A DNA stretch of 57,752 bases from Sphingobacteriales bacterium 44-15 (GTDB lineage Bacteria > Bacteroidota > Bacteroidia > Chitinophagales > Chitinophagaceae), in assembly GCA_001899685.1 (NCBI GenBank), contig MKWG01000037.1, forward strand, positions 64,010 to 121,761. The letters run 5' to 3'. Position 1 is the first letter of the stretch; every line of letters starts with the position of its first letter. Below the pieces are notes generated by a model that worked only from the letters and a program-made list of their open reading frames with translations, ran no database searches and was not told the origin of the DNA. The translations under genes and the position numbers were made by a program. Positions 1 through 57,752 of the stretch are shown here, piece after piece.

Positions 1-1955
1 TAAAAAAGACCCTGATGTTGCTCCTCCTGTCTCTCTTTTGCATTGCAGGCAATGCACAGCAATATATGTTGCTTTCTCCCGACAAAAAATTGTCGGTTGA
101 AATTGAAAGCAGCCGGCAGGGAGTAACCGTAAAAATGATGAAAGAAGCCGATCTTCTGCTAAGCCTGTCAGATATAGGGATAGTTACTGATCAAACAACA
201 GGGGCGCTCCTGCAAATAAAAAAAGCAGAACGCAGCGCTGTAAATGAGATCGTTAAACCGGTAATAAGAGAAAAAAGTGAAGCCTACAGGAATGAATATA
301 ACGAACTGGCGCTGACATTCAGATCAGGGCAGACATTAACATTCAGGCTCTTTAATGAAGGACTGGCGTATCGTTTCTCTACCGCTTTCAAAGACAGTCT
401 CACCATATTTAGGGAAACCCTGGATATTCAGTTCCGGGAGGGCGATTCAATACGCTTTCAGTCAGAAAAGTCTTTCAATTCGGCGTATGAGCAGCCTTAT
501 GAGTTTAAAAAACTGAGTGAGCTTGATCCTGACAAACTTTGTAACCTGCCGGTGCTTATCGAAAAACAGAGTGGCAAATTTTTGATGATCACAGAAGCAG
601 ACCTTTACCATTACCCGGGGCTATGGGTAAAAAGCAGCGGGGGATCACAAATTACGGCTACGCATCCGCGTTACCCTAAAACATTGAAGAAGACCAATAA
701 TCCCTACAGCACAGGACAGGTTGGAGAAACTCATGATTATATAGCAAGAGTCGCGGGCAAAAGAAGCTACCCGTGGCGGATCTTTGCCGTAGCAGACCGT
801 GAAGAAGGATTGATCAGCAATAATATGGTTTATCTGCTGGCCTCTCCTACTGAGCTGAAAGATGTTTCATGGATCAGGCCCGGCGTGGTAATGTTCGACT
901 GGTGGGCTAAGAATAATATTTTCGGCGTTGATTTTAAAGCCGGCGTTAATACTGAAACAGCCAAGTACTTCATAGATTTCTGTGCTGAAAAAGGATTCAG
1001 GTATTTCCTGTTTGATGACGGATGGAGCCCCAAAAGCGACCTGTTGCATACGGTTCCGGGCCTAAATATGCCTGAAGTGACTGCTTATGCAAAAACCAAA
1101 GGAGTAGACGTCATGTTATGGGTGATCTGGAATACATTAAAAGAGCAATGGGATGAGGCTTTTGACCAGTTTGAACGCTGGGGGATCAAAGGCATCAAGA
1201 TGGACTTCATGAACCGCGACGATCAGCAGATGGTGGAATTTTACGAAGCCGTTGCCGGAAAAGCTGCGGAGAAAAAGATGGTAGTTGATTTTCACGGCGC
1301 CTATAAGCCCTGCGGGCTGAGCCGCAAATATCCCAATGTGCTGACACGCGAAGCGCTGATTGAATTTGAACAAAGTGGCGTATCAGATAACGATAATCCC
1401 CGTCACCATAATCTTTTACCATATATCCGTATGTTCACCGGCGCGATGGACTATATTCCTGCTACCATGCGTAATGCGAACAAAAACAATTTCAGGCATT
1501 GCTGGGATTATCCGATGGGCTGGGGCACGCGGGCGCATTCCATGGCATTGTTTATCATTCTAAGCAGTCCAATGACGATGCTCCCCGACTCACCTTCTGA
1601 TTACAACAGGGAAAATGAGTGTACCGGTTTCCTGACGAAAATACCTGTTGAGTGGGATGAGACAAAACTCTTAGCGGGAAAGATTGGCCAATACACAGTG
1701 TTGGCAAGAAGATCCGGCACAGTATGGCATATAGGGGCAATAACGAATGATGACCAGCGAACAATAGAACTGTCTACTGATTTTTTAAAGCCAGGCAGAT
1801 ACAACATAGAAATTATCGAAGACGGAATAAATGCAGCTACCGCTGCAACAGATTATAAGCTGTCCCGGCGCCAGATCAGCGCAGGAGAAATATTGAAGCT
1901 TGCAATGGCGCCCGGCGGTGGATGGCTGGCAAGGATCACCCCGGAAAATAAATAA
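1..1955 (+). CDS. Glycoside hydrolase family 97, probable retaining alpha-galactosidase (5' end possibly outside window)
   Basis: Exported GH97 enzyme that would release terminal alpha-linked hexose, probably galactose, from oligosaccharides. The first ATG is at 15, but the frame is open to the window edge and reads KKTL before it, so the true start of the hydrophobic signal peptide (LLLLSLFCIAGNAQ) may lie just upstream. A beta-sandwich N-terminal half is followed by a (beta/alpha)8 barrel with FDDGW and a segment KMDFMNRDDQ. In the retaining GH97 branch the nucleophile is an Asp in this kind of motif (Asp397 counted from the ATG at 15), whereas the inverting SusB branch uses Glu bases. I therefore favour alpha-galactosidase over alpha-glucosidase; that is inference by family. 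It is followed by an aldose 1-epimerase and a sugar porter on the same strand, which fits uptake and use of the released hexose. Confidence 0.88.
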   Translation, partial: KKTLMLLLLSLFCIAGNAQQYMLLSPDKKLSVEIESSRQGVTVKMMKEADLLLSLSDIGIVTDQTTGALLQIKKAERSAVNEIVKPVIREKSEAYRNEYNELALTFRSGQTLTFRLFNEGLAYRFSTAFKDSLTIFRETLDIQFREGDSIRFQSEKSFNSAYEQPYEFKKLSELDPDKLCNLPVLIEKQSGKFLMITEADLYHYPGLWVKSSGGSQITATHPRYPKTLKKTNNPYSTGQVGETHDYIARVAGKRSYPWRIFAVADREEGLISNNMVYLLASPTELKDVSWIRPGVVMFDWWAKNNIFGVDFKAGVNTETAKYFIDFCAEKGFRYFLFDDGWSPKSDLLHTVPGLNMPEVTAYAKTKGVDVMLWVIWNTLKEQWDEAFDQFERWGIKGIKMDFMNRDDQQMVEFYEAVAGKAAEKKMVVDFHGAYKPCGLSRKYPNVLTREALIEFEQSGVSDNDNPRHHNLLPYIRMFTGAMDYIPATMRNANKNNFRHCWDYPMGWGTRAHSMALFIILSSPMTMLPDSPSDYNRENECTGFLTKIPVEWDETKLLAGKIGQYTVLARRSGTVWHIGAITNDDQRTIELSTDFLKPGRYNIEIIEDGINAATAATDYKLSRRQISAGEILKLAMAPGGGWLARITPENK

Positions 1956-2048
1956 ATCCCTGGACCAAACCGAAAGTTCATTCAAATTTACGAACCTGGT
2001 CAGAACACGAATGCAGGCAGAGATTGATATGCCAGTAAACGACAATAA

Positions 2049-3134
2049 ATGGAATTATTAAGAGAAGAAAACTTCAGGCGTTCTATAAAAGGGAAGGATG
2101 TAAAATTATTTACACTCCGAAACAAGAATGGTTGTGTGGCACAGTTTACCAATTACGGGGCCCGCTGGCTGAGCATGTGGACACCTGATAAAAATAACCG
2201 GTGGTCTGATGTAGTACTCGGATTCGAAAGCCTGGATGAATACCTGGTCGCTAAAGAAAAATACTACAGCGCTATTGTTGGTCGTGTATGCGGGCGAATT
2301 AATAAAGGAACTTTTGAGCTGGGGGGAGTGAAATATGAATTGACAAAGAATGATATCTTCGGCACCCCGGTAAAGAATCATCTGCATGGCGGTTTTGACG
2401 GGTTCAGTTTCCATGTCTGGAATGGCAGGATTTTGTTGAATGATAAGGGTGAAGAAGCATTGGAGCTGATATATTTTTCAAAAGATGCTGAAGAAGGATA
2501 CCCCGGAAACATGGAGGTAAAAGTGCTGTATACTTTGGGCAATGATAATTCGATGGACATACATTATTCAGCATATACAGATAAGGCCACCATTGTTAAT
2601 CTTACCAATCATGCTTATTTTAACCTTCATGGTGATATGAGTAGAAATGTACTGGATCATTTGGTTTATGTCAATTCTGAAAATAGCGTTGAATGTGATG
2701 AAGAATTAATTCCTACAGGCAATATAATTCCTATAAAAAATACGCCGCTTGATTTCACCCGGCCGCAAACAATAGGAGCCCGCATTGATCAGTCATTTCC
2801 CGGGCAATTGTTCCCCGGCAAAGGATATGTGGTATCTTATGTTTTGAATAATCCCGGTAAAACTTTGCAGTTAGCAGCAATGCTTGAAGAAAAAGAAACC
2901 GGGAGAGTGATGGAAGTATATACCGACCAGCCCGGTATCCAGTTTTATAATGCATGGTTATTTGACGGGACAGATGTGGGTAAACGGGGGCAGCGATATT
3001 TTAGCAGCAGTGGTGTTGCGCTGGAAGCCCAGGGGTTTCCGGATGCACCCAACCATCGCCAGTTCCCATCCATCGGTTTGCTTCCCGGAGAAGCATACCA
3101 GCAAACAACGGTATACCGGTTTTTGATCAGCTAA
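2049..3134 (+). CDS. galM: Aldose 1-epimerase (galactose mutarotase)
   Basis: Interconverts alpha and beta anomers of galactose or glucose. The 361-residue length is typical of the family. Signatures are NHLHGG, the TNHAYFNLHGD segment that carries the catalytic His, and LEAQGFPDAPNH near the C-terminus with the catalytic Glu. There is no signal peptide, so it is cytoplasmic, unlike many Bacteroidota mutarotases that are lipoproteins. It lies 93 bp after the GH97 gene and 12 bp before the sugar porter, so the three probably form one operon that converts exported-enzyme product into transported, metabolisable hexose. Confidence 0.92.
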   Translation: MELLREENFRRSIKGKDVKLFTLRNKNGCVAQFTNYGARWLSMWTPDKNNRWSDVVLGFESLDEYLVAKEKYYSAIVGRVCGRINKGTFELGGVKYELTKNDIFGTPVKNHLHGGFDGFSFHVWNGRILLNDKGEEALELIYFSKDAEEGYPGNMEVKVLYTLGNDNSMDIHYSAYTDKATIVNLTNHAYFNLHGDMSRNVLDHLVYVNSENSVECDEELIPTGNIIPIKNTPLDFTRPQTIGARIDQSFPGQLFPGKGYVVSYVLNNPGKTLQLAAMLEEKETGRVMEVYTDQPGIQFYNAWLFDGTDVGKRGQRYFSSSGVALEAQGFPDAPNHRQFPSIGLLPGEAYQQTTVYRFLIS

Positions 3135-3146
3135 AAGTTGTAACGA

Positions 3147-4511
3147 ATGAACACAATCAGCAATAATAGTGTGCGCCAGGCAGATTCAAAACATACCTAT
3201 AATACCCGCTATATTTTAGGTATCTCTTTCATTTCTGCGTTAGGTGGCTATCTGTTTGGATTCGACTTTGCCGTGATCGCAGGCACCCTGCCTTTTTTAC
3301 AAAAACATTTTTTGCTGGATAGCTATTGGGAGGGATTTGCAACCGGCAGCCTGGCGCTGGGAGCTATTATCGGCTGTATAATAGCAGGAACTGTATCTGA
3401 TAAATATGGACGCAAGCCCGGGTTATTAATTGCCGCGGCTATTTTTGCCCTGTCATCTCTGGCAATGGCATTTTCATCTTCAAGAAATATTTTTATCGGC
3501 GCCAGGTTTTGTGCAGGCGCAGGTGTGGGCATGGCCTCAATGTTATCACCTATGTACATTGCAGAAATTTCGCCCGCGCATATACGCGGCCGTATGGTAG
3601 CCATCAACCAGCTGACCATTGTGCTGGGGATACTTATTACCAACCTTATCAACTATACATTGCGCAACTATGGAGAAGATGCCTGGCGCTGGATGTTTGG
3701 GTTAGGCTTTATACCTTCTGCTTTATTTTTTGCCGGGGCGCTATGGCTGCCTGAAAGCCCGCGCTGGTTAATGAAGGCTGGAAGAGACACACAGGCCACC
3801 AGGGTGCTGAAAAAGATAGGAGATACGGACTTTGTAAATGAATCCATCAGTAATATTGCAACATCTTTAAAAGGCGTTGCTACAACCCGGTATGCGGATA
3901 TTTTTAAAAAGGCGGCTCTACCTGCTGTATTGGTTGGTATTGGATTAGCGGTATTCCAGCAATTGTGCGGTATCAATACAGTCTTTAACTATGCACCGAA
4001 AATATTTGAAAGTATCGGCGCTTCGCAGGATGATCAACTGCTGCAAACAGTTTTTATCGGTGGGGTAAACCTGGCGTTCACCATTCTCGCCATGTTGCTG
4101 GTTGATAAATTGGGTAGAAAACCTTTGATGCTGATTGGTGCAGGCGGTCTCGCTATTGCGTATGTATTTACGGTCATACTGTTAGGCAGACATTCTCCTT
4201 ATATCTCCTGGTTCTTATTAGCCTCCATCGGTATCTATGCCATGACGCTTGCTCCGGTCACCTGGGTACTGATCTCCGAAATTTTCCCCAATAAGGTACG
4301 AAGCGAAGCCACAACAGTTGCAGTGCTAAGCTTATGGACGGCCTATTTTATCCTCGTTTTTACCTTCCCGGTTTTATTTGAGAAGCTGGCTGAAAAATCT
4401 TTTTATATCTATTCGGCAATATGTGTGCTGGGGTTTTTCTTTATCAGGTGGAAGGTAAAAGAAACAAGAGGAAAGACACTGGAAGAATTGGAGAAGGCAA
4501 GTAAATGGTGA
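3147..4511 (+). CDS. MFS sugar porter (XylE/GLUT family) inner-membrane symporter
   Basis: Proton-coupled monosaccharide transporter of the major facilitator superfamily. The 454 residues form twelve hydrophobic segments. Family motifs are visible: GYLFGFDFAVIAG in TM1, DKYGRKPG after TM2, PESPRWL after TM6, DKLGRKPLM after TM8 and KETRGKTLEELE at the C-terminus. A QQLCGINTVFNYAP segment in TM7 matches the sugar-binding QQxxGxN motif of the family. It sits 12 bp downstream of the mutarotase, which suggests a hexose such as galactose or glucose as substrate. The exact sugar and the coupling ion are inferred. The gene ends at a word-repeat palindrome shared with the convergent gene beyond it. 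Confidence 0.92.
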   Translation: MNTISNNSVRQADSKHTYNTRYILGISFISALGGYLFGFDFAVIAGTLPFLQKHFLLDSYWEGFATGSLALGAIIGCIIAGTVSDKYGRKPGLLIAAAIFALSSLAMAFSSSRNIFIGARFCAGAGVGMASMLSPMYIAEISPAHIRGRMVAINQLTIVLGILITNLINYTLRNYGEDAWRWMFGLGFIPSALFFAGALWLPESPRWLMKAGRDTQATRVLKKIGDTDFVNESISNIATSLKGVATTRYADIFKKAALPAVLVGIGLAVFQQLCGINTVFNYAPKIFESIGASQDDQLLQTVFIGGVNLAFTILAMLLVDKLGRKPLMLIGAGGLAIAYVFTVILLGRHSPYISWFLLASIGIYAMTLAPVTWVLISEIFPNKVRSEATTVAVLSLWTAYFILVFTFPVLFEKLAEKSFYIYSAICVLGFFFIRWKVKETRGKTLEELEKASKW

Positions 4512-4630
4512 ATGGTGAATCATTTCAGATTTGGCTGGTGAAACGTGAAATGACAAACGTGAAACGCGAAACGACAAACATGAAACGTGAAACCCTCTGA
4601 CGTCCCACCATTGACCATTCACCATTCACA
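4504..4630. repeat. Word-repeat inverted repeat between convergent genes
   Basis: AATGGTGAAT at 4511-4520 pairs perfectly with ATTCACCATT at 4617-4626, and the arms overlap the stop regions of both convergent genes. The interior is a quasi-tandem run of GTGAAACGTGAAA-type words at about 4538-4594. It has no T-run typical of an intrinsic terminator, but its position suggests bidirectional termination or 3'-end protection. The same construction with different words recurs in other spacers of this window. Confidence 0.6.
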
Positions 4631-5546
4631 ATTCACCTATGCTCCGCCTTATCCCTTCCTCATATGATGTGGGCGTAAACTGAAATGCCTTATTGAATTT
4701 TTCACTGTTAAAAAAGTAGTCCCTGTTATTTTGGTATTGCATTTCTACCAGCTCTTTTATTTGTCTTGAAAATAATCCCCCCAGTGAAAGCATAAAAGAA
4801 GACAACACGAAATAGGAAGGTTTACGGCCTGCTGCTTTAGCAGCTATTTCGATCAGTTGTTTACCGGTCAGGCGCTCGGGTGAAGTGGGTAAGTGCCACA
4901 CCTGGTTAAACGCACTTTCGGTATTACCCAGCATTGCAGTAGCTTTTGCAGCATCAGGCGTATAGGTAACGCTATGGATCTTAGTAGCATCAGACTGCCA
5001 GTTGGCAGTTTTGCCTTTAGCATAATTATTAAGAACAAGAATATTCAGGATGCCATTCCTGGCGCCGGGTCCGTAAAAATCTGCGCTGCGTGCAATCAAT
5101 GCTTTTAATCCCCGGGAAGCTGTCGCCTCATTGATCATCTGTACCAGTTGCGCTCTTATTTTCCCTTTTTCAGATGGTGGATGTATGGGGCTGTCTTCAC
5201 GCATATCGGGAATAGCGCTTTTATCATACATATATACATTATCAAAAAATACCAGTTTGCATTGATGCTCCACGCAGGCATTGATAACATTCTGCATGAT
5301 CACCGGCCATTGTGCTTTCCATATCCTTATATCATACGCCAACCCAACAGTAAGATATGCCACAGACGAGCCTTGTACAGCCTTAAGCACATCTTCCCCC
5401 TTAAGCAGGTCTGCTTTAAAAAGCTCATCATCTCCATTTACCTGTTGCGGGTTCCTGGCTACAAGCCTTATAGTATCTGTGTAGGGTTTTAATGCTTTAG
5501 CGAGCAATATACCGATGTCGCCGCCCGCACCTAAAATAGTTTGCAT
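4626..5546 (-). CDS. NAD(P)-dependent epimerase/dehydratase-like (extended/atypical SDR) protein
   Basis: Rossmann-fold protein of 306 residues. The N-terminal glycine motif is GAGGDIG at residues 6-12, and a LVARNP segment after the second strand may set dinucleotide preference. The middle holds FFDNVYMYDK and the later part IARSADFYGPGARN, both typical of extended SDR and NAD-dependent epimerase proteins. I cannot name its substrate. It is downstream of, and co-directional with, the Crp/Fnr regulator (62 bp from that gene's stop), and convergent with the sugar porter. A common fate for such genes is use as stress or redox oxidoreductases, but nothing here proves that. Confidence 0.8.
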   Translation of the reverse strand: MQTILGAGGDIGILLAKALKPYTDTIRLVARNPQQVNGDDELFKADLLKGEDVLKAVQGSSVAYLTVGLAYDIRIWKAQWPVIMQNVINACVEHQCKLVFFDNVYMYDKSAIPDMREDSPIHPPSEKGKIRAQLVQMINEATASRGLKALIARSADFYGPGARNGILNILVLNNYAKGKTANWQSDATKIHSVTYTPDAAKATAMLGNTESAFNQVWHLPTSPERLTGKQLIEIAAKAAGRKPSYFVLSSFMLSLGGLFSRQIKELVEMQYQNNRDYFFNSEKFNKAFQFTPTSYEEGIRRSIGEL

Positions 5547-5608
5547 GATACTTTTTGTTTTACTAATGCAAAGCTATTCCTATTTGACTGCCAAAACGAT
5601 GATCCGGG

Positions 5609-6199
5609 TTAAGATTTTTGAGGCACCATCAGCCGTTTACGTATACGGCTCAAGCTCTCAGGCGCTATACCTATATATTGTGCAATATAACGCTGAGGCA
5701 CCCGCTGTAATATAGCGGGTTTGTTTTCCAGCAGTTCCTCAAACTGTTTCTCCGGAGATAAAGAAAGTAAAGATTTTGTTCTCCGTATATTTTCAGTAGC
5801 TACATTCTCCACCACGATCCTGAAAAATTCTGCCGCCGGGGGGCAGGTCTTTACAGCTTCCACTATATTGACACAACTGATCACCAAACAGGTAACAGGC
5901 TCAAGCGCTGTAATATTTGAAGCAGCACGGGATTGTCTTGAAAAGCTTTCCAGGTCTGTAAGGAATTCATTTTCGAATGCAAAATTGCAGGTTTTTTCTA
6001 TCCCTGCTTCATTGAGGAAATACTGCCGCAATGCACCCTTTACGACAAAAAATGCTTCATGCGCTACTTTCCCTTCCTGCAACAGCAGGTCGCCACGCTT
6101 ATATTTTCTTTCTTCAAAAAAAGAAAAGAAATATGTGGCTGCTTCATCAGGAAAATGAGTATAACGCTGCAACGTGGTTATAAGAGCATGCTGTTTCAT
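5609..6199 (-). CDS. Crp/Fnr family transcriptional regulator
   Basis: Cytoplasmic regulator with an N-terminal cyclic-nucleotide-binding-type beta-barrel (EERKYKRGDLLLQEGKVAHEA, then FVVKGALRQYF) and a short C-terminal helix-turn-helix that includes RYIAQYIGIAPESLSRIRKR. I chose the ATG at 6199 (MKQHALITTL), giving about 196 residues, the usual length for the Bacteroidota group. The reading frame also allows an upstream start at 6253, which would add an implausible 18-residue extension. No Cys cluster for an Fnr-type Fe-S centre is obvious. The sensed ligand is unknown. A folded palindromic element lies immediately upstream. Confidence 0.86.
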   Translation of the reverse strand: MKQHALITTLQRYTHFPDEAATYFFSFFEERKYKRGDLLLQEGKVAHEAFFVVKGALRQYFLNEAGIEKTCNFAFENEFLTDLESFSRQSRAASNITALEPVTCLVISCVNIVEAVKTCPPAAEFFRIVVENVATENIRRTKSLLSLSPEKQFEELLENKPAILQRVPQRYIAQYIGIAPESLSRIRKRLMVPQKS

Positions 6200-6270
6200 G
6201 CAATAAAGATAAAATAAGGCGCTTAACTTACCTCCCTGGAGAGAGTATTCCAATTTTTAACTTCAAAAAG

Positions 6271-6374
6271 AAGAGACTGCTTCGCCGCTGTAATGTACTT
6301 CTTCACATGAAGTGTCCTGCATGCGGCTCCGCAGTGACCTCAGGAGTGCAGCGTATTCTGCAGTCTCGTCTTAA
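6271..6374 (-). repeat. REP-like palindromic element, possibly a small structured RNA
   Basis: This 181-bp spacer contains nested complementary blocks: GAGACTGC 6273-6280 with GCAGTCTC 6360-6367, CGCTG with CAGCG inside it, a hairpin ACTTC/GAAGT near 6297-6313 and TGCGG/CCGCA near 6322-6333. The words GAGACTGCTTCGCCGC and GCGGCTCCGCAGTGAC resemble widely dispersed bacterial palindromic repeats, here split by an insert. Read on the minus strand the fold ends in TCTTCTTTTT, and a -7-like TAATTTTG (plus CAAAATTA, 6386-6393) lies just upstream, so an independent RNA of about 115 nt is possible. I prefer the repeat interpretation. Confidence 0.5.
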
Positions 6375-6434
6375 GGTGAAAGTTACAAAATTATCAGTCG
6401 CTTTTCGCCTTGGAGAATTGATTGCACGATAAGT

Positions 6435-7946
6435 CTAAAACACTCCTATTGCCTTCAGCAATATCCGGAGGCTCCAGATCACTACCATCAGGCCAACACA
6501 GGTGAACATTGTTTTGGTAGGCAGCTTACCCGACAGTCTGGCGGCAATGGGAGCAGCAACTACACCGCCTACGATGAGGCCAACTATTACCTGCCAGTGA
6601 CTTACCCCGATCATGGTAAAAAAAGTGAGCGCGCTGGCAAGCGTTACAAAAAATTCTGTAATGCTAACCGAACCTATTACAAATCTCGGGCTTCGTCCTT
6701 TTGAGATCAGCGTGCTCGTAACCAGTGGTCCCCAGCCTCCGCCGCCGAAAGAATCAAGGAAACCGCCGGCACCTGCAAGCCATCCTACATGTTTAACCTT
6801 TGCGGGTTTTGTATTTTTCTTCCGGAAGGCGAGAATAAGAATACGCAGGCCCAGTATCATAGTATATGCAGCAATGAGAGGGCGTATATAATTGGCATAG
6901 CTGTCGCCGAATTTTGATAATAAAAAAGCTCCGATAACAGCGCCGATAATACCGGGAATTAAAAGCGCTTTAAAAAGTTTCTTGTTTACATTGCCGAACT
7001 TATAATGACTATATCCTGACGCGCCGCTGGAAAACATCTCTGCAGTATGTATACTGCCGCTGATGGCAGAAAGATTAACACCCAGAGACATTAATACTGT
7101 GGTAGATACAACGCCATATCCCATACCCAGCGCTCCGTCTACAAGCTGTGCCAAAAAGCCCGCAACGATCATCCAGTAAAATTTACTGTCGAGCCGGGTT
7201 ATTCCCTCCCCTATATAATCTACAAGACTGGCAAGCGGTAAATAGGAAAGTATAAAATAACCGGTGAACATGAAAAAGAAAGCGAAAATGCACCATGTGG
7301 CAATACGTCTCCAACGACGCTCCCCATTATTAGCCGCCTCATTTTTTTCCTTAAGTGAAAGTGATCTCGTAAGATGATTGAGATCATTTACTTTTTTTGC
7401 AAAGTTGCCGTTCATCTTTTTCCTGATCACTTCCATATTATCCAATACTTCATCAAGCTCATCAGGCAATACTTCGCTGAACGCTTCTTTCAGGCGTTTT
7501 GCAATAGTAGGCGACTTGCCATTGGTAGATACAGCCACTTTAAGATTTCCCTTTTTCACCACAGCGCCCAGGTAAAAATCACAGAGCTCAGGCGTATCCG
7601 CTACATTTACCAGCAAACCTCTCTGATGTGCATCTGTACACACCTGCTGCCCGAGAGACCTGTCATTTACTGCCACAATAATAATATCGGTGCTGTTGAG
7701 CAATGACTCATCATAAGGTCCTTCTATAAGCGAAATATTATCATGGCGTGCAGCTATAGCTCTTATCGCTTCACTGATCTGAAGCGCAACAATAGTAATA
7801 TCCGTAGCCGGCGAATTATATAATACGGTATGCAGCTTTTCCAGCCCGACATTCCCTCCTCCCACTATGAGCAACCGCAACTGCTCCAGCTTAAGAAAAA
7901 CAGGGAACAGGCAATTCGTTTCTTTTATAGTTATCGTTTCGCTCAT
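6435..7946 (-). CDS. Precorrin-2 dehydrogenase (CysG-N/Met8-like) fused to TauE/SafE (TSUP) transporter
   Basis: The 503-residue protein joins two families. Residues 12-205 match the N-terminal half of siroheme synthase: GGGNVG at 29-34, NVADTPELCDF at 114-124 with Asp117 at the position of the catalytic Asp of CysG/Met8, and a STNGKSPTIAKRLKEAF segment. This part would oxidise precorrin-2 to sirohydrochlorin and perhaps insert iron. Residues from about 212 contain about eight membrane segments with glycine-rich motifs (QLVDGALGMGYG, GGFLDSFGGGGWGP) of the TSUP family, which moves sulfur oxyanions or organosulfonates. It is the last gene of the cys cluster, 49 bp after cysI. With the separate cobA gene it completes siroheme supply for CysI. 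The transporter could import sulfate or export excess sulfite; direction is not decidable from sequence. Confidence 0.9.
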   Translation of the reverse strand: MSETITIKETNCLFPVFLKLEQLRLLIVGGGNVGLEKLHTVLYNSPATDITIVALQISEAIRAIAARHDNISLIEGPYDESLLNSTDIIIVAVNDRSLGQQVCTDAHQRGLLVNVADTPELCDFYLGAVVKKGNLKVAVSTNGKSPTIAKRLKEAFSEVLPDELDEVLDNMEVIRKKMNGNFAKKVNDLNHLTRSLSLKEKNEAANNGERRWRRIATWCIFAFFFMFTGYFILSYLPLASLVDYIGEGITRLDSKFYWMIVAGFLAQLVDGALGMGYGVVSTTVLMSLGVNLSAISGSIHTAEMFSSGASGYSHYKFGNVNKKLFKALLIPGIIGAVIGAFLLSKFGDSYANYIRPLIAAYTMILGLRILILAFRKKNTKPAKVKHVGWLAGAGGFLDSFGGGGWGPLVTSTLISKGRSPRFVIGSVSITEFFVTLASALTFFTMIGVSHWQVIVGLIVGGVVAAPIAARLSGKLPTKTMFTCVGLMVVIWSLRILLKAIGVF

Positions 7947-7995
7947 TGTAAGATTTCAGAACGTTTCTTTATTTTCAAATTCCCTGATTTTCACA

Positions 7996-9663
7996 TCACA
8001 CCCAGTTCTCCCGCATAGCAAAGTCGCCGAATGTTTCTTCCGCTTCCCGGTTTTCACTATATTTCTTAAACAACCCGTCGAGCTCCGTCAGGATAGCTTC
8101 TTCATTTAGGCTTTCTTTATAAAGCTTGTTAAGCCTTGTTCCTGCCCTGTCTCCTCCGATCTGGAGATTATAATACCCATAAGATGTGCCGATGAATGCG
8201 ATCTCCGCCGCATACGGCCTGGCACAGCCATTGGGGCATCCCGTCATGCGCATACTTATATTATCATCCTGCAGCCCGTGCTTATCCATCAGTACTTCAA
8301 TTTTGGACATCAGCTCCGGCAGATAACGTTGCGATTCGGCAAGAGCAAGCGGGCATGTATTGAATGCCACACATGCAATAGACTCTTTACGCACCGGGGT
8401 TGCATTTTCAGTGCATGCGATAATACCGTACTTGTCCAGGATAGCATGTACCTCCGCTTTATCCTCTTCTTTTACATCTGAAATGATAAGATTCTGATTG
8501 CAGGTAAATCTAAAATTAGTTTTGCGTAATAAGGCTATCTCAAGAAAAGCTGTTTTTAATGGTAATTGTTCATCATCGTGCACCCGCCCGTTCTCTACAA
8601 ACGCGGTGTAATACCATTTGCCTTCATGATTCCTGTGCCATCCGTAGAAATCGGTTCTGCCGGTAAAATGATAAGGGCGCTCCGGCTCAAGGTCAAAGCC
8701 ACAACGTTTTTCCAGCTCAGCTTTAAAAGCTTCCACTCCCATATTATCCAGCGTATATTTTAAGCGCGACAGCTTCCTGTCGCTGCGGTTGCCATAATCA
8801 CGCTGTACCGTGATCATTTCATACACCGCCTTATATACTTTTTCACCGGCAGGTACAAAGCCCAGTACAGTACCTAAGCGCGGATAAGTTGCCGCATTGC
8901 CATGCGTTGCGCCCATACCGCCTCCGGCTGCAATATTAAAGCCCACCAGCGTGTCATTTTCTATTATTGCTACCAGCCCGCAATCATTGGCAAAAACATC
9001 CACATCATTATTAGGAGGAATAGCGATACCTATTTTGAATTTACGTGGTAAGTACCTATCCTGGTATAACGGATCTTCCTCTTCTTTTTTATCCGAAAGT
9101 GGTTTTTCGTCCAGCCATACTTCATAATAGGCTTTTGTTTTTGGCTTTGCCAACTGGCTCAGCTTATGCGAATATGCATATATCTGCTCATGCAGGGGCG
9201 AAAATTTAGGATGCGCGGCACATATCACATTCCTGTTTACATCGCCGCAGGCAGAAATGGAATCCAGCCCGGCAGTATTGAATGCCTGTATGGTGGGTTT
9301 CACATGTGATTTTAAGATGCCATGCAACTGCACCGTCTGGCGGGTAGTGATCTTAATCACCCCTGTGGTATGCGCCCCGGCTATATGATGGAGTGCCTCC
9401 CATTGTTCGGCAGTAATGAAGCCACCGGGTATACGAAGGCGTATCATGAATGAATACAACCATTCCAGCTTTTTTGCGCTTCTTTCTTCCCTTCTGTCGC
9501 GGTCATCCTGCTGGTACATGCCATGAAATTTCACCAGCGAACGATCGTCTTCCCGGATCGCACCGGTAATTTCATCTTTTAAACTCTCTTTTAAAGTACC
9601 CCGCAGTCCGTCACTTTTCATTTTAATGTGTTCCGTAGACGACAGGTTGCTCTTTTCAGACAT
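7996..9663 (-). CDS. cysI: Assimilatory sulfite reductase, hemoprotein (beta) subunit
   Basis: Reduces sulfite to sulfide with six electrons, using siroheme coupled to a [4Fe-4S] cluster. The 555 residues hold the duplicated nitrite/sulfite reductase ferredoxin-like halves and the cluster motif: CVAFNTC, then CPNGC about forty residues later (C-x5-C and C-x3-C). Early segments LRIPGGFITAEQW and TTRQTVQLHGI and the SACGDVNRNV sequence are standard for CysI. It follows cysJ (99-bp spacer containing an inverted repeat) and precedes the siroheme/TSUP fusion, so cofactor and apoenzyme genes are adjacent. The length matches NADPH-dependent CysI rather than the longer plant-type ferredoxin enzyme, and the CysJ partner is present. 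Confidence 0.95.
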   Translation of the reverse strand: MSEKSNLSSTEHIKMKSDGLRGTLKESLKDEITGAIREDDRSLVKFHGMYQQDDRDRREERSAKKLEWLYSFMIRLRIPGGFITAEQWEALHHIAGAHTTGVIKITTRQTVQLHGILKSHVKPTIQAFNTAGLDSISACGDVNRNVICAAHPKFSPLHEQIYAYSHKLSQLAKPKTKAYYEVWLDEKPLSDKKEEEDPLYQDRYLPRKFKIGIAIPPNNDVDVFANDCGLVAIIENDTLVGFNIAAGGGMGATHGNAATYPRLGTVLGFVPAGEKVYKAVYEMITVQRDYGNRSDRKLSRLKYTLDNMGVEAFKAELEKRCGFDLEPERPYHFTGRTDFYGWHRNHEGKWYYTAFVENGRVHDDEQLPLKTAFLEIALLRKTNFRFTCNQNLIISDVKEEDKAEVHAILDKYGIIACTENATPVRKESIACVAFNTCPLALAESQRYLPELMSKIEVLMDKHGLQDDNISMRMTGCPNGCARPYAAEIAFIGTSYGYYNLQIGGDRAGTRLNKLYKESLNEEAILTELDGLFKKYSENREAEETFGDFAMRENWV

Positions 9664-9669
9664 AGATTA

Positions 9670-9760
9670 TTTGAGATTTGAAATTTTAGATTTGAGATTA
9701 AATAAGATGCCGGATTGCGGTAGATTGTGAGATTCCTGATTTCAAATCAGAAATCTCAAA
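9670..9760. repeat. Word-repeat inverted repeat in the cysJ-cysI spacer
   Basis: TTTGAGATTT at 9670-9679 pairs with AAATCTCAAA at 9751-9760, and TTTGAAAT at 9677-9684 with ATTTCAAA at 9739-9746. The arms are made of reiterated TTTGAGATTTGAA-like words. It lies inside an apparent operon, so it is more likely an mRNA processing or stability element than a full terminator. Confidence 0.6.
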
Positions 9761-9762
9761 TT

Positions 9763-11466
9763 TTAATATACATCCAGCAGGTACCTGCCTTCTTCCCTGA
9801 GCTTATCAAGGTATGCCTGCGCTTCCGCCACAGTTTTACCCCCATACCGCTCAATGACCTGCAACAATGTATTTTCAACATCGGTGCTCATCGGCGCCTT
9901 TGCACCGCATATATATATATAGCTTCCCTCTTCTATCCAGTTCCACAGCGCTGCAGCCTGCTCCAGCATCTTATGCTGCACATACAGCTTCGATTTCTGA
10001 TCACGGGAAAACGCGAGGTTAACTCTTGTCAGCACTCCTGTATCTGCCCAGTTCTGTATTTCTGTCTGGTAAAGAAAATCCGAAGTGAAGCGCTGATCGC
10101 CAAAGAAAAGCCAGTTGCGCCCGGTAGCGCCTACTGCATCCCTCTCTGCAATAAATGAACGGAAAGGAGCGATACCCGTTCCCGGCCCGATCATGATCAC
10201 GTCCTTATCCGGCGCGGGCAATTTGAACTGGCTGTTTTTGTGAACATAAAATTCTACGGCGGTATCCACTCCTAATTGTGAGAGATAATCTGAGCACAGT
10301 CCGTATTTGATCTCATTATTTATGCTAAACTTATCCCTTGCCACTGTAATATGCACCTCGCCGCTATGCGCTTCAGGCGATGAAGAAACGGAATATAATC
10401 TTGGCGCCATCGGTTCCAGCACCTTAAGCACTTCTCCAAATTGCGCTGCATCTTTCACAGGGTATATCCGCAGGAGATCCAGCAGGTCAATCCGGGTATC
10501 AGGGATCTCCTGCTGCACAATGGCCGCATATTGCTTTACTACTCTTTCGGGAAGATGAATAATATTTATTTTAGAAGTCAGCGCTTCAGCAATAGTATAT
10601 TTTTCTTTCCTGAATTCAATAAGAGCATCACCATCTGCGCCTGTTACGGCCAAGATGGCTTCTACGGTCTCTTTTTTATTACGCGGAATAAAACCTATAG
10701 AATCTCCCGGCTCATAATGAAGCTCGCCATCCACCCCTATTTCAATATGATGTGTTTGCTTGTTGGAGTCGCGGTCATTCAGGTTCAGGTTGGTAAGGAT
10801 CGTGCCGGTATAATTTTTCTTGCCCTTTGAAGGTTTTGCTACAGGCGCCGGGGATGCGCTGCTGCCACCGGTACTCAGCGACCGCATCACCTGCGAAAAC
10901 CAGGCCGCAGCATCTTCAGCATAATCCGTATCACATTTTTGTAAGGGAACAACACATTTAGCGCCCAGTTTTGTCAACTGCGCATCTACGTCTTCTCCCG
11001 CTTTACAAAATAAAGGATAGGAAGTATCCCCCAACGCCAAAACACTGTACTTCATTTTGTCGAGCGCTATATTTTGCTGGTGAATATGATCGTAAAACTT
11101 TTTTGCTGTCAGCGGGGGTTCGCCATCGCCCTGTGTGCTTATCACAAAAAAAGCATACTCTTCTTTTGCGAGATCATTGAGGCGGTACTGATCCAGTGAG
11201 GTAAGCTTAACAGTAACCCCACTCTTTTTAGCCTGCGTCGCAAATTCTGTGGCCACCTTTTTTGAATTACCGGTCTCGGTACCGTATAATATTGAAATCT
11301 TATTCACGGCAATGGCAGGTGTAGCTGCAACAGGCATTGTTGCTGCAGGATCACCTGCTTCCGCAGATACCATTCCTGCAAGAAATCCATTCATCCATAT
11401 CAGTTCTTCCCTTGAGGATTTAGTTACCAGGTCCTGAAAAACTTTTAATCTATGCTCTGCTAACAT
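9763..11466 (-). CDS. cysJ: Sulfite reductase [NADPH] flavoprotein (alpha) subunit
   Basis: Passes electrons from NADPH through FAD and FMN to CysI. The order of domains in 567 residues is a short N-terminal segment (EELIWMNGFLAGM) typical of CysJ, a flavodoxin domain beginning near residue 58 (ILYGTETGNSKKVA), an FAD-binding domain with PRLYSVSSSPEA and a GLCSDYL segment, and an NADP-binding domain (MIGPGTGIAPFRSF, YICGAK) ending in RYLLDVY, the usual C-terminus. A probable Ala/Pro-rich linker sits at about 203-212. The gene start overlaps the end of cobA by 17 bp, indicating translational coupling within the cys operon. Confidence 0.95.
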   Translation of the reverse strand: MLAEHRLKVFQDLVTKSSREELIWMNGFLAGMVSAEAGDPAATMPVAATPAIAVNKISILYGTETGNSKKVATEFATQAKKSGVTVKLTSLDQYRLNDLAKEEYAFFVISTQGDGEPPLTAKKFYDHIHQQNIALDKMKYSVLALGDTSYPLFCKAGEDVDAQLTKLGAKCVVPLQKCDTDYAEDAAAWFSQVMRSLSTGGSSASPAPVAKPSKGKKNYTGTILTNLNLNDRDSNKQTHHIEIGVDGELHYEPGDSIGFIPRNKKETVEAILAVTGADGDALIEFRKEKYTIAEALTSKINIIHLPERVVKQYAAIVQQEIPDTRIDLLDLLRIYPVKDAAQFGEVLKVLEPMAPRLYSVSSSPEAHSGEVHITVARDKFSINNEIKYGLCSDYLSQLGVDTAVEFYVHKNSQFKLPAPDKDVIMIGPGTGIAPFRSFIAERDAVGATGRNWLFFGDQRFTSDFLYQTEIQNWADTGVLTRVNLAFSRDQKSKLYVQHKMLEQAAALWNWIEEGSYIYICGAKAPMSTDVENTLLQVIERYGGKTVAEAQAYLDKLREEGRYLLDVY

Positions 11467-12298
11467 GGGCTTGCTTATTATGATTTAAATTATTTTGTAT
11501 ACCGGCCACAGGCTTGAAATAACAGGATCTGTCACTGCTGTTGGCGATCCAGCCAAACTGTTCATGCAATGCCGCAACACGGCCCACGATCACCAGCGAG
11601 GGAGATAAGAACTCCCGGCCATCCGGCTTTTCAAAATCATAGATATTAGCTGTATGCACTTGTTGCAAAGGCGTTGTAGCCTGCTCTATCACCGCAATGA
11701 ATGTATCTTCTCTTATACCATATTTTATCAGCTTGTCAACAATGCCGCCTACTGTTTCAGCCGACATATAAAACACCAGCGTATCTGTAGTAGCCGCCAG
11801 GTCTTTCCAGTAAGCATCGGGGACGATATCGGATTTATAATAAGTAAGGAATCTTACTGCAGTAGCATATCCTCTTGCGGTAAGCGGTATACCGGCATAA
11901 GCTGCGGCGCCCAACGCGGAAGTAACGCCCGGAATAATTTCATAAGGGATATTATTGTCCCTAAGCACCTGCAGTTCATCGAGGATATTTGAAAACACAG
12001 AAACGTCACCTCCCTTTAAACGCACCACCAGCTTTCCCTGCAATGCATTTTCCCTGATCAGCGCATTGATCGTTTCCTGCGGAGTGGAATTTCCCCTGCG
12101 GCATTGCTTGCCCACATAGATTATTTCAGCAGCCGGGTGAACGTACTCCTTCAATATGTCATTACTTACAAGACGGTCGGTCAATACCACTTCTGCCTGC
12201 TGCAAATAACGTGCAGCCTTCACCGTGATCAGCTCAGGATCGCCCGGGCCAGCCGCTGCAAGTATCACCTTACCTGTCATATTATTATTGATTGCCAT
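11450..12298 (-). CDS. cobA: Uroporphyrinogen-III C-methyltransferase
   Basis: SAM-dependent methylation of uroporphyrinogen III at C2 and C7 gives precorrin-2, the first dedicated step to siroheme. The 282 residues contain the family motifs AAAGPGDPELITVKA near residue 15, a VGKQCRRGN segment, VRLKGGDVSVF, and IPGVTSALGAAAYAGIPLTARG. A C-terminal tail of roughly 35 residues (after FGWIANSS) extends past the core fold and overlaps the start of cysJ by 17 bp. It supplies the substrate of the precorrin-2 dehydrogenase domain encoded two genes further on. Some databases call this gene sumT or cysG-C. Confidence 0.93.
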   Translation of the reverse strand: MAINNNMTGKVILAAAGPGDPELITVKAARYLQQAEVVLTDRLVSNDILKEYVHPAAEIIYVGKQCRRGNSTPQETINALIRENALQGKLVVRLKGGDVSVFSNILDELQVLRDNNIPYEIIPGVTSALGAAAYAGIPLTARGYATAVRFLTYYKSDIVPDAYWKDLAATTDTLVFYMSAETVGGIVDKLIKYGIREDTFIAVIEQATTPLQQVHTANIYDFEKPDGREFLSPSLVIVGRVAALHEQFGWIANSSDRSCYFKPVAGIQNNLNHNKQAHVSRA

Positions 12299-12319
12299 TT
12301 TTGATCGTCGTTTATACGT

Positions 12320-12400
12320 GTATCAGCTTTCAGCTATCAGCAGTCAGCCATCAGGTGTCTCATAGCTCACAGCCCAAAGCTCATCGCTCAGAGCTGATAC
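12320..12400. repeat. Word-repeat inverted repeat in the cysN-cobA spacer
   Basis: GTATCAGCT at 12320-12328 is a perfect complement of AGCTGATAC at 12392-12400. The interior repeats the words TCAGCTATCAGC, CAGTCAGCC and CATAGCTCACAGC. A very similar set of words occurs at 15465-15540, upstream of cysH, so these two spacers share one word family. Confidence 0.6.
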
Positions 12401-12406
12401 CTCACC

Positions 12407-13651
12407 TCACTGTATCATACAAGCCCCCACTGTCACATTGCTGGTTTCATCAATCAGTATAGCCCCGCCGCTTGCTCTCAGCGCTTTATATGTATCATGC
12501 ACTACCGGCTGCGAAGTTTTTATCACAGCTTTAATAATATCATTAAGCCCTACTTTTTCAGGAGCCGGATGCCTTTCGAGAGAATTCACATCAAGCCTGA
12601 ACTCAATATCTTTTATTACGCTTCTTACCCTTGTGCTGTTTACCTGCAGTAAATATTTATTTCCCGCAACGAGCGGCTTGCTGTCCATCCAGCACAATAG
12701 CACTTCCAGTTCACTTGTTGTTTCAGGAACATCGCTAAGGGGTACAATAACATCTCCCCTGCTGATATCTATATCGTCTTCCAGGTGAAGCACTACCGAC
12801 TGCGGTGCAAAAGCTTCATCCGTAAGACGGCCTCCGTCAATTTCAATCTCTTTAATAACAGAATGCAATCCCGAAGGCAACACGGTGACAGCATCCCCTT
12901 TTCTGAATATCCCGCTTGTGATCTTACCTGCATATCCCCTGTAATCATGAAGCTCCCCGGTTTGAGGGCGTATCACATATTGCACCGGAAAACGCGCTTT
13001 ATCAAGATTGATGGCTTTTTCCACTTTCACATTTTCAAGCAGGTGGAGCAAAGACTCTCCTTCATACCACGACAGCGCGGAAGATTTGTCTACAATATTG
13101 TCGCCTTTCAATGCGCTGATAGGTATATAGCTGACATCATTAAGGTTGAGCGCTCTTGCCAGCTCAGCATATTCAATAACGATATTATTATAAACGTCCT
13201 GGGAATAATCTACAAGGTCCATTTTGTTGACAGCAACAACCACCTGCGGCATATTAAGCAATGAAGCAATAATGGAATGCCTGCGGGTTTGTTCTACCAC
13301 CCCGTTCCTTGCATCTATAAGTATAATGATAAGATCAGAATTGGAAGCCCCTGTTACCATATTCCTCGTATACTGAATATGCCCCGGGGCATCGGCGATG
13401 ATAAATTTACGTTTTGGCGTGGAAAAATATTTATAAGCAACATCAATAGTAATGCCCTGTTCTCTTTCGGCCCGCAAACCGTCTGTAAGCAATGCAAGGT
13501 CAATTTCCCCGTCTTCCCTGTTCTTTGTTTGCCTTTCTATCGCCTCCAGTTGATCCACCATTATGCTCTTGCTGTCAAACAGCAGTCGCCCTATAAGCGT
13601 GCTTTTCCCATCATCCACACTTCCGGCAGTTATAAATCGCAGTATGTCCAT
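12407..13651 (-). CDS. cysN: Sulfate adenylyltransferase subunit 1 (GTPase)
   Basis: GTP hydrolysis by CysN drives formation of adenylyl sulfate (APS) by CysD. G motifs are clear in the 414-residue protein: GSVDDGKSTLIGRLL (P-loop, residues 10-24), DAPGHIQYTRNM (G3) and NKMD (G4), followed by two EF-Tu-like beta-barrel domains. It is shorter than enterobacterial CysN and has no fused APS kinase (CysC) domain, consistent with an APS-using CysH in the same operon. It lies 67 bp downstream of cysD. Confidence 0.95.
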   Translation of the reverse strand: MDILRFITAGSVDDGKSTLIGRLLFDSKSIMVDQLEAIERQTKNREDGEIDLALLTDGLRAEREQGITIDVAYKYFSTPKRKFIIADAPGHIQYTRNMVTGASNSDLIIILIDARNGVVEQTRRHSIIASLLNMPQVVVAVNKMDLVDYSQDVYNNIVIEYAELARALNLNDVSYIPISALKGDNIVDKSSALSWYEGESLLHLLENVKVEKAINLDKARFPVQYVIRPQTGELHDYRGYAGKITSGIFRKGDAVTVLPSGLHSVIKEIEIDGGRLTDEAFAPQSVVLHLEDDIDISRGDVIVPLSDVPETTSELEVLLCWMDSKPLVAGNKYLLQVNSTRVRSVIKDIEFRLDVNSLERHPAPEKVGLNDIIKAVIKTSQPVVHDTYKALRASGGAILIDETSNVTVGACMIQ

Positions 13652-13718
13652 TTAAAGTTTTTTGTTTGTAGTTTATTGTTTCCCCTTACACCCTATACCT
13701 TACACCTTATACCCTTTT

Positions 13719-14627
13719 TTAAAAATACCCGTTCTTCTTCCTGTCTTCCATGGCTGCTTCAGATACTTTATCGTCAATTCTTGTTTCACCGCGCTCGCTG
13801 GTTTTAGTAGCGATGATCTCGCTGATGATGCCATCTATGGTATCTGCTTCAGATGCAACGGCAGCGGTACAGGTCATATCGCCCACTGTCCTGTAGCGCA
13901 CTTTTCTCCTGCTGATGATGTCTGTATCGTCTATGCGAATAAATTCAGATACTGCAACAAACTGTCCTTCATATTCCACCACCTCACGTTCGTGTGCGAA
14001 GTATATGGAAGGAAGATCAATTTTTTCGCGGCGTATATAGTTCCAGATATCCAGCTCAGTCCAGTTGCTGATAGGAAATACCCGAACGTTCTCTCCTTTA
14101 TTGATCTTACCGTTATAAGTACTCCACAATTCAGGGCGCTGGCGTTTAGGATCCCACTGTCCGAACTCATCGCGCACAGAAAAGATCCTTTCCTTAGCTC
14201 TTGCCTTTTCTTCATCTCTCCTCGCACCGCCAATGCAGGCATCAAAGCCAAATTCTTCTATAGTATCCAGCAAAGTATAGGTCTGCAGCTGGTTGCGGCT
14301 GGCGAATTTTCCTTTCTGCTCGGTAAGCTTTCTTTCCCGGATCGTATCTTCTACTTTTCTTACTACCAGCTTCTCGTCAATGCGTTGTACAAGAAGATCG
14401 CGGAACTCCAGCGCTTCGGGAAAGTTGTGCCCGGTATCAATATGTACCAAAGGGAAAGGAAATTTCCCCGGGCGAAAAGCCTTTAATGCGAGATGAACCA
14501 GTACAATAGAATCTTTCCCCCCGCTAAACAGCAATGCAGGCTTTTCAAACTGCCCTGCCACTTCCCGGAAAATATGAATAGACTCCGATTCCAGCTCGTC
14601 TAAATAATCAAGATGATGTAAGCTCAT
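13719..14627 (-). CDS. cysD: Sulfate adenylyltransferase subunit 2
   Basis: Catalytic partner of CysN that adenylates sulfate with ATP. The 302 residues contain the PP-loop signature LFSGGKDSIVLVHLALK near residue 33, then HIDTGHNFPEALEFRD and ACIGGARRDEEKARAKERIFS, and the standard ending EDRKKNGYF. Length and motifs match CysD throughout. It is the second gene of the minus-strand sulfur operon, between cysH and cysN. Confidence 0.96.
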   Translation of the reverse strand: MSLHHLDYLDELESESIHIFREVAGQFEKPALLFSGGKDSIVLVHLALKAFRPGKFPFPLVHIDTGHNFPEALEFRDLLVQRIDEKLVVRKVEDTIRERKLTEQKGKFASRNQLQTYTLLDTIEEFGFDACIGGARRDEEKARAKERIFSVRDEFGQWDPKRQRPELWSTYNGKINKGENVRVFPISNWTELDIWNYIRREKIDLPSIYFAHEREVVEYEGQFVAVSEFIRIDDTDIISRRKVRYRTVGDMTCTAAVASEADTIDGIISEIIATKTSERGETRIDDKVSEAAMEDRKKNGYF

Positions 14628-14643
14628 TTATTAAATAATTTGA

Positions 14644-14677
14644 AGTTTGTGGTTTATGGTTTCGTAAACCGCAAACT
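14644..14677. repeat. Inverted repeat in the cysH-cysD spacer
   Basis: AGTTTGTGGTTTA at 14644-14656 pairs over 13 positions, one of them G-U, with TAAACCGCAAACT at 14665-14677 around an 8-nt loop. Further AAACTATAAACT words follow to 14700. There is no T-run in either direction, so simple termination is unlikely. Confidence 0.55.
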
Positions 14678-14691
14678 CTATAAACGATAAA

Positions 14692-15426
14692 CTATAAACT
14701 TTTAACCTCCTCATGCACATGCAACCCACACTCCTTCTTAGAAGCGTCTTCCCACCACCATCTTCCGGCTCTGAAATCCTCACCGGGGCGGATGGCCCTT
14801 GTGCAGGGTGCACATCCTATACTTACAAAGCCTTTATCGTGTAAAGGATTGTAGGGAATATTATTGTTATTGATAAATGCAATTGTTTCATCGGTTGTCC
14901 AATGCAGGATCGGGTGGTACTTCACCACATTATTGGAACCATCCCATTCTACCTGTGTCATATCATGACGGTTAGGCGAATGCTCTGCACGGATACCGGT
15001 GATCCATACTTTTTTCCCTTTTAATGCCCTTTGCAGGGGTTCCACTTTTCGGATATGGCAGCACTGTTTCCTGTTCTCTACGGATTCATAAAAACTGTTG
15101 GGACCTTTTTCAGCCACAAAATGCTGCAATGCAGCCGCATCAGGGTAATAGGCTGTTATAGTATGATTGTATTTTTCCAGCGTGCGGCTCCAGGTAGAAT
15201 AGGTTTCGGGGAACAGGCGACCTGTATCAAGTGTGAATACGTCAATAGCCAGCCCCTGGCTGAATATGATGTGCGCAATAGCCTGGTCTTCCCAGCTAAA
15301 GCTGGTAGAAAAAACTACCTGCCCCGGGAATTCCGATGCAATATTCCCAAGGCTCGCGGCAATATCTCCTTCTGCAATTAATGCGGAAATCCTCTGTATT
15401 TCGCTTTGTGGTTCCTTCTGGCTCAT
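14692..15426 (-). CDS. cysH: Adenylyl-sulfate (APS/PAPS) reductase
   Basis: Reduces activated sulfate to sulfite with thioredoxin. The 244-residue protein has the PP-loop-like VFSTSFSWEDQAI segment, LDTGRLFPETY, RKQCCHIRKVEPL and GCAPCTRAI, and the C-terminal KKECGLH with the catalytic Cys. The CC plus CxxC arrangement is that of the [4Fe-4S] APS reductases, and no APS kinase gene is present in the operon, so APS is the likely substrate. It is the first gene of the minus-strand cys operon. A -7-like TATCTTTG lies about 165 bp upstream, leaving a long leader that includes an inverted repeat. Confidence 0.94.
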   Translation of the reverse strand: MSQKEPQSEIQRISALIAEGDIAASLGNIASEFPGQVVFSTSFSWEDQAIAHIIFSQGLAIDVFTLDTGRLFPETYSTWSRTLEKYNHTITAYYPDAAALQHFVAEKGPNSFYESVENRKQCCHIRKVEPLQRALKGKKVWITGIRAEHSPNRHDMTQVEWDGSNNVVKYHPILHWTTDETIAFINNNNIPYNPLHDKGFVSIGCAPCTRAIRPGEDFRAGRWWWEDASKKECGLHVHEEVKSL

Positions 15427-15464
15427 AATTCACTTTAGATTGATGGCAAGTATATATCGTTGGA

Positions 15465-15505
15465 AATCAGCTTTCGGCTCTCAGCTATCAGGCTTATAGC
15501 TGATT
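15465..15505. repeat. Word-repeat inverted repeat in the cysH leader
   Basis: AATCAGCT at 15465-15472 pairs with AGCTGATT at 15498-15505, within a run of TCAGCTATCAG, GCTGATTGCTGG and CTAACAGCTC words extending to about 15535. It would lie in the 5' untranslated region of the cys operon if the -7 element at 15591-15598 is used, so it could influence expression. Confidence 0.5.
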
Positions 15506-15590
15506 GCTGGTTGCTCACTGCTAACAGCTCAAAGCCTGTATATTTCTCATCACCATCAAAGCGATTTTATTACTCTATTAAGTTAGTGGA

Positions 15591-15598
15591 CAAAGATA
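15591..15598 (-). promoter_or_regulatory. Putative -7 element of the cysH-first sulfur operon
   Basis: Plus-strand CAAAGATA reads TATCTTTG on the minus strand, an exact match to TAnnTTTG, the Bacteroidota primary sigma -7 motif. I see no convincing -33 TTTG at the right distance. It faces away from the SAM-riboswitch promoter, making this a divergent control region. Confidence 0.45.
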
Positions 15599-15646
15599 AT
15601 GACTAAAATTTAAGTTTTCCATTTTTTTTGTTCCTTCACATATTTT

Positions 15647-15679
15647 TTTGAAAATATGGGGTATTTACTATTACCTTTG
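15647..15679 (+). promoter_or_regulatory. Promoter of the SAM-riboswitch transcript
   Basis: TTTG at 15647-15650 and TACCTTTG at 15672-15679 with a 21-nt spacer fit the Bacteroidota -33/-7 consensus exactly. The predicted transcription start near 15685 is 15-20 nt upstream of the riboswitch P1 helix, as expected. Confidence 0.72.
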
Positions 15680-15702
15680 CGCCAGTTCTTTTAATGATAT
15701 TC

Positions 15703-15822
15703 ACTTATCAAGAAAGGCTGAGGGACTGGCCCGATGAAGCCTTGACAACCTGTTCCGTGCCGCAACACAGCGGTATGGGGAAAGGTGCCAATTCCATCAC
15801 GCTACAGGCGTGACAGATAAGT
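15703..15822 (+). promoter_or_regulatory. SAM-I (S-box) riboswitch
   Basis: S-adenosylmethionine-sensing leader RNA. P1 is formed by ACTTATC 15703-15709 and GATAAGT 15816-15822. Between them are the S-box core blocks AGGGACTGGCCCGATGAAG, TTGACAACC and GGTGCCAATTCC, which form the kink-turn, pseudoknot and SAM pocket in this family. A terminator hairpin follows 36 nt after P1. High SAM would therefore stop transcription toward metY, metX and homoserine dehydrogenase. Confidence 0.96.
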
Positions 15823-15857
15823 CAGAAGAAAAGCTGATGATAAAAGCATTAATATAT

Positions 15858-15894
15858 AAAGCTCTTCCGATGACCTGTTGGAAGAGCTTTTTTA
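15858..15894 (+). terminator. Intrinsic terminator of the SAM riboswitch expression platform
   Basis: AAAGCTCTTCC 15858-15868 and GGAAGAGCTTT 15880-15890 form a perfect 11-bp stem with an 11-nt loop, followed by TTTT. GAAGA at 15825-15829 could pair with TCTTC of the 5' arm as a short antiterminator; that pairing is inferred. Confidence 0.9.
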
Positions 15895-15965
15895 TGCCCT
15901 TACCCGCCATCTGTCCTACTGTCGTTACATGTTCCTTTCTGGTAAATGATCTTATTAATTAAAAA

Positions 15966-15998
15966 TTTTGAAAATGAGGAGAAACGAGAGTAATTTTA
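15966..15998 (+). promoter_or_regulatory. Second promoter, between the riboswitch terminator and metY
   Basis: TTTTG at 15966-15970, a 20-nt spacer and TAATTTTA at 15991-15998 (one mismatch to TAnnTTTG) resemble a Bacteroidota promoter. It would start RNA near 16004, beyond the SAM terminator and 20 nt before the Cys-rich leader ORF, so metY could be expressed independently of the riboswitch. Confidence 0.5.
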
Positions 15999-16023
15999 GC
16001 GACTGTTTTACAAGCTTCGCACA

Positions 16024-16092
16024 ATGATGCTATTAAGATACAATCCCATATTACCTGTTACATGCGGCATTTGTTGCTGTTGCATGCCGTAA
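16024..16092 (+). CDS. Poly-cysteine leader peptide (putative cysteine attenuator)
   Basis: ORF of 22 codons from ATG at 16024 (or the adjacent ATG at 16027) to TAA at 16090-16092. It begins MMLLRYNPILPV and ends TCGICCCCMP: five Cys in the last nine residues, with four consecutive Cys codons (16072-16083). It sits 100 bp before metY and about 20 nt after a plausible transcription start. The Cys codons fall in the loop of a hairpin (16063-16070 with 16084-16091). Downstream GCAACAGGT (16115-16123) can pair either with CTGTTGC in the Cys run (16077-16083) or with ACCTGTT before it (16053-16059). This is the layout of a leader peptide whose ribosome stalls when charged Cys-tRNA is scarce. No T-tract terminator follows, so the output could be Rho-dependent or translational. 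Function is inference; the ORF and pairings are visible. Confidence 0.68.
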   Translation: MMLLRYNPILPVTCGICCCCMP

Positions 16093-16132
16093 GGCATACA
16101 ATACATTCAGATCCGCAACAGGTTGTTATCTG
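16053..16132 (+). promoter_or_regulatory. Alternative RNA pairings overlapping the poly-Cys leader
   Basis: Mutually exclusive helices: 16053-16059 with 16117-16123 (ACCTGTT/AACAGGT), 16077-16083 with 16115-16121 (CTGTTGC/GCAACAG), 16063-16070 with 16084-16091 around the Cys codons, 16084-16088 with 16093-16097 (GTAA loop), and a downstream hairpin 16108-16132 (CAGAT and AACA with TGTT and ATCTG). Ribosome position on the Cys codons would decide which forms. Confidence 0.5.
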
Positions 16133-16186
16133 CAGGCGTTATGCACACTCCCGGTATCTTCTTATTCTCAACATAAAATAAAATAA

Positions 16187-17500
<1,314 letters not shown>

Positions 17501-17513
17501 CAGAGGCGGTTGC

Positions 17514-17612
17514 ACAAGTTACAAGTTGCAGGTTTCAAGTTGCAGGTTGGTCAAAAGCGGGAGGTGAGACATGAGGTTAGAGCCTGTAACCTGAAACTTG
17601 TAACCTGAAACT
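17514..17612. repeat. Word-repeat inverted repeat in the metY-metX spacer
   Basis: CAAGTTACAAGTTGCAGG-type words (17515-17547) face AACCTGAAACTTGTAACC-type words (17588-17612). A perfect 10-bp core is GTTACAAGTT 17518-17527 with AACTTGTAAC 17595-17604. It lies within a co-directional gene set. Confidence 0.6.
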
Positions 17613-17649
17613 TACACAACTCCAAATCATCAATGACACTATAACCAGA

Positions 17650-18717
17650 ATGGCAACAGAAGTCTTTGAATATAACCAATCTTTTACGCTGGAGAATGGC
17701 AGTACATTACCAGGCTATCACCTGGCTTATACTACCCTTGGAAAGCTGAATGCAAGGAAGGATAATGTGATATGGGTTTTCCATGCGCTTACTGCGAACA
17801 GCAATCCTGCAGACTGGTGGCCGGGACTGGTAGGCGAGGGTAAATTGTTTGACCCCGGAAAATATTTCATTATCTGTGCGAATATGCCGGGAAGCTGCTA
17901 TGGCAGCATCGGCCCTCTTGAAGTGAATCCACAAACGGGAGAAAGATGGTTCCACGATTTTCCCTTATTTACTACAAGAGATATGATAAGGGCATACAAG
18001 CCTTTAAAAGATGCGCTTGGTATTGAAAACATATATATTGGTATCGGAGGTTCGATGGGAGGGCAACAATTACTGGAATGGGCAATTGAAGAACCATTGG
18101 CTTTTGATCATATCATAGCGCTTGCTACCAATGCGCAGCATTCTCCCTGGGGCATTGCGCTTAATGCTTCGCAGCGGATGTGTATTGAGACCGACAGCAC
18201 CTGGAAAGAAAAAATACAGGAAGCCGGTATAGAAGGGATGAAAGCTGCAAGAAGCATCGCATTGCTGAGCTACCGGAATTACAACACCTATAATCTTACC
18301 CAGCCGAGGGATAAAAAAACAGCATGGCCTGTTTCTCATCACTTCGGCGGTGAAGCCGCAGAAAGTTACCAGCGCTACCAGGGTGAAAAGCTGGCAAAAC
18401 GCTTTAATGCCTTCAGCTATTACAGGCTGGGGCAGGCAATGGATGCGCATGATGTCGGGCGCGGAAGAGGATCAGTAGAGCAGGCATTGGAGCGTATAAA
18501 GGCAAAAACACTGGTGATAGGGATAAGCAACGACCTGCTTTTCCCACCGGAAGAGCAAAAGAAAATTGCAGATCATGTTCCCGGCGCCAGCTATCATCTT
18601 ATTGAATCCCTGTATGGACACGATGGATTTTTACTGGAATATGATAAGATAGAAACTATTATATCAGGATTTGTCAGTGAAGAAAACAAGCGTTATTTAA
18701 AAATAGTAAATCAATAA
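17650..18717 (+). CDS. metX: Homoserine O-acetyltransferase
   Basis: Acetylates homoserine with acetyl-CoA, providing the MetY substrate. The 355-residue alpha/beta hydrolase carries the nucleophile elbow GGSMGGQQLLEWA, the Asp of ISNDLLFPPEEQ and the His of YGHDGFLLE, with the AMDAHDVGRGRG segment typical of MetX. Acetyl- rather than succinyl-transfer is inferred from the family and from MetY next door. It is 149 bp after metY and 4 bp before homoserine dehydrogenase, so substrate supply is translationally linked. Confidence 0.94.
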   Translation: MATEVFEYNQSFTLENGSTLPGYHLAYTTLGKLNARKDNVIWVFHALTANSNPADWWPGLVGEGKLFDPGKYFIICANMPGSCYGSIGPLEVNPQTGERWFHDFPLFTTRDMIRAYKPLKDALGIENIYIGIGGSMGGQQLLEWAIEEPLAFDHIIALATNAQHSPWGIALNASQRMCIETDSTWKEKIQEAGIEGMKAARSIALLSYRNYNTYNLTQPRDKKTAWPVSHHFGGEAAESYQRYQGEKLAKRFNAFSYYRLGQAMDAHDVGRGRGSVEQALERIKAKTLVIGISNDLLFPPEEQKKIADHVPGASYHLIESLYGHDGFLLEYDKIETIISGFVSEENKRYLKIVNQ

Positions 18718-18721
18718 TAAT

Positions 18722-19978
18722 ATGGAAGCGCACAGGCAGTTAAGCATCGGGCTATTCGGATTTGGCGTGGTAGGCGAAGGGCTTTACCAGGTATTGAAAC
18801 AAACGCCCTCCTTACAGGCAACCATTAAAAAAGTATGTATAAAAAATGCAGATAAGAAAAGGAATGCGCCGGCATCCTTATTTACTACCGACAGGTTTGC
18901 CCTGCTCAACGATCCTGAAATAAATGTAATTGTAGAAGTGATCAACGAATCCGGGCCAGCCTTTGAGATCGTATCCACAGCTTTAAAGAACGGTAAGGCA
19001 GTAGTTAGCGCCAGTAAAAAAATGATTGCGGAGCACCTGCCTGAAATACTGGAATTGCAGCAAAAATATAACCAGCCGTTCCTGTGTGAATCCGCAGCCT
19101 GCGCCTCTATTCCTGTAATAAGGAACCTCGAAGAATATTATGACAACGACCTGCTTCATTCCATACGCGCCATAGTGAACGGCTCAACGAATTTTATTCT
19201 CACTAAGATGTTTGAAGACAAGCTTGACTTCAAACAAGCCTTAATACTGGCCCAGCAACTGGGCTTTGCAGAAGTGGATCCCACCCTTGATGTGGATGGA
19301 TGGGATGCATTGAACAAATGGACATTCCTGCTCACCCATGCATACGGCATAGTGGAAAAGCCGGAACATATCGTGTTTAACGGCATACAGCATATCAAAC
19401 TTACCGACGCCGCTATAGCCAAAGAAAAAAACTACGAAATAAAACTGGTGGCACAGGCAAAAAAGCTGCATAATGGTAAAGTAGCCGCATTTGTGCTTCC
19501 CCAGTTTGTAAAGCATGATGACCCGCTGGCTTTTGTAAAAAATGAATTTAACGGCGTTGTGATCGAAAGCTCCTTTGCCGACAAGCAGTTTTTTTACGGT
19601 AAGGGCGCAGGAAGCTTCCCTACCGCCTCTGCCGTACTGAGCGATATTTCAGCGCTGCGCTACGACTACCGCTACGAATATAAAAAACTATATCACCACC
19701 AGCCACAGCAGCTTACCGATGATTTCTATGTACGCACCTATGTAAGCTTCGACGACTGGAAAACCATACCCCGCGACAAATTTGAATGGATAGAAGAATG
19801 GCATGCAGGAGAACGCAAATATCTCGTTGGCGTGCTCCCTTTTAAAGAGCTGAAAGAAAACAACTGGTGGAAAGAAAACAATGTTTCTCTTATTCTTGCC
19901 CCGGATGCTATTATTGAAGACATTGAAATAAGGAAACTTAAAAAGAAAAGCCTGGAGCTGGCGGGAATAATGGATTAA
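18722..19978 (+). CDS. hom: Homoserine dehydrogenase
   Basis: NAD(P)-dependent reduction of aspartate semialdehyde to homoserine. The 418 residues contain GFGVVGEG at about 13-20, VSASKKMIAEHLPEI with a conserved Lys, CESAACASIPVIR, IVNGSTNFILTKM and EVDPTLDVDGWDALNKWTF with the catalytic Asp/Lys region. It is monofunctional: there is no aspartokinase domain and no recognisable ACT repeat, so feedback inhibition may be absent and control left to the SAM and Cys leaders upstream. It starts 4 bp after metX, the last gene of the methionine branch. Confidence 0.93.
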   Translation: MEAHRQLSIGLFGFGVVGEGLYQVLKQTPSLQATIKKVCIKNADKKRNAPASLFTTDRFALLNDPEINVIVEVINESGPAFEIVSTALKNGKAVVSASKKMIAEHLPEILELQQKYNQPFLCESAACASIPVIRNLEEYYDNDLLHSIRAIVNGSTNFILTKMFEDKLDFKQALILAQQLGFAEVDPTLDVDGWDALNKWTFLLTHAYGIVEKPEHIVFNGIQHIKLTDAAIAKEKNYEIKLVAQAKKLHNGKVAAFVLPQFVKHDDPLAFVKNEFNGVVIESSFADKQFFYGKGAGSFPTASAVLSDISALRYDYRYEYKKLYHHQPQQLTDDFYVRTYVSFDDWKTIPRDKFEWIEEWHAGERKYLVGVLPFKELKENNWWKENNVSLILAPDAIIEDIEIRKLKKKSLELAGIMD

Positions 19979-20009
19979 AAAACAACTGCAAATACTATCA
20001 TTCCGTGTG

Positions 20010-20053
20010 GCACGGGCCGATTTTCTATACCCGTGCTCCGATAACTACCGGAG
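20010..20053 (+). terminator. Tandem hairpins after homoserine dehydrogenase
   Basis: GCACGGG 20010-20016 pairs with CCCGTGC 20030-20036, and directly after it CTCCG 20036-20040 pairs with CGGAG 20049-20053. No T-run follows, so this is at best a weak terminator between the met operon and the next gene. Confidence 0.35.
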
Positions 20054-20092
20054 TATCATTCTCATGGCAAAATAGTTGCCCCGATCCCCTAT

Positions 20093-20123
20093 TTTTTATA
20101 TCAGTAAACATCGTTTATCTTCG
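20093..20123 (+). promoter_or_regulatory. Putative promoter of the dihydroorotase-like gene
   Basis: A T-rich block ending near 20097 and TATCTTCG at 20116-20123 (one mismatch to TAnnTTTG) lie 15-45 bp before the start codon. Spacing is 18 nt, slightly short, so this is tentative. Confidence 0.35.
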
Positions 20124-20137
20124 CACAACTTTACACG

Positions 20138-21397
20138 ATGAATATCCTCATTCGCAAAGCTGTAATTTTTGAGCCGGGTTCTTCACTTAACGGAAAATCA
20201 AAAGATATTTTAATAGTAAATGGTGCGATTGCCCGTATTGCCGACCATATTGATGAGCAGGCAGAGCAGGTGATAGAACAGCCGGGACTTTGTGCCTCCC
20301 CGGGCTGGGTAGATGTTTTTGCCCATTTCTGCGATCCCGGCTTTGAATTTAAGGAAACACTTCAATCAGGCGCCAGTGCCGCGGCCGCAGGGGGTTATAC
20401 CCATGTGCTGATCCTTCCCAATACCAACCCGGTGATACACAACAAATCCCAGATTGAGTATATAAAAGAGAAAAGCCGGTCGCTCCCGGTCAACATCCAT
20501 CCTATCGGGGCTGTTTCCAGGAATGCCGAAGGCAAGGAGCTCGCCGAGATGTATGATATGTTTTCCAGCGGTGCAGTAGCTTTCGGCGACGGGCTTAAGC
20601 CTGTACAATCCCCGGGGCTGCTGTTAAAAGCCCTGCAGTATGTAAAGGCCTTCAACGGGGTGATCGTACAATTGCCCGACGATAAAAGCATCGGTACCCA
20701 CGGGCTCATGAATGAAGGCATTGTATCTACCCGACTTGGGCTTCCGGGTAAACCCGTGATCGCAGAAGAAATGATGGTAACGAGAGATATAGAGCTGGCA
20801 GACTATACCGCATCACAACTGCATTTTACCGGTATATCATCCCCAAGATCGCTGCAACATATCCGCGCTGCAAAAGAGAGGGGTATCCAGGTATCTTGTT
20901 CCGTAACCCCCTATCATCTTTTTTTCACCGATGAAGACCTTATAAGCTACGATACCAACCTTAAAGTAAACCCGCCGTTACGTACCATCAGGCAGCGTGA
21001 AGCCCTGCTCCAGGCTGTAGAGGAAGGCTGGGTGGATATCATAGCATCGCACCACCAGCCACAGGAGTGGGACAGCAAAACCTGCGAATTTGAATATGCA
21101 GGTTATGGCATGACCGGACTCGAAACGGCTTTCGGCGTAGCAGGCGCCATGGGCATAACAGTAGAACGCTGGGTTGAAATGTGCGCTGCTAATCCAAGAA
21201 AAATATTTAACCTGCCTGCAGCAGGCATTGCCGAAGGAACAAAAGCAGATATCTCCCTGTTCAACCCGGAGCACAGTTATACGTTTGAAGAAAAAAATAT
21301 CCGGTCAAAATCAAAAAACTCTCCTTTCATTGGTAAGACACTGAAAGGGAAAGTGATTGGGATAATTAACGGAGAGAAAGTATTTTTGAACTCCTGA
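20138..21397 (+). CDS. Dihydroorotase-family amidohydrolase with degenerate metal site
   Basis: Homologue of class I dihydroorotase (419 residues), normally the third step of pyrimidine synthesis. The fold is clear (SPGWVDV, DPGFEFKETLQSGASAAAAGGYTHVLILPNT split over residues 54-98, and GMTGLETAF near 325). Several catalytic positions differ from canonical enzymes by my alignment: the HxH metal motif reads FAH (Phe61, His63), the HxxH metal segment reads H-F-T-G (His229, Gly232), and the TDHAP motif with the catalytic Asp reads SHHQP (His305). The substrate-binding Arg after HxH is Cys65. It may be an inactive or repurposed paralogue, like the PyrC' pseudo-enzymes that scaffold aspartate transcarbamoylase in other bacteria. 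It leads a set with a DUF4199 protein and two glycosyltransferases. Confidence 0.85.
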   Translation: MNILIRKAVIFEPGSSLNGKSKDILIVNGAIARIADHIDEQAEQVIEQPGLCASPGWVDVFAHFCDPGFEFKETLQSGASAAAAGGYTHVLILPNTNPVIHNKSQIEYIKEKSRSLPVNIHPIGAVSRNAEGKELAEMYDMFSSGAVAFGDGLKPVQSPGLLLKALQYVKAFNGVIVQLPDDKSIGTHGLMNEGIVSTRLGLPGKPVIAEEMMVTRDIELADYTASQLHFTGISSPRSLQHIRAAKERGIQVSCSVTPYHLFFTDEDLISYDTNLKVNPPLRTIRQREALLQAVEEGWVDIIASHHQPQEWDSKTCEFEYAGYGMTGLETAFGVAGAMGITVERWVEMCAANPRKIFNLPAAGIAEGTKADISLFNPEHSYTFEEKNIRSKSKNSPFIGKTLKGKVIGIINGEKVFLNS

Positions 21398-21413
21398 CAT
21401 TAAAAAAACAATC

Positions 21414-21953
21414 ATGGAAACAAAAAAGACTAACACAGCTGTTACTTACGGGCTTATTTCCGGACTGGCATCTGTCCTGTTCAGCCTGTTGCTATACCTT
21501 GGCGGTGTAAAATGGTTTGTCAGTCCTGTTGCATATACCGGGATCCTTATTCCTATAATCATTGCCGTGCTTGCCGGGTTGAAGCAGAAAAAAACAGAAG
21601 GAGGTTATCTGGAATTTTCAGCAGCCCTAAAAGTAGTATTTACCTGTTTTGTTATCGGCACGGTGATCAGCACATTATTCAGCTATATTCTTTTGAATTT
21701 CATTGATGTGCCTTTTCGCCAGGCATTAGCTCAGGAAACTACAGTAAAGATGCAGGAGGTAATGCAAAAGTTCGGAGCTCCGCAGGATGCAATAGATAAA
21801 GCTACTGAAGATGCGCTGAAAGGAAATAATTTTTCATTTGGAAAACAAATGCTCGGAACAGCGTTCTATTGCATTTTCTGGTTCATTGTAAGTCTTATCA
21901 TAGCAGCCATCATTAAGAAGAAGAAGCCGGAATTTCCAGTTCCGCAAGTTTAA
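21414..21953 (+). CDS. DUF4199 family membrane protein
   Basis: Small inner-membrane protein of 179 residues with four hydrophobic segments (about 11-31, 37-56, 70-92 and 148-167) and a Lys-rich C-terminus, the pattern of DUF4199 proteins of Bacteroidota. A polar stretch after the third segment contains Glu/Met/Gln-rich helix residues. No catalytic motif is visible and no function is known to me. It starts 16 bp after the dihydroorotase-like gene and ends 20 bp before a GT2 gene, so all three are likely co-transcribed. Confidence 0.82.
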   Translation: METKKTNTAVTYGLISGLASVLFSLLLYLGGVKWFVSPVAYTGILIPIIIAVLAGLKQKKTEGGYLEFSAALKVVFTCFVIGTVISTLFSYILLNFIDVPFRQALAQETTVKMQEVMQKFGAPQDAIDKATEDALKGNNFSFGKQMLGTAFYCIFWFIVSLIIAAIIKKKKPEFPVPQV

Positions 21954-21973
21954 AAGGCATAATTAATTGTAGT

Positions 21974-22918
21974 ATGGACATCAGCATTGTAGTACCTCTT
22001 TTTAACGAAGAAGAATCGCTACCCGAGCTATGTGCCTGGATAAAAAAAGTGGTAGATGAAAATGCGTTTTCATACGAAATTATCCTCGTGGATGATGGCA
22101 GCACCGATCAATCCTGGTCTGTCATTCAAAATATCCGCAAACAACATCCTGCAGTAAAAGGCATCAAATTCCAACGCAATTATGGTAAAAGTGCTGCCCT
22201 GAACGAGGCATTCAAAGCCGCTTCAGGCAATGTGGTGATCACCATGGACGCCGACCTGCAGGACAGCCCGGATGAAATACCGGAACTGCACAAAATGATC
22301 GTGGAAGATGGTTTTGACCTCGTAAGCGGATGGAAGAAAAAACGCTATGATAATACCTTCACCAAGAACATTCCTTCAAAATTATTTAATACGGCCACCC
22401 AGTATGTATCGGGTATCAGGCTGCATGATTTCAACTGCGGACTAAAAGCATATAAAAGGAAAGTAATAAAGAGCATTGAGGTATATGGTGAAATGCACCG
22501 TTATATCCCGGTCATTGCAAAATGGGCGGGGTTTAATAAAATAGGCGAGAAAGTGGTAGAGCATCGTCCCAGGAAGTATGGAAAGACAAAATTTGGCATC
22601 GAGCGTTTTATTAACGGGTTCCTGGACCTGGCTTCAATCACTTTTGTAAGCAGGTATGGCAAGAAACCCATGCATTTCTTCGGGCTTTTCGGTACTGTTT
22701 TTTTCCTTATCGGTTTTTTCATGAGCGTATACCTTATTGTTACCCGGCTTATGGATCCCGAAACAGGATTGAGCAACCGCCCGCCTTTTTATATCGCGCT
22801 TACCGCAATGATCATCGGTACACAGTTATTCCTGGCAGGTTTTCTCGGAGAGCTTATTTCAAGAAATGCTGCCGGCAGGAATACGTATCTTATAGAAGAA
22901 ACGGCGGGCATGCAGTAA
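21974..22918 (+). CDS. Glycosyltransferase family 2, dolichol/undecaprenyl-phosphate type
   Basis: Membrane-bound GT2 enzyme of 314 residues. The N-terminal catalytic domain shows VVPLFNEEESLPEL, VDDGSTDQSW, and MDADLQDSPDEIPEL with the metal-binding DxD-like motif. Two C-terminal membrane helices (about 235-257 and 270-292) match the GtrB/DPM1-like class that loads a sugar onto a polyprenyl phosphate carrier. The product would feed surface glycan or glycolipid modification. It is followed by a GT4 gene after a palindromic spacer. Confidence 0.9.
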   Translation: MDISIVVPLFNEEESLPELCAWIKKVVDENAFSYEIILVDDGSTDQSWSVIQNIRKQHPAVKGIKFQRNYGKSAALNEAFKAASGNVVITMDADLQDSPDEIPELHKMIVEDGFDLVSGWKKKRYDNTFTKNIPSKLFNTATQYVSGIRLHDFNCGLKAYKRKVIKSIEVYGEMHRYIPVIAKWAGFNKIGEKVVEHRPRKYGKTKFGIERFINGFLDLASITFVSRYGKKPMHFFGLFGTVFFLIGFFMSVYLIVTRLMDPETGLSNRPPFYIALTAMIIGTQLFLAGFLGELISRNAAGRNTYLIEETAGMQ

Positions 22919-22960
22919 ATGCTATTACTAGTGCTATGTTAATCGTGAAAGGTGAAGTCA

Positions 22961-23000
22961 AACGTGAGATGTGAAACGTGAAAATCTCACATCTCACGTT
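22961..23000. repeat. Perfect 14-bp inverted repeat between two glycosyltransferase genes
   Basis: AACGTGAGATGTGA 22961-22974 is the exact complement of TCACATCTCACGTT 22987-23000, with a 12-nt loop. Flanking GTGAAAGGTGAAG and TTTCACATTTCAC words extend the pairing imperfectly. There is no T-run. The word type resembles that of the repeat at 4504-4630. Confidence 0.65.
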
Positions 23001-23050
23001 TCACATTTCACAATTGTTTACGGTACAATAATCTTAATTTAACACCGCCA

Positions 23051-24184
23051 ATGGCATCAATAGTTATTCTCGGTCCGGCTCATCCCCTGCGTGGAGGATT
23101 AGCTACTTTTGATCAGCGGCTTTGCAGGCAGTTTATGCGCGAAGGGCATAGCTGTTCTATTTATTCTTTCTCCCTGCAATATCCTTCTTTTCTTTTCCCG
23201 GGCACTACCCAATATTCCTCTGACCCTGCACCGGAAGATATAACAATCCACAGCGTAATAAATTCTGTAAACCCGCTTAACTGGATAAAAACCGGCAACC
23301 GGCTGCGAAAAGAAGAACCCGACTTCATTGTAGTCCGTTACTGGCTTCCTTTTATGGCCCCCGCACTGGGAACCATCCTGCGGAGGGTAAAGAAAAATAA
23401 ACACACCAGGATCGTAGCGATCACCGATAATGTCATTCCCCATGAAAAAAGGCCCGGCGATAAACAATTCACCGGGTATTTCCTTAAAAGCTGTGATGCT
23501 TTTGTGACCATGAGTGAAAAGGTAATGTCTGATCTGAGAAAATTTGACCAGCAGAAGCCCGCCGTGCAGGTACTGCACCCGCTATATGACAATTTTGGAC
23601 CGCCAATAACCATGGATGAAGCACGCAAAAAGCTTAACCTTTCTCCCCGGGAAAAAATAATAGTATTCTTCGGCTTTATCAGGAAATACAAAGGGCTGGA
23701 TTTGCTTCTTGAAGCATTACCACACGTAAGAACACCCGTGAAATTATTAATTGCCGGCGAGTTTTATGAAGAGGAAAAACCTTACCTCGATCAGATACAA
23801 CGGCTTGGGATAAACGAAAATGTTTTGCTCCATACCCATTTCATTCCCGATAGTGAAGTGCGCTATTATATCTGCGCAGCGGATGTGGTTATTCAGCCTT
23901 ACAGGAGCGCTACCCAAAGCGGTGTAACTCCCCTTTGCTATCATTTTGAAACGCCAATGATCGTTACCAACGCGGGCAGCCTGCCCGTATTGGTACCTGA
24001 TATGGAAGCCGGACTGGTATGCGAGCCCGTTCCCTCTTCTATTGCAGAAAGCATTGACAAATATTTTTCCATAGGAAAAGAGCATTTCATCCCTTACCTG
24101 CAGGAAGAAAAAAAGAATTATTCCTGGGAAAAACTGACGAAAACGTTGCTGGATATCGGGGAAAATGTAGGTTTCAGGTCTTAG
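23051..24184 (+). CDS. Glycosyltransferase family 4 (GT-B fold)
   Basis: Cytoplasmic or membrane-associated retaining glycosyltransferase of 377 residues. The N-terminal Rossmann half starts with VILGPAHPLRGGLATFDQRL, a classic GT4 glycine-rich opening. The C-terminal half holds KIIVFFGFIRKYKGLDLLLEA, the AADVVIQPYRSATQSGVTPL segment with the acidic/hydroxyl motif near the nucleotide-sugar site, and ETPMIVTNAGSLPVLV. The donor and acceptor cannot be read from sequence. It is the last gene of the set beginning with the dihydroorotase homologue, separated from the GT2 gene by 132 bp. Confidence 0.88.
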   Translation: MASIVILGPAHPLRGGLATFDQRLCRQFMREGHSCSIYSFSLQYPSFLFPGTTQYSSDPAPEDITIHSVINSVNPLNWIKTGNRLRKEEPDFIVVRYWLPFMAPALGTILRRVKKNKHTRIVAITDNVIPHEKRPGDKQFTGYFLKSCDAFVTMSEKVMSDLRKFDQQKPAVQVLHPLYDNFGPPITMDEARKKLNLSPREKIIVFFGFIRKYKGLDLLLEALPHVRTPVKLLIAGEFYEEEKPYLDQIQRLGINENVLLHTHFIPDSEVRYYICAADVVIQPYRSATQSGVTPLCYHFETPMIVTNAGSLPVLVPDMEAGLVCEPVPSSIAESIDKYFSIGKEHFIPYLQEEKKNYSWEKLTKTLLDIGENVGFRS

Positions 24185-24608
24185 GTCAGGCACATTTTTA
24201 CGTTTCTCCATTAAGGTGCAAGCATTATTATCATCCAAAAGAAATACCCCACCCTATCTTTTTTAATCATACAATGAAGGATCGGTGTCACATTGCCACC
24301 TTATTAACTATTACACAACACATTTTCTCTGTGCAAGCGTTTGATTTTAGAACTCCAGCACTAGCAGGATGCTGTCAACATTTTCTTTTTAATACTATAT
24401 ATCTGTTTTTATAAATATTTTTTACCGACCAAAAGCCACTTAAAGTACACAAGGGCATCCATGGGAATCAAGAAATAATTTGTGTGATTCCCCAGATATC
24501 TTGCAGACTACATATTAGTTTTCATACAATTTCCATTGCGGATCGGGAATGGGTTTTATTTGAGCCGTAGGTCTTCAGTAAATTTAACTTTGTTGGTTAT
24601 CGAAATGT
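24185..24608. other. Gene-free AT-rich spacer
   Basis: No credible ORF or RNA gene was found in these 424 bp. The only structure noticed is GGGAATCA 24463-24470 paired with TGATTCCC 24485-24492. The spacer separates convergent transcription units and adjoins a gene remnant, so it may be decayed sequence. Confidence 0.5.
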
Positions 24609-24923
24609 TTACTGCTTTCTCCATGTATAGATTACAGCGTCGCCAAGTCCTACCTCCATAGAGTAAGCATATCTGTTTGCCGATATGAGGGAGCCATCAT
24701 TCTGAACTTTTTTCACAGAATAATCAGCTATAAGTGTCAGTTTCATTGAATACAAATGGTCGCGGTTGACGATGACAAGAAATCTGTCGTCATCCTTTTC
24801 CAGCAGCGAAATTACTACGCTATCGCCGTTCGTCTGCAACAACCTGATTGGTGGCACGGCGGCAGGATTCTGTTCCTGCATGCAGGTCGTTATCCACGGA
24901 GATGGTATATTTTTGCCTGTGTG
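24609..24923 (-). pseudogene. 3' remnant of a larger gene, probably the C-terminal domain of a carbohydrate-active enzyme
   Basis: The minus-strand frame is open from 24923 (TGA stop at 24924-24926) to a stop at 24609. It reads like a beta-sandwich tail: DDRFLVIVNRDHLYSMKLTL, VKKVQNDGSL, and an ending LGDAVIYTWRKQ. This pattern is common at the C-terminus of Bacteroidota glycoside hydrolases (L.VVN.D ... GD...W). An internal ATG at 24881 would give a 90-residue protein, but that start lies inside the domain, there is no signal peptide and the frame continues upstream without a start. I therefore read it as a decayed fragment. The parent family is uncertain. Confidence 0.5.
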
Positions 24924-25001
24924 TCATACGTTGATAATCCGGGAATTGAGAAAGAAGGCAATTGTAAACATCATTTCAAAATTTGAATACATTATTTTTA
25001 G

Positions 25002-25928
25002 TTACTCATTGAATTCATGGGGATAATATTCATTTTCCGCTGTGCCGTTCGCATATAATTTCAGGATTGCATATCCCGGGGGTGTTTCCCTATTGTATCC
25101 TATCCCTGCAGATTCATTATTCCCTTTTCCCCACCAACGGCCACATACGGCACCATTACAACAAAATTGCACCCCGTTATAAAATGTTTTATCTGCGAGG
25201 TGTTGGTGCCCCGACAAGCATATTTTCACTTTATCTCTATGTTTGTAAAACAGGTCCTTCTGTTTCTTCCAGTCATCGGCCATTCCGGAGCCACCACATA
25301 TCTGGTAAGTAGTGCCTACAACAGGATAGTGAGACATTACTAATACATTTGATGAAGCTGGAAAATCTTCAAGTTTTTTCCTTAACCAGTCGAATTGTTC
25401 TTCGTCAAGCGAGTAAGTGCCATCCCGGTTATTTCCGTCTAATACAATAAAATCCCAATTGTTCTTATTAAAGCTGTAATAACGGGCTGGCATATTCAGT
25501 TTTTTCACAGCATATCTTTCCCAAAACATATCATCATTAACAGACGGGGCTTTGTGCCAAATGTCATGATTGCCAAGACAAGAGTAAACCTCATGTCCAC
25601 TAATAACCTTTAAGCAATCATCCCATAAACTCCACTGCTGTATTACCCTCTCTCGGGTAACGTGATCGCGTGTTGCATCAGAAATGGAATCGCCTGTGTT
25701 TAGAAAAAAATCCGGTTTATGTTTTGTAACGATCTGTTGAAGAATATTTTTAAACCTTACCGGGGCATTATTACTTTCAATGATATGAACATCAGTAATA
25801 TGTGCCACCGTAAGTACTTTTTTCTTTGATACTTTACTTTCATTACTTATCTGCTCTGCGAACAATTTTTCCGTAAATATGCCACCGGGTATAAAGCTTA
25901 AAAACTTCAACAGGTCTCTTCGCTTCAT
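25002..25928 (-). CDS. Exported calcineurin-like metallophosphoesterase
   Basis: Two-metal phosphoesterase of 308 residues. The leader MKRRDLLKFLSFIPGG is a twin-arginine-like signal. Metal motifs occur in family order: HITDVHI, NTGDSISD, CLGNHDIWH, VMSHYPVVG and CLSGHQHLAD. Substrates of this family range from nucleotides to phospholipids and phosphoproteins and cannot be assigned. It lies 203 bp downstream of susD and on the same strand, so it may belong to the sigma/FecR-controlled glycan or phosphorylated-substrate locus. The spacer holds an 11-bp inverted repeat that could separate transcripts. Confidence 0.9.
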   Translation of the reverse strand: MKRRDLLKFLSFIPGGIFTEKLFAEQISNESKVSKKKVLTVAHITDVHIIESNNAPVRFKNILQQIVTKHKPDFFLNTGDSISDATRDHVTRERVIQQWSLWDDCLKVISGHEVYSCLGNHDIWHKAPSVNDDMFWERYAVKKLNMPARYYSFNKNNWDFIVLDGNNRDGTYSLDEEQFDWLRKKLEDFPASSNVLVMSHYPVVGTTYQICGGSGMADDWKKQKDLFYKHRDKVKICLSGHQHLADKTFYNGVQFCCNGAVCGRWWGKGNNESAGIGYNRETPPGYAILKLYANGTAENEYYPHEFNE

Positions 25929-25990
25929 AAATTATGATGTTTTAGTATTAATTATTTTTTTGAGACTACCAAAATCAGGAGTAGCGGAGA

Positions 25991-26046
25991 AGACCTATAA
26001 GATCTTTAAGTATGTTTAAAGCCCATTCGAAAAGCCTTATAGGTCT
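25991..26046. repeat. 11-bp inverted repeat between susD and the phosphoesterase gene
   Basis: AGACCTATAAG 25991-26001 is the exact complement of CTTATAGGTCT 26036-26046, with a 34-nt loop. There is no T-run on the minus-strand side. Role unknown. Confidence 0.5.
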
Positions 26047-26131
26047 CTGCTTCAATTTCTGATCATAAATGCATTATCCGCACTTAATTTCTATAGAAAG
26101 GTTTCGCTGTTTTAGCCATTGGCGCTATATA

Positions 26132-28081
26132 TTATTCATACGGGTTAAAAGTTCCCGGCCCGCGGGAATCTGTCCAACCCTGTGTCTGTTCAATATTCGG
26201 ATTGGTTTTAATATGTGCTTCATAGGGAATACGGAGAAAATATTCACGTTCGCTGAACGCAAATTTTGCAGCATCCGTTTCGTGCTGGGAAATATCATTG
26301 CGGAACTTCTGAAAATACAGGTTTGCCCCTGCCTGCGTGTTAATATCGAATTCAGCTACAGCAAGTGGCTTAAATACTTTTTCAATATGATCCGTCACGG
26401 TCATTATGCTGCCATCTTGATTGAGCGCATCAGAAATCATATCATGACGAACCAACCCGTTAAGTTTTTTGCCTTCCCGAATGGTTGCTGCTCCCGGCAC
26501 CAGGTCGTCCGTATATAAACGCCACCGGCGAACATCATGAAAACGGATACCTTCAAAGCAGAGTTCAACGAGACGCTCATTGAGGATAGCAGCGATCAAT
26601 GAGTTTCCACTAGGACTTCCAATACCATAAGTGCCATCTCCCGCGGGAATTCCTGCCCGTTTACGAATCGAATATAGCAGTTCGAGAGCTTCTTGTTCTT
26701 TTCCTGTTTTCGCTGCTGCTTCCGCCAGATTCAATACTACTTCAGCATAACGGATCAGCGGGTAGTCTGTACCTGCATACTGGTTAACATATTGCGCATC
26801 CGGTTGGCCACTATAGTTGATATTCAAGTCATAGCGCTTACGGATACGAAAACTGTTGATACCATCCCATTGTTGTGCATCGTTGCCGGGAACAACGGAG
26901 CGTTTCATCATCCAGAAATGCTTCATCTTGCCGTTTTCAATATCTTCACTTACAGCTACCTGGTTATTACGAACAAGAGGAAAGTCGCAGCCATTGTATG
27001 CGATAGCAGCATAAAAGCGCGGTTCGCGGTTGAGCCAGTAGGGTTCATAAGAGCGTTCGAGTGGAATGTCAGGAACACCTTGTGCGGCCGGCATGGAGAT
27101 GCCTGAATAAGGCGTGCCATCGGCTTTCGCGAAGGCGAGTGCCATTTCGAGTGTAGGATAACCGTTCTCACCATTGCCTCCTCGTCCGGGCGTGGCAAAA
27201 GATGGTTCCGGCGCATACCGTCTTACCCAGATAATCTCCTCATTGCATTCATCATTAACAAACATCGAGTAGTAATTCTGCATGGCTTCTTCAGGAGTTG
27301 CCGGGTTGGGTCTGTATAGCCCATAACCGGCCTGTGTAAGCTGGTTTTGCGCCTCTTTACAGGCATTATATGCTTCCGTCCAGCGTTGATCGGCCGGTTT
27401 GGTTCCTGCAGGTGTTTCTTTTGAGAACTGGGGCGATGCATAGGTGAGCAGCACACGCCCTTTGAGCGCATAGGCTGCTGCCTTGCTGATGCGTCCTGCT
27501 GCTGTTACATCACGGTTCATAGGAAAATCAGCCGTGACGATCGCCTTGTTGAGGTCTGAAACGATAGAATCAATACATACAGAAGTTTTTTCACGAGGCA
27601 GTGCCAGCTCATCTTCACCGGGTGTTAATGTATAATAGGTGAGCGGGATGCCGCCATAGGCTCTAACCATTTCAAAATAGAGGAAGGCTCTTAATGTATA
27701 CATTTGCGCCTTGTAATCTGCTTTATTCTTGTCGGACACATTGACACTCTTGTCGATATTTTCGAGAAAGCGGTTGATCTTTCGGATCGTACCATAGCTC
27801 CATCTGTCGATATTACCAGATACATTGTTATCTACAGGAACAATGTCGGTTACCAATTGGATCGAACCCACAGAGAATCCTTCCTCCGTATGACTCATCA
27901 AATCCGATTCATAGCCCGGTATACCCTCCGCCATAATCTTGTTTAAGTAGGCGTCAGCCAGGACAGGACTCGCCCATATATCGTCGGACGAAATCTGACC
28001 CAGGTCTTTTTTATCCATGATACGCTCACAAGCAGCGAACGTTACCATCAAAAAAAATATATAAAAAAATTTTGTCTTCAT
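26132..28081 (-). CDS. SusD/RagB family nutrient-binding outer-membrane lipoprotein
   Basis: Surface lipoprotein that caps its SusC partner and binds glycan or peptide ligands. The 649 residues start with MKTKFFYIFFLMVTFAAC, a lipobox with Cys at position 18. TPR-like SusD features follow: MYTLRAFLYFEMVRAYGGIPLT, RISKAAAYALKGRVLL, PLIRYAEVVLNLAEAA, and NERLVELCFEGIRFHDVRRW near the end. It is at the upper size range for the family. It is 21 bp after susC in the same transcript. Ligand unknown. Confidence 0.94.
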   Translation of the reverse strand: MKTKFFYIFFLMVTFAACERIMDKKDLGQISSDDIWASPVLADAYLNKIMAEGIPGYESDLMSHTEEGFSVGSIQLVTDIVPVDNNVSGNIDRWSYGTIRKINRFLENIDKSVNVSDKNKADYKAQMYTLRAFLYFEMVRAYGGIPLTYYTLTPGEDELALPREKTSVCIDSIVSDLNKAIVTADFPMNRDVTAAGRISKAAAYALKGRVLLTYASPQFSKETPAGTKPADQRWTEAYNACKEAQNQLTQAGYGLYRPNPATPEEAMQNYYSMFVNDECNEEIIWVRRYAPEPSFATPGRGGNGENGYPTLEMALAFAKADGTPYSGISMPAAQGVPDIPLERSYEPYWLNREPRFYAAIAYNGCDFPLVRNNQVAVSEDIENGKMKHFWMMKRSVVPGNDAQQWDGINSFRIRKRYDLNINYSGQPDAQYVNQYAGTDYPLIRYAEVVLNLAEAAAKTGKEQEALELLYSIRKRAGIPAGDGTYGIGSPSGNSLIAAILNERLVELCFEGIRFHDVRRWRLYTDDLVPGAATIREGKKLNGLVRHDMISDALNQDGSIMTVTDHIEKVFKPLAVAEFDINTQAGANLYFQKFRNDISQHETDAAKFAFSEREYFLRIPYEAHIKTNPNIEQTQGWTDSRGPGTFNPYE

Positions 28082-28102
28082 CTTTTTTACAATTTTAAAG
28101 GA

Positions 28103-31100
28103 CTAAAAACTAAGATTTACACCAAAAGTTACAGTACGCACCATTGGGTAAGTTGTTATGCCCGACAGGTATTGGTAATTACCGGAGCTGCCTGAACTGA
28201 TAGGGTTTGAGTCGCCGGCAGTACCAGTTGTTTCAGGATCATAATACTTCATCGGGTTCCACAACAACGCAAGATTATTGCCTGTGAGGTAAATCCTTGC
28301 CTGTGAGAGGCCAATCTTCTCCAACGTTTTTTTAGATATATCGTAGGAAATCGTTACATTTTTTAGGCGCAGGAACGAAGCATCGCGCACCCAAAAATCT
28401 GAACTAGCGGCACTGGATGAAGTGTTATTCATTCGCGGGTATATACCATCCGGGGTTTCGAGGTAGGAATACGCATTAGCCGTATACCATTCGTACGATG
28501 AACCGCGGGCGCCCGATTCAAGGTTATTGTTGGAATGGAGGAAATTTTGATTGCCGGCCGTGCCTTGCAGCATCACATCCAGTGAAATGTTTTTCCAATT
28601 GGCTCCTAACTGCAAACCATACGTATAAGGTGGTATCAGGCGGTCAATGATCCATGTTCTGTCGCCATCGCCCTGCAAGATACCATTGGGTTCTCCAAGT
28701 TTCCCGTCTTTGAGGTTGCCAATATCTTTGCTGAATATTACACCCGGTCCGTAAGCATTATGGTTCCCGTCAGACAAGTTGCGGTTGGCCCATCCCTGAT
28801 CATAATTATTCGGCAGGTTTTTATATACATTGCCTGTATTAGTAGTAATATCATAAGTGCCGTTGCCATTATCGTGAATGGAAGTGATCAATCCGTCTGA
28901 GATGAAACCCGACGCACGGTCCCAGTTCTTGCCGATCCGGGAAAGATGCTCAGGAATGCCTGTTTCCGCCCAATCCACCAATTTGTTGTCAGCAAAACCA
29001 AAATTGCCTTTCGCCCACAAGCTGAGGTTTTTGTTGATATTTTTAGTATAGCCTAATTCTATATCAAACCCATGAGAATTAACCACGCCGTAGTTTGCAT
29101 CCGATAACTGTCCGCCGAAAACATCCGGAAGATTTCCGGTTTGCGGCCCAAGGATGTCATAGGTATGACGGAAGTACCCATCAAACTTGAGCGTGAAACT
29201 GTTCAGGAAGCCGAGGTCAACACCGTAATTGTAATTCAGCGATTTTTCCCATGTGATCAACGGATTGGCTTCTGTAGAAATATCAGCCATGGGAACCACA
29301 TTCCCTATATAATAGGAACCGCCTATAGATGCTCTTTCGAGCCACTGGTAAGCGCCTACAGCATCATTACCGGTTAAGCCCACAGAGCCGCGAATTTTGA
29401 AATTGTCAATAAACCCGACATTATTTTTCCAAAATTGCTCTTCCGATACACGCCAGCCTGCCGAAGCAGCGGGGAAGAAGCCCCAACGATGCTGCGGCGC
29501 AAATTTAACGGAAGCGTCTCGGCGGAATGACAGCTCAAGCAAATAGCGGCTATCGTAACCGTAGTTGACGCGGCCGATATAAGAGAGACGGGCATCTTCC
29601 GAACCACCACCCCATAATGACCTTTTTGTTTGATCAACGGTGCCAAAATTGATATAAGGCAACGTATTTACCTGCATCTCTGAAATGGAGCCACCCAGGT
29701 CTTCATAATGGTATTCATATTGTTCATAGTTCAGCATAGCTCCTATTTCATGTTTGCCGAAAACATTGTTGTAGTTCAGGGAAAAGTTGAACTGATAAGA
29801 GTTGGAGCTATACCGCGATTCTGAGATACTGCCTTTATTGCCCTGAATTCTGGGCGCCTGTGTTTCATCTATTTCATTCCCCATAATAAAGCCGTTAACA
29901 TCGTTCGGGTCGCGAACCAGCTTATAGGTTTGATAAGGCACCGTAACCTGTTTATAGAAATAGTTCCTGTCGTATTTGTTGAAAGTCGCTTTTGTGCTCA
30001 GTCCGTTAACAAAAGGCAGCTTATATTCAAGCGCCGTTGTAAACTCAACATTGGTATAGAACTCATTCATGAAACCATTTACGCCATTGGCAGCTGCCAC
30101 GGGATTGGGGTCATTCTGCTGGAAGCCGTCGCCGTTTAAAGAACGCCCGATCCATTTGCCATCCACTTGTGCGGGGTAGAGCCGCTGTGTATTCTTCAGA
30201 TCATTGTAAAGCCCGCTGGCACGGGAGTTATCACCCGGGTTGCGTTTGGTTTTGCTTTTGTTGGTATTTAAAGCGAGTGAAGCGATAAGTCCTTTGGCGA
30301 TCTTTGTTTCTACATTAGAGCGAAGCGAATACTTGTTATAGCCCAGGGCATTGAACATCCCGCCTTCGTCGTAATAATTGCCGCCTACATAGTAGGTCGT
30401 TTTATCTGATCCGCCGCTGATATCAATGGAATGGGTTTGTGTTACAGGAACGCGGCGGGCGTCCTGCAGCCAGTCGTAACCGTCGCCCATTTTTGAATAA
30501 TAGGCAACCGCCTCGTCGGTAAATACATCCACACTAATATAACCATCGCTTGCATCCACGCCATTCGTATAGTTTGTTTTATTGAGCGGCTCTTTATATC
30601 CTTCGCTGTTAAATATCCAGGGATTATAAAACTCGCGGCGTGCTATGTTGGCAATCTTGATACGGGTTTGTAAAGATTCTCTTTTCGGTTCAACGGTAAA
30701 ACTACCTATGCCAACCGAACCGGAATAAGAAACAACCGGTTTGCCGTTTTTACCTTTTTTTGTAGTGACCAGCACAACGCCGTTGGCAGCCCGCGAACCA
30801 TACACCGAAGCGGCAGCGGCATCTTTCAGCACCGATATGCTTTCTACTTCGGTGGGAACCAGCATATCGAACGCACGTGAATCACGGACAACCCCATCAA
30901 TAACATAAAGAGGCGCCGCAGAATTCCATGTGCCGATAGCACGGATATTCATACCGGAAGAATTACCAGGAACGCCTCCAGACGTTTGCCGGATAGTTAC
31001 GCCCGACAACCGGCCAGCCAAGGCATTAGTAAGGTTACTGGCGGGTACAGATTGTATCTCTCTTCCCGAAACGTTTGTATATGATCCGGTTAAATGACTT

Positions 31101-31756
31101 CTTTTGGCAGTACCATAACCCACTACTACCACATCGTCTAATCCGGTTACCGCATGTTTTAACACGATTGTGCCCAACTGGGCTCTGTTATTTACCTTTA
31201 TCTCTTGCTTCTCAAAGCCAATCATACTTATTTCAAGCACATCGTTTTCACCTGCAACAATAGAAAAAGAGCCATTAGCAGCAGTTGCCCCACCTCCTTT
31301 GTTCCTGCCCTTTACGGTAATACTCACTCCTTCGAGGGGAGTGCCTGCTTCATCCGTTATTTTACCGCTAACCATTATTTCCTGCGGCCCGGTTATTTGG
31401 GCTTCTGCCGTTAGTGAATTTTTGGGTTCTTCGGTTTGCTTTTTCTTTACTACCACTGTTTTATCTACGATCTCGTATGACAGGGGTTGATCCCGGAAAC
31501 ACTGTCGCAGCACTTCCGGCATACTTGTATTATTTACAGCGATACTTACTTTTTTTGCTTCCCGGAGATCATTGTCAAAGTACAGGAATTGATAGCCGGT
31601 TTGCTTTTCAATTTCCCTGAATATTTTAGCAAGCGGAGAATCTTTCTCCTTTAGGGTGATTGCCTGGGAAAAGCCCCTGGCGCTGGCTGTAAGACAGCCG
31701 ATCAATAAAATGAATGCGGTCAGTTTCATAACACGCAACGTTTTGGTTAAATCCAT
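28103..31756 (-). CDS. SusC/RagA TonB-dependent transporter with STN signalling domain
   Basis: Outer-membrane importer of 1217 residues. After a signal peptide ending near SARGFSQA comes an STN domain (about 40-105: ITLKEKDSPLAKIFREIEK onward), then a carboxypeptidase-like beta-sandwich (about 127-205), a TonB box/plug entry DVVVVGYGTAKRSH, the plug motif YVIDGVVRD and SVYGSRAANGVVLVTTKKG, and a 22-strand-type barrel ending in YPMVRTVTFGVNLSF. The STN domain is the part that contacts a FecR anti-sigma protein in trans-envelope signalling, and fecR and an ECF sigma gene lie directly upstream. So ligand import probably induces this locus. Confidence 0.95.
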   Translation of the reverse strand: MDLTKTLRVMKLTAFILLIGCLTASARGFSQAITLKEKDSPLAKIFREIEKQTGYQFLYFDNDLREAKKVSIAVNNTSMPEVLRQCFRDQPLSYEIVDKTVVVKKKQTEEPKNSLTAEAQITGPQEIMVSGKITDEAGTPLEGVSITVKGRNKGGGATAANGSFSIVAGENDVLEISMIGFEKQEIKVNNRAQLGTIVLKHAVTGLDDVVVVGYGTAKRSHLTGSYTNVSGREIQSVPASNLTNALAGRLSGVTIRQTSGGVPGNSSGMNIRAIGTWNSAAPLYVIDGVVRDSRAFDMLVPTEVESISVLKDAAAASVYGSRAANGVVLVTTKKGKNGKPVVSYSGSVGIGSFTVEPKRESLQTRIKIANIARREFYNPWIFNSEGYKEPLNKTNYTNGVDASDGYISVDVFTDEAVAYYSKMGDGYDWLQDARRVPVTQTHSIDISGGSDKTTYYVGGNYYDEGGMFNALGYNKYSLRSNVETKIAKGLIASLALNTNKSKTKRNPGDNSRASGLYNDLKNTQRLYPAQVDGKWIGRSLNGDGFQQNDPNPVAAANGVNGFMNEFYTNVEFTTALEYKLPFVNGLSTKATFNKYDRNYFYKQVTVPYQTYKLVRDPNDVNGFIMGNEIDETQAPRIQGNKGSISESRYSSNSYQFNFSLNYNNVFGKHEIGAMLNYEQYEYHYEDLGGSISEMQVNTLPYINFGTVDQTKRSLWGGGSEDARLSYIGRVNYGYDSRYLLELSFRRDASVKFAPQHRWGFFPAASAGWRVSEEQFWKNNVGFIDNFKIRGSVGLTGNDAVGAYQWLERASIGGSYYIGNVVPMADISTEANPLITWEKSLNYNYGVDLGFLNSFTLKFDGYFRHTYDILGPQTGNLPDVFGGQLSDANYGVVNSHGFDIELGYTKNINKNLSLWAKGNFGFADNKLVDWAETGIPEHLSRIGKNWDRASGFISDGLITSIHDNGNGTYDITTNTGNVYKNLPNNYDQGWANRNLSDGNHNAYGPGVIFSKDIGNLKDGKLGEPNGILQGDGDRTWIIDRLIPPYTYGLQLGANWKNISLDVMLQGTAGNQNFLHSNNNLESGARGSSYEWYTANAYSYLETPDGIYPRMNNTSSSAASSDFWVRDASFLRLKNVTISYDISKKTLEKIGLSQARIYLTGNNLALLWNPMKYYDPETTGTAGDSNPISSGSSGNYQYLSGITTYPMVRTVTFGVNLSF

Positions 31757-31850
31757 AACTTTACTTATTCCGATAACCTCGGAGAAGGGGTTGGTTAATT
31801 AATGAAAACAGTCATTGCAGATTGTATATAATGGATTACCCAAACTTTTG

Positions 31851-31875
31851 CCGTCCCGTCTTGTCCACGGGACGG
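31851..31875. repeat. 9-bp GC-rich hairpin between fecR and susC
   Basis: CCGTCCCGT 31851-31859 pairs with ACGGGACGG 31867-31875 across a 7-nt loop. On the minus strand it falls between the fecR stop and susC and is not followed by a T-run; on the plus strand TTTTG follows. It could tune regulator-to-transporter expression ratio by partial termination or RNA stability. Confidence 0.45.
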
Positions 31876-31916
31876 TTTTGTTTGTATAACCTCCTTGTTG
31901 TTTTTACATCTCTTAT

Positions 31917-33092
31917 TTATTTTGGTATAACGATCACTTTTCTGCCTGTTATTTCAAATTGTACTCTACCCGTCAGTTCCAGTACATGGAATAACTGCGA
32001 TGCATTTACGTTCCGGGCGATGCCTCCCGACAAGGTTCCTTCTACTTTTCCCCGGTATTCCACATCTACATCATACCATCGCGCCGCCTGCCGCATGATC
32101 GTTTCTATATCCACGCTGTTGAACTTGAACCGGCCATCTTTCCAGGCCATCACTTCTTCCACATCCACATCTTTTATTACGTTTATGATACTGGATACCC
32201 CGGCCTGTTCTCCGGGTTTCAGGATTTGGCTTTGTTCATTCGATTTTAAACGCACTGCCCCTTCCAGTAAGGTCACTTTAATATCCTTTTCATCATAATA
32301 GGCGTTTACATTAAAATGCGTTCCCAATACCTCTACCTGCATATCGCCTTTGGTTACACGGAAAGGTTTTGTTTTGTCGGACGCCACTTCAAAATAGGCT
32401 TCACCGGTAATAGATACTGTTCGTTCATTGCCAACAAAAGCAACAGGATAAGTAAGAGAGGAACCGGCGTTCAGCCATATATGACTCCCGTCAGCCAGCG
32501 TCATGTCAACAACCTGGCTGCCTTTAGGATTGGTGAGTGTATTGTATGTTGGTTTTACAATGACTTCTTCCGACCCGGTTTGATAGGTTATTCTCCCGTT
32601 AGCAAGTTTTACCAGTTTTACAGTGCCCTGCACAGCCAGGGAGCCTGGTGCAGCGCTATCCAGGTAAACTATTTGCCCGTTGGTCAGCGTGACTGTAGCC
32701 CGGTTGGTTTCGGGCGGTTTTACATCATTCGTTACAGTTGCCCGGGCTATTTGCTGCTGCCTGTCATTTTTATTGAATAAAAAGGCCCAGCCGCCCAGTC
32801 CAACTACAATTATAATGGATGCGGCAATGACCCATCGCCACTTACGCAAAACAGGAACATGATGTGGGGAAATGATAGATAAAGGCTGGTCTATCTGAGC
32901 TTTCAGGCTTTCCCAATTCTGGTGCTCTATCTTTTGATTTTCGGTTTCAGATAATGAAGCAGACAGACCCTGCTGATCTTCCAGGTAGTTATAATACTGC
33001 TCTAAAAAAGCGGTTTCTTCCTGTGTAGCCTTGCCTGCCAGGTATTTCTCTAATATGCTTTCTAATTCTTTCTTATCTGGTGTATGCGGCAT
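31917..33092 (-). CDS. FecR-family anti-sigma factor
   Basis: Inner-membrane anti-sigma regulator of 391 residues. An N-terminal cytoplasmic sigma-binding region (KKELESILEKYLAGKATQEE) is followed by one membrane helix (WRWVIAASIIIVVGLGGWAF, about 84-103), the periplasmic FecR domain (LADGSHIWLNAGSSLTYP, RTVSITGEAYFEVASD, VEVLGTHFNVNAY) and a C-terminal DUF4974-type domain (FKFNSVDIETIMRQAARWYDVDVEY). It lies between the ECF sigma gene and susC, the standard order for this circuit in Bacteroidota. Confidence 0.95.
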   Translation of the reverse strand: MPHTPDKKELESILEKYLAGKATQEETAFLEQYYNYLEDQQGLSASLSETENQKIEHQNWESLKAQIDQPLSIISPHHVPVLRKWRWVIAASIIIVVGLGGWAFLFNKNDRQQQIARATVTNDVKPPETNRATVTLTNGQIVYLDSAAPGSLAVQGTVKLVKLANGRITYQTGSEEVIVKPTYNTLTNPKGSQVVDMTLADGSHIWLNAGSSLTYPVAFVGNERTVSITGEAYFEVASDKTKPFRVTKGDMQVEVLGTHFNVNAYYDEKDIKVTLLEGAVRLKSNEQSQILKPGEQAGVSSIINVIKDVDVEEVMAWKDGRFKFNSVDIETIMRQAARWYDVDVEYRGKVEGTLSGGIARNVNASQLFHVLELTGRVQFEITGRKVIVIPK

Positions 33093-33188
33093 ATGGCTAT
33101 AGATTGATTAATGCTTACCACTTAAAGGCACAGAAGAAAGGATGATCTCCCGTCCGGCAGAGAAAAATCTGAAAAAATTAATAGAGGA

Positions 33189-33755
33189 TCAGAAATGACT
33201 GGCTATCAGGCAGACAATAACGGGGGTAATTTGGGTTCGGAGTCCCCGGAGAGAAATACCTAACTGGTTTTGCACCGTTTTTGGGGAAATGCCGAGGGTT
33301 TTGGCAATTTCTTTAGTGGACAAAGAGGATTGTATATGCAGCAAGAATATTTCCCTACGCTTTTCCGGCAAAGTAGCCGCATAAGCTTGTATCAATTCGA
33401 TAATGTTTTTAGCAATAAGTTCAGCTTCCGGGGTATCTTTTTCATGGAAAAGCTCATAGAAAGGCTCGAAGAATTCGTAGGTTCGTTTTGTGCGCAGGAT
33501 ATGATTCAGCACCTTATACCGCACGGCTGTCCTGAGATAAGCCTCCAGGTTATTGATTTGTAATTGTTCCCTTTTCTGCCACAGGCTAATAAACACGCCC
33601 TGTACCAGGTCTTCCGCATTCTGCCTGTCCTTTAAACGCTTCCACGCGGTATCAAGTAAGGGACGCCAGTACTTTCGGTAAATGACTTCAAAAGCTTTCT
33701 TATCCCCCTGGGAAAGCTGCTGCACCAGCATGCAATCGTGTATAGGAATGACCAT
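33189..33755 (-). CDS. ECF RNA polymerase sigma factor (sigma-70 family, FecI-like)
   Basis: Directs transcription of the adjacent SusCD locus when released by FecR. Region 2 is GDKKAFEVIYRKYWRPLLDT through NAEDLVQGVFISLWQKRE, and region 4 is LPEKRREIFLLHIQ, LSTKEIAKTLGISPKTVQNQ. I chose the ATG at 33755 (MVIPIHDCM), giving 188 residues; the longer frame needs a TTG start at 33791. A short hydrophobic C-terminal tail (PVIVCLIASHF) follows region 4. It is 97 bp before fecR on the same strand. Confidence 0.92.
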   Translation of the reverse strand: MVIPIHDCMLVQQLSQGDKKAFEVIYRKYWRPLLDTAWKRLKDRQNAEDLVQGVFISLWQKREQLQINNLEAYLRTAVRYKVLNHILRTKRTYEFFEPFYELFHEKDTPEAELIAKNIIELIQAYAATLPEKRREIFLLHIQSSLSTKEIAKTLGISPKTVQNQLGISLRGLRTQITPVIVCLIASHF

Positions 33756-34012
33756 ACTTAAAAATGATTGGCTATTGCGTTTGATGGACAAAATACAAAA
33801 AATTACATTCTCAACTGCCGCTGGCTTTTTAAAAGATCCGGCGGAAGGTTATCTGACTGCATAATTAGGAAGTTTGTATTACTTAATTATTAAACTATTT
33901 CTGTTTCAGAAATTCCGTGCATCCGGTTCTTGTATTTTTGAGAGATAACCAATACTGAAAATCTGCGGATAAATACTTTACCGGGAAATGAGGTATAAGG
34001 TTGTTTCGTCTG

Positions 34013-35104
34013 CTATTCTCTATTCACCGCAGTAGCTTTCTTCTTTAGTCCGTTTTTTATTTTTCTAACAGAAGACTCCCGCTCAATAATAGAGCTTTCA
34101 ATAACCAGCTTCAGAGAATGAGAAGACTTGCCATCTGCTCCGGGGTTCAGCACATGATTGAAGTATACGTTTGCCGTTTCCCTGCCCATTTTTTTACTTT
34201 GCTGGCTGACCGAAGAAAGGGTAGGCGAGGTTACTTCCGTAAAAGCTTCATTGGAAAAACCAATAATGCCGATCTCTTCCGGCACTTTTTTACCACAATC
34301 CTGAGCAGCTTTTAAAACCCCCAGTGCAGCATAATCTGAAACCGTAAAGAATGCGTCAGGAGCAACTTTAAGTCTTAACAGTTCCGTAGCTGCAGTCCGG
34401 GCTGGTTCCTTTTTCAGCATATTATCAACAATAAAGTTGTAGGGAATAGTGAGACCTGCTTTCCTGATTGCATCCAGGTAACCCTGCTTTCTTTCTTTAT
34501 AAAGCGGAAGATGATCCGGTCCCCCAAAGAAAGCAATTCTTTTATAGCCCTGGCTGATCAAATGCTGCACAGCTTTGAAAGACGCTTCCAGGTTGTCATT
34601 CACCAGAATATGGCTGCCGAAAGTATGATCCACGCGGTCAAACTGTACCAGTTGAATATTATGATTGGTGATCTCTTTGAGATGGTCAGTAGTTTTTGTT
34701 TCCTGTGAAAGGGAGATCAGTACGCAGTCCACATTTTGCTGGATAAGTGTTTCAACAGCCTGCACCTCCCTTTCAAATGATTCGTCTGACTGGCAGATAA
34801 TGAGCCTGTGGTCATTTTCAAAACAGGCCTGTTCAATACCGGCAATAATATCGGCAAAAAAAGCCACATTGATCTTTGGAACGATCACCCCGATCGTCCT
34901 GGATGTTCCCCGCCTGAGATTAGCAGCATTAGAATTATGCTTATAGTTAAGCTCCCGTGCTTTGGCCCTTACCAGTGTTTTCATGTTCTCACTGATGGTA
35001 GGGAGATCATTCAGTGCTTTGGAAACAGAAGACGGAGCAATACCTACAGCATTTGCAATATCCCGGATCGTAATTCTTTTTTTCTTTTCTTTTCCCCCTG
35101 GCAT
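34013..35104 (-). CDS. LacI family transcriptional regulator
   Basis: Sugar-responsive repressor or activator of 363 residues. The N-terminal helix-turn-helix and hinge are ITIRDIANAVGIAPSSVSKALND through NYKHNSNAANLRRGTS, split here at the hinge. A periplasmic-binding-like effector domain follows (TIGVIVPKINVAFFADIIAG; VQFDRVDHTFGSHILVNDN; AIRKAGLTIPYNFIVD). It lies 72 bp downstream of the GH29 gene, likely co-transcribed with it, and divergent from the dgo operon, so it is the best candidate regulator of this locus. Members bind palindromes with a central CG, such as that at 46884-46911. Confidence 0.93.
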   Translation of the reverse strand: MPGGKEKKKRITIRDIANAVGIAPSSVSKALNDLPTISENMKTLVRAKARELNYKHNSNAANLRRGTSRTIGVIVPKINVAFFADIIAGIEQACFENDHRLIICQSDESFEREVQAVETLIQQNVDCVLISLSQETKTTDHLKEITNHNIQLVQFDRVDHTFGSHILVNDNLEASFKAVQHLISQGYKRIAFFGGPDHLPLYKERKQGYLDAIRKAGLTIPYNFIVDNMLKKEPARTAATELLRLKVAPDAFFTVSDYAALGVLKAAQDCGKKVPEEIGIIGFSNEAFTEVTSPTLSSVSQQSKKMGRETANVYFNHVLNPGADGKSSHSLKLVIESSIIERESSVRKIKNGLKKKATAVNRE

Positions 35105-35176
35105 ATTATCACCAATGAATTTATATGTAAAATTATAGCAAGAATATCTCTTCTCATTGATCCTGTTACAGGAACA

Positions 35177-36769
35177 TTAATGAACCATTTCAATACTCAG
35201 ACCATAAGTAAGGTTTGCGGCTCCCCGGAACTTATCCTTCCATTCAGACGGAATAGAAATAATCAGACCTTGCTGGCTGTCATATTTCCATTTTAGTGCT
35301 TCTTTAAATCCAAGAAAATTGATGGTAGCGCCCTTAGGCGGCCGCACTGTTGAAAGCACTAACTGCTCTCCGGGCCACTCATAGCAAAAAACATATACCA
35401 TACGGCTATCCTTTGAACGGGTAAACCGGATATTATCCCCTTCTTTCCATTCATCTGCTCCTCTCGCCCTGGTAGCATAAATACCTTCGCCATTCTGTTT
35501 TAGCCATTTGCCGGTTTCCTTCAGTTGTGCTATAGCCGTGGGATGAAACCGGCCATTGCCGTCAGGACCTATACCGGCCATAAAATTTCCTCCTTTTGCA
35601 ACTGCATCCACAAGATTTCTGACTATCCATGATGCGCCTTTATATTTTTGCTCATCTGCTTCGTAAGAGAAAGATCCTCCGAGCGGGTAGATCACAAACC
35701 AGGGAGTATCTGAATTCTCTTTGCTGCCTGGCACAAATCCTTCAGGCGTATAATAATCCCCATAATTGCCAATTCCTCTTGCCCTGAACATAGTGTCGGG
35801 AGAAATTTTCCGGAGGTGCAGCATGGTATCTCTCAATACAGGCCATACTTCAGGTCCCAGCCACTGGTCAAGACAGACCATATCTATATGACCATATTTA
35901 GTAAGCAGTTCTTCCAGTTGGAGCCTGTGCCGGGCCATCATTCGGGTGATTTCTTCCTTCGAGGGATCGGGTTTTATCACCAGTCCTGCTTTGGCAAAAT
36001 ACTCCCGGGGATTTTCAATTTCCGGCGTCCTGTTTTTACCGGTAACTGCCAGGGTAGCCGAATCCGGTACCTGCAGGGGATGGTAATTGTAAGGACGGAA
36101 ATCACTGTCATACCAGTCGGGATGCGAAAAGTACAGATCCACTTTCATGTCTTTGCGGTGCGCTGCGGTGGTCAGCTCTTTGACAATATCTCTTTTAAAA
36201 GGAGTTTCCATTATACTATACGCAAGATCGCAATCTTCTATCTGCGGGCCGCCGGGGGCAAGCCAGTTCACCCTTCTCTTTACCCTGGCGCTGGTATCGA
36301 ACATGGAAAACCCGTCATGATGCTTCGAGGTAAATGCAAACATTTTTGCACCACTTTCCGCAAAAAAATCAACCCACTCCTCCGCATCAAAGCCGGCAGG
36401 ATACCATGATTTATACAGTTCCTGGTAAGTTTGTTTTTCTTCAGGAAGCATCTGGAGATAGGGCCAGGATTCGCCGCGGAGACGTAACAGAGAATAAATC
36501 CCCCAGTGCAGGCGGATACCAAATTTAATATCCTGGAAATCTTCATAAGCGCTGTCCGGCGCCCAGTCATAGGTACTGATGGGAATATCTTCCACATAAC
36601 CGCAGGTACGCTTATAATGACCATCATTGGCCGGGAGACGGTGAGCATAGATTTTTGAATATGGTGACCGGAAGTTTTCACCGGCAGGTATCATGGCATG
36701 CAAATTCCCGGTAAGCAGCCATCCGGATGTCAATCCGCAGCCATTAACGATAAATTTTCGTCTATCCAT
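35177..36769 (-). CDS. Alpha-L-fucosidase, glycoside hydrolase family 29
   Basis: Exported retaining alpha-L-fucosidase of 530 residues. The leader MDRRKFIVNGCGLTSGWLL is a Tat-type signal (RRKF). Family signatures are FGIRLHWGIYSLLRLRGESW near residue 82, MFAFTSKHHDGFSMFDTS, and IDMVCLDQWLGPEVW, in which the Asp aligns with the GH29 nucleophile although the usual DG is DQ. A later NFMAGIGPDGNGRFHP segment matches the NLLLNIGPxxDG region. The variation around the nucleophile suggests a branch with altered specificity, such as alpha-L-galactosides; that is inference. It diverges from dgoD by about 230 bp. Confidence 0.88.
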   Translation of the reverse strand: MDRRKFIVNGCGLTSGWLLTGNLHAMIPAGENFRSPYSKIYAHRLPANDGHYKRTCGYVEDIPISTYDWAPDSAYEDFQDIKFGIRLHWGIYSLLRLRGESWPYLQMLPEEKQTYQELYKSWYPAGFDAEEWVDFFAESGAKMFAFTSKHHDGFSMFDTSARVKRRVNWLAPGGPQIEDCDLAYSIMETPFKRDIVKELTTAAHRKDMKVDLYFSHPDWYDSDFRPYNYHPLQVPDSATLAVTGKNRTPEIENPREYFAKAGLVIKPDPSKEEITRMMARHRLQLEELLTKYGHIDMVCLDQWLGPEVWPVLRDTMLHLRKISPDTMFRARGIGNYGDYYTPEGFVPGSKENSDTPWFVIYPLGGSFSYEADEQKYKGASWIVRNLVDAVAKGGNFMAGIGPDGNGRFHPTAIAQLKETGKWLKQNGEGIYATRARGADEWKEGDNIRFTRSKDSRMVYVFCYEWPGEQLVLSTVRPPKGATINFLGFKEALKWKYDSQQGLIISIPSEWKDKFRGAANLTYGLSIEMVH

Positions 36770-36878
36770 AACTGATATTATTTAAAGGGAGTAATATGTT
36801 TTTTAATAAGCTTGTGTGTCATTGCAAGAAATTCATTTTCCTCCGGCTTTTAATACTGGATATTAACATGTATAGTAG

Positions 36879-36886
36879 CAAATTTA
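36879..36886 (-). promoter_or_regulatory. Putative -7 element of the GH29-lacI transcript
   Basis: Plus-strand CAAATTTA reads TAAATTTG on the minus strand, matching TAnnTTTG. It is about 110 bp upstream of the fucosidase start. No convincing -33 element was found at the expected spacing. Confidence 0.35.
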
Positions 36887-36998
36887 TCTCTATACCTCAA
36901 TAATGGCTGCACAACCCGAACGGCCAATGATAACATAACAGAATAGCATGCTAATAATCAGTACCTGGTCCACACAGATTCTTGATTCATTTGCATTG

Positions 36999-38153
36999 AT
37001 GAATACAAAGATCGAAAACATCGAATTGTTTAAAGTGCCCCCCCGCTGGTTGTTTTTAAAAATAACTACTGCTTCAGGGATCGCAGGATGGGGGGAGCCG
37101 TTGGTAGAAGGGAAAGCTGATACGGTATGTGCCGCCGTAAAGGAAATGTCATCATTTCTCATGAACAAAGAGGCCCAAAGCATTGAAGATATATGGCAAA
37201 CGCTTTACAGGGGCGGATTCTACAGGGGCGGGCCAATACTCATGAGCGCCATTGCCGGTATTGACCAGGCGCTTTGGGATATAAAAGGTAAAGCGCTTGG
37301 TGTACCTGTGTACGAATTGCTTGGGGGAGCGGTGAGAAACAAAATGAAAGTATATGGATGGATTGGCGGAGACAGACCCTCCGAACTTGCCAAAGGAGCT
37401 GCAAAGCGCATAGAACATGGGTTCCGGGCGGTTAAGATGAATGCCTGCGCAGAAATGGAATGGATAGATAGTCCCGACAAGATCAGCAGGGCGGTAAAAA
37501 ACATTGAAGCCGTAAGAAATGCTATAGGATATGATAGAGAGCTGGGAATAGATTTTCATGGACGTGTTCATAAAGGGACCGCAAAGCGGTTCATGCAGGA
37601 ACTGGATTATCTCAAACCAATGTTCATTGAAGAGCCTGTTCTGTCGGAGAACTTCCGGGCATTTTCTACGCTTGCTTCTTATACCTCTGCACCGATAGCC
37701 ACAGGAGAAAGGTTGTATAGCCGTTGGGATTTCAAGCCTCTTCTTGAGCAGGGAAGTGTTGATATTATACAGCCCGATCTCAGTCACGCAGGAGGCATTT
37801 CAGAAGTAAAGAAAATTGCGGCAATGGCTGAAGCGTATGATGTGGCTTTGGCGCCGCATTGCCCTTTAGGACCTATCTCTCTGGCAGCAGCGCTCCAGAT
37901 AGATTTTAACTGCATCAATGCCATTATCCAGGAATCCAGTATAGGCATTCACTATAATGAAGGGGCTGACCTGCTGGACTACCTCGTTAACCCCGAAGTA
38001 TTTTCAATAAAAGACGGTTATATTCAAAGATCGCTTTTGCCCGGGTTAGGCATAGAAGTAGATGAACAAAAAGTAAGAAACATGGCATTGATAGGGCACG
38101 ACTGGAAAAACCCGGTATGGCGCAATGTTGATAACAGTGTTACAGAATGGTAG
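36999..38153 (+). CDS. dgoD: D-galactonate dehydratase (enolase superfamily)
   Basis: Dehydrates D-galactonate to 2-dehydro-3-deoxy-D-galactonate. From ATG 36999 the protein is 384 residues, close to the 382 of the E. coli enzyme, and resembles it along its length (PPRWLFLKI, WGEP, YRGGFYRGGPILMSAIAGIDQALWD read in two parts, LGIDFHGRVH, FIEEPVL, TGERLYSR, QPDLSHAGGI, LAPHCPLGPI). Metal ligands Asp, Glu, Glu and the catalytic His residues sit in these motifs. The upstream ATG at 36948 would add 17 residues with no counterpart. It heads the dgoD-dgoK-dgoA set. Confidence 0.95.
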   Translation: MNTKIENIELFKVPPRWLFLKITTASGIAGWGEPLVEGKADTVCAAVKEMSSFLMNKEAQSIEDIWQTLYRGGFYRGGPILMSAIAGIDQALWDIKGKALGVPVYELLGGAVRNKMKVYGWIGGDRPSELAKGAAKRIEHGFRAVKMNACAEMEWIDSPDKISRAVKNIEAVRNAIGYDRELGIDFHGRVHKGTAKRFMQELDYLKPMFIEEPVLSENFRAFSTLASYTSAPIATGERLYSRWDFKPLLEQGSVDIIQPDLSHAGGISEVKKIAAMAEAYDVALAPHCPLGPISLAAALQIDFNCINAIIQESSIGIHYNEGADLLDYLVNPEVFSIKDGYIQRSLLPGLGIEVDEQKVRNMALIGHDWKNPVWRNVDNSVTEW

Positions 38154-39178
38154 GTGAACACTCTGAAAATAGTATGCAACAACTCACAAAAACATCTGCA
38201 TTCCTTAGCTGTGACTGGGGCACAACATCCTTTCGTTTAAAGCTTTTTGACATTGTCCATGGAATTACATTGGCAGAAGAGATATCTGATAAAGGTTGCG
38301 CCGGCATCTTCAACGAATGGCAGAAAAGCAGGAGTAAAACCAGTCCAGCCATACATTATTTGCTATACCTGAAAGAAGCATTAAGCAGGTTGAGTCAAAA
38401 AACAGGAATAGTCCTGGAGAATATGGATATTGTTATCTCCGGGATGGCAAGCTCTTCCATAGGTATGCGGGAGCTGCCTTATGCATCCCTCCCTTTTCCA
38501 ATAGATGGAGCGGCAGCGGTGACCAATTGGATATCAGGAGAAGAAATAATCTTAAACAATATACTGCTGATATCCGGAGTAGCCACACACAATGATCTTA
38601 TGCGGGGAGAAGAAACACAGTTGGCGGGAATTGTAAAAATGATAAAAGAAGAAACAAAAGAAGAAACGATATACATCTTACCGGGTACGCATAGTAAACA
38701 TATCACTGTGACCAATAAGCAAATCGTTGATTTCAAAACTTTCATGACGGGAGAACTATTTGGCTTATTGCTGCATCATGGGCTGCTTGCAGGCGCTGTA
38801 ACTGCCCCGGAAAGCAACCGGATAGAGGGAAAGGAAATTACGGCGTTTCACTGTGGTGTGAAAAAGGCCCTTGAGGATGATCTGCTGCAGAACCTTTTTT
38901 CGGTCCGGGTAAAAGATCTGAAAAAATATTATTCCAAAACCCTGAACTATTTCTATTTAAGCGGGCTGCTGATTGGTGCAGAGTTAAAGCATACATGCAA
39001 TGGGTCAAAAGCGCATTACACCATTTGCAGCGATCATACGCTTGGTACACTATATTATTCCGCATTCCGGTACCTCGGGCTTGCCGGCCAGGTAACGCTG
39101 CTTACCGATGAACTGCACGCTAATGCTGCCGCCATAGGACAGGCAGTTATTCTTCAAAAATTTAAAACTGTTAACTAA
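38147..39178 (+). CDS. dgoK: 2-dehydro-3-deoxygalactonokinase
   Basis: Phosphorylates 2-dehydro-3-deoxy-D-galactonate at O6. The 343 residues begin the family ATPase fold with LSCDWGTTSFRLKLFD, continue with VISGMASSSIGMRELPYA, and TIYILPGTHSKHITV with FKTFMTGELFGLL, all typical of DgoK. The frame starts at 38147, overlapping the dgoD stop by 7 bp; a start at 38174 (MQQLTK) is also possible and would fit family length equally. Translational coupling to dgoD is likely. Confidence 0.93.
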   Translation: MVGEHSENSMQQLTKTSAFLSCDWGTTSFRLKLFDIVHGITLAEEISDKGCAGIFNEWQKSRSKTSPAIHYLLYLKEALSRLSQKTGIVLENMDIVISGMASSSIGMRELPYASLPFPIDGAAAVTNWISGEEIILNNILLISGVATHNDLMRGEETQLAGIVKMIKEETKEETIYILPGTHSKHITVTNKQIVDFKTFMTGELFGLLLHHGLLAGAVTAPESNRIEGKEITAFHCGVKKALEDDLLQNLFSVRVKDLKKYYSKTLNYFYLSGLLIGAELKHTCNGSKAHYTICSDHTLGTLYYSAFRYLGLAGQVTLLTDELHANAAAIGQAVILQKFKTVN

Positions 39179-39184
39179 CCGGTC

Positions 39185-39847
39185 ATGACAGAAGCATTTT
39201 TTTCCTGGGAAAAATTCAATTCAATGCCATTGGTGGGTATTATGCGGAATATTCCTTCTGTCCATACTGAAAATATGCTGAAGGCCTTTTTTTTGTCCGG
39301 CTTAACCACTATTGAGTTAACAATTAATTCGCCGGGCTTTGAAGAGAGCTTGCATCTTGCTCTGTCCTTATTCAAAGGGAAATTAAATATAGGAGCGGGA
39401 ACCATTTGTACAACTACAGAACTTCAACGGGCGCTTCAGACCGGAGCTCAATTCATTGTCACACCTATTATTGATGAAGAAATAATAAAAATCTGCAAAA
39501 AAAAGAATATACCTGTTTTTCCTGGCGCTTATACTCCAACGGAAATATACACAGCATGGAAACACGGCGCTGATATGGTAAAAATTTTTCCGGCATCTGC
39601 ACAAGCTATGGAATATATCCGTGCGATAAAAGGGCCCTTTCCTGATATCCGGCTGTTACCAACAGGAGGTGTTCATTTGGGTAATTGTATAGATTTCCTG
39701 AAAGCAGGTGCAAATGGCTTGGGAATAGGCAGCAGCCTGTTTAATACCGCTATAATGAATGAAGGATACAACAAACTCGAAGAACATTGTAGTGCTTTTG
39801 CAGAACGGATCAGGAGGTATCTTTCTGATCCCAAACCTGAAATGTAA
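39185..39847 (+). CDS. dgoA: 2-dehydro-3-deoxy-6-phosphogalactonate aldolase
   Basis: Cleaves KDPGal to pyruvate and glyceraldehyde 3-phosphate, ending the De Ley-Doudoroff route. The 220-residue class I aldolase shows PLVGIMRNI, TIELTINSPG with the catalytic Glu, IGAGTICTTTELQRAL, FIVTPIIDEEII, PGAYTPTEIYTAW and DMVKIFPA with the Schiff-base Lys. It starts 6 bp after dgoK. KDPG aldolases share this fold, but DgoD and DgoK neighbours point to the galactonate isomer. Confidence 0.93.
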   Translation: MTEAFFSWEKFNSMPLVGIMRNIPSVHTENMLKAFFLSGLTTIELTINSPGFEESLHLALSLFKGKLNIGAGTICTTTELQRALQTGAQFIVTPIIDEEIIKICKKKNIPVFPGAYTPTEIYTAWKHGADMVKIFPASAQAMEYIRAIKGPFPDIRLLPTGGVHLGNCIDFLKAGANGLGIGSSLFNTAIMNEGYNKLEEHCSAFAERIRRYLSDPKPEM

Positions 39848-39943
39848 GACAGGCAAAATAATAAGATAAAATGCAACTGCTGAAAAAATTAAAGCATATT
39901 TTGATAATACCATTAACTTTCAAAGCAAAATAGAAAAGCGAAT

Positions 39944-40927
39944 ATGAAAGTAAGGGTTTGCGTCATAGGAAATGGAGCCTTTGCAGGCAAAGTCCACTTC
40001 CCCTCTCTTCTCTCTTTTGATGAAGTAGAAATTGTGGGCATTATAGCCTTCAATAAAGAACGGCTTATAAGCACAACGCATCGCTTTGGCATCCCCGAAA
40101 AATGCATTTTTCCCGTTTCATCTGTTACCGGCTATCAATCCGTTCTGCTGCAGTTGAAGCCGGATGCAGTCTACGCTATAGGCGCCCCTGAGCAAATGTT
40201 TGATGTGTGGGTCTGGTGCCTTGAAAACCGTTTCAACCTCTATATTGAAAAGCCTATGGGTTTAACACTGCACCAGGCAGAGATCCTCGCAGGCTTAGCT
40301 GAGGCTAATCATTGTATCACCCAGGTTTCCCTGCAGCGACGGAATATGCCATTGCTGCACAAAATGAAAGAAGAATGCAATAAAAAAGGAGCAATTACGC
40401 ATGCGCTGGTGGAATTTAATAAATGTGAGATCATCCCGATGAAGAGCGCAAGGGACAGGATGCACGATGATTTTATTCACTGCATAGACACCGCAAGGTG
40501 GCTAATGGGGGGCGAAGTGATAAGGACAGAATCCTACTGCCGGCGTATAGGCGTTGACGATATAAACTGGATAAGCGCACACCTGTATTTTGATAATGGC
40601 AATACCTGTCATGCAATAGGTAACTGGAGCTCCGGCAGAAGGATCTTCAGGGTAACAATGCATGCTCCAGGGATTTGCGCGGAAGCAGAGCCTGAAGTAG
40701 AGGGCCGGGTATATGCCGATGGCGATATTAAAGGCATCCGCTATAGCAGCACTGACATAGCAGGAAGCAATGAGCCGTTCATATATGGCGGATTCAGTGC
40801 AAAAAACCGGGAATTTATACAATCCGTTCTTACAGGGAAGGAGATAACTTCTTCTCCTTTCAGAGATGCCCTGAAAACAATGAAGATCTGTGAAACTATA
40901 TTAGCGCAGTCAATATTATTAAAGTAA
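39944..40927 (+). CDS. Gfo/Idh/MocA family NAD(P)-dependent oxidoreductase
   Basis: Cytoplasmic sugar or sugar-derivative dehydrogenase of 327 residues. An N-terminal Rossmann segment VCVIGNGAFAGKVHFPSL is followed by the catalytic EKPMGLTLHQAE and, further on, DDFIHCIDTARWLMGG with the second His/Asp site. Galactose 1-dehydrogenases of the oxidative galactose route can belong to this family, so here it may produce galactonolactone for DgoD. That is inference from position between dgoA and a mutarotase gene; no lactonase gene was found. Confidence 0.86.
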   Translation: MKVRVCVIGNGAFAGKVHFPSLLSFDEVEIVGIIAFNKERLISTTHRFGIPEKCIFPVSSVTGYQSVLLQLKPDAVYAIGAPEQMFDVWVWCLENRFNLYIEKPMGLTLHQAEILAGLAEANHCITQVSLQRRNMPLLHKMKEECNKKGAITHALVEFNKCEIIPMKSARDRMHDDFIHCIDTARWLMGGEVIRTESYCRRIGVDDINWISAHLYFDNGNTCHAIGNWSSGRRIFRVTMHAPGICAEAEPEVEGRVYADGDIKGIRYSSTDIAGSNEPFIYGGFSAKNREFIQSVLTGKEITSSPFRDALKTMKICETILAQSILLK

Positions 40928-40930
40928 AAT

Positions 40931-41380
40931 ATGCTGAGATCAACGATATTACACCCGGAGTTGCTTTACGGACTGTCGCTATGCGGGCATGGGTCAAAGA
41001 TACTCATAGCCGATGCCAACTTTCCTGTTATCACCAAAACGCCTCCGGCAGCAAAGAAAATATTTCTGAATATCGCACCCGGACTGGTAGATGCAACCAC
41101 TATATTAAAACTAATCATAGAGATCATCCCCGTAGAGTCTGCAGCCATTATGGCCACTCCCGATATAGTGGAGCAACCGATACATACAGCATACAGATCT
41201 ATATTAGGAACAACTATTTCCATTACCGGCTTTAAACGAATGGAATTTTATGAGTGTTCCGAAAATAAAGAGACCTGCCTTGTGATTGCTACAGGAGAAA
41301 CCAGGAGATTTGCCAACCTCTTATTAACGGTTGGTGTAATAATGCCCGGCATTACTACTGCTATGTCCAATGTGAAATGA
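40931..41380 (+). CDS. RbsD/FucU family sugar mutarotase
   Basis: Interconverts sugar anomers, usually L-fucose (FucU) or D-ribose (RbsD). The 149 residues open with LHPELLYGLSLCGHGSKILIADANFP read as two overlapping motifs: the HPELL segment and the GHGS segment carrying the catalytic His. The later part (EIIPVESAAIMATPD, EFYECSENKETCLVIATGE) matches FucU length and order. It starts 3 bp after the oxidoreductase. With the divergent alpha-L-fucosidase it points to L-fucose or a galactose-configured sugar as substrate. Confidence 0.88.
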   Translation: MLRSTILHPELLYGLSLCGHGSKILIADANFPVITKTPPAAKKIFLNIAPGLVDATTILKLIIEIIPVESAAIMATPDIVEQPIHTAYRSILGTTISITGFKRMEFYECSENKETCLVIATGETRRFANLLLTVGVIMPGITTAMSNVK

Positions 41381-41400
41381 CAGACTTGCCTACCGGTTTA

Positions 41401-41443
41401 CCTGCCGCAGGCAGGCGATAAATGTGAGAACCTCACATTTATC
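41401..41443. repeat. Two adjacent palindromes after the mutarotase gene
   Basis: CCTGCCGCAGGCAGG at 41401-41415 forms a 6-bp hairpin, a short palindrome common in Bacteroidota spacers. Directly after it, GATAAATGTGAG 41417-41428 pairs perfectly (12 bp) with CTCACATTTATC 41432-41443 over a 3-nt loop. No T-run follows, but the pair could separate the dgo operon from the susC transcript 195 bp on. Confidence 0.6.
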
Positions 41444-41638
41444 CTCTCACTTCTCGCAAAGAAATACGACAAATTATTGTTGACATAGCACTACAATTCC
41501 CCAGCAATAATAGTATGTATTTGGGTATTGGTATAAAATAAGCATATCATATCAAGATACTCGAATCAAAGGATAATATAGAGGAACTATCCCCTCTCAC
41601 AGCTGGTTAATATTGATCTACTAAAAACAGATCTCAAT

Positions 41639-44600
41639 ATGAACCAAAAACTAATTCTATTCAGGTTACGGTACATGGTAATGCATATAGTCATTACCCC
41701 GCTACTGATGTTGCTTCTCTTAATGATATTGGCACTAAAGGCCAAGGCAACAAACAAAGAGCATGCTGCTGTCCCTCAAGGCAATATAAAAGCTTTAACA
41801 GTTCATGGAACTGTGATGGATAAGGATGGAAACGCACTTGCCGGAGTGAATGTTAACATAAAAGGCGCCGGCAAAGGAACGGTAACTGATAATATGGGGC
41901 AATTCACTTTGCCCAATGTATCGGAAGACGCAATACTGGTTTTTTCTTTTGTAGGGTATCAAAGCCAGGAGACAACAGTAAATGGCAAAACTGAAATATC
42001 AATGGTCCTGCTCCGTGGATCACAAACCCTGGAGGAAGTTGTCGTGATGGGCTATGGCAAGCAAAAGAAAAAACTGGTTACAGGAGCAACCGTGGAAATT
42101 AAGGGGGATGATATTCAAAAAAGGGCTGCCGTCAGCCCACTCTCCGCTATGCAGGGGCAGGCGCCCGGCGTAAGCATCACTTCTACGGGAGGGCAGCCAG
42201 GCAGTGGTTTCAGGGTGAATATAAGAGGTGCTGGCACGGTTGGCGAGACTACTCCGCTCTATATAGTAGATGGTGTGCAGACCTCCGATATCAGTTATCT
42301 GAGCAACAACGATATTGCTTCCATAGATATATTAAAAGACGCAGCTTCTGCCGCCATTTATGGCGCCAGAGCAGCCAACGGAGTAATCCTGATTACTACC
42401 AAAACAGGCAGCCCGGGATTTTCACAGATCTCCTTCGATTCTTATTACGGTATTCAGAACACTTCAAAAAAAATAAAGGTGTTGGGCGGACAGGAATATA
42501 TGGATATGATGAATGAAATGTATACCAATTCTAACCTCACTCCTATTTATACCAATGAAACAATCAATAAAAAAATCCTCAGCGATGCCGGAGGAGGAAC
42601 AAACTGGATGGATCTCTTGCTGGCTAAGAATGTGCCGATGCAAAATTATAATCTCAGCGGACAGGGAGGCACTGAGAAATCTGTCTACGCCATGTCCTTA
42701 TCTTATACGCAACAGGGAGGTATAGTTGGAGGAGCAGATCTGGCCAACTATAAAAGGATCACCTTCCGGATAAATACAGAACACAAGCTATATAAAGATA
42801 TTGTGAAAATGGGACAGCATCTGTCTTATTCCAACGCCACCACCATTGGAGCCAGTTATCCGATAGTATCTGCAATACGTGTTCCATCAATTATTCCTAA
42901 CCTCAGTCCTGATGACCCTTCAAGGTTTTATTACAACAATGTTCCTGCCAGCGGAGGAGATAATATTTATGGATTATGGTCTACAGAAATAACCAACCCG
43001 TATGCTTCCATGCTGAACAGCAGCTATAACCGCAACAGAGTGAATAAGGTCATAGGAGATGTGTATTTTGATGTAAAGCTTATTGGTAACCTCCACTTTA
43101 AAACAACGCTCACCCTGGATTATTCCGGTGGGCGCAGCAGGAGCTATCAGCCGGTACAACCTGACCTGAGCGCAAACAGCAATGCCAAGACCGGCGTATC
43201 ACAGGTAACACAGTCTTCTTCAGAAAGTGTGAGTATAGGCTCTGAAAACATATTGACTTATACGGCAACAATTAATAAGGATCACAAATTCGACGCCCTT
43301 GCAGGCATGTCGGCACTCAAAACAAATACCGAATACCTCAGCGCCTCTAACAAAAATCTCCTTTATACAGGATATGATTATGCATGGCTGAATAACGCTA
43401 CGGGAACAGCAAGCAGCGGCACTATGTCAATGAGCGGCTACCCGGGAGAAGATGCCCTGTTGTCTTATTTCGGTCGTGTTAATTATGATTATAAAGGTAC
43501 TTATCTTGCCACAGTTATCCTCCGCTCAGATGGGTCATCCAGGTTTGATAAATCACACCGCCGGGGGTATTTCCCTTCTTTCTCTGCCGGCTGGAATATT
43601 TCAAACGAATCATTCATGGAACCTGCCTCTTCCTGGCTTCCTTACCTGAAAGTAAGAGGAAGCTGGGGGCAAAACGGGAATATGAATATCCCTCCCTATT
43701 ACTATTTAGCCCTGGTAGGATCTAATTTTCCTTATTCATTTGGCGATGACGGAAATGCTGCAGTGGGAGCCGCTTTAACAAATCTTGGGAATGCTTCCTT
43801 ACATTGGGAAAAGGCACAATCTACCAATATCGGGTTTGATGCGAGATTGCTGAAAGGACAACTGGGCTTTACTTTCGACTGGTATCACCGCGAAACAAAA
43901 GACTGGCTGGTACAGGCAAATATTCCCAGCGTGTATGGAGTGGGAGCGCCTTACATCAATGGAGGAAACGTGATAAACAGAGGTATAGAAATGGCAGCTA
44001 CCTATTCAGGCGGCAACACAAAATCATTTAGCTATAACATTTCCGCAAACATTGCATTCAATAATAACAAAGTAAGCGCTATCCCCACCCAGGATGGAAT
44101 ATTACATGGTGGCGGGGGAACATTATACGCCAACTCAGTTGAAGTAACACGCTCTCAAAACGGATATCCGCTTGGCTTTTTCTGGGGGCTGACTACAGAC
44201 GGGATATTCCAGACCGCTGAAGAAGTACAGAACTATAAAGGCAGTGGGGGAAATCCTATACAGCCTAATGCACAGCCGGGAGACCTGCGGTATGTGGACA
44301 GAAATGGAGATGGAACGATCAATGCCCTGGACAAATCAATGATCGGGGATGGACATCCAGATGCGATTTTCGGGCTGACCTGTTCTTTCGCTTACAAAGG
44401 ATTTGATTTGTATATCGCTACTAATGGCGTTGCCGGTAACCAGATCCTGCAAAACTATATTGATGCCAACAGGAACTACTGGAATATTACCCAGGACCTC
44501 TATGATGGCCGCTGGCATGGAGCCGGAACTTCCAACAAATATCCCCGTATTGATGCACAAAATTCTAACTGGATCAATTTCTCGGATGTATTCCTCTATA

Positions 44601-44854
44601 AGGGAGACTATATTAAAATAAACAATGTTACGCTCGGCTATGATTTCGCAAGGCATATTTTGAAAACAAATAAAATAAGCCAGCTCAGGGTATATATTAC
44701 GGGGCAAAACCTATACAACTTTACTTCTTACAACGGAATGGATCCGGAGATTGGCACCGGCAGCAATGGCGTTGATCAAAGTGAGATTGGCCGGGATTCA
44801 GGGATGTATCCTCACGCCAGAACAATATTGTTTGGACTCAGTGTTAAATTCTAA
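41639..44854 (+). CDS. SusC/RagA family TonB-dependent outer-membrane transporter
   Basis: Imports a ligand captured by the SusD partner, powered by TonB. The 1071 residues start with a hydrophobic leader (ITPLLMLLLLMILALKAKA) rather than an STN domain, then a carboxypeptidase-like domain (VHGTVMDKDGNALAGVNVNI, LVFSFVGYQSQE), TonB box EEVVVMGYGKQ, plug (PLYIVDGVQTSD; AIYGARAANGVILITTK) and a barrel ending LFGLSVKF. YVDRNGDGTINALDKS is the calcium-loop-like motif usual in the family. Lack of STN means control by the LacI or other cytoplasmic regulator rather than FecR. Confidence 0.95.
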   Translation: MNQKLILFRLRYMVMHIVITPLLMLLLLMILALKAKATNKEHAAVPQGNIKALTVHGTVMDKDGNALAGVNVNIKGAGKGTVTDNMGQFTLPNVSEDAILVFSFVGYQSQETTVNGKTEISMVLLRGSQTLEEVVVMGYGKQKKKLVTGATVEIKGDDIQKRAAVSPLSAMQGQAPGVSITSTGGQPGSGFRVNIRGAGTVGETTPLYIVDGVQTSDISYLSNNDIASIDILKDAASAAIYGARAANGVILITTKTGSPGFSQISFDSYYGIQNTSKKIKVLGGQEYMDMMNEMYTNSNLTPIYTNETINKKILSDAGGGTNWMDLLLAKNVPMQNYNLSGQGGTEKSVYAMSLSYTQQGGIVGGADLANYKRITFRINTEHKLYKDIVKMGQHLSYSNATTIGASYPIVSAIRVPSIIPNLSPDDPSRFYYNNVPASGGDNIYGLWSTEITNPYASMLNSSYNRNRVNKVIGDVYFDVKLIGNLHFKTTLTLDYSGGRSRSYQPVQPDLSANSNAKTGVSQVTQSSSESVSIGSENILTYTATINKDHKFDALAGMSALKTNTEYLSASNKNLLYTGYDYAWLNNATGTASSGTMSMSGYPGEDALLSYFGRVNYDYKGTYLATVILRSDGSSRFDKSHRRGYFPSFSAGWNISNESFMEPASSWLPYLKVRGSWGQNGNMNIPPYYYLALVGSNFPYSFGDDGNAAVGAALTNLGNASLHWEKAQSTNIGFDARLLKGQLGFTFDWYHRETKDWLVQANIPSVYGVGAPYINGGNVINRGIEMAATYSGGNTKSFSYNISANIAFNNNKVSAIPTQDGILHGGGGTLYANSVEVTRSQNGYPLGFFWGLTTDGIFQTAEEVQNYKGSGGNPIQPNAQPGDLRYVDRNGDGTINALDKSMIGDGHPDAIFGLTCSFAYKGFDLYIATNGVAGNQILQNYIDANRNYWNITQDLYDGRWHGAGTSNKYPRIDAQNSNWINFSDVFLYKGDYIKINNVTLGYDFARHILKTNKISQLRVYITGQNLYNFTSYNGMDPEIGTGSNGVDQSEIGRDSGMYPHARTILFGLSVKF

Positions 44855-44867
44855 AAAATCATTAATT

Positions 44868-46568
44868 ATGAAATCGCTCAAAATAATATTACCAGCATGC
44901 TTTTCAATGCTTTTACTGTCCAACTGCAGCGATAAGTTTTTGGACATTTATCCGGTAGACAGAAAAACTGAAGCTACCTTCTTTAAAACCCAGGAAGAAG
45001 TTTATCAAACACTTGTAGGTTGCTACCAGGGCATGAACCGCTGGCTTAATAACGGGGGCAACTGGGTATATCCTATCGTGTCAGACATCATGTCGGACGA
45101 TGCAGCCGGCGGGGCAGGGAAATCCGACTATCTTCTGCCCCAGGCAATTGATCGTTTTGATCCGGGCATTGCACCGGCAGAAGCCAACATATACAGCACC
45201 ATGTGGGCTGATGCTTTTACAACCATCAACAGGTGCAATACTTTCCTGAAAAAAACAGATGCATTTCCCTGGGACGACAATAGTGCATTTGCGATGGGAA
45301 AATATATGACCAAAGCGGCCAGTGAAGGAGAAGTACGTTTTATCAGGGCATATATGTACTTCTGTTCTATGCAAATGTGGGGACATCTCCCGTTAATTAC
45401 CGAAACCACGGAAGATGCAGGGAAAGAGGCTCAGGAAGACCCCAAACTCATTTATGAGCTGATCGTGAACGACCTGAAAAAAGCAACAGGATTATTGCGC
45501 CCTTCCTTTCCCAGTGATGCAAGCGGTCGTATTACCAAATATGCCGCAGAAGGACTTCTGGCAAGGGTTTACCTGTTTTATACAGGCTATTACGGCAAAA
45601 CCCAGGCCGAACTGCCGAGAGTAAATAAAGGAGAATTATTAACGTATATGAATGGAGTGATCTCCGAAGCTGAAGTAAAAGGCTACCTTACAGATATCAT
45701 ACAAAATTCCGGTCATGATCTTATGGATAATTATCTGTCACTTTGGCCGGCCGGTGCGGCTGCTGCCGGTGTGGGATATGCCGGAGAGTACAACAAGGAA
45801 GTAATATTTGCTATTAAGCATGGTTATGTAAATGGAACATCTATGAACTGGGTGTCGGATATGGGTGCACGCGGGTACATCATGCCTCCCTACGGAAGAG
45901 GATGGGGATTCGATATCGGAAATAAGTATGTATGGGATTCCTGGGATACTAATGATCCCCGCAGAAACGCTTCCTTAATGAATGTCAAAGAAGAGCACAA
46001 TCTTTTTAACGATACCAATCCCTACAATGATACAGAGGCTGGACGTGATGTCCGGGAATATCAAAGCCTGTTCCTGAAAAAATATCTCAGGGAAACTGAT
46101 GCCAGTGGCAATGAAGTATACGGATCATATGTAGGGAATCCAAGTTCTATGTCGAGTTATACAGATTATATTGTAATACGTTATGCAGACGTATTGCTGA
46201 TGGCTGCCGAACTGGGTATTGATGCGCAGGCAAATTTCGATAAAGTACGCCGGAGAGCTTACGGTAGCAGTACACCCTCCAAAATAGTTTCCCAGGAAAA
46301 CATTATGGAAGAGCGTCATCGCGAGTTTGTTGGTGAAGCTATCAGGTATTGGGACCTATTAAGAATGGGGTTAGAATATGCGGCAGATGCCATTAAAATT
46401 GAGGCGCCTGGAATTCCGGTAGTGAACGGGGCGCTCATCTATGGCACTACCAATATTGTTATTAAACGTGAGCAGGTAATGTCAACCTCTGGTTTAAGCC
46501 AGATCCCGGAACAGCAGATCTCTTTATCAGAAGGAAAACTTGCCCAAAACGAAGGTTGGTCTAAATAG
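44868..46568 (+). CDS. SusD/RagB family nutrient-binding lipoprotein
   Basis: Lipoprotein partner of the preceding SusC. I chose ATG 44868 (MKSLKIILPACFSMLLLSNC), 13 bp after the susC stop, which gives a proper signal with lipobox Cys20 and 566 residues. The frame is open upstream to 44751 inside susC, but that extension is not credible. Family features are VRFIRAYMYFCSMQMWGHLPLI, ITKYAAEGLLARVYLFYTG, VIRYADVLLMAAELG and ERHREFVGEAIRYWDLLR. Ligand unknown; context suggests a fucose- or galactose-containing glycan. Confidence 0.94.
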   Translation: MKSLKIILPACFSMLLLSNCSDKFLDIYPVDRKTEATFFKTQEEVYQTLVGCYQGMNRWLNNGGNWVYPIVSDIMSDDAAGGAGKSDYLLPQAIDRFDPGIAPAEANIYSTMWADAFTTINRCNTFLKKTDAFPWDDNSAFAMGKYMTKAASEGEVRFIRAYMYFCSMQMWGHLPLITETTEDAGKEAQEDPKLIYELIVNDLKKATGLLRPSFPSDASGRITKYAAEGLLARVYLFYTGYYGKTQAELPRVNKGELLTYMNGVISEAEVKGYLTDIIQNSGHDLMDNYLSLWPAGAAAAGVGYAGEYNKEVIFAIKHGYVNGTSMNWVSDMGARGYIMPPYGRGWGFDIGNKYVWDSWDTNDPRRNASLMNVKEEHNLFNDTNPYNDTEAGRDVREYQSLFLKKYLRETDASGNEVYGSYVGNPSSMSSYTDYIVIRYADVLLMAAELGIDAQANFDKVRRRAYGSSTPSKIVSQENIMEERHREFVGEAIRYWDLLRMGLEYAADAIKIEAPGIPVVNGALIYGTTNIVIKREQVMSTSGLSQIPEQQISLSEGKLAQNEGWSK

Positions 46569-46590
46569 TTCTCCTGAAATCTTGCTACAT

Positions 46591-46626
46591 GCAGAGGCTG
46601 GCTGTCTTGCCAGCCTCTGCTTTTTT
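46591..46626 (+). terminator. Strong intrinsic terminator after the second SusCD pair
   Basis: GCAGAGGCTGGC 46591-46602 and GCCAGCCTCTGC 46609-46620 form a perfect 12-bp stem with a 6-nt loop, followed by six T. It ends the susCD transcript 22 bp after the stop codon. Confidence 0.94.
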
Positions 46627-46883
46627 ACGGACATTGCTTTCACAAACCTTCATGCAACACTCTGACTTCCTATAGTGCTGCCAATACAATTTTAGCCTTA
46701 TAAAATTTCAAAAAAATCAATAGTTATGGAAAACGATTTTTAATTTACAGGCTTTTTGTCTTTTACAAGACTTACTCATCAGATATATTCATAAACAATT
46801 GATATACAATGCATATTAATAATGAAATAATTTTTACCAAAAAGAATTAGTGAAAACAGCATGTGTGTTATCCAAATATTATG
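46627..46883. other. AT-rich spacer upstream of the araC-type gene
   Basis: No ORF of interest, RNA gene or further terminator was recognised between the terminator and the palindrome at 46884. The stretch is strongly AT-rich, as expected of a promoter region. Confidence 0.5.
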
Positions 46884-46911
46884 TACTTTAGGAAAACGTT
46901 TTCCTAAAGTA
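46884..46911. promoter_or_regulatory. 28-bp perfect palindrome, probable operator of a LacI-type regulator
   Basis: The left half is TACTTTAGGAAAAC and the right half its exact complement, so the centre reads AAAACGTTTT. A central CG flanked by A and T runs is typical of LacI-family operators. TATAAT at 46912-46917 follows at once, placing the site over a likely promoter of the araC-type gene 35 bp downstream. Confidence 0.65.
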
Positions 46912-46945
46912 TATAATACTCTAACTGCAATCAATTTAACGGGTT

Positions 46946-47848
46946 ATGGTACAAGCTTTGAAACCTTCATTCAAACAAATCTTTTTTAGCTCCGGCAGCT
47001 GCTTTCACCTGAAAGTGGATAAAGGAGATAACCTGTACAGGGGGATGCACTATCACCCCGAAATAGAGCTCATCCTGGTAAGACGTTCAAAAGGTACACG
47101 AATCATCGGCAACTCAATAGAGCCCTTTGAAGATAATGATCTTGTGCTGATAGGCTCTAATACCCCGCACGGCTTTTTGCATGATGAAGAAATGCTGACG
47201 GAAGGCAACCCTGCTCCGGAAGCATTAGTAGTACAGTTTGGAGAAAACTTCCTGGGCAGGGAATTTTTGAAACTCCCCGAACTGAAAGAGGTCTATGAAT
47301 TGTTTGTTTTATCCCGGAACGGGATATGCATAACGGAGGAAGGAAAAGCAAATATTATTCCTTTAATGGAAAGAATGTTCAGTACTTCATCATTGGATGC
47401 AATCATTATTTTACTTGAAATACTGAAGCAGCTCATCTCAAAAAACAATTGCCGGGAGCTTATTCATAGCAACAGGTTGAATAATGATATACATTGTATT
47501 AATGATCATAGATTTAACGAGGTACTGAATTATACTTATTCCAATTTTGACGAGCATATTACAATAGAAAAGGTAGCGCGGATAGCTAACCTGACCAGGG
47601 AGTCATTCTGCCGCTATTTCAAGACGCTGGCTAATAAAACATATATTGAGTTTTTGACAGAGTACAGGATCAACAAGGCCTGCCAGATGATCAGGGATAG
47701 GGAGAAATCTGTTAAAGAAATTGGCTATGCCTGCGGCTTTGATAGTCTTTCCAACTTTTACTATCAATTCAAAAGAATTACAAAATTAAGTCCCCTTGAA
47801 TTCAGCCGGCATTGCAGGGAAACGGTAAAGAGCAGAGAGATCGCTTAA
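46946..47848 (+). CDS. AraC family transcriptional regulator with cupin sensor domain
   Basis: DNA-binding regulator of 300 residues. The N-terminal cupin has MHYHPEIELILVRR, ending near NTPHGFLHDEE, and would sense a sugar. The C-terminal double helix-turn-helix is ITIEKVARIANLTRESFCRY and SVKEIGYACGFDSLSNFYYQ, finishing with ITKLSPLEFSRHCR. It precedes the third SusCD locus by 178 bp and probably controls it. Its own promoter overlaps the large palindrome. Confidence 0.93.
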   Translation: MVQALKPSFKQIFFSSGSCFHLKVDKGDNLYRGMHYHPEIELILVRRSKGTRIIGNSIEPFEDNDLVLIGSNTPHGFLHDEEMLTEGNPAPEALVVQFGENFLGREFLKLPELKEVYELFVLSRNGICITEEGKANIIPLMERMFSTSSLDAIIILLEILKQLISKNNCRELIHSNRLNNDIHCINDHRFNEVLNYTYSNFDEHITIEKVARIANLTRESFCRYFKTLANKTYIEFLTEYRINKACQMIRDREKSVKEIGYACGFDSLSNFYYQFKRITKLSPLEFSRHCRETVKSREIA

Positions 47849-48026
47849 TTGCATTCACATGTATTTATCAGTATCATCCAGGCAAGGAACCGTCATGTTT
47901 AAAACAGATGTTTATTTTTTGTAGGAAAATCTATAAGTCTGGGTAACATACAGGAAGTTCTCTTATTGAAATGTAGAGACTTTTGCTAAAGAAGGTTTTT
48001 GAATATTTCAATGTAAAGTCATTGCC

Positions 48027-51000
48027 ATGGAAAGAATAACTAATTGCCTGCTGAGAGATCCCGTTCTCTCCCCTTACAAAAGCATACACGTATTAAGGAT
48101 GCTGTTTGTAATATATTCATTCTGTACACCTTTACTGTCTTCAGCCAATCCTGAACACCCGGCTGAAGCGGCGGACCTTACCATTACGGGAAAAGTAACG
48201 GACAGCGCCGGCAGCCCTATACAGGGTGCAAGTGTAAAAATAGAAGGCACGGAAAAAGGGACATTTACCAACAATGCCGGGCTTTTTAAAATGGATAACG
48301 TTCCTGTAAATGCGGTGCTGATCTTTAGTCATGTAAGTTTCAAAGAAGAAAGAGTACCACTGAATGGAAGAACTAATCTGGTTATTTCATTAAAAGGTAA
48401 TAGTACCGATCTTGCAGATGTAGTAGTAGTAGGTTATGGAACGCAGAAAAAAGCTACAGCAACCGGGGCTATTAGTGTGGTGAAGGGTGAAGTATTACAG
48501 CAATCGCCTGCAGTGAACTTTACCAATACCCTGGCAGGTCGTTTACCAGGTCTGGTGGCGGTCAACGCTTCAGGTGAACCAGGTCGCGATGATGCTACTA
48601 TACGCATCCGTGGTGCAAATACCTTAGGTGATAATTCTGCATTAATAGTGGTGGACGGAATAGTAGGAAGGGATATGGCAAGCATCCGCCCCGAAGATGT
48701 GGAAAGTGTAACTGTTTTAAAAGATGCTTCAAGCGCGATTTATGGTGCCCGTGCAGCTAACGGCGTAATACTTATTACCACCAAGCGTGGTAAAACAGGC
48801 AAGCCTGAAATTACAGCCAATGTAAATTACGGTATCAGTTCGCCTACTGTAATACCCGAAATGGCCGATGCTGCAACCTACGCCACTATGATGAACGAAA
48901 TTGAAGGATATGCGGGAAGAGCCCCTGTATATACAGATGAAGAGATACAGAAGTTCAGGGATGGCTCAGAACCATGGCTGTACCCTAATACCGACTGGTT
49001 TGATGCTGTGTTTAAAAAAACAACACCGCAAACACGTTCTGATCTTTCTATCAGGGGTGGTACCGAAGCGATCAGGTATTTTGTTTCAGGTGGTTACAGT
49101 TTGCAGGATGCGATTTATAAAAACAGTTCTGCCAGGTTTTCGCAGGCTAATTTCAGGGCCAACCTGGATGCAAATGTTTCTAAATACATCTCTATCGGAA
49201 TTGATCTTTCGGGAAGCCAGGAGGACAGGAACTTTGCAGCTAATCCATTCTCATATATGCTTAATCGCAGTAAGCCCATGTTTATTGCCACCTACCCGGG
49301 TAACAAGCCTGCGGCAGGGTACCAGGCCGGTCAAAGCCCTGTAGTATTGGTTTCTGATGATATTGGTTATGATAAGCGTAAGAGCTATAATTTCCTGAGC
49401 AATGCGAGGCTTAAAGTCGAAATTCCCTGGGTAAGCGGGTTATCAATCACTACCAATGTTTCGTATGATAAGACCATTAATAATGGGAAATTCTGGAGAA
49501 AGCCTTATATGTTATATTCATGGGACCGCCAGACATTTGACGCCAATGGCGAACCTGTAGTAACCGGCGCTTTAGACGGGCCTTATGCAACGCCTGAACT
49601 GAACCAGAATTTTTCTGACGGCTACCGTACTACCTTAAACGCTTTATTAAATTACAATAAGGTTTTTGGCAGTCACCAACTGAAGTTTCTGGCAGGTGTG
49701 GAAAAGATCACGGGGGGATCTATGGATCTCACAGCTTTCAGACGCGGTTTCGTTTCAACAGCGGTAGACCAGATGTTTGCCGGTGGTGATCCTGACAAGA
49801 ACAATGGTGGGTCCGCAAGCGTGAATGCAAGGCTTAACTATTTTGGCCGTGTTAATTATGACTATAACCAAAAATACCTTCTGGAATTTGTATGGAGATA
49901 TGATGGCTCCTATATATTTCCTGAAGCCAAACGCTTTGGTTTTTTCCCTGGAGCAAGCGTGGGCTGGATCCTGTCTGAAGAATCTTTTTGGTCCGGGATC
50001 TCAAACATTGTAAATCATTTTAAGATCACCGGGTCATGGGGACAGACCGGTAACGACCGTATTGAGGCATATCAATACCTGTCCAGTTATAGTTTTTCAA
50101 GCCAGCCGTTTATTTTTAATGAAAACCTGTTAGCGAAAGCATTGAATGAGCTTCGTATCGCTAATCCCAATATCACATGGGAAGTTGCGAATCAGACCAA
50201 TGTTGGGTTTGAAGCGCAGTTCTTGAAAGGCGCAGTACAACTATCGGCTAATTATTTTTATAACCTGCGTAGCAATATCCTTGCATTCAGAAATGCTTCT
50301 GTACCTGCTACCTCAGGTTTGACCTTGCCCCGCGAAAATATAGGACGTGTTGCTAACAGGGGGTTTGAGATAGAACTGGCATACAGGGGTAGCAGCGGAA
50401 ATTTTAATTACAGAGTATCTGCGAATGCAGCCCTTGCCAAAAATAAGATACTGTTTTGGGATGAAACACCAGGTGTTCCTGAATACCAGCAGTCGACCGG
50501 CAGACCCATGAACGCCGGGTTATATTATCTTTCAATGGGCGTTTTTAAAACCCAGGAAGATATTGATAAATATCCCCATTGGGCTAATGCCAAACCCGGT
50601 GACCTGATCTTTAAAGATGTAAATGAAGATGGCGCCATCAACGGTTTAGACCTGGTGCGTTATGAAAAAACGGATCTACCCACGTTTACAGGAGGTTTTA
50701 CCGTGGATTTGTCGTATAAAAATATATTCCTGTCAGCATTATTCCAGGGAGCTGCCGGCGCAGTCAGGAGCTATTCCCTGGAGTCAGGCCTGATAGGAAA
50801 CTTTCTTGCAGATGATGCATATGGCCGCTGGACCCCCGATAATACAAATGCTGATAAGCCACGGGCATGGAATACCGGTGGTTATTACTGGACAAACGCT
50901 ATCTCCGGGGGCACATGGGGAATTAATAATACGTACTGGTTAAAAAATAATGATTACCTGCGTCTTAAAACACTGCAACTGGGTTATAATTTACCATCCA

Positions 51001-51158
51001 AATGGCTTAATAAAATAGGTGTAAATAACGCAAGTATATACTTTACCGGACTTAACCTTTTCACTTTGGCAGGCTTTAAGTCTTTTGATCCTGAAACTGT
51101 AGGAACCGTATACCCGCTGAGTAAAGTATACAACTTTGGTATTAAACTAACACTTTAA
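48027..51158 (+). CDS. SusC/RagA family TonB-dependent outer-membrane transporter
   Basis: Importer of 1043 residues for the third glycan locus. After an N-terminal leader (MLFVIYSFCTPLLSSANP region, about 26-43) come the carboxypeptidase-like domain (ITGKVTDSAGSPIQGASVKI; VLIFSHVSFKEE), TonB box DVVVVGYGTQKKAT, plug (ALIVVDGIVGRDMAS; AIYGARAANGVILITTKRG) and barrel, ending YNFGIKLTL. The calcium-loop-like DVNEDGAINGLD is present. There is no STN domain, so control is probably by the AraC-type regulator directly upstream. Confidence 0.95.
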   Translation: MERITNCLLRDPVLSPYKSIHVLRMLFVIYSFCTPLLSSANPEHPAEAADLTITGKVTDSAGSPIQGASVKIEGTEKGTFTNNAGLFKMDNVPVNAVLIFSHVSFKEERVPLNGRTNLVISLKGNSTDLADVVVVGYGTQKKATATGAISVVKGEVLQQSPAVNFTNTLAGRLPGLVAVNASGEPGRDDATIRIRGANTLGDNSALIVVDGIVGRDMASIRPEDVESVTVLKDASSAIYGARAANGVILITTKRGKTGKPEITANVNYGISSPTVIPEMADAATYATMMNEIEGYAGRAPVYTDEEIQKFRDGSEPWLYPNTDWFDAVFKKTTPQTRSDLSIRGGTEAIRYFVSGGYSLQDAIYKNSSARFSQANFRANLDANVSKYISIGIDLSGSQEDRNFAANPFSYMLNRSKPMFIATYPGNKPAAGYQAGQSPVVLVSDDIGYDKRKSYNFLSNARLKVEIPWVSGLSITTNVSYDKTINNGKFWRKPYMLYSWDRQTFDANGEPVVTGALDGPYATPELNQNFSDGYRTTLNALLNYNKVFGSHQLKFLAGVEKITGGSMDLTAFRRGFVSTAVDQMFAGGDPDKNNGGSASVNARLNYFGRVNYDYNQKYLLEFVWRYDGSYIFPEAKRFGFFPGASVGWILSEESFWSGISNIVNHFKITGSWGQTGNDRIEAYQYLSSYSFSSQPFIFNENLLAKALNELRIANPNITWEVANQTNVGFEAQFLKGAVQLSANYFYNLRSNILAFRNASVPATSGLTLPRENIGRVANRGFEIELAYRGSSGNFNYRVSANAALAKNKILFWDETPGVPEYQQSTGRPMNAGLYYLSMGVFKTQEDIDKYPHWANAKPGDLIFKDVNEDGAINGLDLVRYEKTDLPTFTGGFTVDLSYKNIFLSALFQGAAGAVRSYSLESGLIGNFLADDAYGRWTPDNTNADKPRAWNTGGYYWTNAISGGTWGINNTYWLKNNDYLRLKTLQLGYNLPSKWLNKIGVNNASIYFTGLNLFTLAGFKSFDPETVGTVYPLSKVYNFGIKLTL

Positions 51159-51168
51159 AAATATTGCC

Positions 51169-52938
51169 ATGAAAATGAAATTATGGTTTATAATTACAGT
51201 TCTGGTATTGGATGTTACATCCTGTAAAAAGGATTTTCTTGAAACTACCCCTTTAAGCGAATTCTCTTCTGCAGATGTTTGGAAGGATAAATCGCTGTCT
51301 ACTGCTTTTATAAACGGAATTTATGCAAGCATTGACCAGAGTATGTGTAAATATATGCTGGCAGTATATTGTGATGAAGCTCACAGGCGGGACAACTCTT
51401 CTATCCTGGCATTTAACCGGGGGGAAATGACAGCGGATAATATTATAGGGTGGCAAACCCAACCTACCTGGAACGGTTTGTATTCCAAGATCAGGAAGTG
51501 TAACCTGTTTTTAGATAATACGGCAGATGCCCCTTTTGATAAGGGTTCTATGGAAGGTGAAGTAAGGTTTTTAAGAGCATGGTTCTATTATCAGCTTACC
51601 AGCATGTTTGGCGGGGTGCCGTTAGTAAAGAATGCCTATAACCTCACAGATGATTTTTCAATTGCAAGAAGCCCGTATGCCGATTGTGTTGATTTTATAA
51701 CAACTGAACTGGATGCTGCTGCTGCCCTGTTACCTGAAGTGCAGACCGGGGCTAATAACGGAAGGGTTACCAAAGGAGCTGCATTGGCGCTGAAAGCACG
51801 TGTATTATTACATGCAGCAAGCGATCTACATAATGTAGCTGTATTCCCTGACTTTGCAAAACCCGAATTACTGGGGTATACCAGCGGCAGCAGAGCCGAC
51901 CGCTGGCGCGCTGCTAAAAATGCTGCAAAGGCTGTAATAGACCTACACCTCTACAGCCTGCATAAAGCGGAACCGGCGCCTGGTGATTCTATTGCGGGCA
52001 ACTATACCGAAATCTTCCTGCTAAAGAAGACATCTGAAGATATCTGGGTGAAATTTTATACTTCCGGAACTATCCCTAATGACAATAACCTGCCGGTAAT
52101 GAATGGTCCTAATGGATATGGTGGTCAGGGTAATAATGCTGTATCAGGCAACCTGGTGGATGCATTTGAAATGAAAGATGGCAGCAGGTTTGACTGGAAT
52201 AATCCGGAGCAGGCTGCATTCCCTTATAACAACCGGGATGCCCGTTTTTATGCCGATGTTTTATTTGAAGGCGCTAAATGGGGTACCAGGCCTGCATATT
52301 CTATTGATCTGGACCCTCAGGGAATTGTACACACCGGCTATTTTGAAAGATGGAATGCTTCAGCCAATCAGATGTATATTGAGCCCGGAATAGATAGCAG
52401 GAACAGTCCCTTTCAACCGGGTAATAGCGGACAAACCTTGTACCTCTGTAAAAAATTCCTTGATCCAACCTCCGTTGCTGTAGAGGGAGGCGTGGGCCAG
52501 GAAGTTCCCTGGAGGCATTTACGGTATGCAGAAGTGTTATTGAATTATGCAGAAGCCTGTCTGGAACTGGAAGAATATAATGAAGCCAGAGATTATATCA
52601 ATATGATCAGGAAAAGGGCAGGCCAGCCGGAAACCAATGAAACAGGGGACGCACTGAAACAGCGCTACAGGAACGAAAGACGTATTGAATTGATGTATGA
52701 AGACCACAGGTTCTTTGATGTCCGGCGCTGGATGATCGCTTCTGAGACTTACGGACCATTTTATAAAGCAAATGTGCTGTACAAATTATTGCCGGATAAA
52801 ACAACTTCGTCAGTGCCCACTATTAAGCACGAAGTACTGGAAACAAGATCATGGAATGATAAAGCATATTTCTTTCCGATACTGAGGAACGAAATGAATA
52901 AAAATGATTTATTGATACAGAACCCAGGTTATGAATAA
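51169..52938 (+). CDS. SusD/RagB family nutrient-binding lipoprotein
   Basis: Surface lipoprotein partner of the preceding SusC, starting 10 bp after it. The leader MKMKLWFIITVLVLDVTSC ends in a lipobox with Cys19. The 589 residues include VRFLRAWFYYQLTSMFGGVPLV, VTKGAALALKARVLLHAAS, LRYAEVLLNYAEACLELEEY, and NERRIELMYEDHRFFDVRRW, all standard for SusD. The stop codon overlaps the start of the next gene by 8 bp, so that enzyme is translationally coupled. Confidence 0.95.
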   Translation: MKMKLWFIITVLVLDVTSCKKDFLETTPLSEFSSADVWKDKSLSTAFINGIYASIDQSMCKYMLAVYCDEAHRRDNSSILAFNRGEMTADNIIGWQTQPTWNGLYSKIRKCNLFLDNTADAPFDKGSMEGEVRFLRAWFYYQLTSMFGGVPLVKNAYNLTDDFSIARSPYADCVDFITTELDAAAALLPEVQTGANNGRVTKGAALALKARVLLHAASDLHNVAVFPDFAKPELLGYTSGSRADRWRAAKNAAKAVIDLHLYSLHKAEPAPGDSIAGNYTEIFLLKKTSEDIWVKFYTSGTIPNDNNLPVMNGPNGYGGQGNNAVSGNLVDAFEMKDGSRFDWNNPEQAAFPYNNRDARFYADVLFEGAKWGTRPAYSIDLDPQGIVHTGYFERWNASANQMYIEPGIDSRNSPFQPGNSGQTLYLCKKFLDPTSVAVEGGVGQEVPWRHLRYAEVLLNYAEACLELEEYNEARDYINMIRKRAGQPETNETGDALKQRYRNERRIELMYEDHRFFDVRRWMIASETYGPFYKANVLYKLLPDKTTSSVPTIKHEVLETRSWNDKAYFFPILRNEMNKNDLLIQNPGYE

Positions 52939-54622
52939 TTTTAAAAAAACAAATTTTATCATGAGCTTATCTTATTTCAGGAAGTGTTCCTACCCGAAGA
53001 AATTATACATTGTTGTAATAACTTTCATTTTGGGACTAATTACACCTCATACCATGAATGCGCAATCTTCTAACGGTGCAGACAACATGATCACTGTCTC
53101 CATGCAGAAAAGGGTGAAAGGGGATAGCACTGTCAGCAGTTATGCCATAGTCAGTGAGATCCAGCAATGGAATCCCAAGCAGACAGCGATCATCATTTGT
53201 GATATGTGGGACAAGCACTGGTGTAAAGGCGCTACCGCAAGAGTATCCGAAATGGCTCCACGTTTGAACGAAGTATTAAACATTGCCCGCGACAAAGGCG
53301 TGCTGATCGTGCATGCACCGAGCGATTGCATGAATTATTATAAAGATCACCCGGGCAGAAAACTGGCACAGAAGTATTATAGTAAGAAATATGCGAAGCT
53401 GATTAATAACGCTGAACTTCCTGCAGAGAAAAATGCTACCTGGCCGATAGACCAGTCTGATGGCGGCTGTGATGATATGATCAAATGCACGGAAGGGCAT
53501 GCCTGGACAAAAGAAATTGATGCGCTGGAAATAAAAGACGGGGACGCCATCAGCGATTCGGGAGCGGAGATAGCGGCGCTTTTCGATAAAAAAGGTATAA
53601 AAAATGTAATACTCACCGGTGTACATACCAATATGTGTGTTATAGGAAGGACATTCGGATTGCGCAGCATGGCAAGGATAGGAAAGAATGTAGTACTGAT
53701 GCGGGATATGACAGATGCCATGTATAACTCCCGTAAAGCTCCTCAGGTTAACCATTTCACCGGGGTACATTTAGTAGTGGATTATATTGAGCAATATGTT
53801 TGTCCTACCATAGTATCAACAGATTTCACCGGTAAAAAGCAATTTCGCTTTCAGGATGATAAGCGCCCTGTTGTTGCTTTCATAACCGCAGAAGGAGAAT
53901 ATCATGCCAATCAAACCCTTCCCGCATTTGCGCATGAGCTCATGCTGCATGAAGGCATGAATTGTGAATTTGCCATAGGCAAGCCCGCAATGGATGGCCC
54001 GGGCAGGCATAATCTTGAAAACCTCCAGGTACTCCAGGATGCGGATCTTGCGGTATTTTTTGTACGGCGCGTTGCGCTTGAGCCGCAGAAGATGGATATG
54101 ATAAAGAACTATATAAAGAGCGGGAAACCCGTGCTGGGCATCCGCACGGCAAGCCATTCCTTTGATGCAAAAGGCAATGTGGCCCGTGAAGGCGGCGGCA
54201 TCACTCAGTCCGGTGAAAGCGTATCAGGTTTTTTGGCACAATGGCCGGAATTTGATGAAGAAATACTGGGAGGCAATTACCAGGGGCATTATGGACATCT
54301 GCAGGAAAAGACCAGAATTGGCATTGTTCCCGGTATGGAAAAGCACCCGCTATTAAAAGGTGTACATCCAAATGGTTTTGGAAGTGTAAGCTGGTTGTAC
54401 CAGAACCGTCCGCTACGCTCTGCTGCAACGCAGGTGTTGCTTACCGGTACTATTCCTAATGAGCCGTCAGAACCTGTGCTCTGGATCAACCATACTAAAT
54501 ATAATAACACCGTTGTATATACATCGCTGGGACATCACGATGACTGGAAGATCCCGGATTTTCAGCAGATACTCGTCAACAGCGTTCATTATTTGTTGAA
54601 TGACTCCGTGAAAAAGCAATAA
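52931..54622 (+). CDS. Secreted isochorismatase-like hydrolase fused to a ThuA-like domain
   Basis: Two-domain exported protein of 563 residues. The first ATG overlaps susD by 8 bp; an ATG at 52961 (MSLSYFRK) is an alternative. A signal sequence runs to about residue 45 (TMNAQ). Residues 75-295 are an isochorismatase-like cysteine hydrolase with the Asp in IIICDMWDKHW and the Cys in ILTGVHTNMCVIGRTFG. Residues 310-560 match the ThuA/trehalose-utilisation class I glutamine amidotransferase-like fold (PVVAFITAEGEYHANQTL, ADLAVFFVRR, YIKSGKPVLGIRTASHSF, YTSLGHHDDW). ThuA homologues act on keto-sugars. The reaction of the fusion is unknown to me; its gene position implies processing of the imported or surface ligand. 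Confidence 0.87.
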   Translation: MNNFKKTNFIMSLSYFRKCSYPKKLYIVVITFILGLITPHTMNAQSSNGADNMITVSMQKRVKGDSTVSSYAIVSEIQQWNPKQTAIIICDMWDKHWCKGATARVSEMAPRLNEVLNIARDKGVLIVHAPSDCMNYYKDHPGRKLAQKYYSKKYAKLINNAELPAEKNATWPIDQSDGGCDDMIKCTEGHAWTKEIDALEIKDGDAISDSGAEIAALFDKKGIKNVILTGVHTNMCVIGRTFGLRSMARIGKNVVLMRDMTDAMYNSRKAPQVNHFTGVHLVVDYIEQYVCPTIVSTDFTGKKQFRFQDDKRPVVAFITAEGEYHANQTLPAFAHELMLHEGMNCEFAIGKPAMDGPGRHNLENLQVLQDADLAVFFVRRVALEPQKMDMIKNYIKSGKPVLGIRTASHSFDAKGNVAREGGGITQSGESVSGFLAQWPEFDEEILGGNYQGHYGHLQEKTRIGIVPGMEKHPLLKGVHPNGFGSVSWLYQNRPLRSAATQVLLTGTIPNEPSEPVLWINHTKYNNTVVYTSLGHHDDWKIPDFQQILVNSVHYLLNDSVKKQ

Positions 54623-54698
54623 GCATATTTTACCCCCGGGAACCAGTACCGGCTATACAAAAGTGATTAACGATTTTTGCGGTTATAAGAATGTTTTT

Positions 54699-57011
54699 AT
54701 GAAAATTTTTCTGCAATATATGGCATGTCTTGTCAGCGCATTTGCTGTTGCATTATATGGTATGGCACAGCATGCCATTCCTTTTGCCTGCTCACCTCTG
54801 ACCGGGAATGAAGACCTGTCTGCAAAAATGGTAACCGGGATCAATGACTTTTTGATACAGGAAACAGAAAGAAGAACATCGCATCGGGCATCACACTGGC
54901 AACGTGATTTTAGTTCTGCTGCCGCGTTCAACCGGTCTGTATCTGCACAAAGAACGGAATTAAAGAAATTACTGGGCGTAGCAGATGAAAGAGCAGCACC
55001 GGCACTACAGATTGCTACACGTAATAACAACCTGGCTCCGTATACTATTATTGAAAAAGGATATTCTGTCTCCGCGGTGCGGTGGACAGTAATGAACAAT
55101 TTATCTGCAGAAGGCATATTGATAGTTCCCGCCAAAAAAGTAAAGGCAAGAGCTATCATCATTCCTGACGCCGACATCGAACCCGAAGCCTTTGCAGGGA
55201 TGCTCAAAGGAGCAGATACAGGGAGCGCATTGGTGCTGGCATTGGCAAAAAGTGGTGTAGAAATATTGATACCAGTCCTCATCAACAGGGACTATACTTA
55301 TTCGGGTAATCCTTCCCTGGATCGGCAAACCCAACAACCACACCGGGAATGGATCTACCGTCAGGCTTACGAAATAGGGCGCCATATCATCGGTTACGAA
55401 CTGCAAAAGATCTTCGCGGGTATTGACTGGCTGGAGAAGAGAAATAAAGAAGATGGCAATAATACAATTGCCATAGCGGGCTATGGAGAGGGAGGAATGC
55501 TTGCCCTGTACGCGGCGGCCCTGGACACCCGCATCACGGTATCGCTTGTAAGCGGCTATTTTAATGCGAGAGAGCAACTGTGGGAGGAACCTATTTACCG
55601 CAATGTATTTGGGTTGCTTAACACGTTTGGAGATGCAGAGCTTGCTGTAATGAGCTGGCCGCGCAGGCTCATTGTTGAGCATGCAAAGGTTTCGACGGTA
55701 ACTCATCAGAATGCCGGCATTGCGCCAGGCAAAATAGTATCGCCTTCCCTTTCAACAGCAGAAGCAGAATACCGTCGCGCTGTTGCCCTTATCCCTTCTC
55801 AAAACAGGATGAGCTTTATAAAACCGGATCAACATTTTTTTTCCGCACAGACATTTGTTGCATTGGCAAAAGCAATGAATGTGCCGTTCCTGCCGGGCAA
55901 TACCTATCATTCACCGGCAACCAGGCTATCCGTGGACTGGGTCAGCATCCCGCAACGGCAGGAAAGACAGGTAAGAGAAATGACTCAATGTATACAGCAG
56001 GAGCTTTCTGTATGCGAGCGCACCCGCAACCGTGATTTTTGGCAAACATTAAAAGGCTCTCCTGAAGAGCAGGCTGCGGTTAAAGAGCAACAAAGAGAAC
56101 GTTTCCGGAATGTACTTGGTAAACTGCCCATACCCTCAGTTCCTTTCAATACCAGAGCACGTGTGTACCAGGAAACTGAAAAATGGACGAGTTATGAGAT
56201 CACCCTCGACGTTTTTGGCACGGAAGTATTTGCATGGGGAATATTAACAGTGCCCAAAGATATCAGGCAGGGTGAAAAAAGACCGGTTGTTGTATGTCAG
56301 CATGGGCTGGAAGGATTACCTTTTGATGTGGTAAATACAGATTCTACCCAAAAGAATTACCAGGTTTATAAGGGCTTTGCTACCCGTTTGGCAGAAAGAG
56401 GCTACATAACTTTTGCGCCTCATAATCCCTACCGGGGAGAGGATAAATTCCGAGTGATCCAACGTAAGGCCAACCCAATAGGACTAACCCTTTTCTCCGT
56501 TATCATCAGTCAGCATCAGCGGATCGTGGAATGGTTGCAGCAGCTATCTTTTGCAGACGCAGAAAAAATAGCTTTTTACGGGATTTCCTATGGAGGTAAA
56601 ACAGCTATGCGTGTACCGGCAGTTATTAAAGGATATTACTTATCCATTTGTTCGGCCGATTTTAATGAGTGGGTGCGTAAAGTGTCTACTACGGAGCGTT
56701 CATTCAGTTATGTATTCACAGGCGAATACGATATGCCGGAATGGGACCTGGGACACACTTTCAACTATGCGGAAATGACGGCATTAATAGCGCCGCGGCC
56801 CTTTATGGTAGAGCGGGGGTATTTTGATGGGGTAGGTGCAGATGAATGGGTGAGTTATGAATTTGCAAAAGCACAACGTTATTACGATTTGCATGGGCTT
56901 GATACATTGATCGCCATAGAACACTTTGCCGGGCCACACAGTATCAACGGCAAAGCGACTTTCGAATTCCTGGATAAGCATTTAAAAAAACAACCGGGTA
57001 CAAAATTCTAA
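54699..57011 (+). CDS. Exported tandem alpha/beta hydrolase (acetyl-xylan-esterase-like)
   Basis: Large esterase-like protein. I chose ATG 54699 (MKIFLQYMACLVSAFAVALYG), which gives a clean signal peptide and 770 residues; a GTG at 54663 would add 12. Two alpha/beta hydrolase regions are visible. The first has the nucleophile elbow IAGYGEGGML with Gly263 where Ser is expected. The second has FYGISYGGKTAM with Ser630, a possible Asp at GEYDMPEWD, and His in HFAGPHSING. Only the C-terminal domain therefore looks catalytic, with an ester or acyl group of a glycan as plausible substrate. It belongs to the third SusCD locus, 76 bp after the isochorismatase-ThuA gene. Confidence 0.82.
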   Translation: MKIFLQYMACLVSAFAVALYGMAQHAIPFACSPLTGNEDLSAKMVTGINDFLIQETERRTSHRASHWQRDFSSAAAFNRSVSAQRTELKKLLGVADERAAPALQIATRNNNLAPYTIIEKGYSVSAVRWTVMNNLSAEGILIVPAKKVKARAIIIPDADIEPEAFAGMLKGADTGSALVLALAKSGVEILIPVLINRDYTYSGNPSLDRQTQQPHREWIYRQAYEIGRHIIGYELQKIFAGIDWLEKRNKEDGNNTIAIAGYGEGGMLALYAAALDTRITVSLVSGYFNAREQLWEEPIYRNVFGLLNTFGDAELAVMSWPRRLIVEHAKVSTVTHQNAGIAPGKIVSPSLSTAEAEYRRAVALIPSQNRMSFIKPDQHFFSAQTFVALAKAMNVPFLPGNTYHSPATRLSVDWVSIPQRQERQVREMTQCIQQELSVCERTRNRDFWQTLKGSPEEQAAVKEQQRERFRNVLGKLPIPSVPFNTRARVYQETEKWTSYEITLDVFGTEVFAWGILTVPKDIRQGEKRPVVVCQHGLEGLPFDVVNTDSTQKNYQVYKGFATRLAERGYITFAPHNPYRGEDKFRVIQRKANPIGLTLFSVIISQHQRIVEWLQQLSFADAEKIAFYGISYGGKTAMRVPAVIKGYYLSICSADFNEWVRKVSTTERSFSYVFTGEYDMPEWDLGHTFNYAEMTALIAPRPFMVERGYFDGVGADEWVSYEFAKAQRYYDLHGLDTLIAIEHFAGPHSINGKATFEFLDKHLKKQPGTKF

Positions 57012-57029
57012 TCTTTAAAACGAAATAAT

Positions 57030-57752
57030 ATGCACAGACGCAGTTTTATCCACCACATGTCGTTAGGAGCAGCAGGCATAGCGCTGCAGCCATCTTTTGC
57101 AAATACTTCAAAAAACGCTGCTGCTAATAAAATGGTACTCTCGCTCATTGGTTGCGGCGGGCGGGGGCTTAGTGTTTTATCAGGGATTATAAAAGAAAAT
57201 GAAAACCTGGAAGTAAAGTACTTGTGCGATGTGAACGAAACGCTTGCCGGCATCAAAACAGCAATAGATAAATACAGTAACGCCCAGGGATATGCGCCAA
57301 AGTTTGTGAGTAACATGAAGCAGGTATTTGATGATAAAGATGTAGATGCAGTCGTTATAGCTACACCCGAGCACTGGCATACGCTGGCAACAATATGGGC
57401 GCTCCAGGCAGGCAAGCATGTGTTCGTGGAAAAGAATCCAACCCTTTCCATCTGGGAAGGAAGGAAAATGGTGGAAGCCGCGGCGAAATACGGGAAAGTG
57501 GTGCAGATCGGTTTTGAGAACAGGAGCGCTACTTATGCTTTTACGGCACGTGATTATATTAAGAGTGGTAAGCTGGGGAATATCGTTCACGTGAAATGTT
57601 ATAATATGCTGGGAGGAGACAAATGGATGCCTAAGCCCGATACAGAGGTTCCGAAAGGTTTAAATTGGGATGCGTGGCTGGGGCCGGCAAAAAAGGTACC
57701 TTATAATCCTAACCGTCATAGCATGACGAGCAGAGGCGGGTGGCTTGATTTT
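57030..57752 (+). CDS. Tat-exported Gfo/Idh/MocA family oxidoreductase (3' end outside window)
   Basis: Partial gene of 241 codons still open at the window end, starting 18 bp after the esterase gene. The leader MHRRSFIHHMSLGAAGIAL is a twin-arginine signal (RRSF). The NAD(P)-binding region is VLSLIGCGGRGLSVLSG, then VDAVVIATPEHWHT, and the usual EKP catalytic motif reads EKN (Lys135, Asn136). WDAWLGPAKKVPYNPNRH matches exported Bacteroidota members involved in sugar or glycoside oxidation. The change from Pro to Asn next to the catalytic Lys is unusual but its effect is unknown. Confidence 0.86.
   Translation, partial: MHRRSFIHHMSLGAAGIALQPSFANTSKNAAANKMVLSLIGCGGRGLSVLSGIIKENENLEVKYLCDVNETLAGIKTAIDKYSNAQGYAPKFVSNMKQVFDDKDVDAVVIATPEHWHTLATIWALQAGKHVFVEKNPTLSIWEGRKMVEAAAKYGKVVQIGFENRSATYAFTARDYIKSGKLGNIVHVKCYNMLGGDKWMPKPDTEVPKGLNWDAWLGPAKKVPYNPNRHSMTSRGGWLDF

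Follow-up and report, generated by a model that had tools for sequence, protein, structure and literature searches.

Upstream of metY, in the 57,752-nucleotide stretch of DNA analysed here (the window), lies a short ORF whose peptide ends in a run of cysteines. Does this ORF sense cysteine on behalf of metY, and by what step would it act on the gene? Our best reading, which we consider probable, is that the ORF encodes a cysteine-sensing leader peptide and acts on metY in cis by ribosome-mediated cysteine attenuation. The features of the region are collected in Table 1.

Table 1. Elements of the metY leader and of the genes that follow it in the window.
Feature	Position	Strand	Details
SAM-I riboswitch aptamer, 5' of the leader	15702..15823	+	RF00162, 80.2 bits against a gathering threshold of 44.4; model positions 1-108 of 108
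SAM riboswitch terminator	15860..15893	+	AGCTCTTCC...GGAAGAGCT then TTTTT; by eye from the sequence
Bacteroidota-type promoter for the leader	15968..15998	+	TTG (15968-15970), TAATTTTA (15991-15998); sequence element
Candidate cysteine leader ORF	16024..16092	+	22 codons, MMLLRYNPILPVTCGICCCCMP then stop; peptide end TCGICCCCMP
Pairing of the original prediction	16053..16123	+	16053-16059 with 16115-16123; predicted fold of the window
Cys codons, C14 and C17-C20 of the leader peptide	16063..16083	+	
Hairpin P1	16084..16097	+	ATGCC[GTAA]GGCAT, loop holds the stop codon; folding
metY, O-acetylhomoserine sulfhydrylase family	16193..17500	+	TIGR01326, 684.8 bits, cut-off 495.1
metX-like homoserine O-acetyltransferase	17650..18717	+	TIGR01392, 344.5 bits, below the cut-off of 500; probably metY operon
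Homoserine dehydrogenase	18722..19978	+	NF004976, 307.4 bits, cut-off 205; probably metY operon

The ORF was found at 16024-16092 just as the original prediction had described it, and Cys makes up five of the final nine residues of its peptide, four of them consecutive. The elements of the window follow one another in the order SAM riboswitch, its terminator, promoter, leader ORF, metY, metX-like gene and homoserine dehydrogenase gene. That is, an aptamer with its own terminator and a leader with its own promoter stand in series, and metY starts 100 nt 3' of the leader stop codon. The promoter was called against what we take to be the Bacteroidota consensus. MetY acts in sulfur assimilation to homocysteine, and its link to cysteine runs through a cystathionine beta-synthase-like gene of the same genome, named by eye from a PF00291 match. 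The genome also carries a cysE-like gene (154.9 bits, under the TIGR01172 cut-off) beside a cysM-like gene (PF00291, named by eye). These two genes are adjacent at G000:C46:63606-64972 (L273, L284), and no Cys-run ORF was found 5' of the pair. Elsewhere in the window, positions 11450-15426 of the minus strand hold genes for cysH, cysD, cysN and uroporphyrinogen-III methyltransferase, which diverge from metY and all score above their NCBIfam cut-offs. The interval 17513-17610 between metY and metX is repetitive, containing TTACAAGTTGCAGGTTTCAAGTTGCAGG and its near reverse complement.

We then asked whether the ORF recurs in relatives. In a first set of 58 genomes including our own, 57 had some metY-like match. 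Within the genus of the window, a close metY orthologue was present in 10 of the 11 other genomes, and nine of these 10 relatives had an ATG-started ORF with a Cys cluster at the same place before metY (for example MVPVNNNNKFYYNAILRVCCCCCMP, then stop). One metY locus of the genus (L005) keeps the SAM riboswitch and the terminator and has no Cys-cluster ORF. Of 294 Chitinophagaceae genomes drawn, again including our own, 134 had a strong metY. The DNA 5' of the gene was collected for these except in four cases, in three of which metY was partial and in one of which it lay at a contig edge. Pooled with the first set, these made 145 loci, 144 of them usable (L116 was too short), a few of which represent only a distant metY relative. 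An ORF was counted when it had at least three Cys including CC, an ATG start, and an end at least 55 nt before metY. Such an ORF was found in 74 of the 144 loci, compared to a mean of 3.3 and a maximum of 8 in 30 dinucleotide shuffles and to 1/143 in a control window 400-730 nt upstream. By a stricter rule (CCC or CC.CC), the count was 64/144, against 0.2 in 10 shuffles and 0/143 in the window further upstream. On the reverse strand of the 144 leader regions, with no limit set on the end, 20/144 passed by the first rule and 5/144 by the stricter one. Some of the 74 passing loci looked doubtful by eye (L074, L106, L110, L117), and roughly half of the family loci examined lack the leader ORF. 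Judged by this sequence comparison, the ORF of the window is real and not a chance product.

The peptide tail tends to C-C-x-C-C-M-P, and the N-terminal sequence and the length before the Cys cluster vary. The Cys codons are mixed: the 62 strong ORFs among 135 family loci contain 233 TGT and 81 TGC. Two ORF-less loci (L025, L031) had been excluded from that set by an id cut. A poly-TGY string was also tried as a genome-wide marker; it had 124 matches in our own genome and was dropped as non-discriminating.

The surroundings of the ORF recur as well. The element TAnnTTT[GA] was found at most 26 nt from an in-frame ATG in 48 of the 62 strong Chitinophagaceae ORFs, compared to a mean of 4.1 and a maximum of 9 in shuffles. 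From the -7 element to the ATG there are 25 nt in the window and 7-19 nt, often 7-9, in many relatives, as read from the sequence. Bacteroidota largely lack Shine-Dalgarno signals. Directly 3' of the Cys codons, the hairpin P1 (ATGCC[GTAA]GGCAT or a variant) had a predicted energy at or below -4 kcal/mol in 57 of the 74 loci. The 36-nt window that holds P1 folded at -8.6 kcal/mol in the 74 family loci versus -4.2 kcal/mol for shuffles, with 42 of the 74 at p ≤ 0.05; the signal was weak in 21 loci of other groups (3/21 at p ≤ 0.05). Where the P1 loop has four bases, it is GNRA in 35 of 40 cases. When 57 distinct sequences were aligned in a fixed register, 59% of the positions formed standard pairs, compared to a shuffle mean of 50% (maximum 53%) and to 29-41% in slid registers. 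Covariation gave no such excess in P1, since the 31 double changes lay within the range of the slid registers (21-32), and clean compensations in this set were limited to L048 and L059.

We also scanned 84,980 species genomes for the exact pattern of a Cys-Cys-Met-Pro tail with its hairpin. There were 51 matches, against a rough chance expectation of about 7 in total, and in 44 of them metY lay 100-140 nt past the motif start. Of the remainder, three were cut by a contig end (L225, L235, L252) and four had no metY (L238, L240, L248, L268). The hosts include Terrimonas ferruginea DSM 30193, Parafilimonas terrae DSM 28286, Lacibacter luteus, Lacibacter cauensis and Flavisolibacter ginsengisoli DSM 18119, and such named hosts make the system open to experiment. 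A similar pattern run over 396 genomes of the window's order gave 17 matches, 15 of which (our own included) had metY; L178 and L192 did not.

The original prediction had further proposed that a block downstream of the ORF can pair with alternative segments of the ORF. The segment 16024-16132 does have a marked predicted fold (-33.4 kcal/mol, z -3.47, none of 200 shuffles as good), in which ACCTGTT (16053-16059) pairs with GCAACAGGT (16115-16123) and encloses the Cys codons. In the nine same-genus leaders that bear the ORF, however, the corresponding [AG]CAACA was absent downstream in all nine, and the duplex of ORF and downstream block in the window reached p = 0.07 against shuffles. Thus, of the conservation that the original prediction had called for, the Cys tail recurs in relatives but the pairing is missing even in the genus. 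The pairing is a strong part of the predicted fold of the window and may be a local elaboration of it. Across the leaders compared, the recurring predicted structure is P1, which is distinct from that pairing.

How, then, would the position of a ribosome on the ORF reach metY? As originally noted, no T-tract terminator was found in a scan of 15600-16250, a scan whose loop limit also misses the SAM riboswitch terminator at 15860-15893. When the leaders were folded with a ribosome placed at either the Cys codons or the stop, no general switch appeared among 64 Chitinophagaceae leaders. The stretch after the ORF was slightly more paired with the ribosome on the Cys codons (mean difference 0.02, p 0.0003); in the window alone, its pairing went from 0.74 with the ribosome at the stop to 0.54 with the ribosome at Cys. 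An antiterminator sought across mixed families, in 14 of 15 listed loci (L023 was dropped because its ORF does not fit the rule), gave a Fisher p of 0.18; L022 and L205 (p 0.013) alone passed, and L028 had p 0.063. None was found in the terminator-bearing Parafilimonas-type leaders L016, L034, L036 and L048. A loose scan for intrinsic terminators gave a weak signal, with 38/92 ORF-bearing loci compared to 13-21 in five shuffles and 27/81 ORF-less loci. For the window itself, no antiterminator and terminator that exclude each other emerged from the terminator scan, the pairing conservation or the ribosome-placed folding. The segment that follows the ORF had C 0.22 and G 0.10 in the 74 family loci, compared to C 0.20 and G 0.11 in 59 ORF-less family metY loci and C 0.14 and G 0.10 in five loci of family f19, described below. 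That is, it is more C-rich and G-poor than the ORF-less loci (p 2e-5) and than the f19 leaders (p 6e-4). Such a composition fits the action of Rho, with which it is compatible without demonstrating it.

The lack of a terminator in the window would also suit the same sensor with a translational output, in which the position of the ribosome governs access to the metY start, as in mycobacteria, where cysteine genes are under translation attenuation according to one report (PMC13236596). We think this unlikely here. In the 64 leaders, access to the metY start barely changes, with an unpaired fraction of 0.58 (ribosome on Cys) versus 0.57 (on stop) on average (p 0.04), and sequestering of the start was rejected as a candidate on these values; moreover, about 100 nt separate the ORF stop from metY in the window.

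The predicted arrangement, in which a poly-Cys leader ORF and a promoter dedicated to it precede metY, recurs across Chitinophagaceae and also in other families of Bacteroidia. A class-wide draw of 198 genomes contained 28 strong metY genes besides our own, and 17 of these 28 loci had the ORF by the first rule, although L217 and L219 look spurious; L213 and L216 have long terminal Cys clusters that fall just outside the rule. In family f19, which belongs to the same order as the window, 11 of 13 genomes have metY. Among the 10 f19 leaders with sufficient DNA (L296 was too short), five end in CCCC (L022, L290, L291, L292, L298), two have CC only (L294, L295), one has single Cys (L297) and two have none (L289, L293). 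In all eight f19 leaders tested, L294, L295 and L297 among them, a U-tract terminator is present whose 5' arm pairs with an earlier segment of the leader. This antiterminator segment begins 0-14 nt before the stop codon, each leader giving p 0.001-0.029 within a set of related sequences, and the matched duplexes had a mean of -13.3 kcal/mol versus -10.0 kcal/mol for mismatched ones. The segment would be masked by a ribosome that has reached the stop codon and would stay accessible if the ribosome had stalled at the Cys codons. This geometry has the logic of attenuation, and it suggests the sign of the control, namely that low cysteine turns metY on. The ribosome-stalling attenuation of the original prediction thus finds an attenuator architecture in f19, but no general switch was seen in the folding of the 64 Chitinophagaceae leaders.

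The opposite sign, in which low cysteine would lower metY and save sulfide for cysteine synthesis, seems to us quite improbable. The cysE-like, cysM-like and beta-synthase-like genes of the genome would make metY a competitor for sulfide, but stalling would free the antiterminator and give read-through in f19 and in L205, and homocysteine from MetY can itself be turned into cysteine through beta-synthase. It is very unlikely that the ORF encodes a working small Cys-rich protein with no sensor role; Cys clusters can bind metals, but the sequence and length before the cluster are unconserved, and the ORF and terminator of f19 fit attenuation. Least credible of all is that only the RNA hairpin has a role and that its letters yield the Cys codons as a by-product: the Met-Pro of the tail does coincide with a hairpin arm, but the Cys runs are for the most part located 5' of P1, combine TGT with TGC, and persist in f19 and f61 despite different flanking RNA.

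Cysteine attenuation at metY can be considered as follows. With charged tRNA-Cys in short supply, the ribosome would stall on the Cys codons and transcription would continue through metY; with ample cysteine, the ribosome would reach the stop codon and transcription would end in the leader. In f19, a classical antiterminator and terminator pair can carry out this step. In the family of the window, which has no T tract, we speculate that Rho takes over this role by terminating transcription in the C-rich, G-poor segment 3' of the ORF and that P1 serves as a pause or coupling hairpin; this is the least certain part of the scheme. By comparison across genomes, the arrangement is a short ORF with a C-terminal Cys cluster that lies close behind its own promoter and stops about 100 nt short of metY, P1 following the Cys codons; its translation, the stalling and the direction of regulation are what we infer from that arrangement.

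The SAM riboswitch may add a second input. In family f61 (order of genome G738), metY was present in 138 of 151 genomes; 30 of these loci, together with four from the class draw, made up a set of 34. By a sequence pattern, the last helix of a SAM-I aptamer lay 7-11 nt before the leader ATG in 30 of the 34, and the pattern was unmatched in the other four. In 22 of those 30, the ORF had at least three Cys including CC, and by another rule a Cys-run ORF was present in 26 of the 34 loci. Rfam confirmed RF00162 in all 20 loci submitted (15 of the 34 from f61 and five from Chitinophagaceae). Among the 74 ORF-bearing Chitinophagaceae loci, the aptamer was found in at least 21, with a search pattern that does not detect the aptamer of the window. 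Since the f61 helix ends 7-11 nt before the ATG with no terminator between, SAM would gate translation of the leader ORF. It is quite possible, a little short of probable, that Bacteroidia place metY under a two-input RNA control in which a SAM-I aptamer is combined with a cysteine leader peptide, and that in f61 SAM gates translation of the sensor ORF. If true, this would amount to a novel type of composite regulator, a riboswitch that controls a leader peptide.

The two elements are not always together. Six metY loci of the family (L042, L046, L051, L077, L095, L098) lack the Cys leader but possess a SAM riboswitch that has an intrinsic terminator; the SAM and Cys controls can therefore occur separately. 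In eight f61 loci (L303, L304, L307, L309, L312, L317, L318, L324) and in L026, L204 and L215, the ORF beside the aptamer has lost most or all of its Cys. These ORFs keep RMR, encoded by CGAATGCG, which lies inside the ORF in L307 and L215 and at its end in the others, and in the f61 loci of this type an AGTCGTC...GACGACC pairing seems to come after the ORF. Another sensor or structure may have taken over in these leaders. By eye, f61 leaders (for example L300, L311, L319, L323) show two hairpins 3' of the ORF, whose stems vary on both sides between species (ACACG...CGTGT, GCACGCC...GGCGTG, ACATCAC...GTGATG); RNAalifold on 18 f61 leaders gave no consensus structure.

Poly-Cys leader ORFs of Actinobacteria are reportedly the subject of work by Canestrari in 2020. 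In mycobacteria, the poly-Cys leaderless uORF is closely coupled in translation to the next gene, and the window differs from this in its 100-nt gap. Cysteine leader peptides have so far been placed in Actinobacteria and Rhodobacterales. Our literature search found no description of one in Bacteroidota; it covered main texts, and supplementary files could list one. For this phylum, PMC9723704 gives strong clues for leader-peptide attenuation 5' of amino-acid operons in a Flavobacterium, and PMC7366714 describes short ORFs within long leaders in Bacteroides. If our reading is true, these leaders lend themselves to comparison, since a SAM riboswitch or an intrinsic terminator is present in some and missing in others and the aptamer can also lie beside the ORF start, and they would show one sensor retained while the output stage is rebuilt.

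According to the 2005 report (PMC1262725), the actinobacterial ORFs resemble that of the window in having a run of Cys codons near the stop codon, a sulfur gene downstream, a start near the promoter and no clear terminator, Rho having been suggested there. Compared with that account, the present leader differs in its phylum, in preceding metY instead of a cys operon or cbs, in a stop about 100 nt from the gene, in the hairpin P1, and in the SAM-I aptamer that is joined to it in f61. The SAM-I riboswitch (RF00162) itself lies likewise upstream in the window and in the family loci counted above, and the f61 copy departs from this in adjoining the start of the leader ORF without a terminator of its own. 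The uORFC-8-2 motif 5' of cysS in Rhodobacterales, for which PMC8632094 proposes ribosome-mediated attenuation, shares a short Cys-codon ORF with the window; its model there has two Cys codons, cysS and a U-tract terminator, in contrast to metY and no U tract in the window, and the f19 leaders are like it in having a U tract. Finally, the f19 leaders resemble the classical attenuators of the trp and his type in their regulatory codons, in an antiterminator segment near the stop codon and in their terminator. The window differs from these attenuators, as do most Chitinophagaceae leaders, in having neither a recognisable antiterminator nor a U tract.
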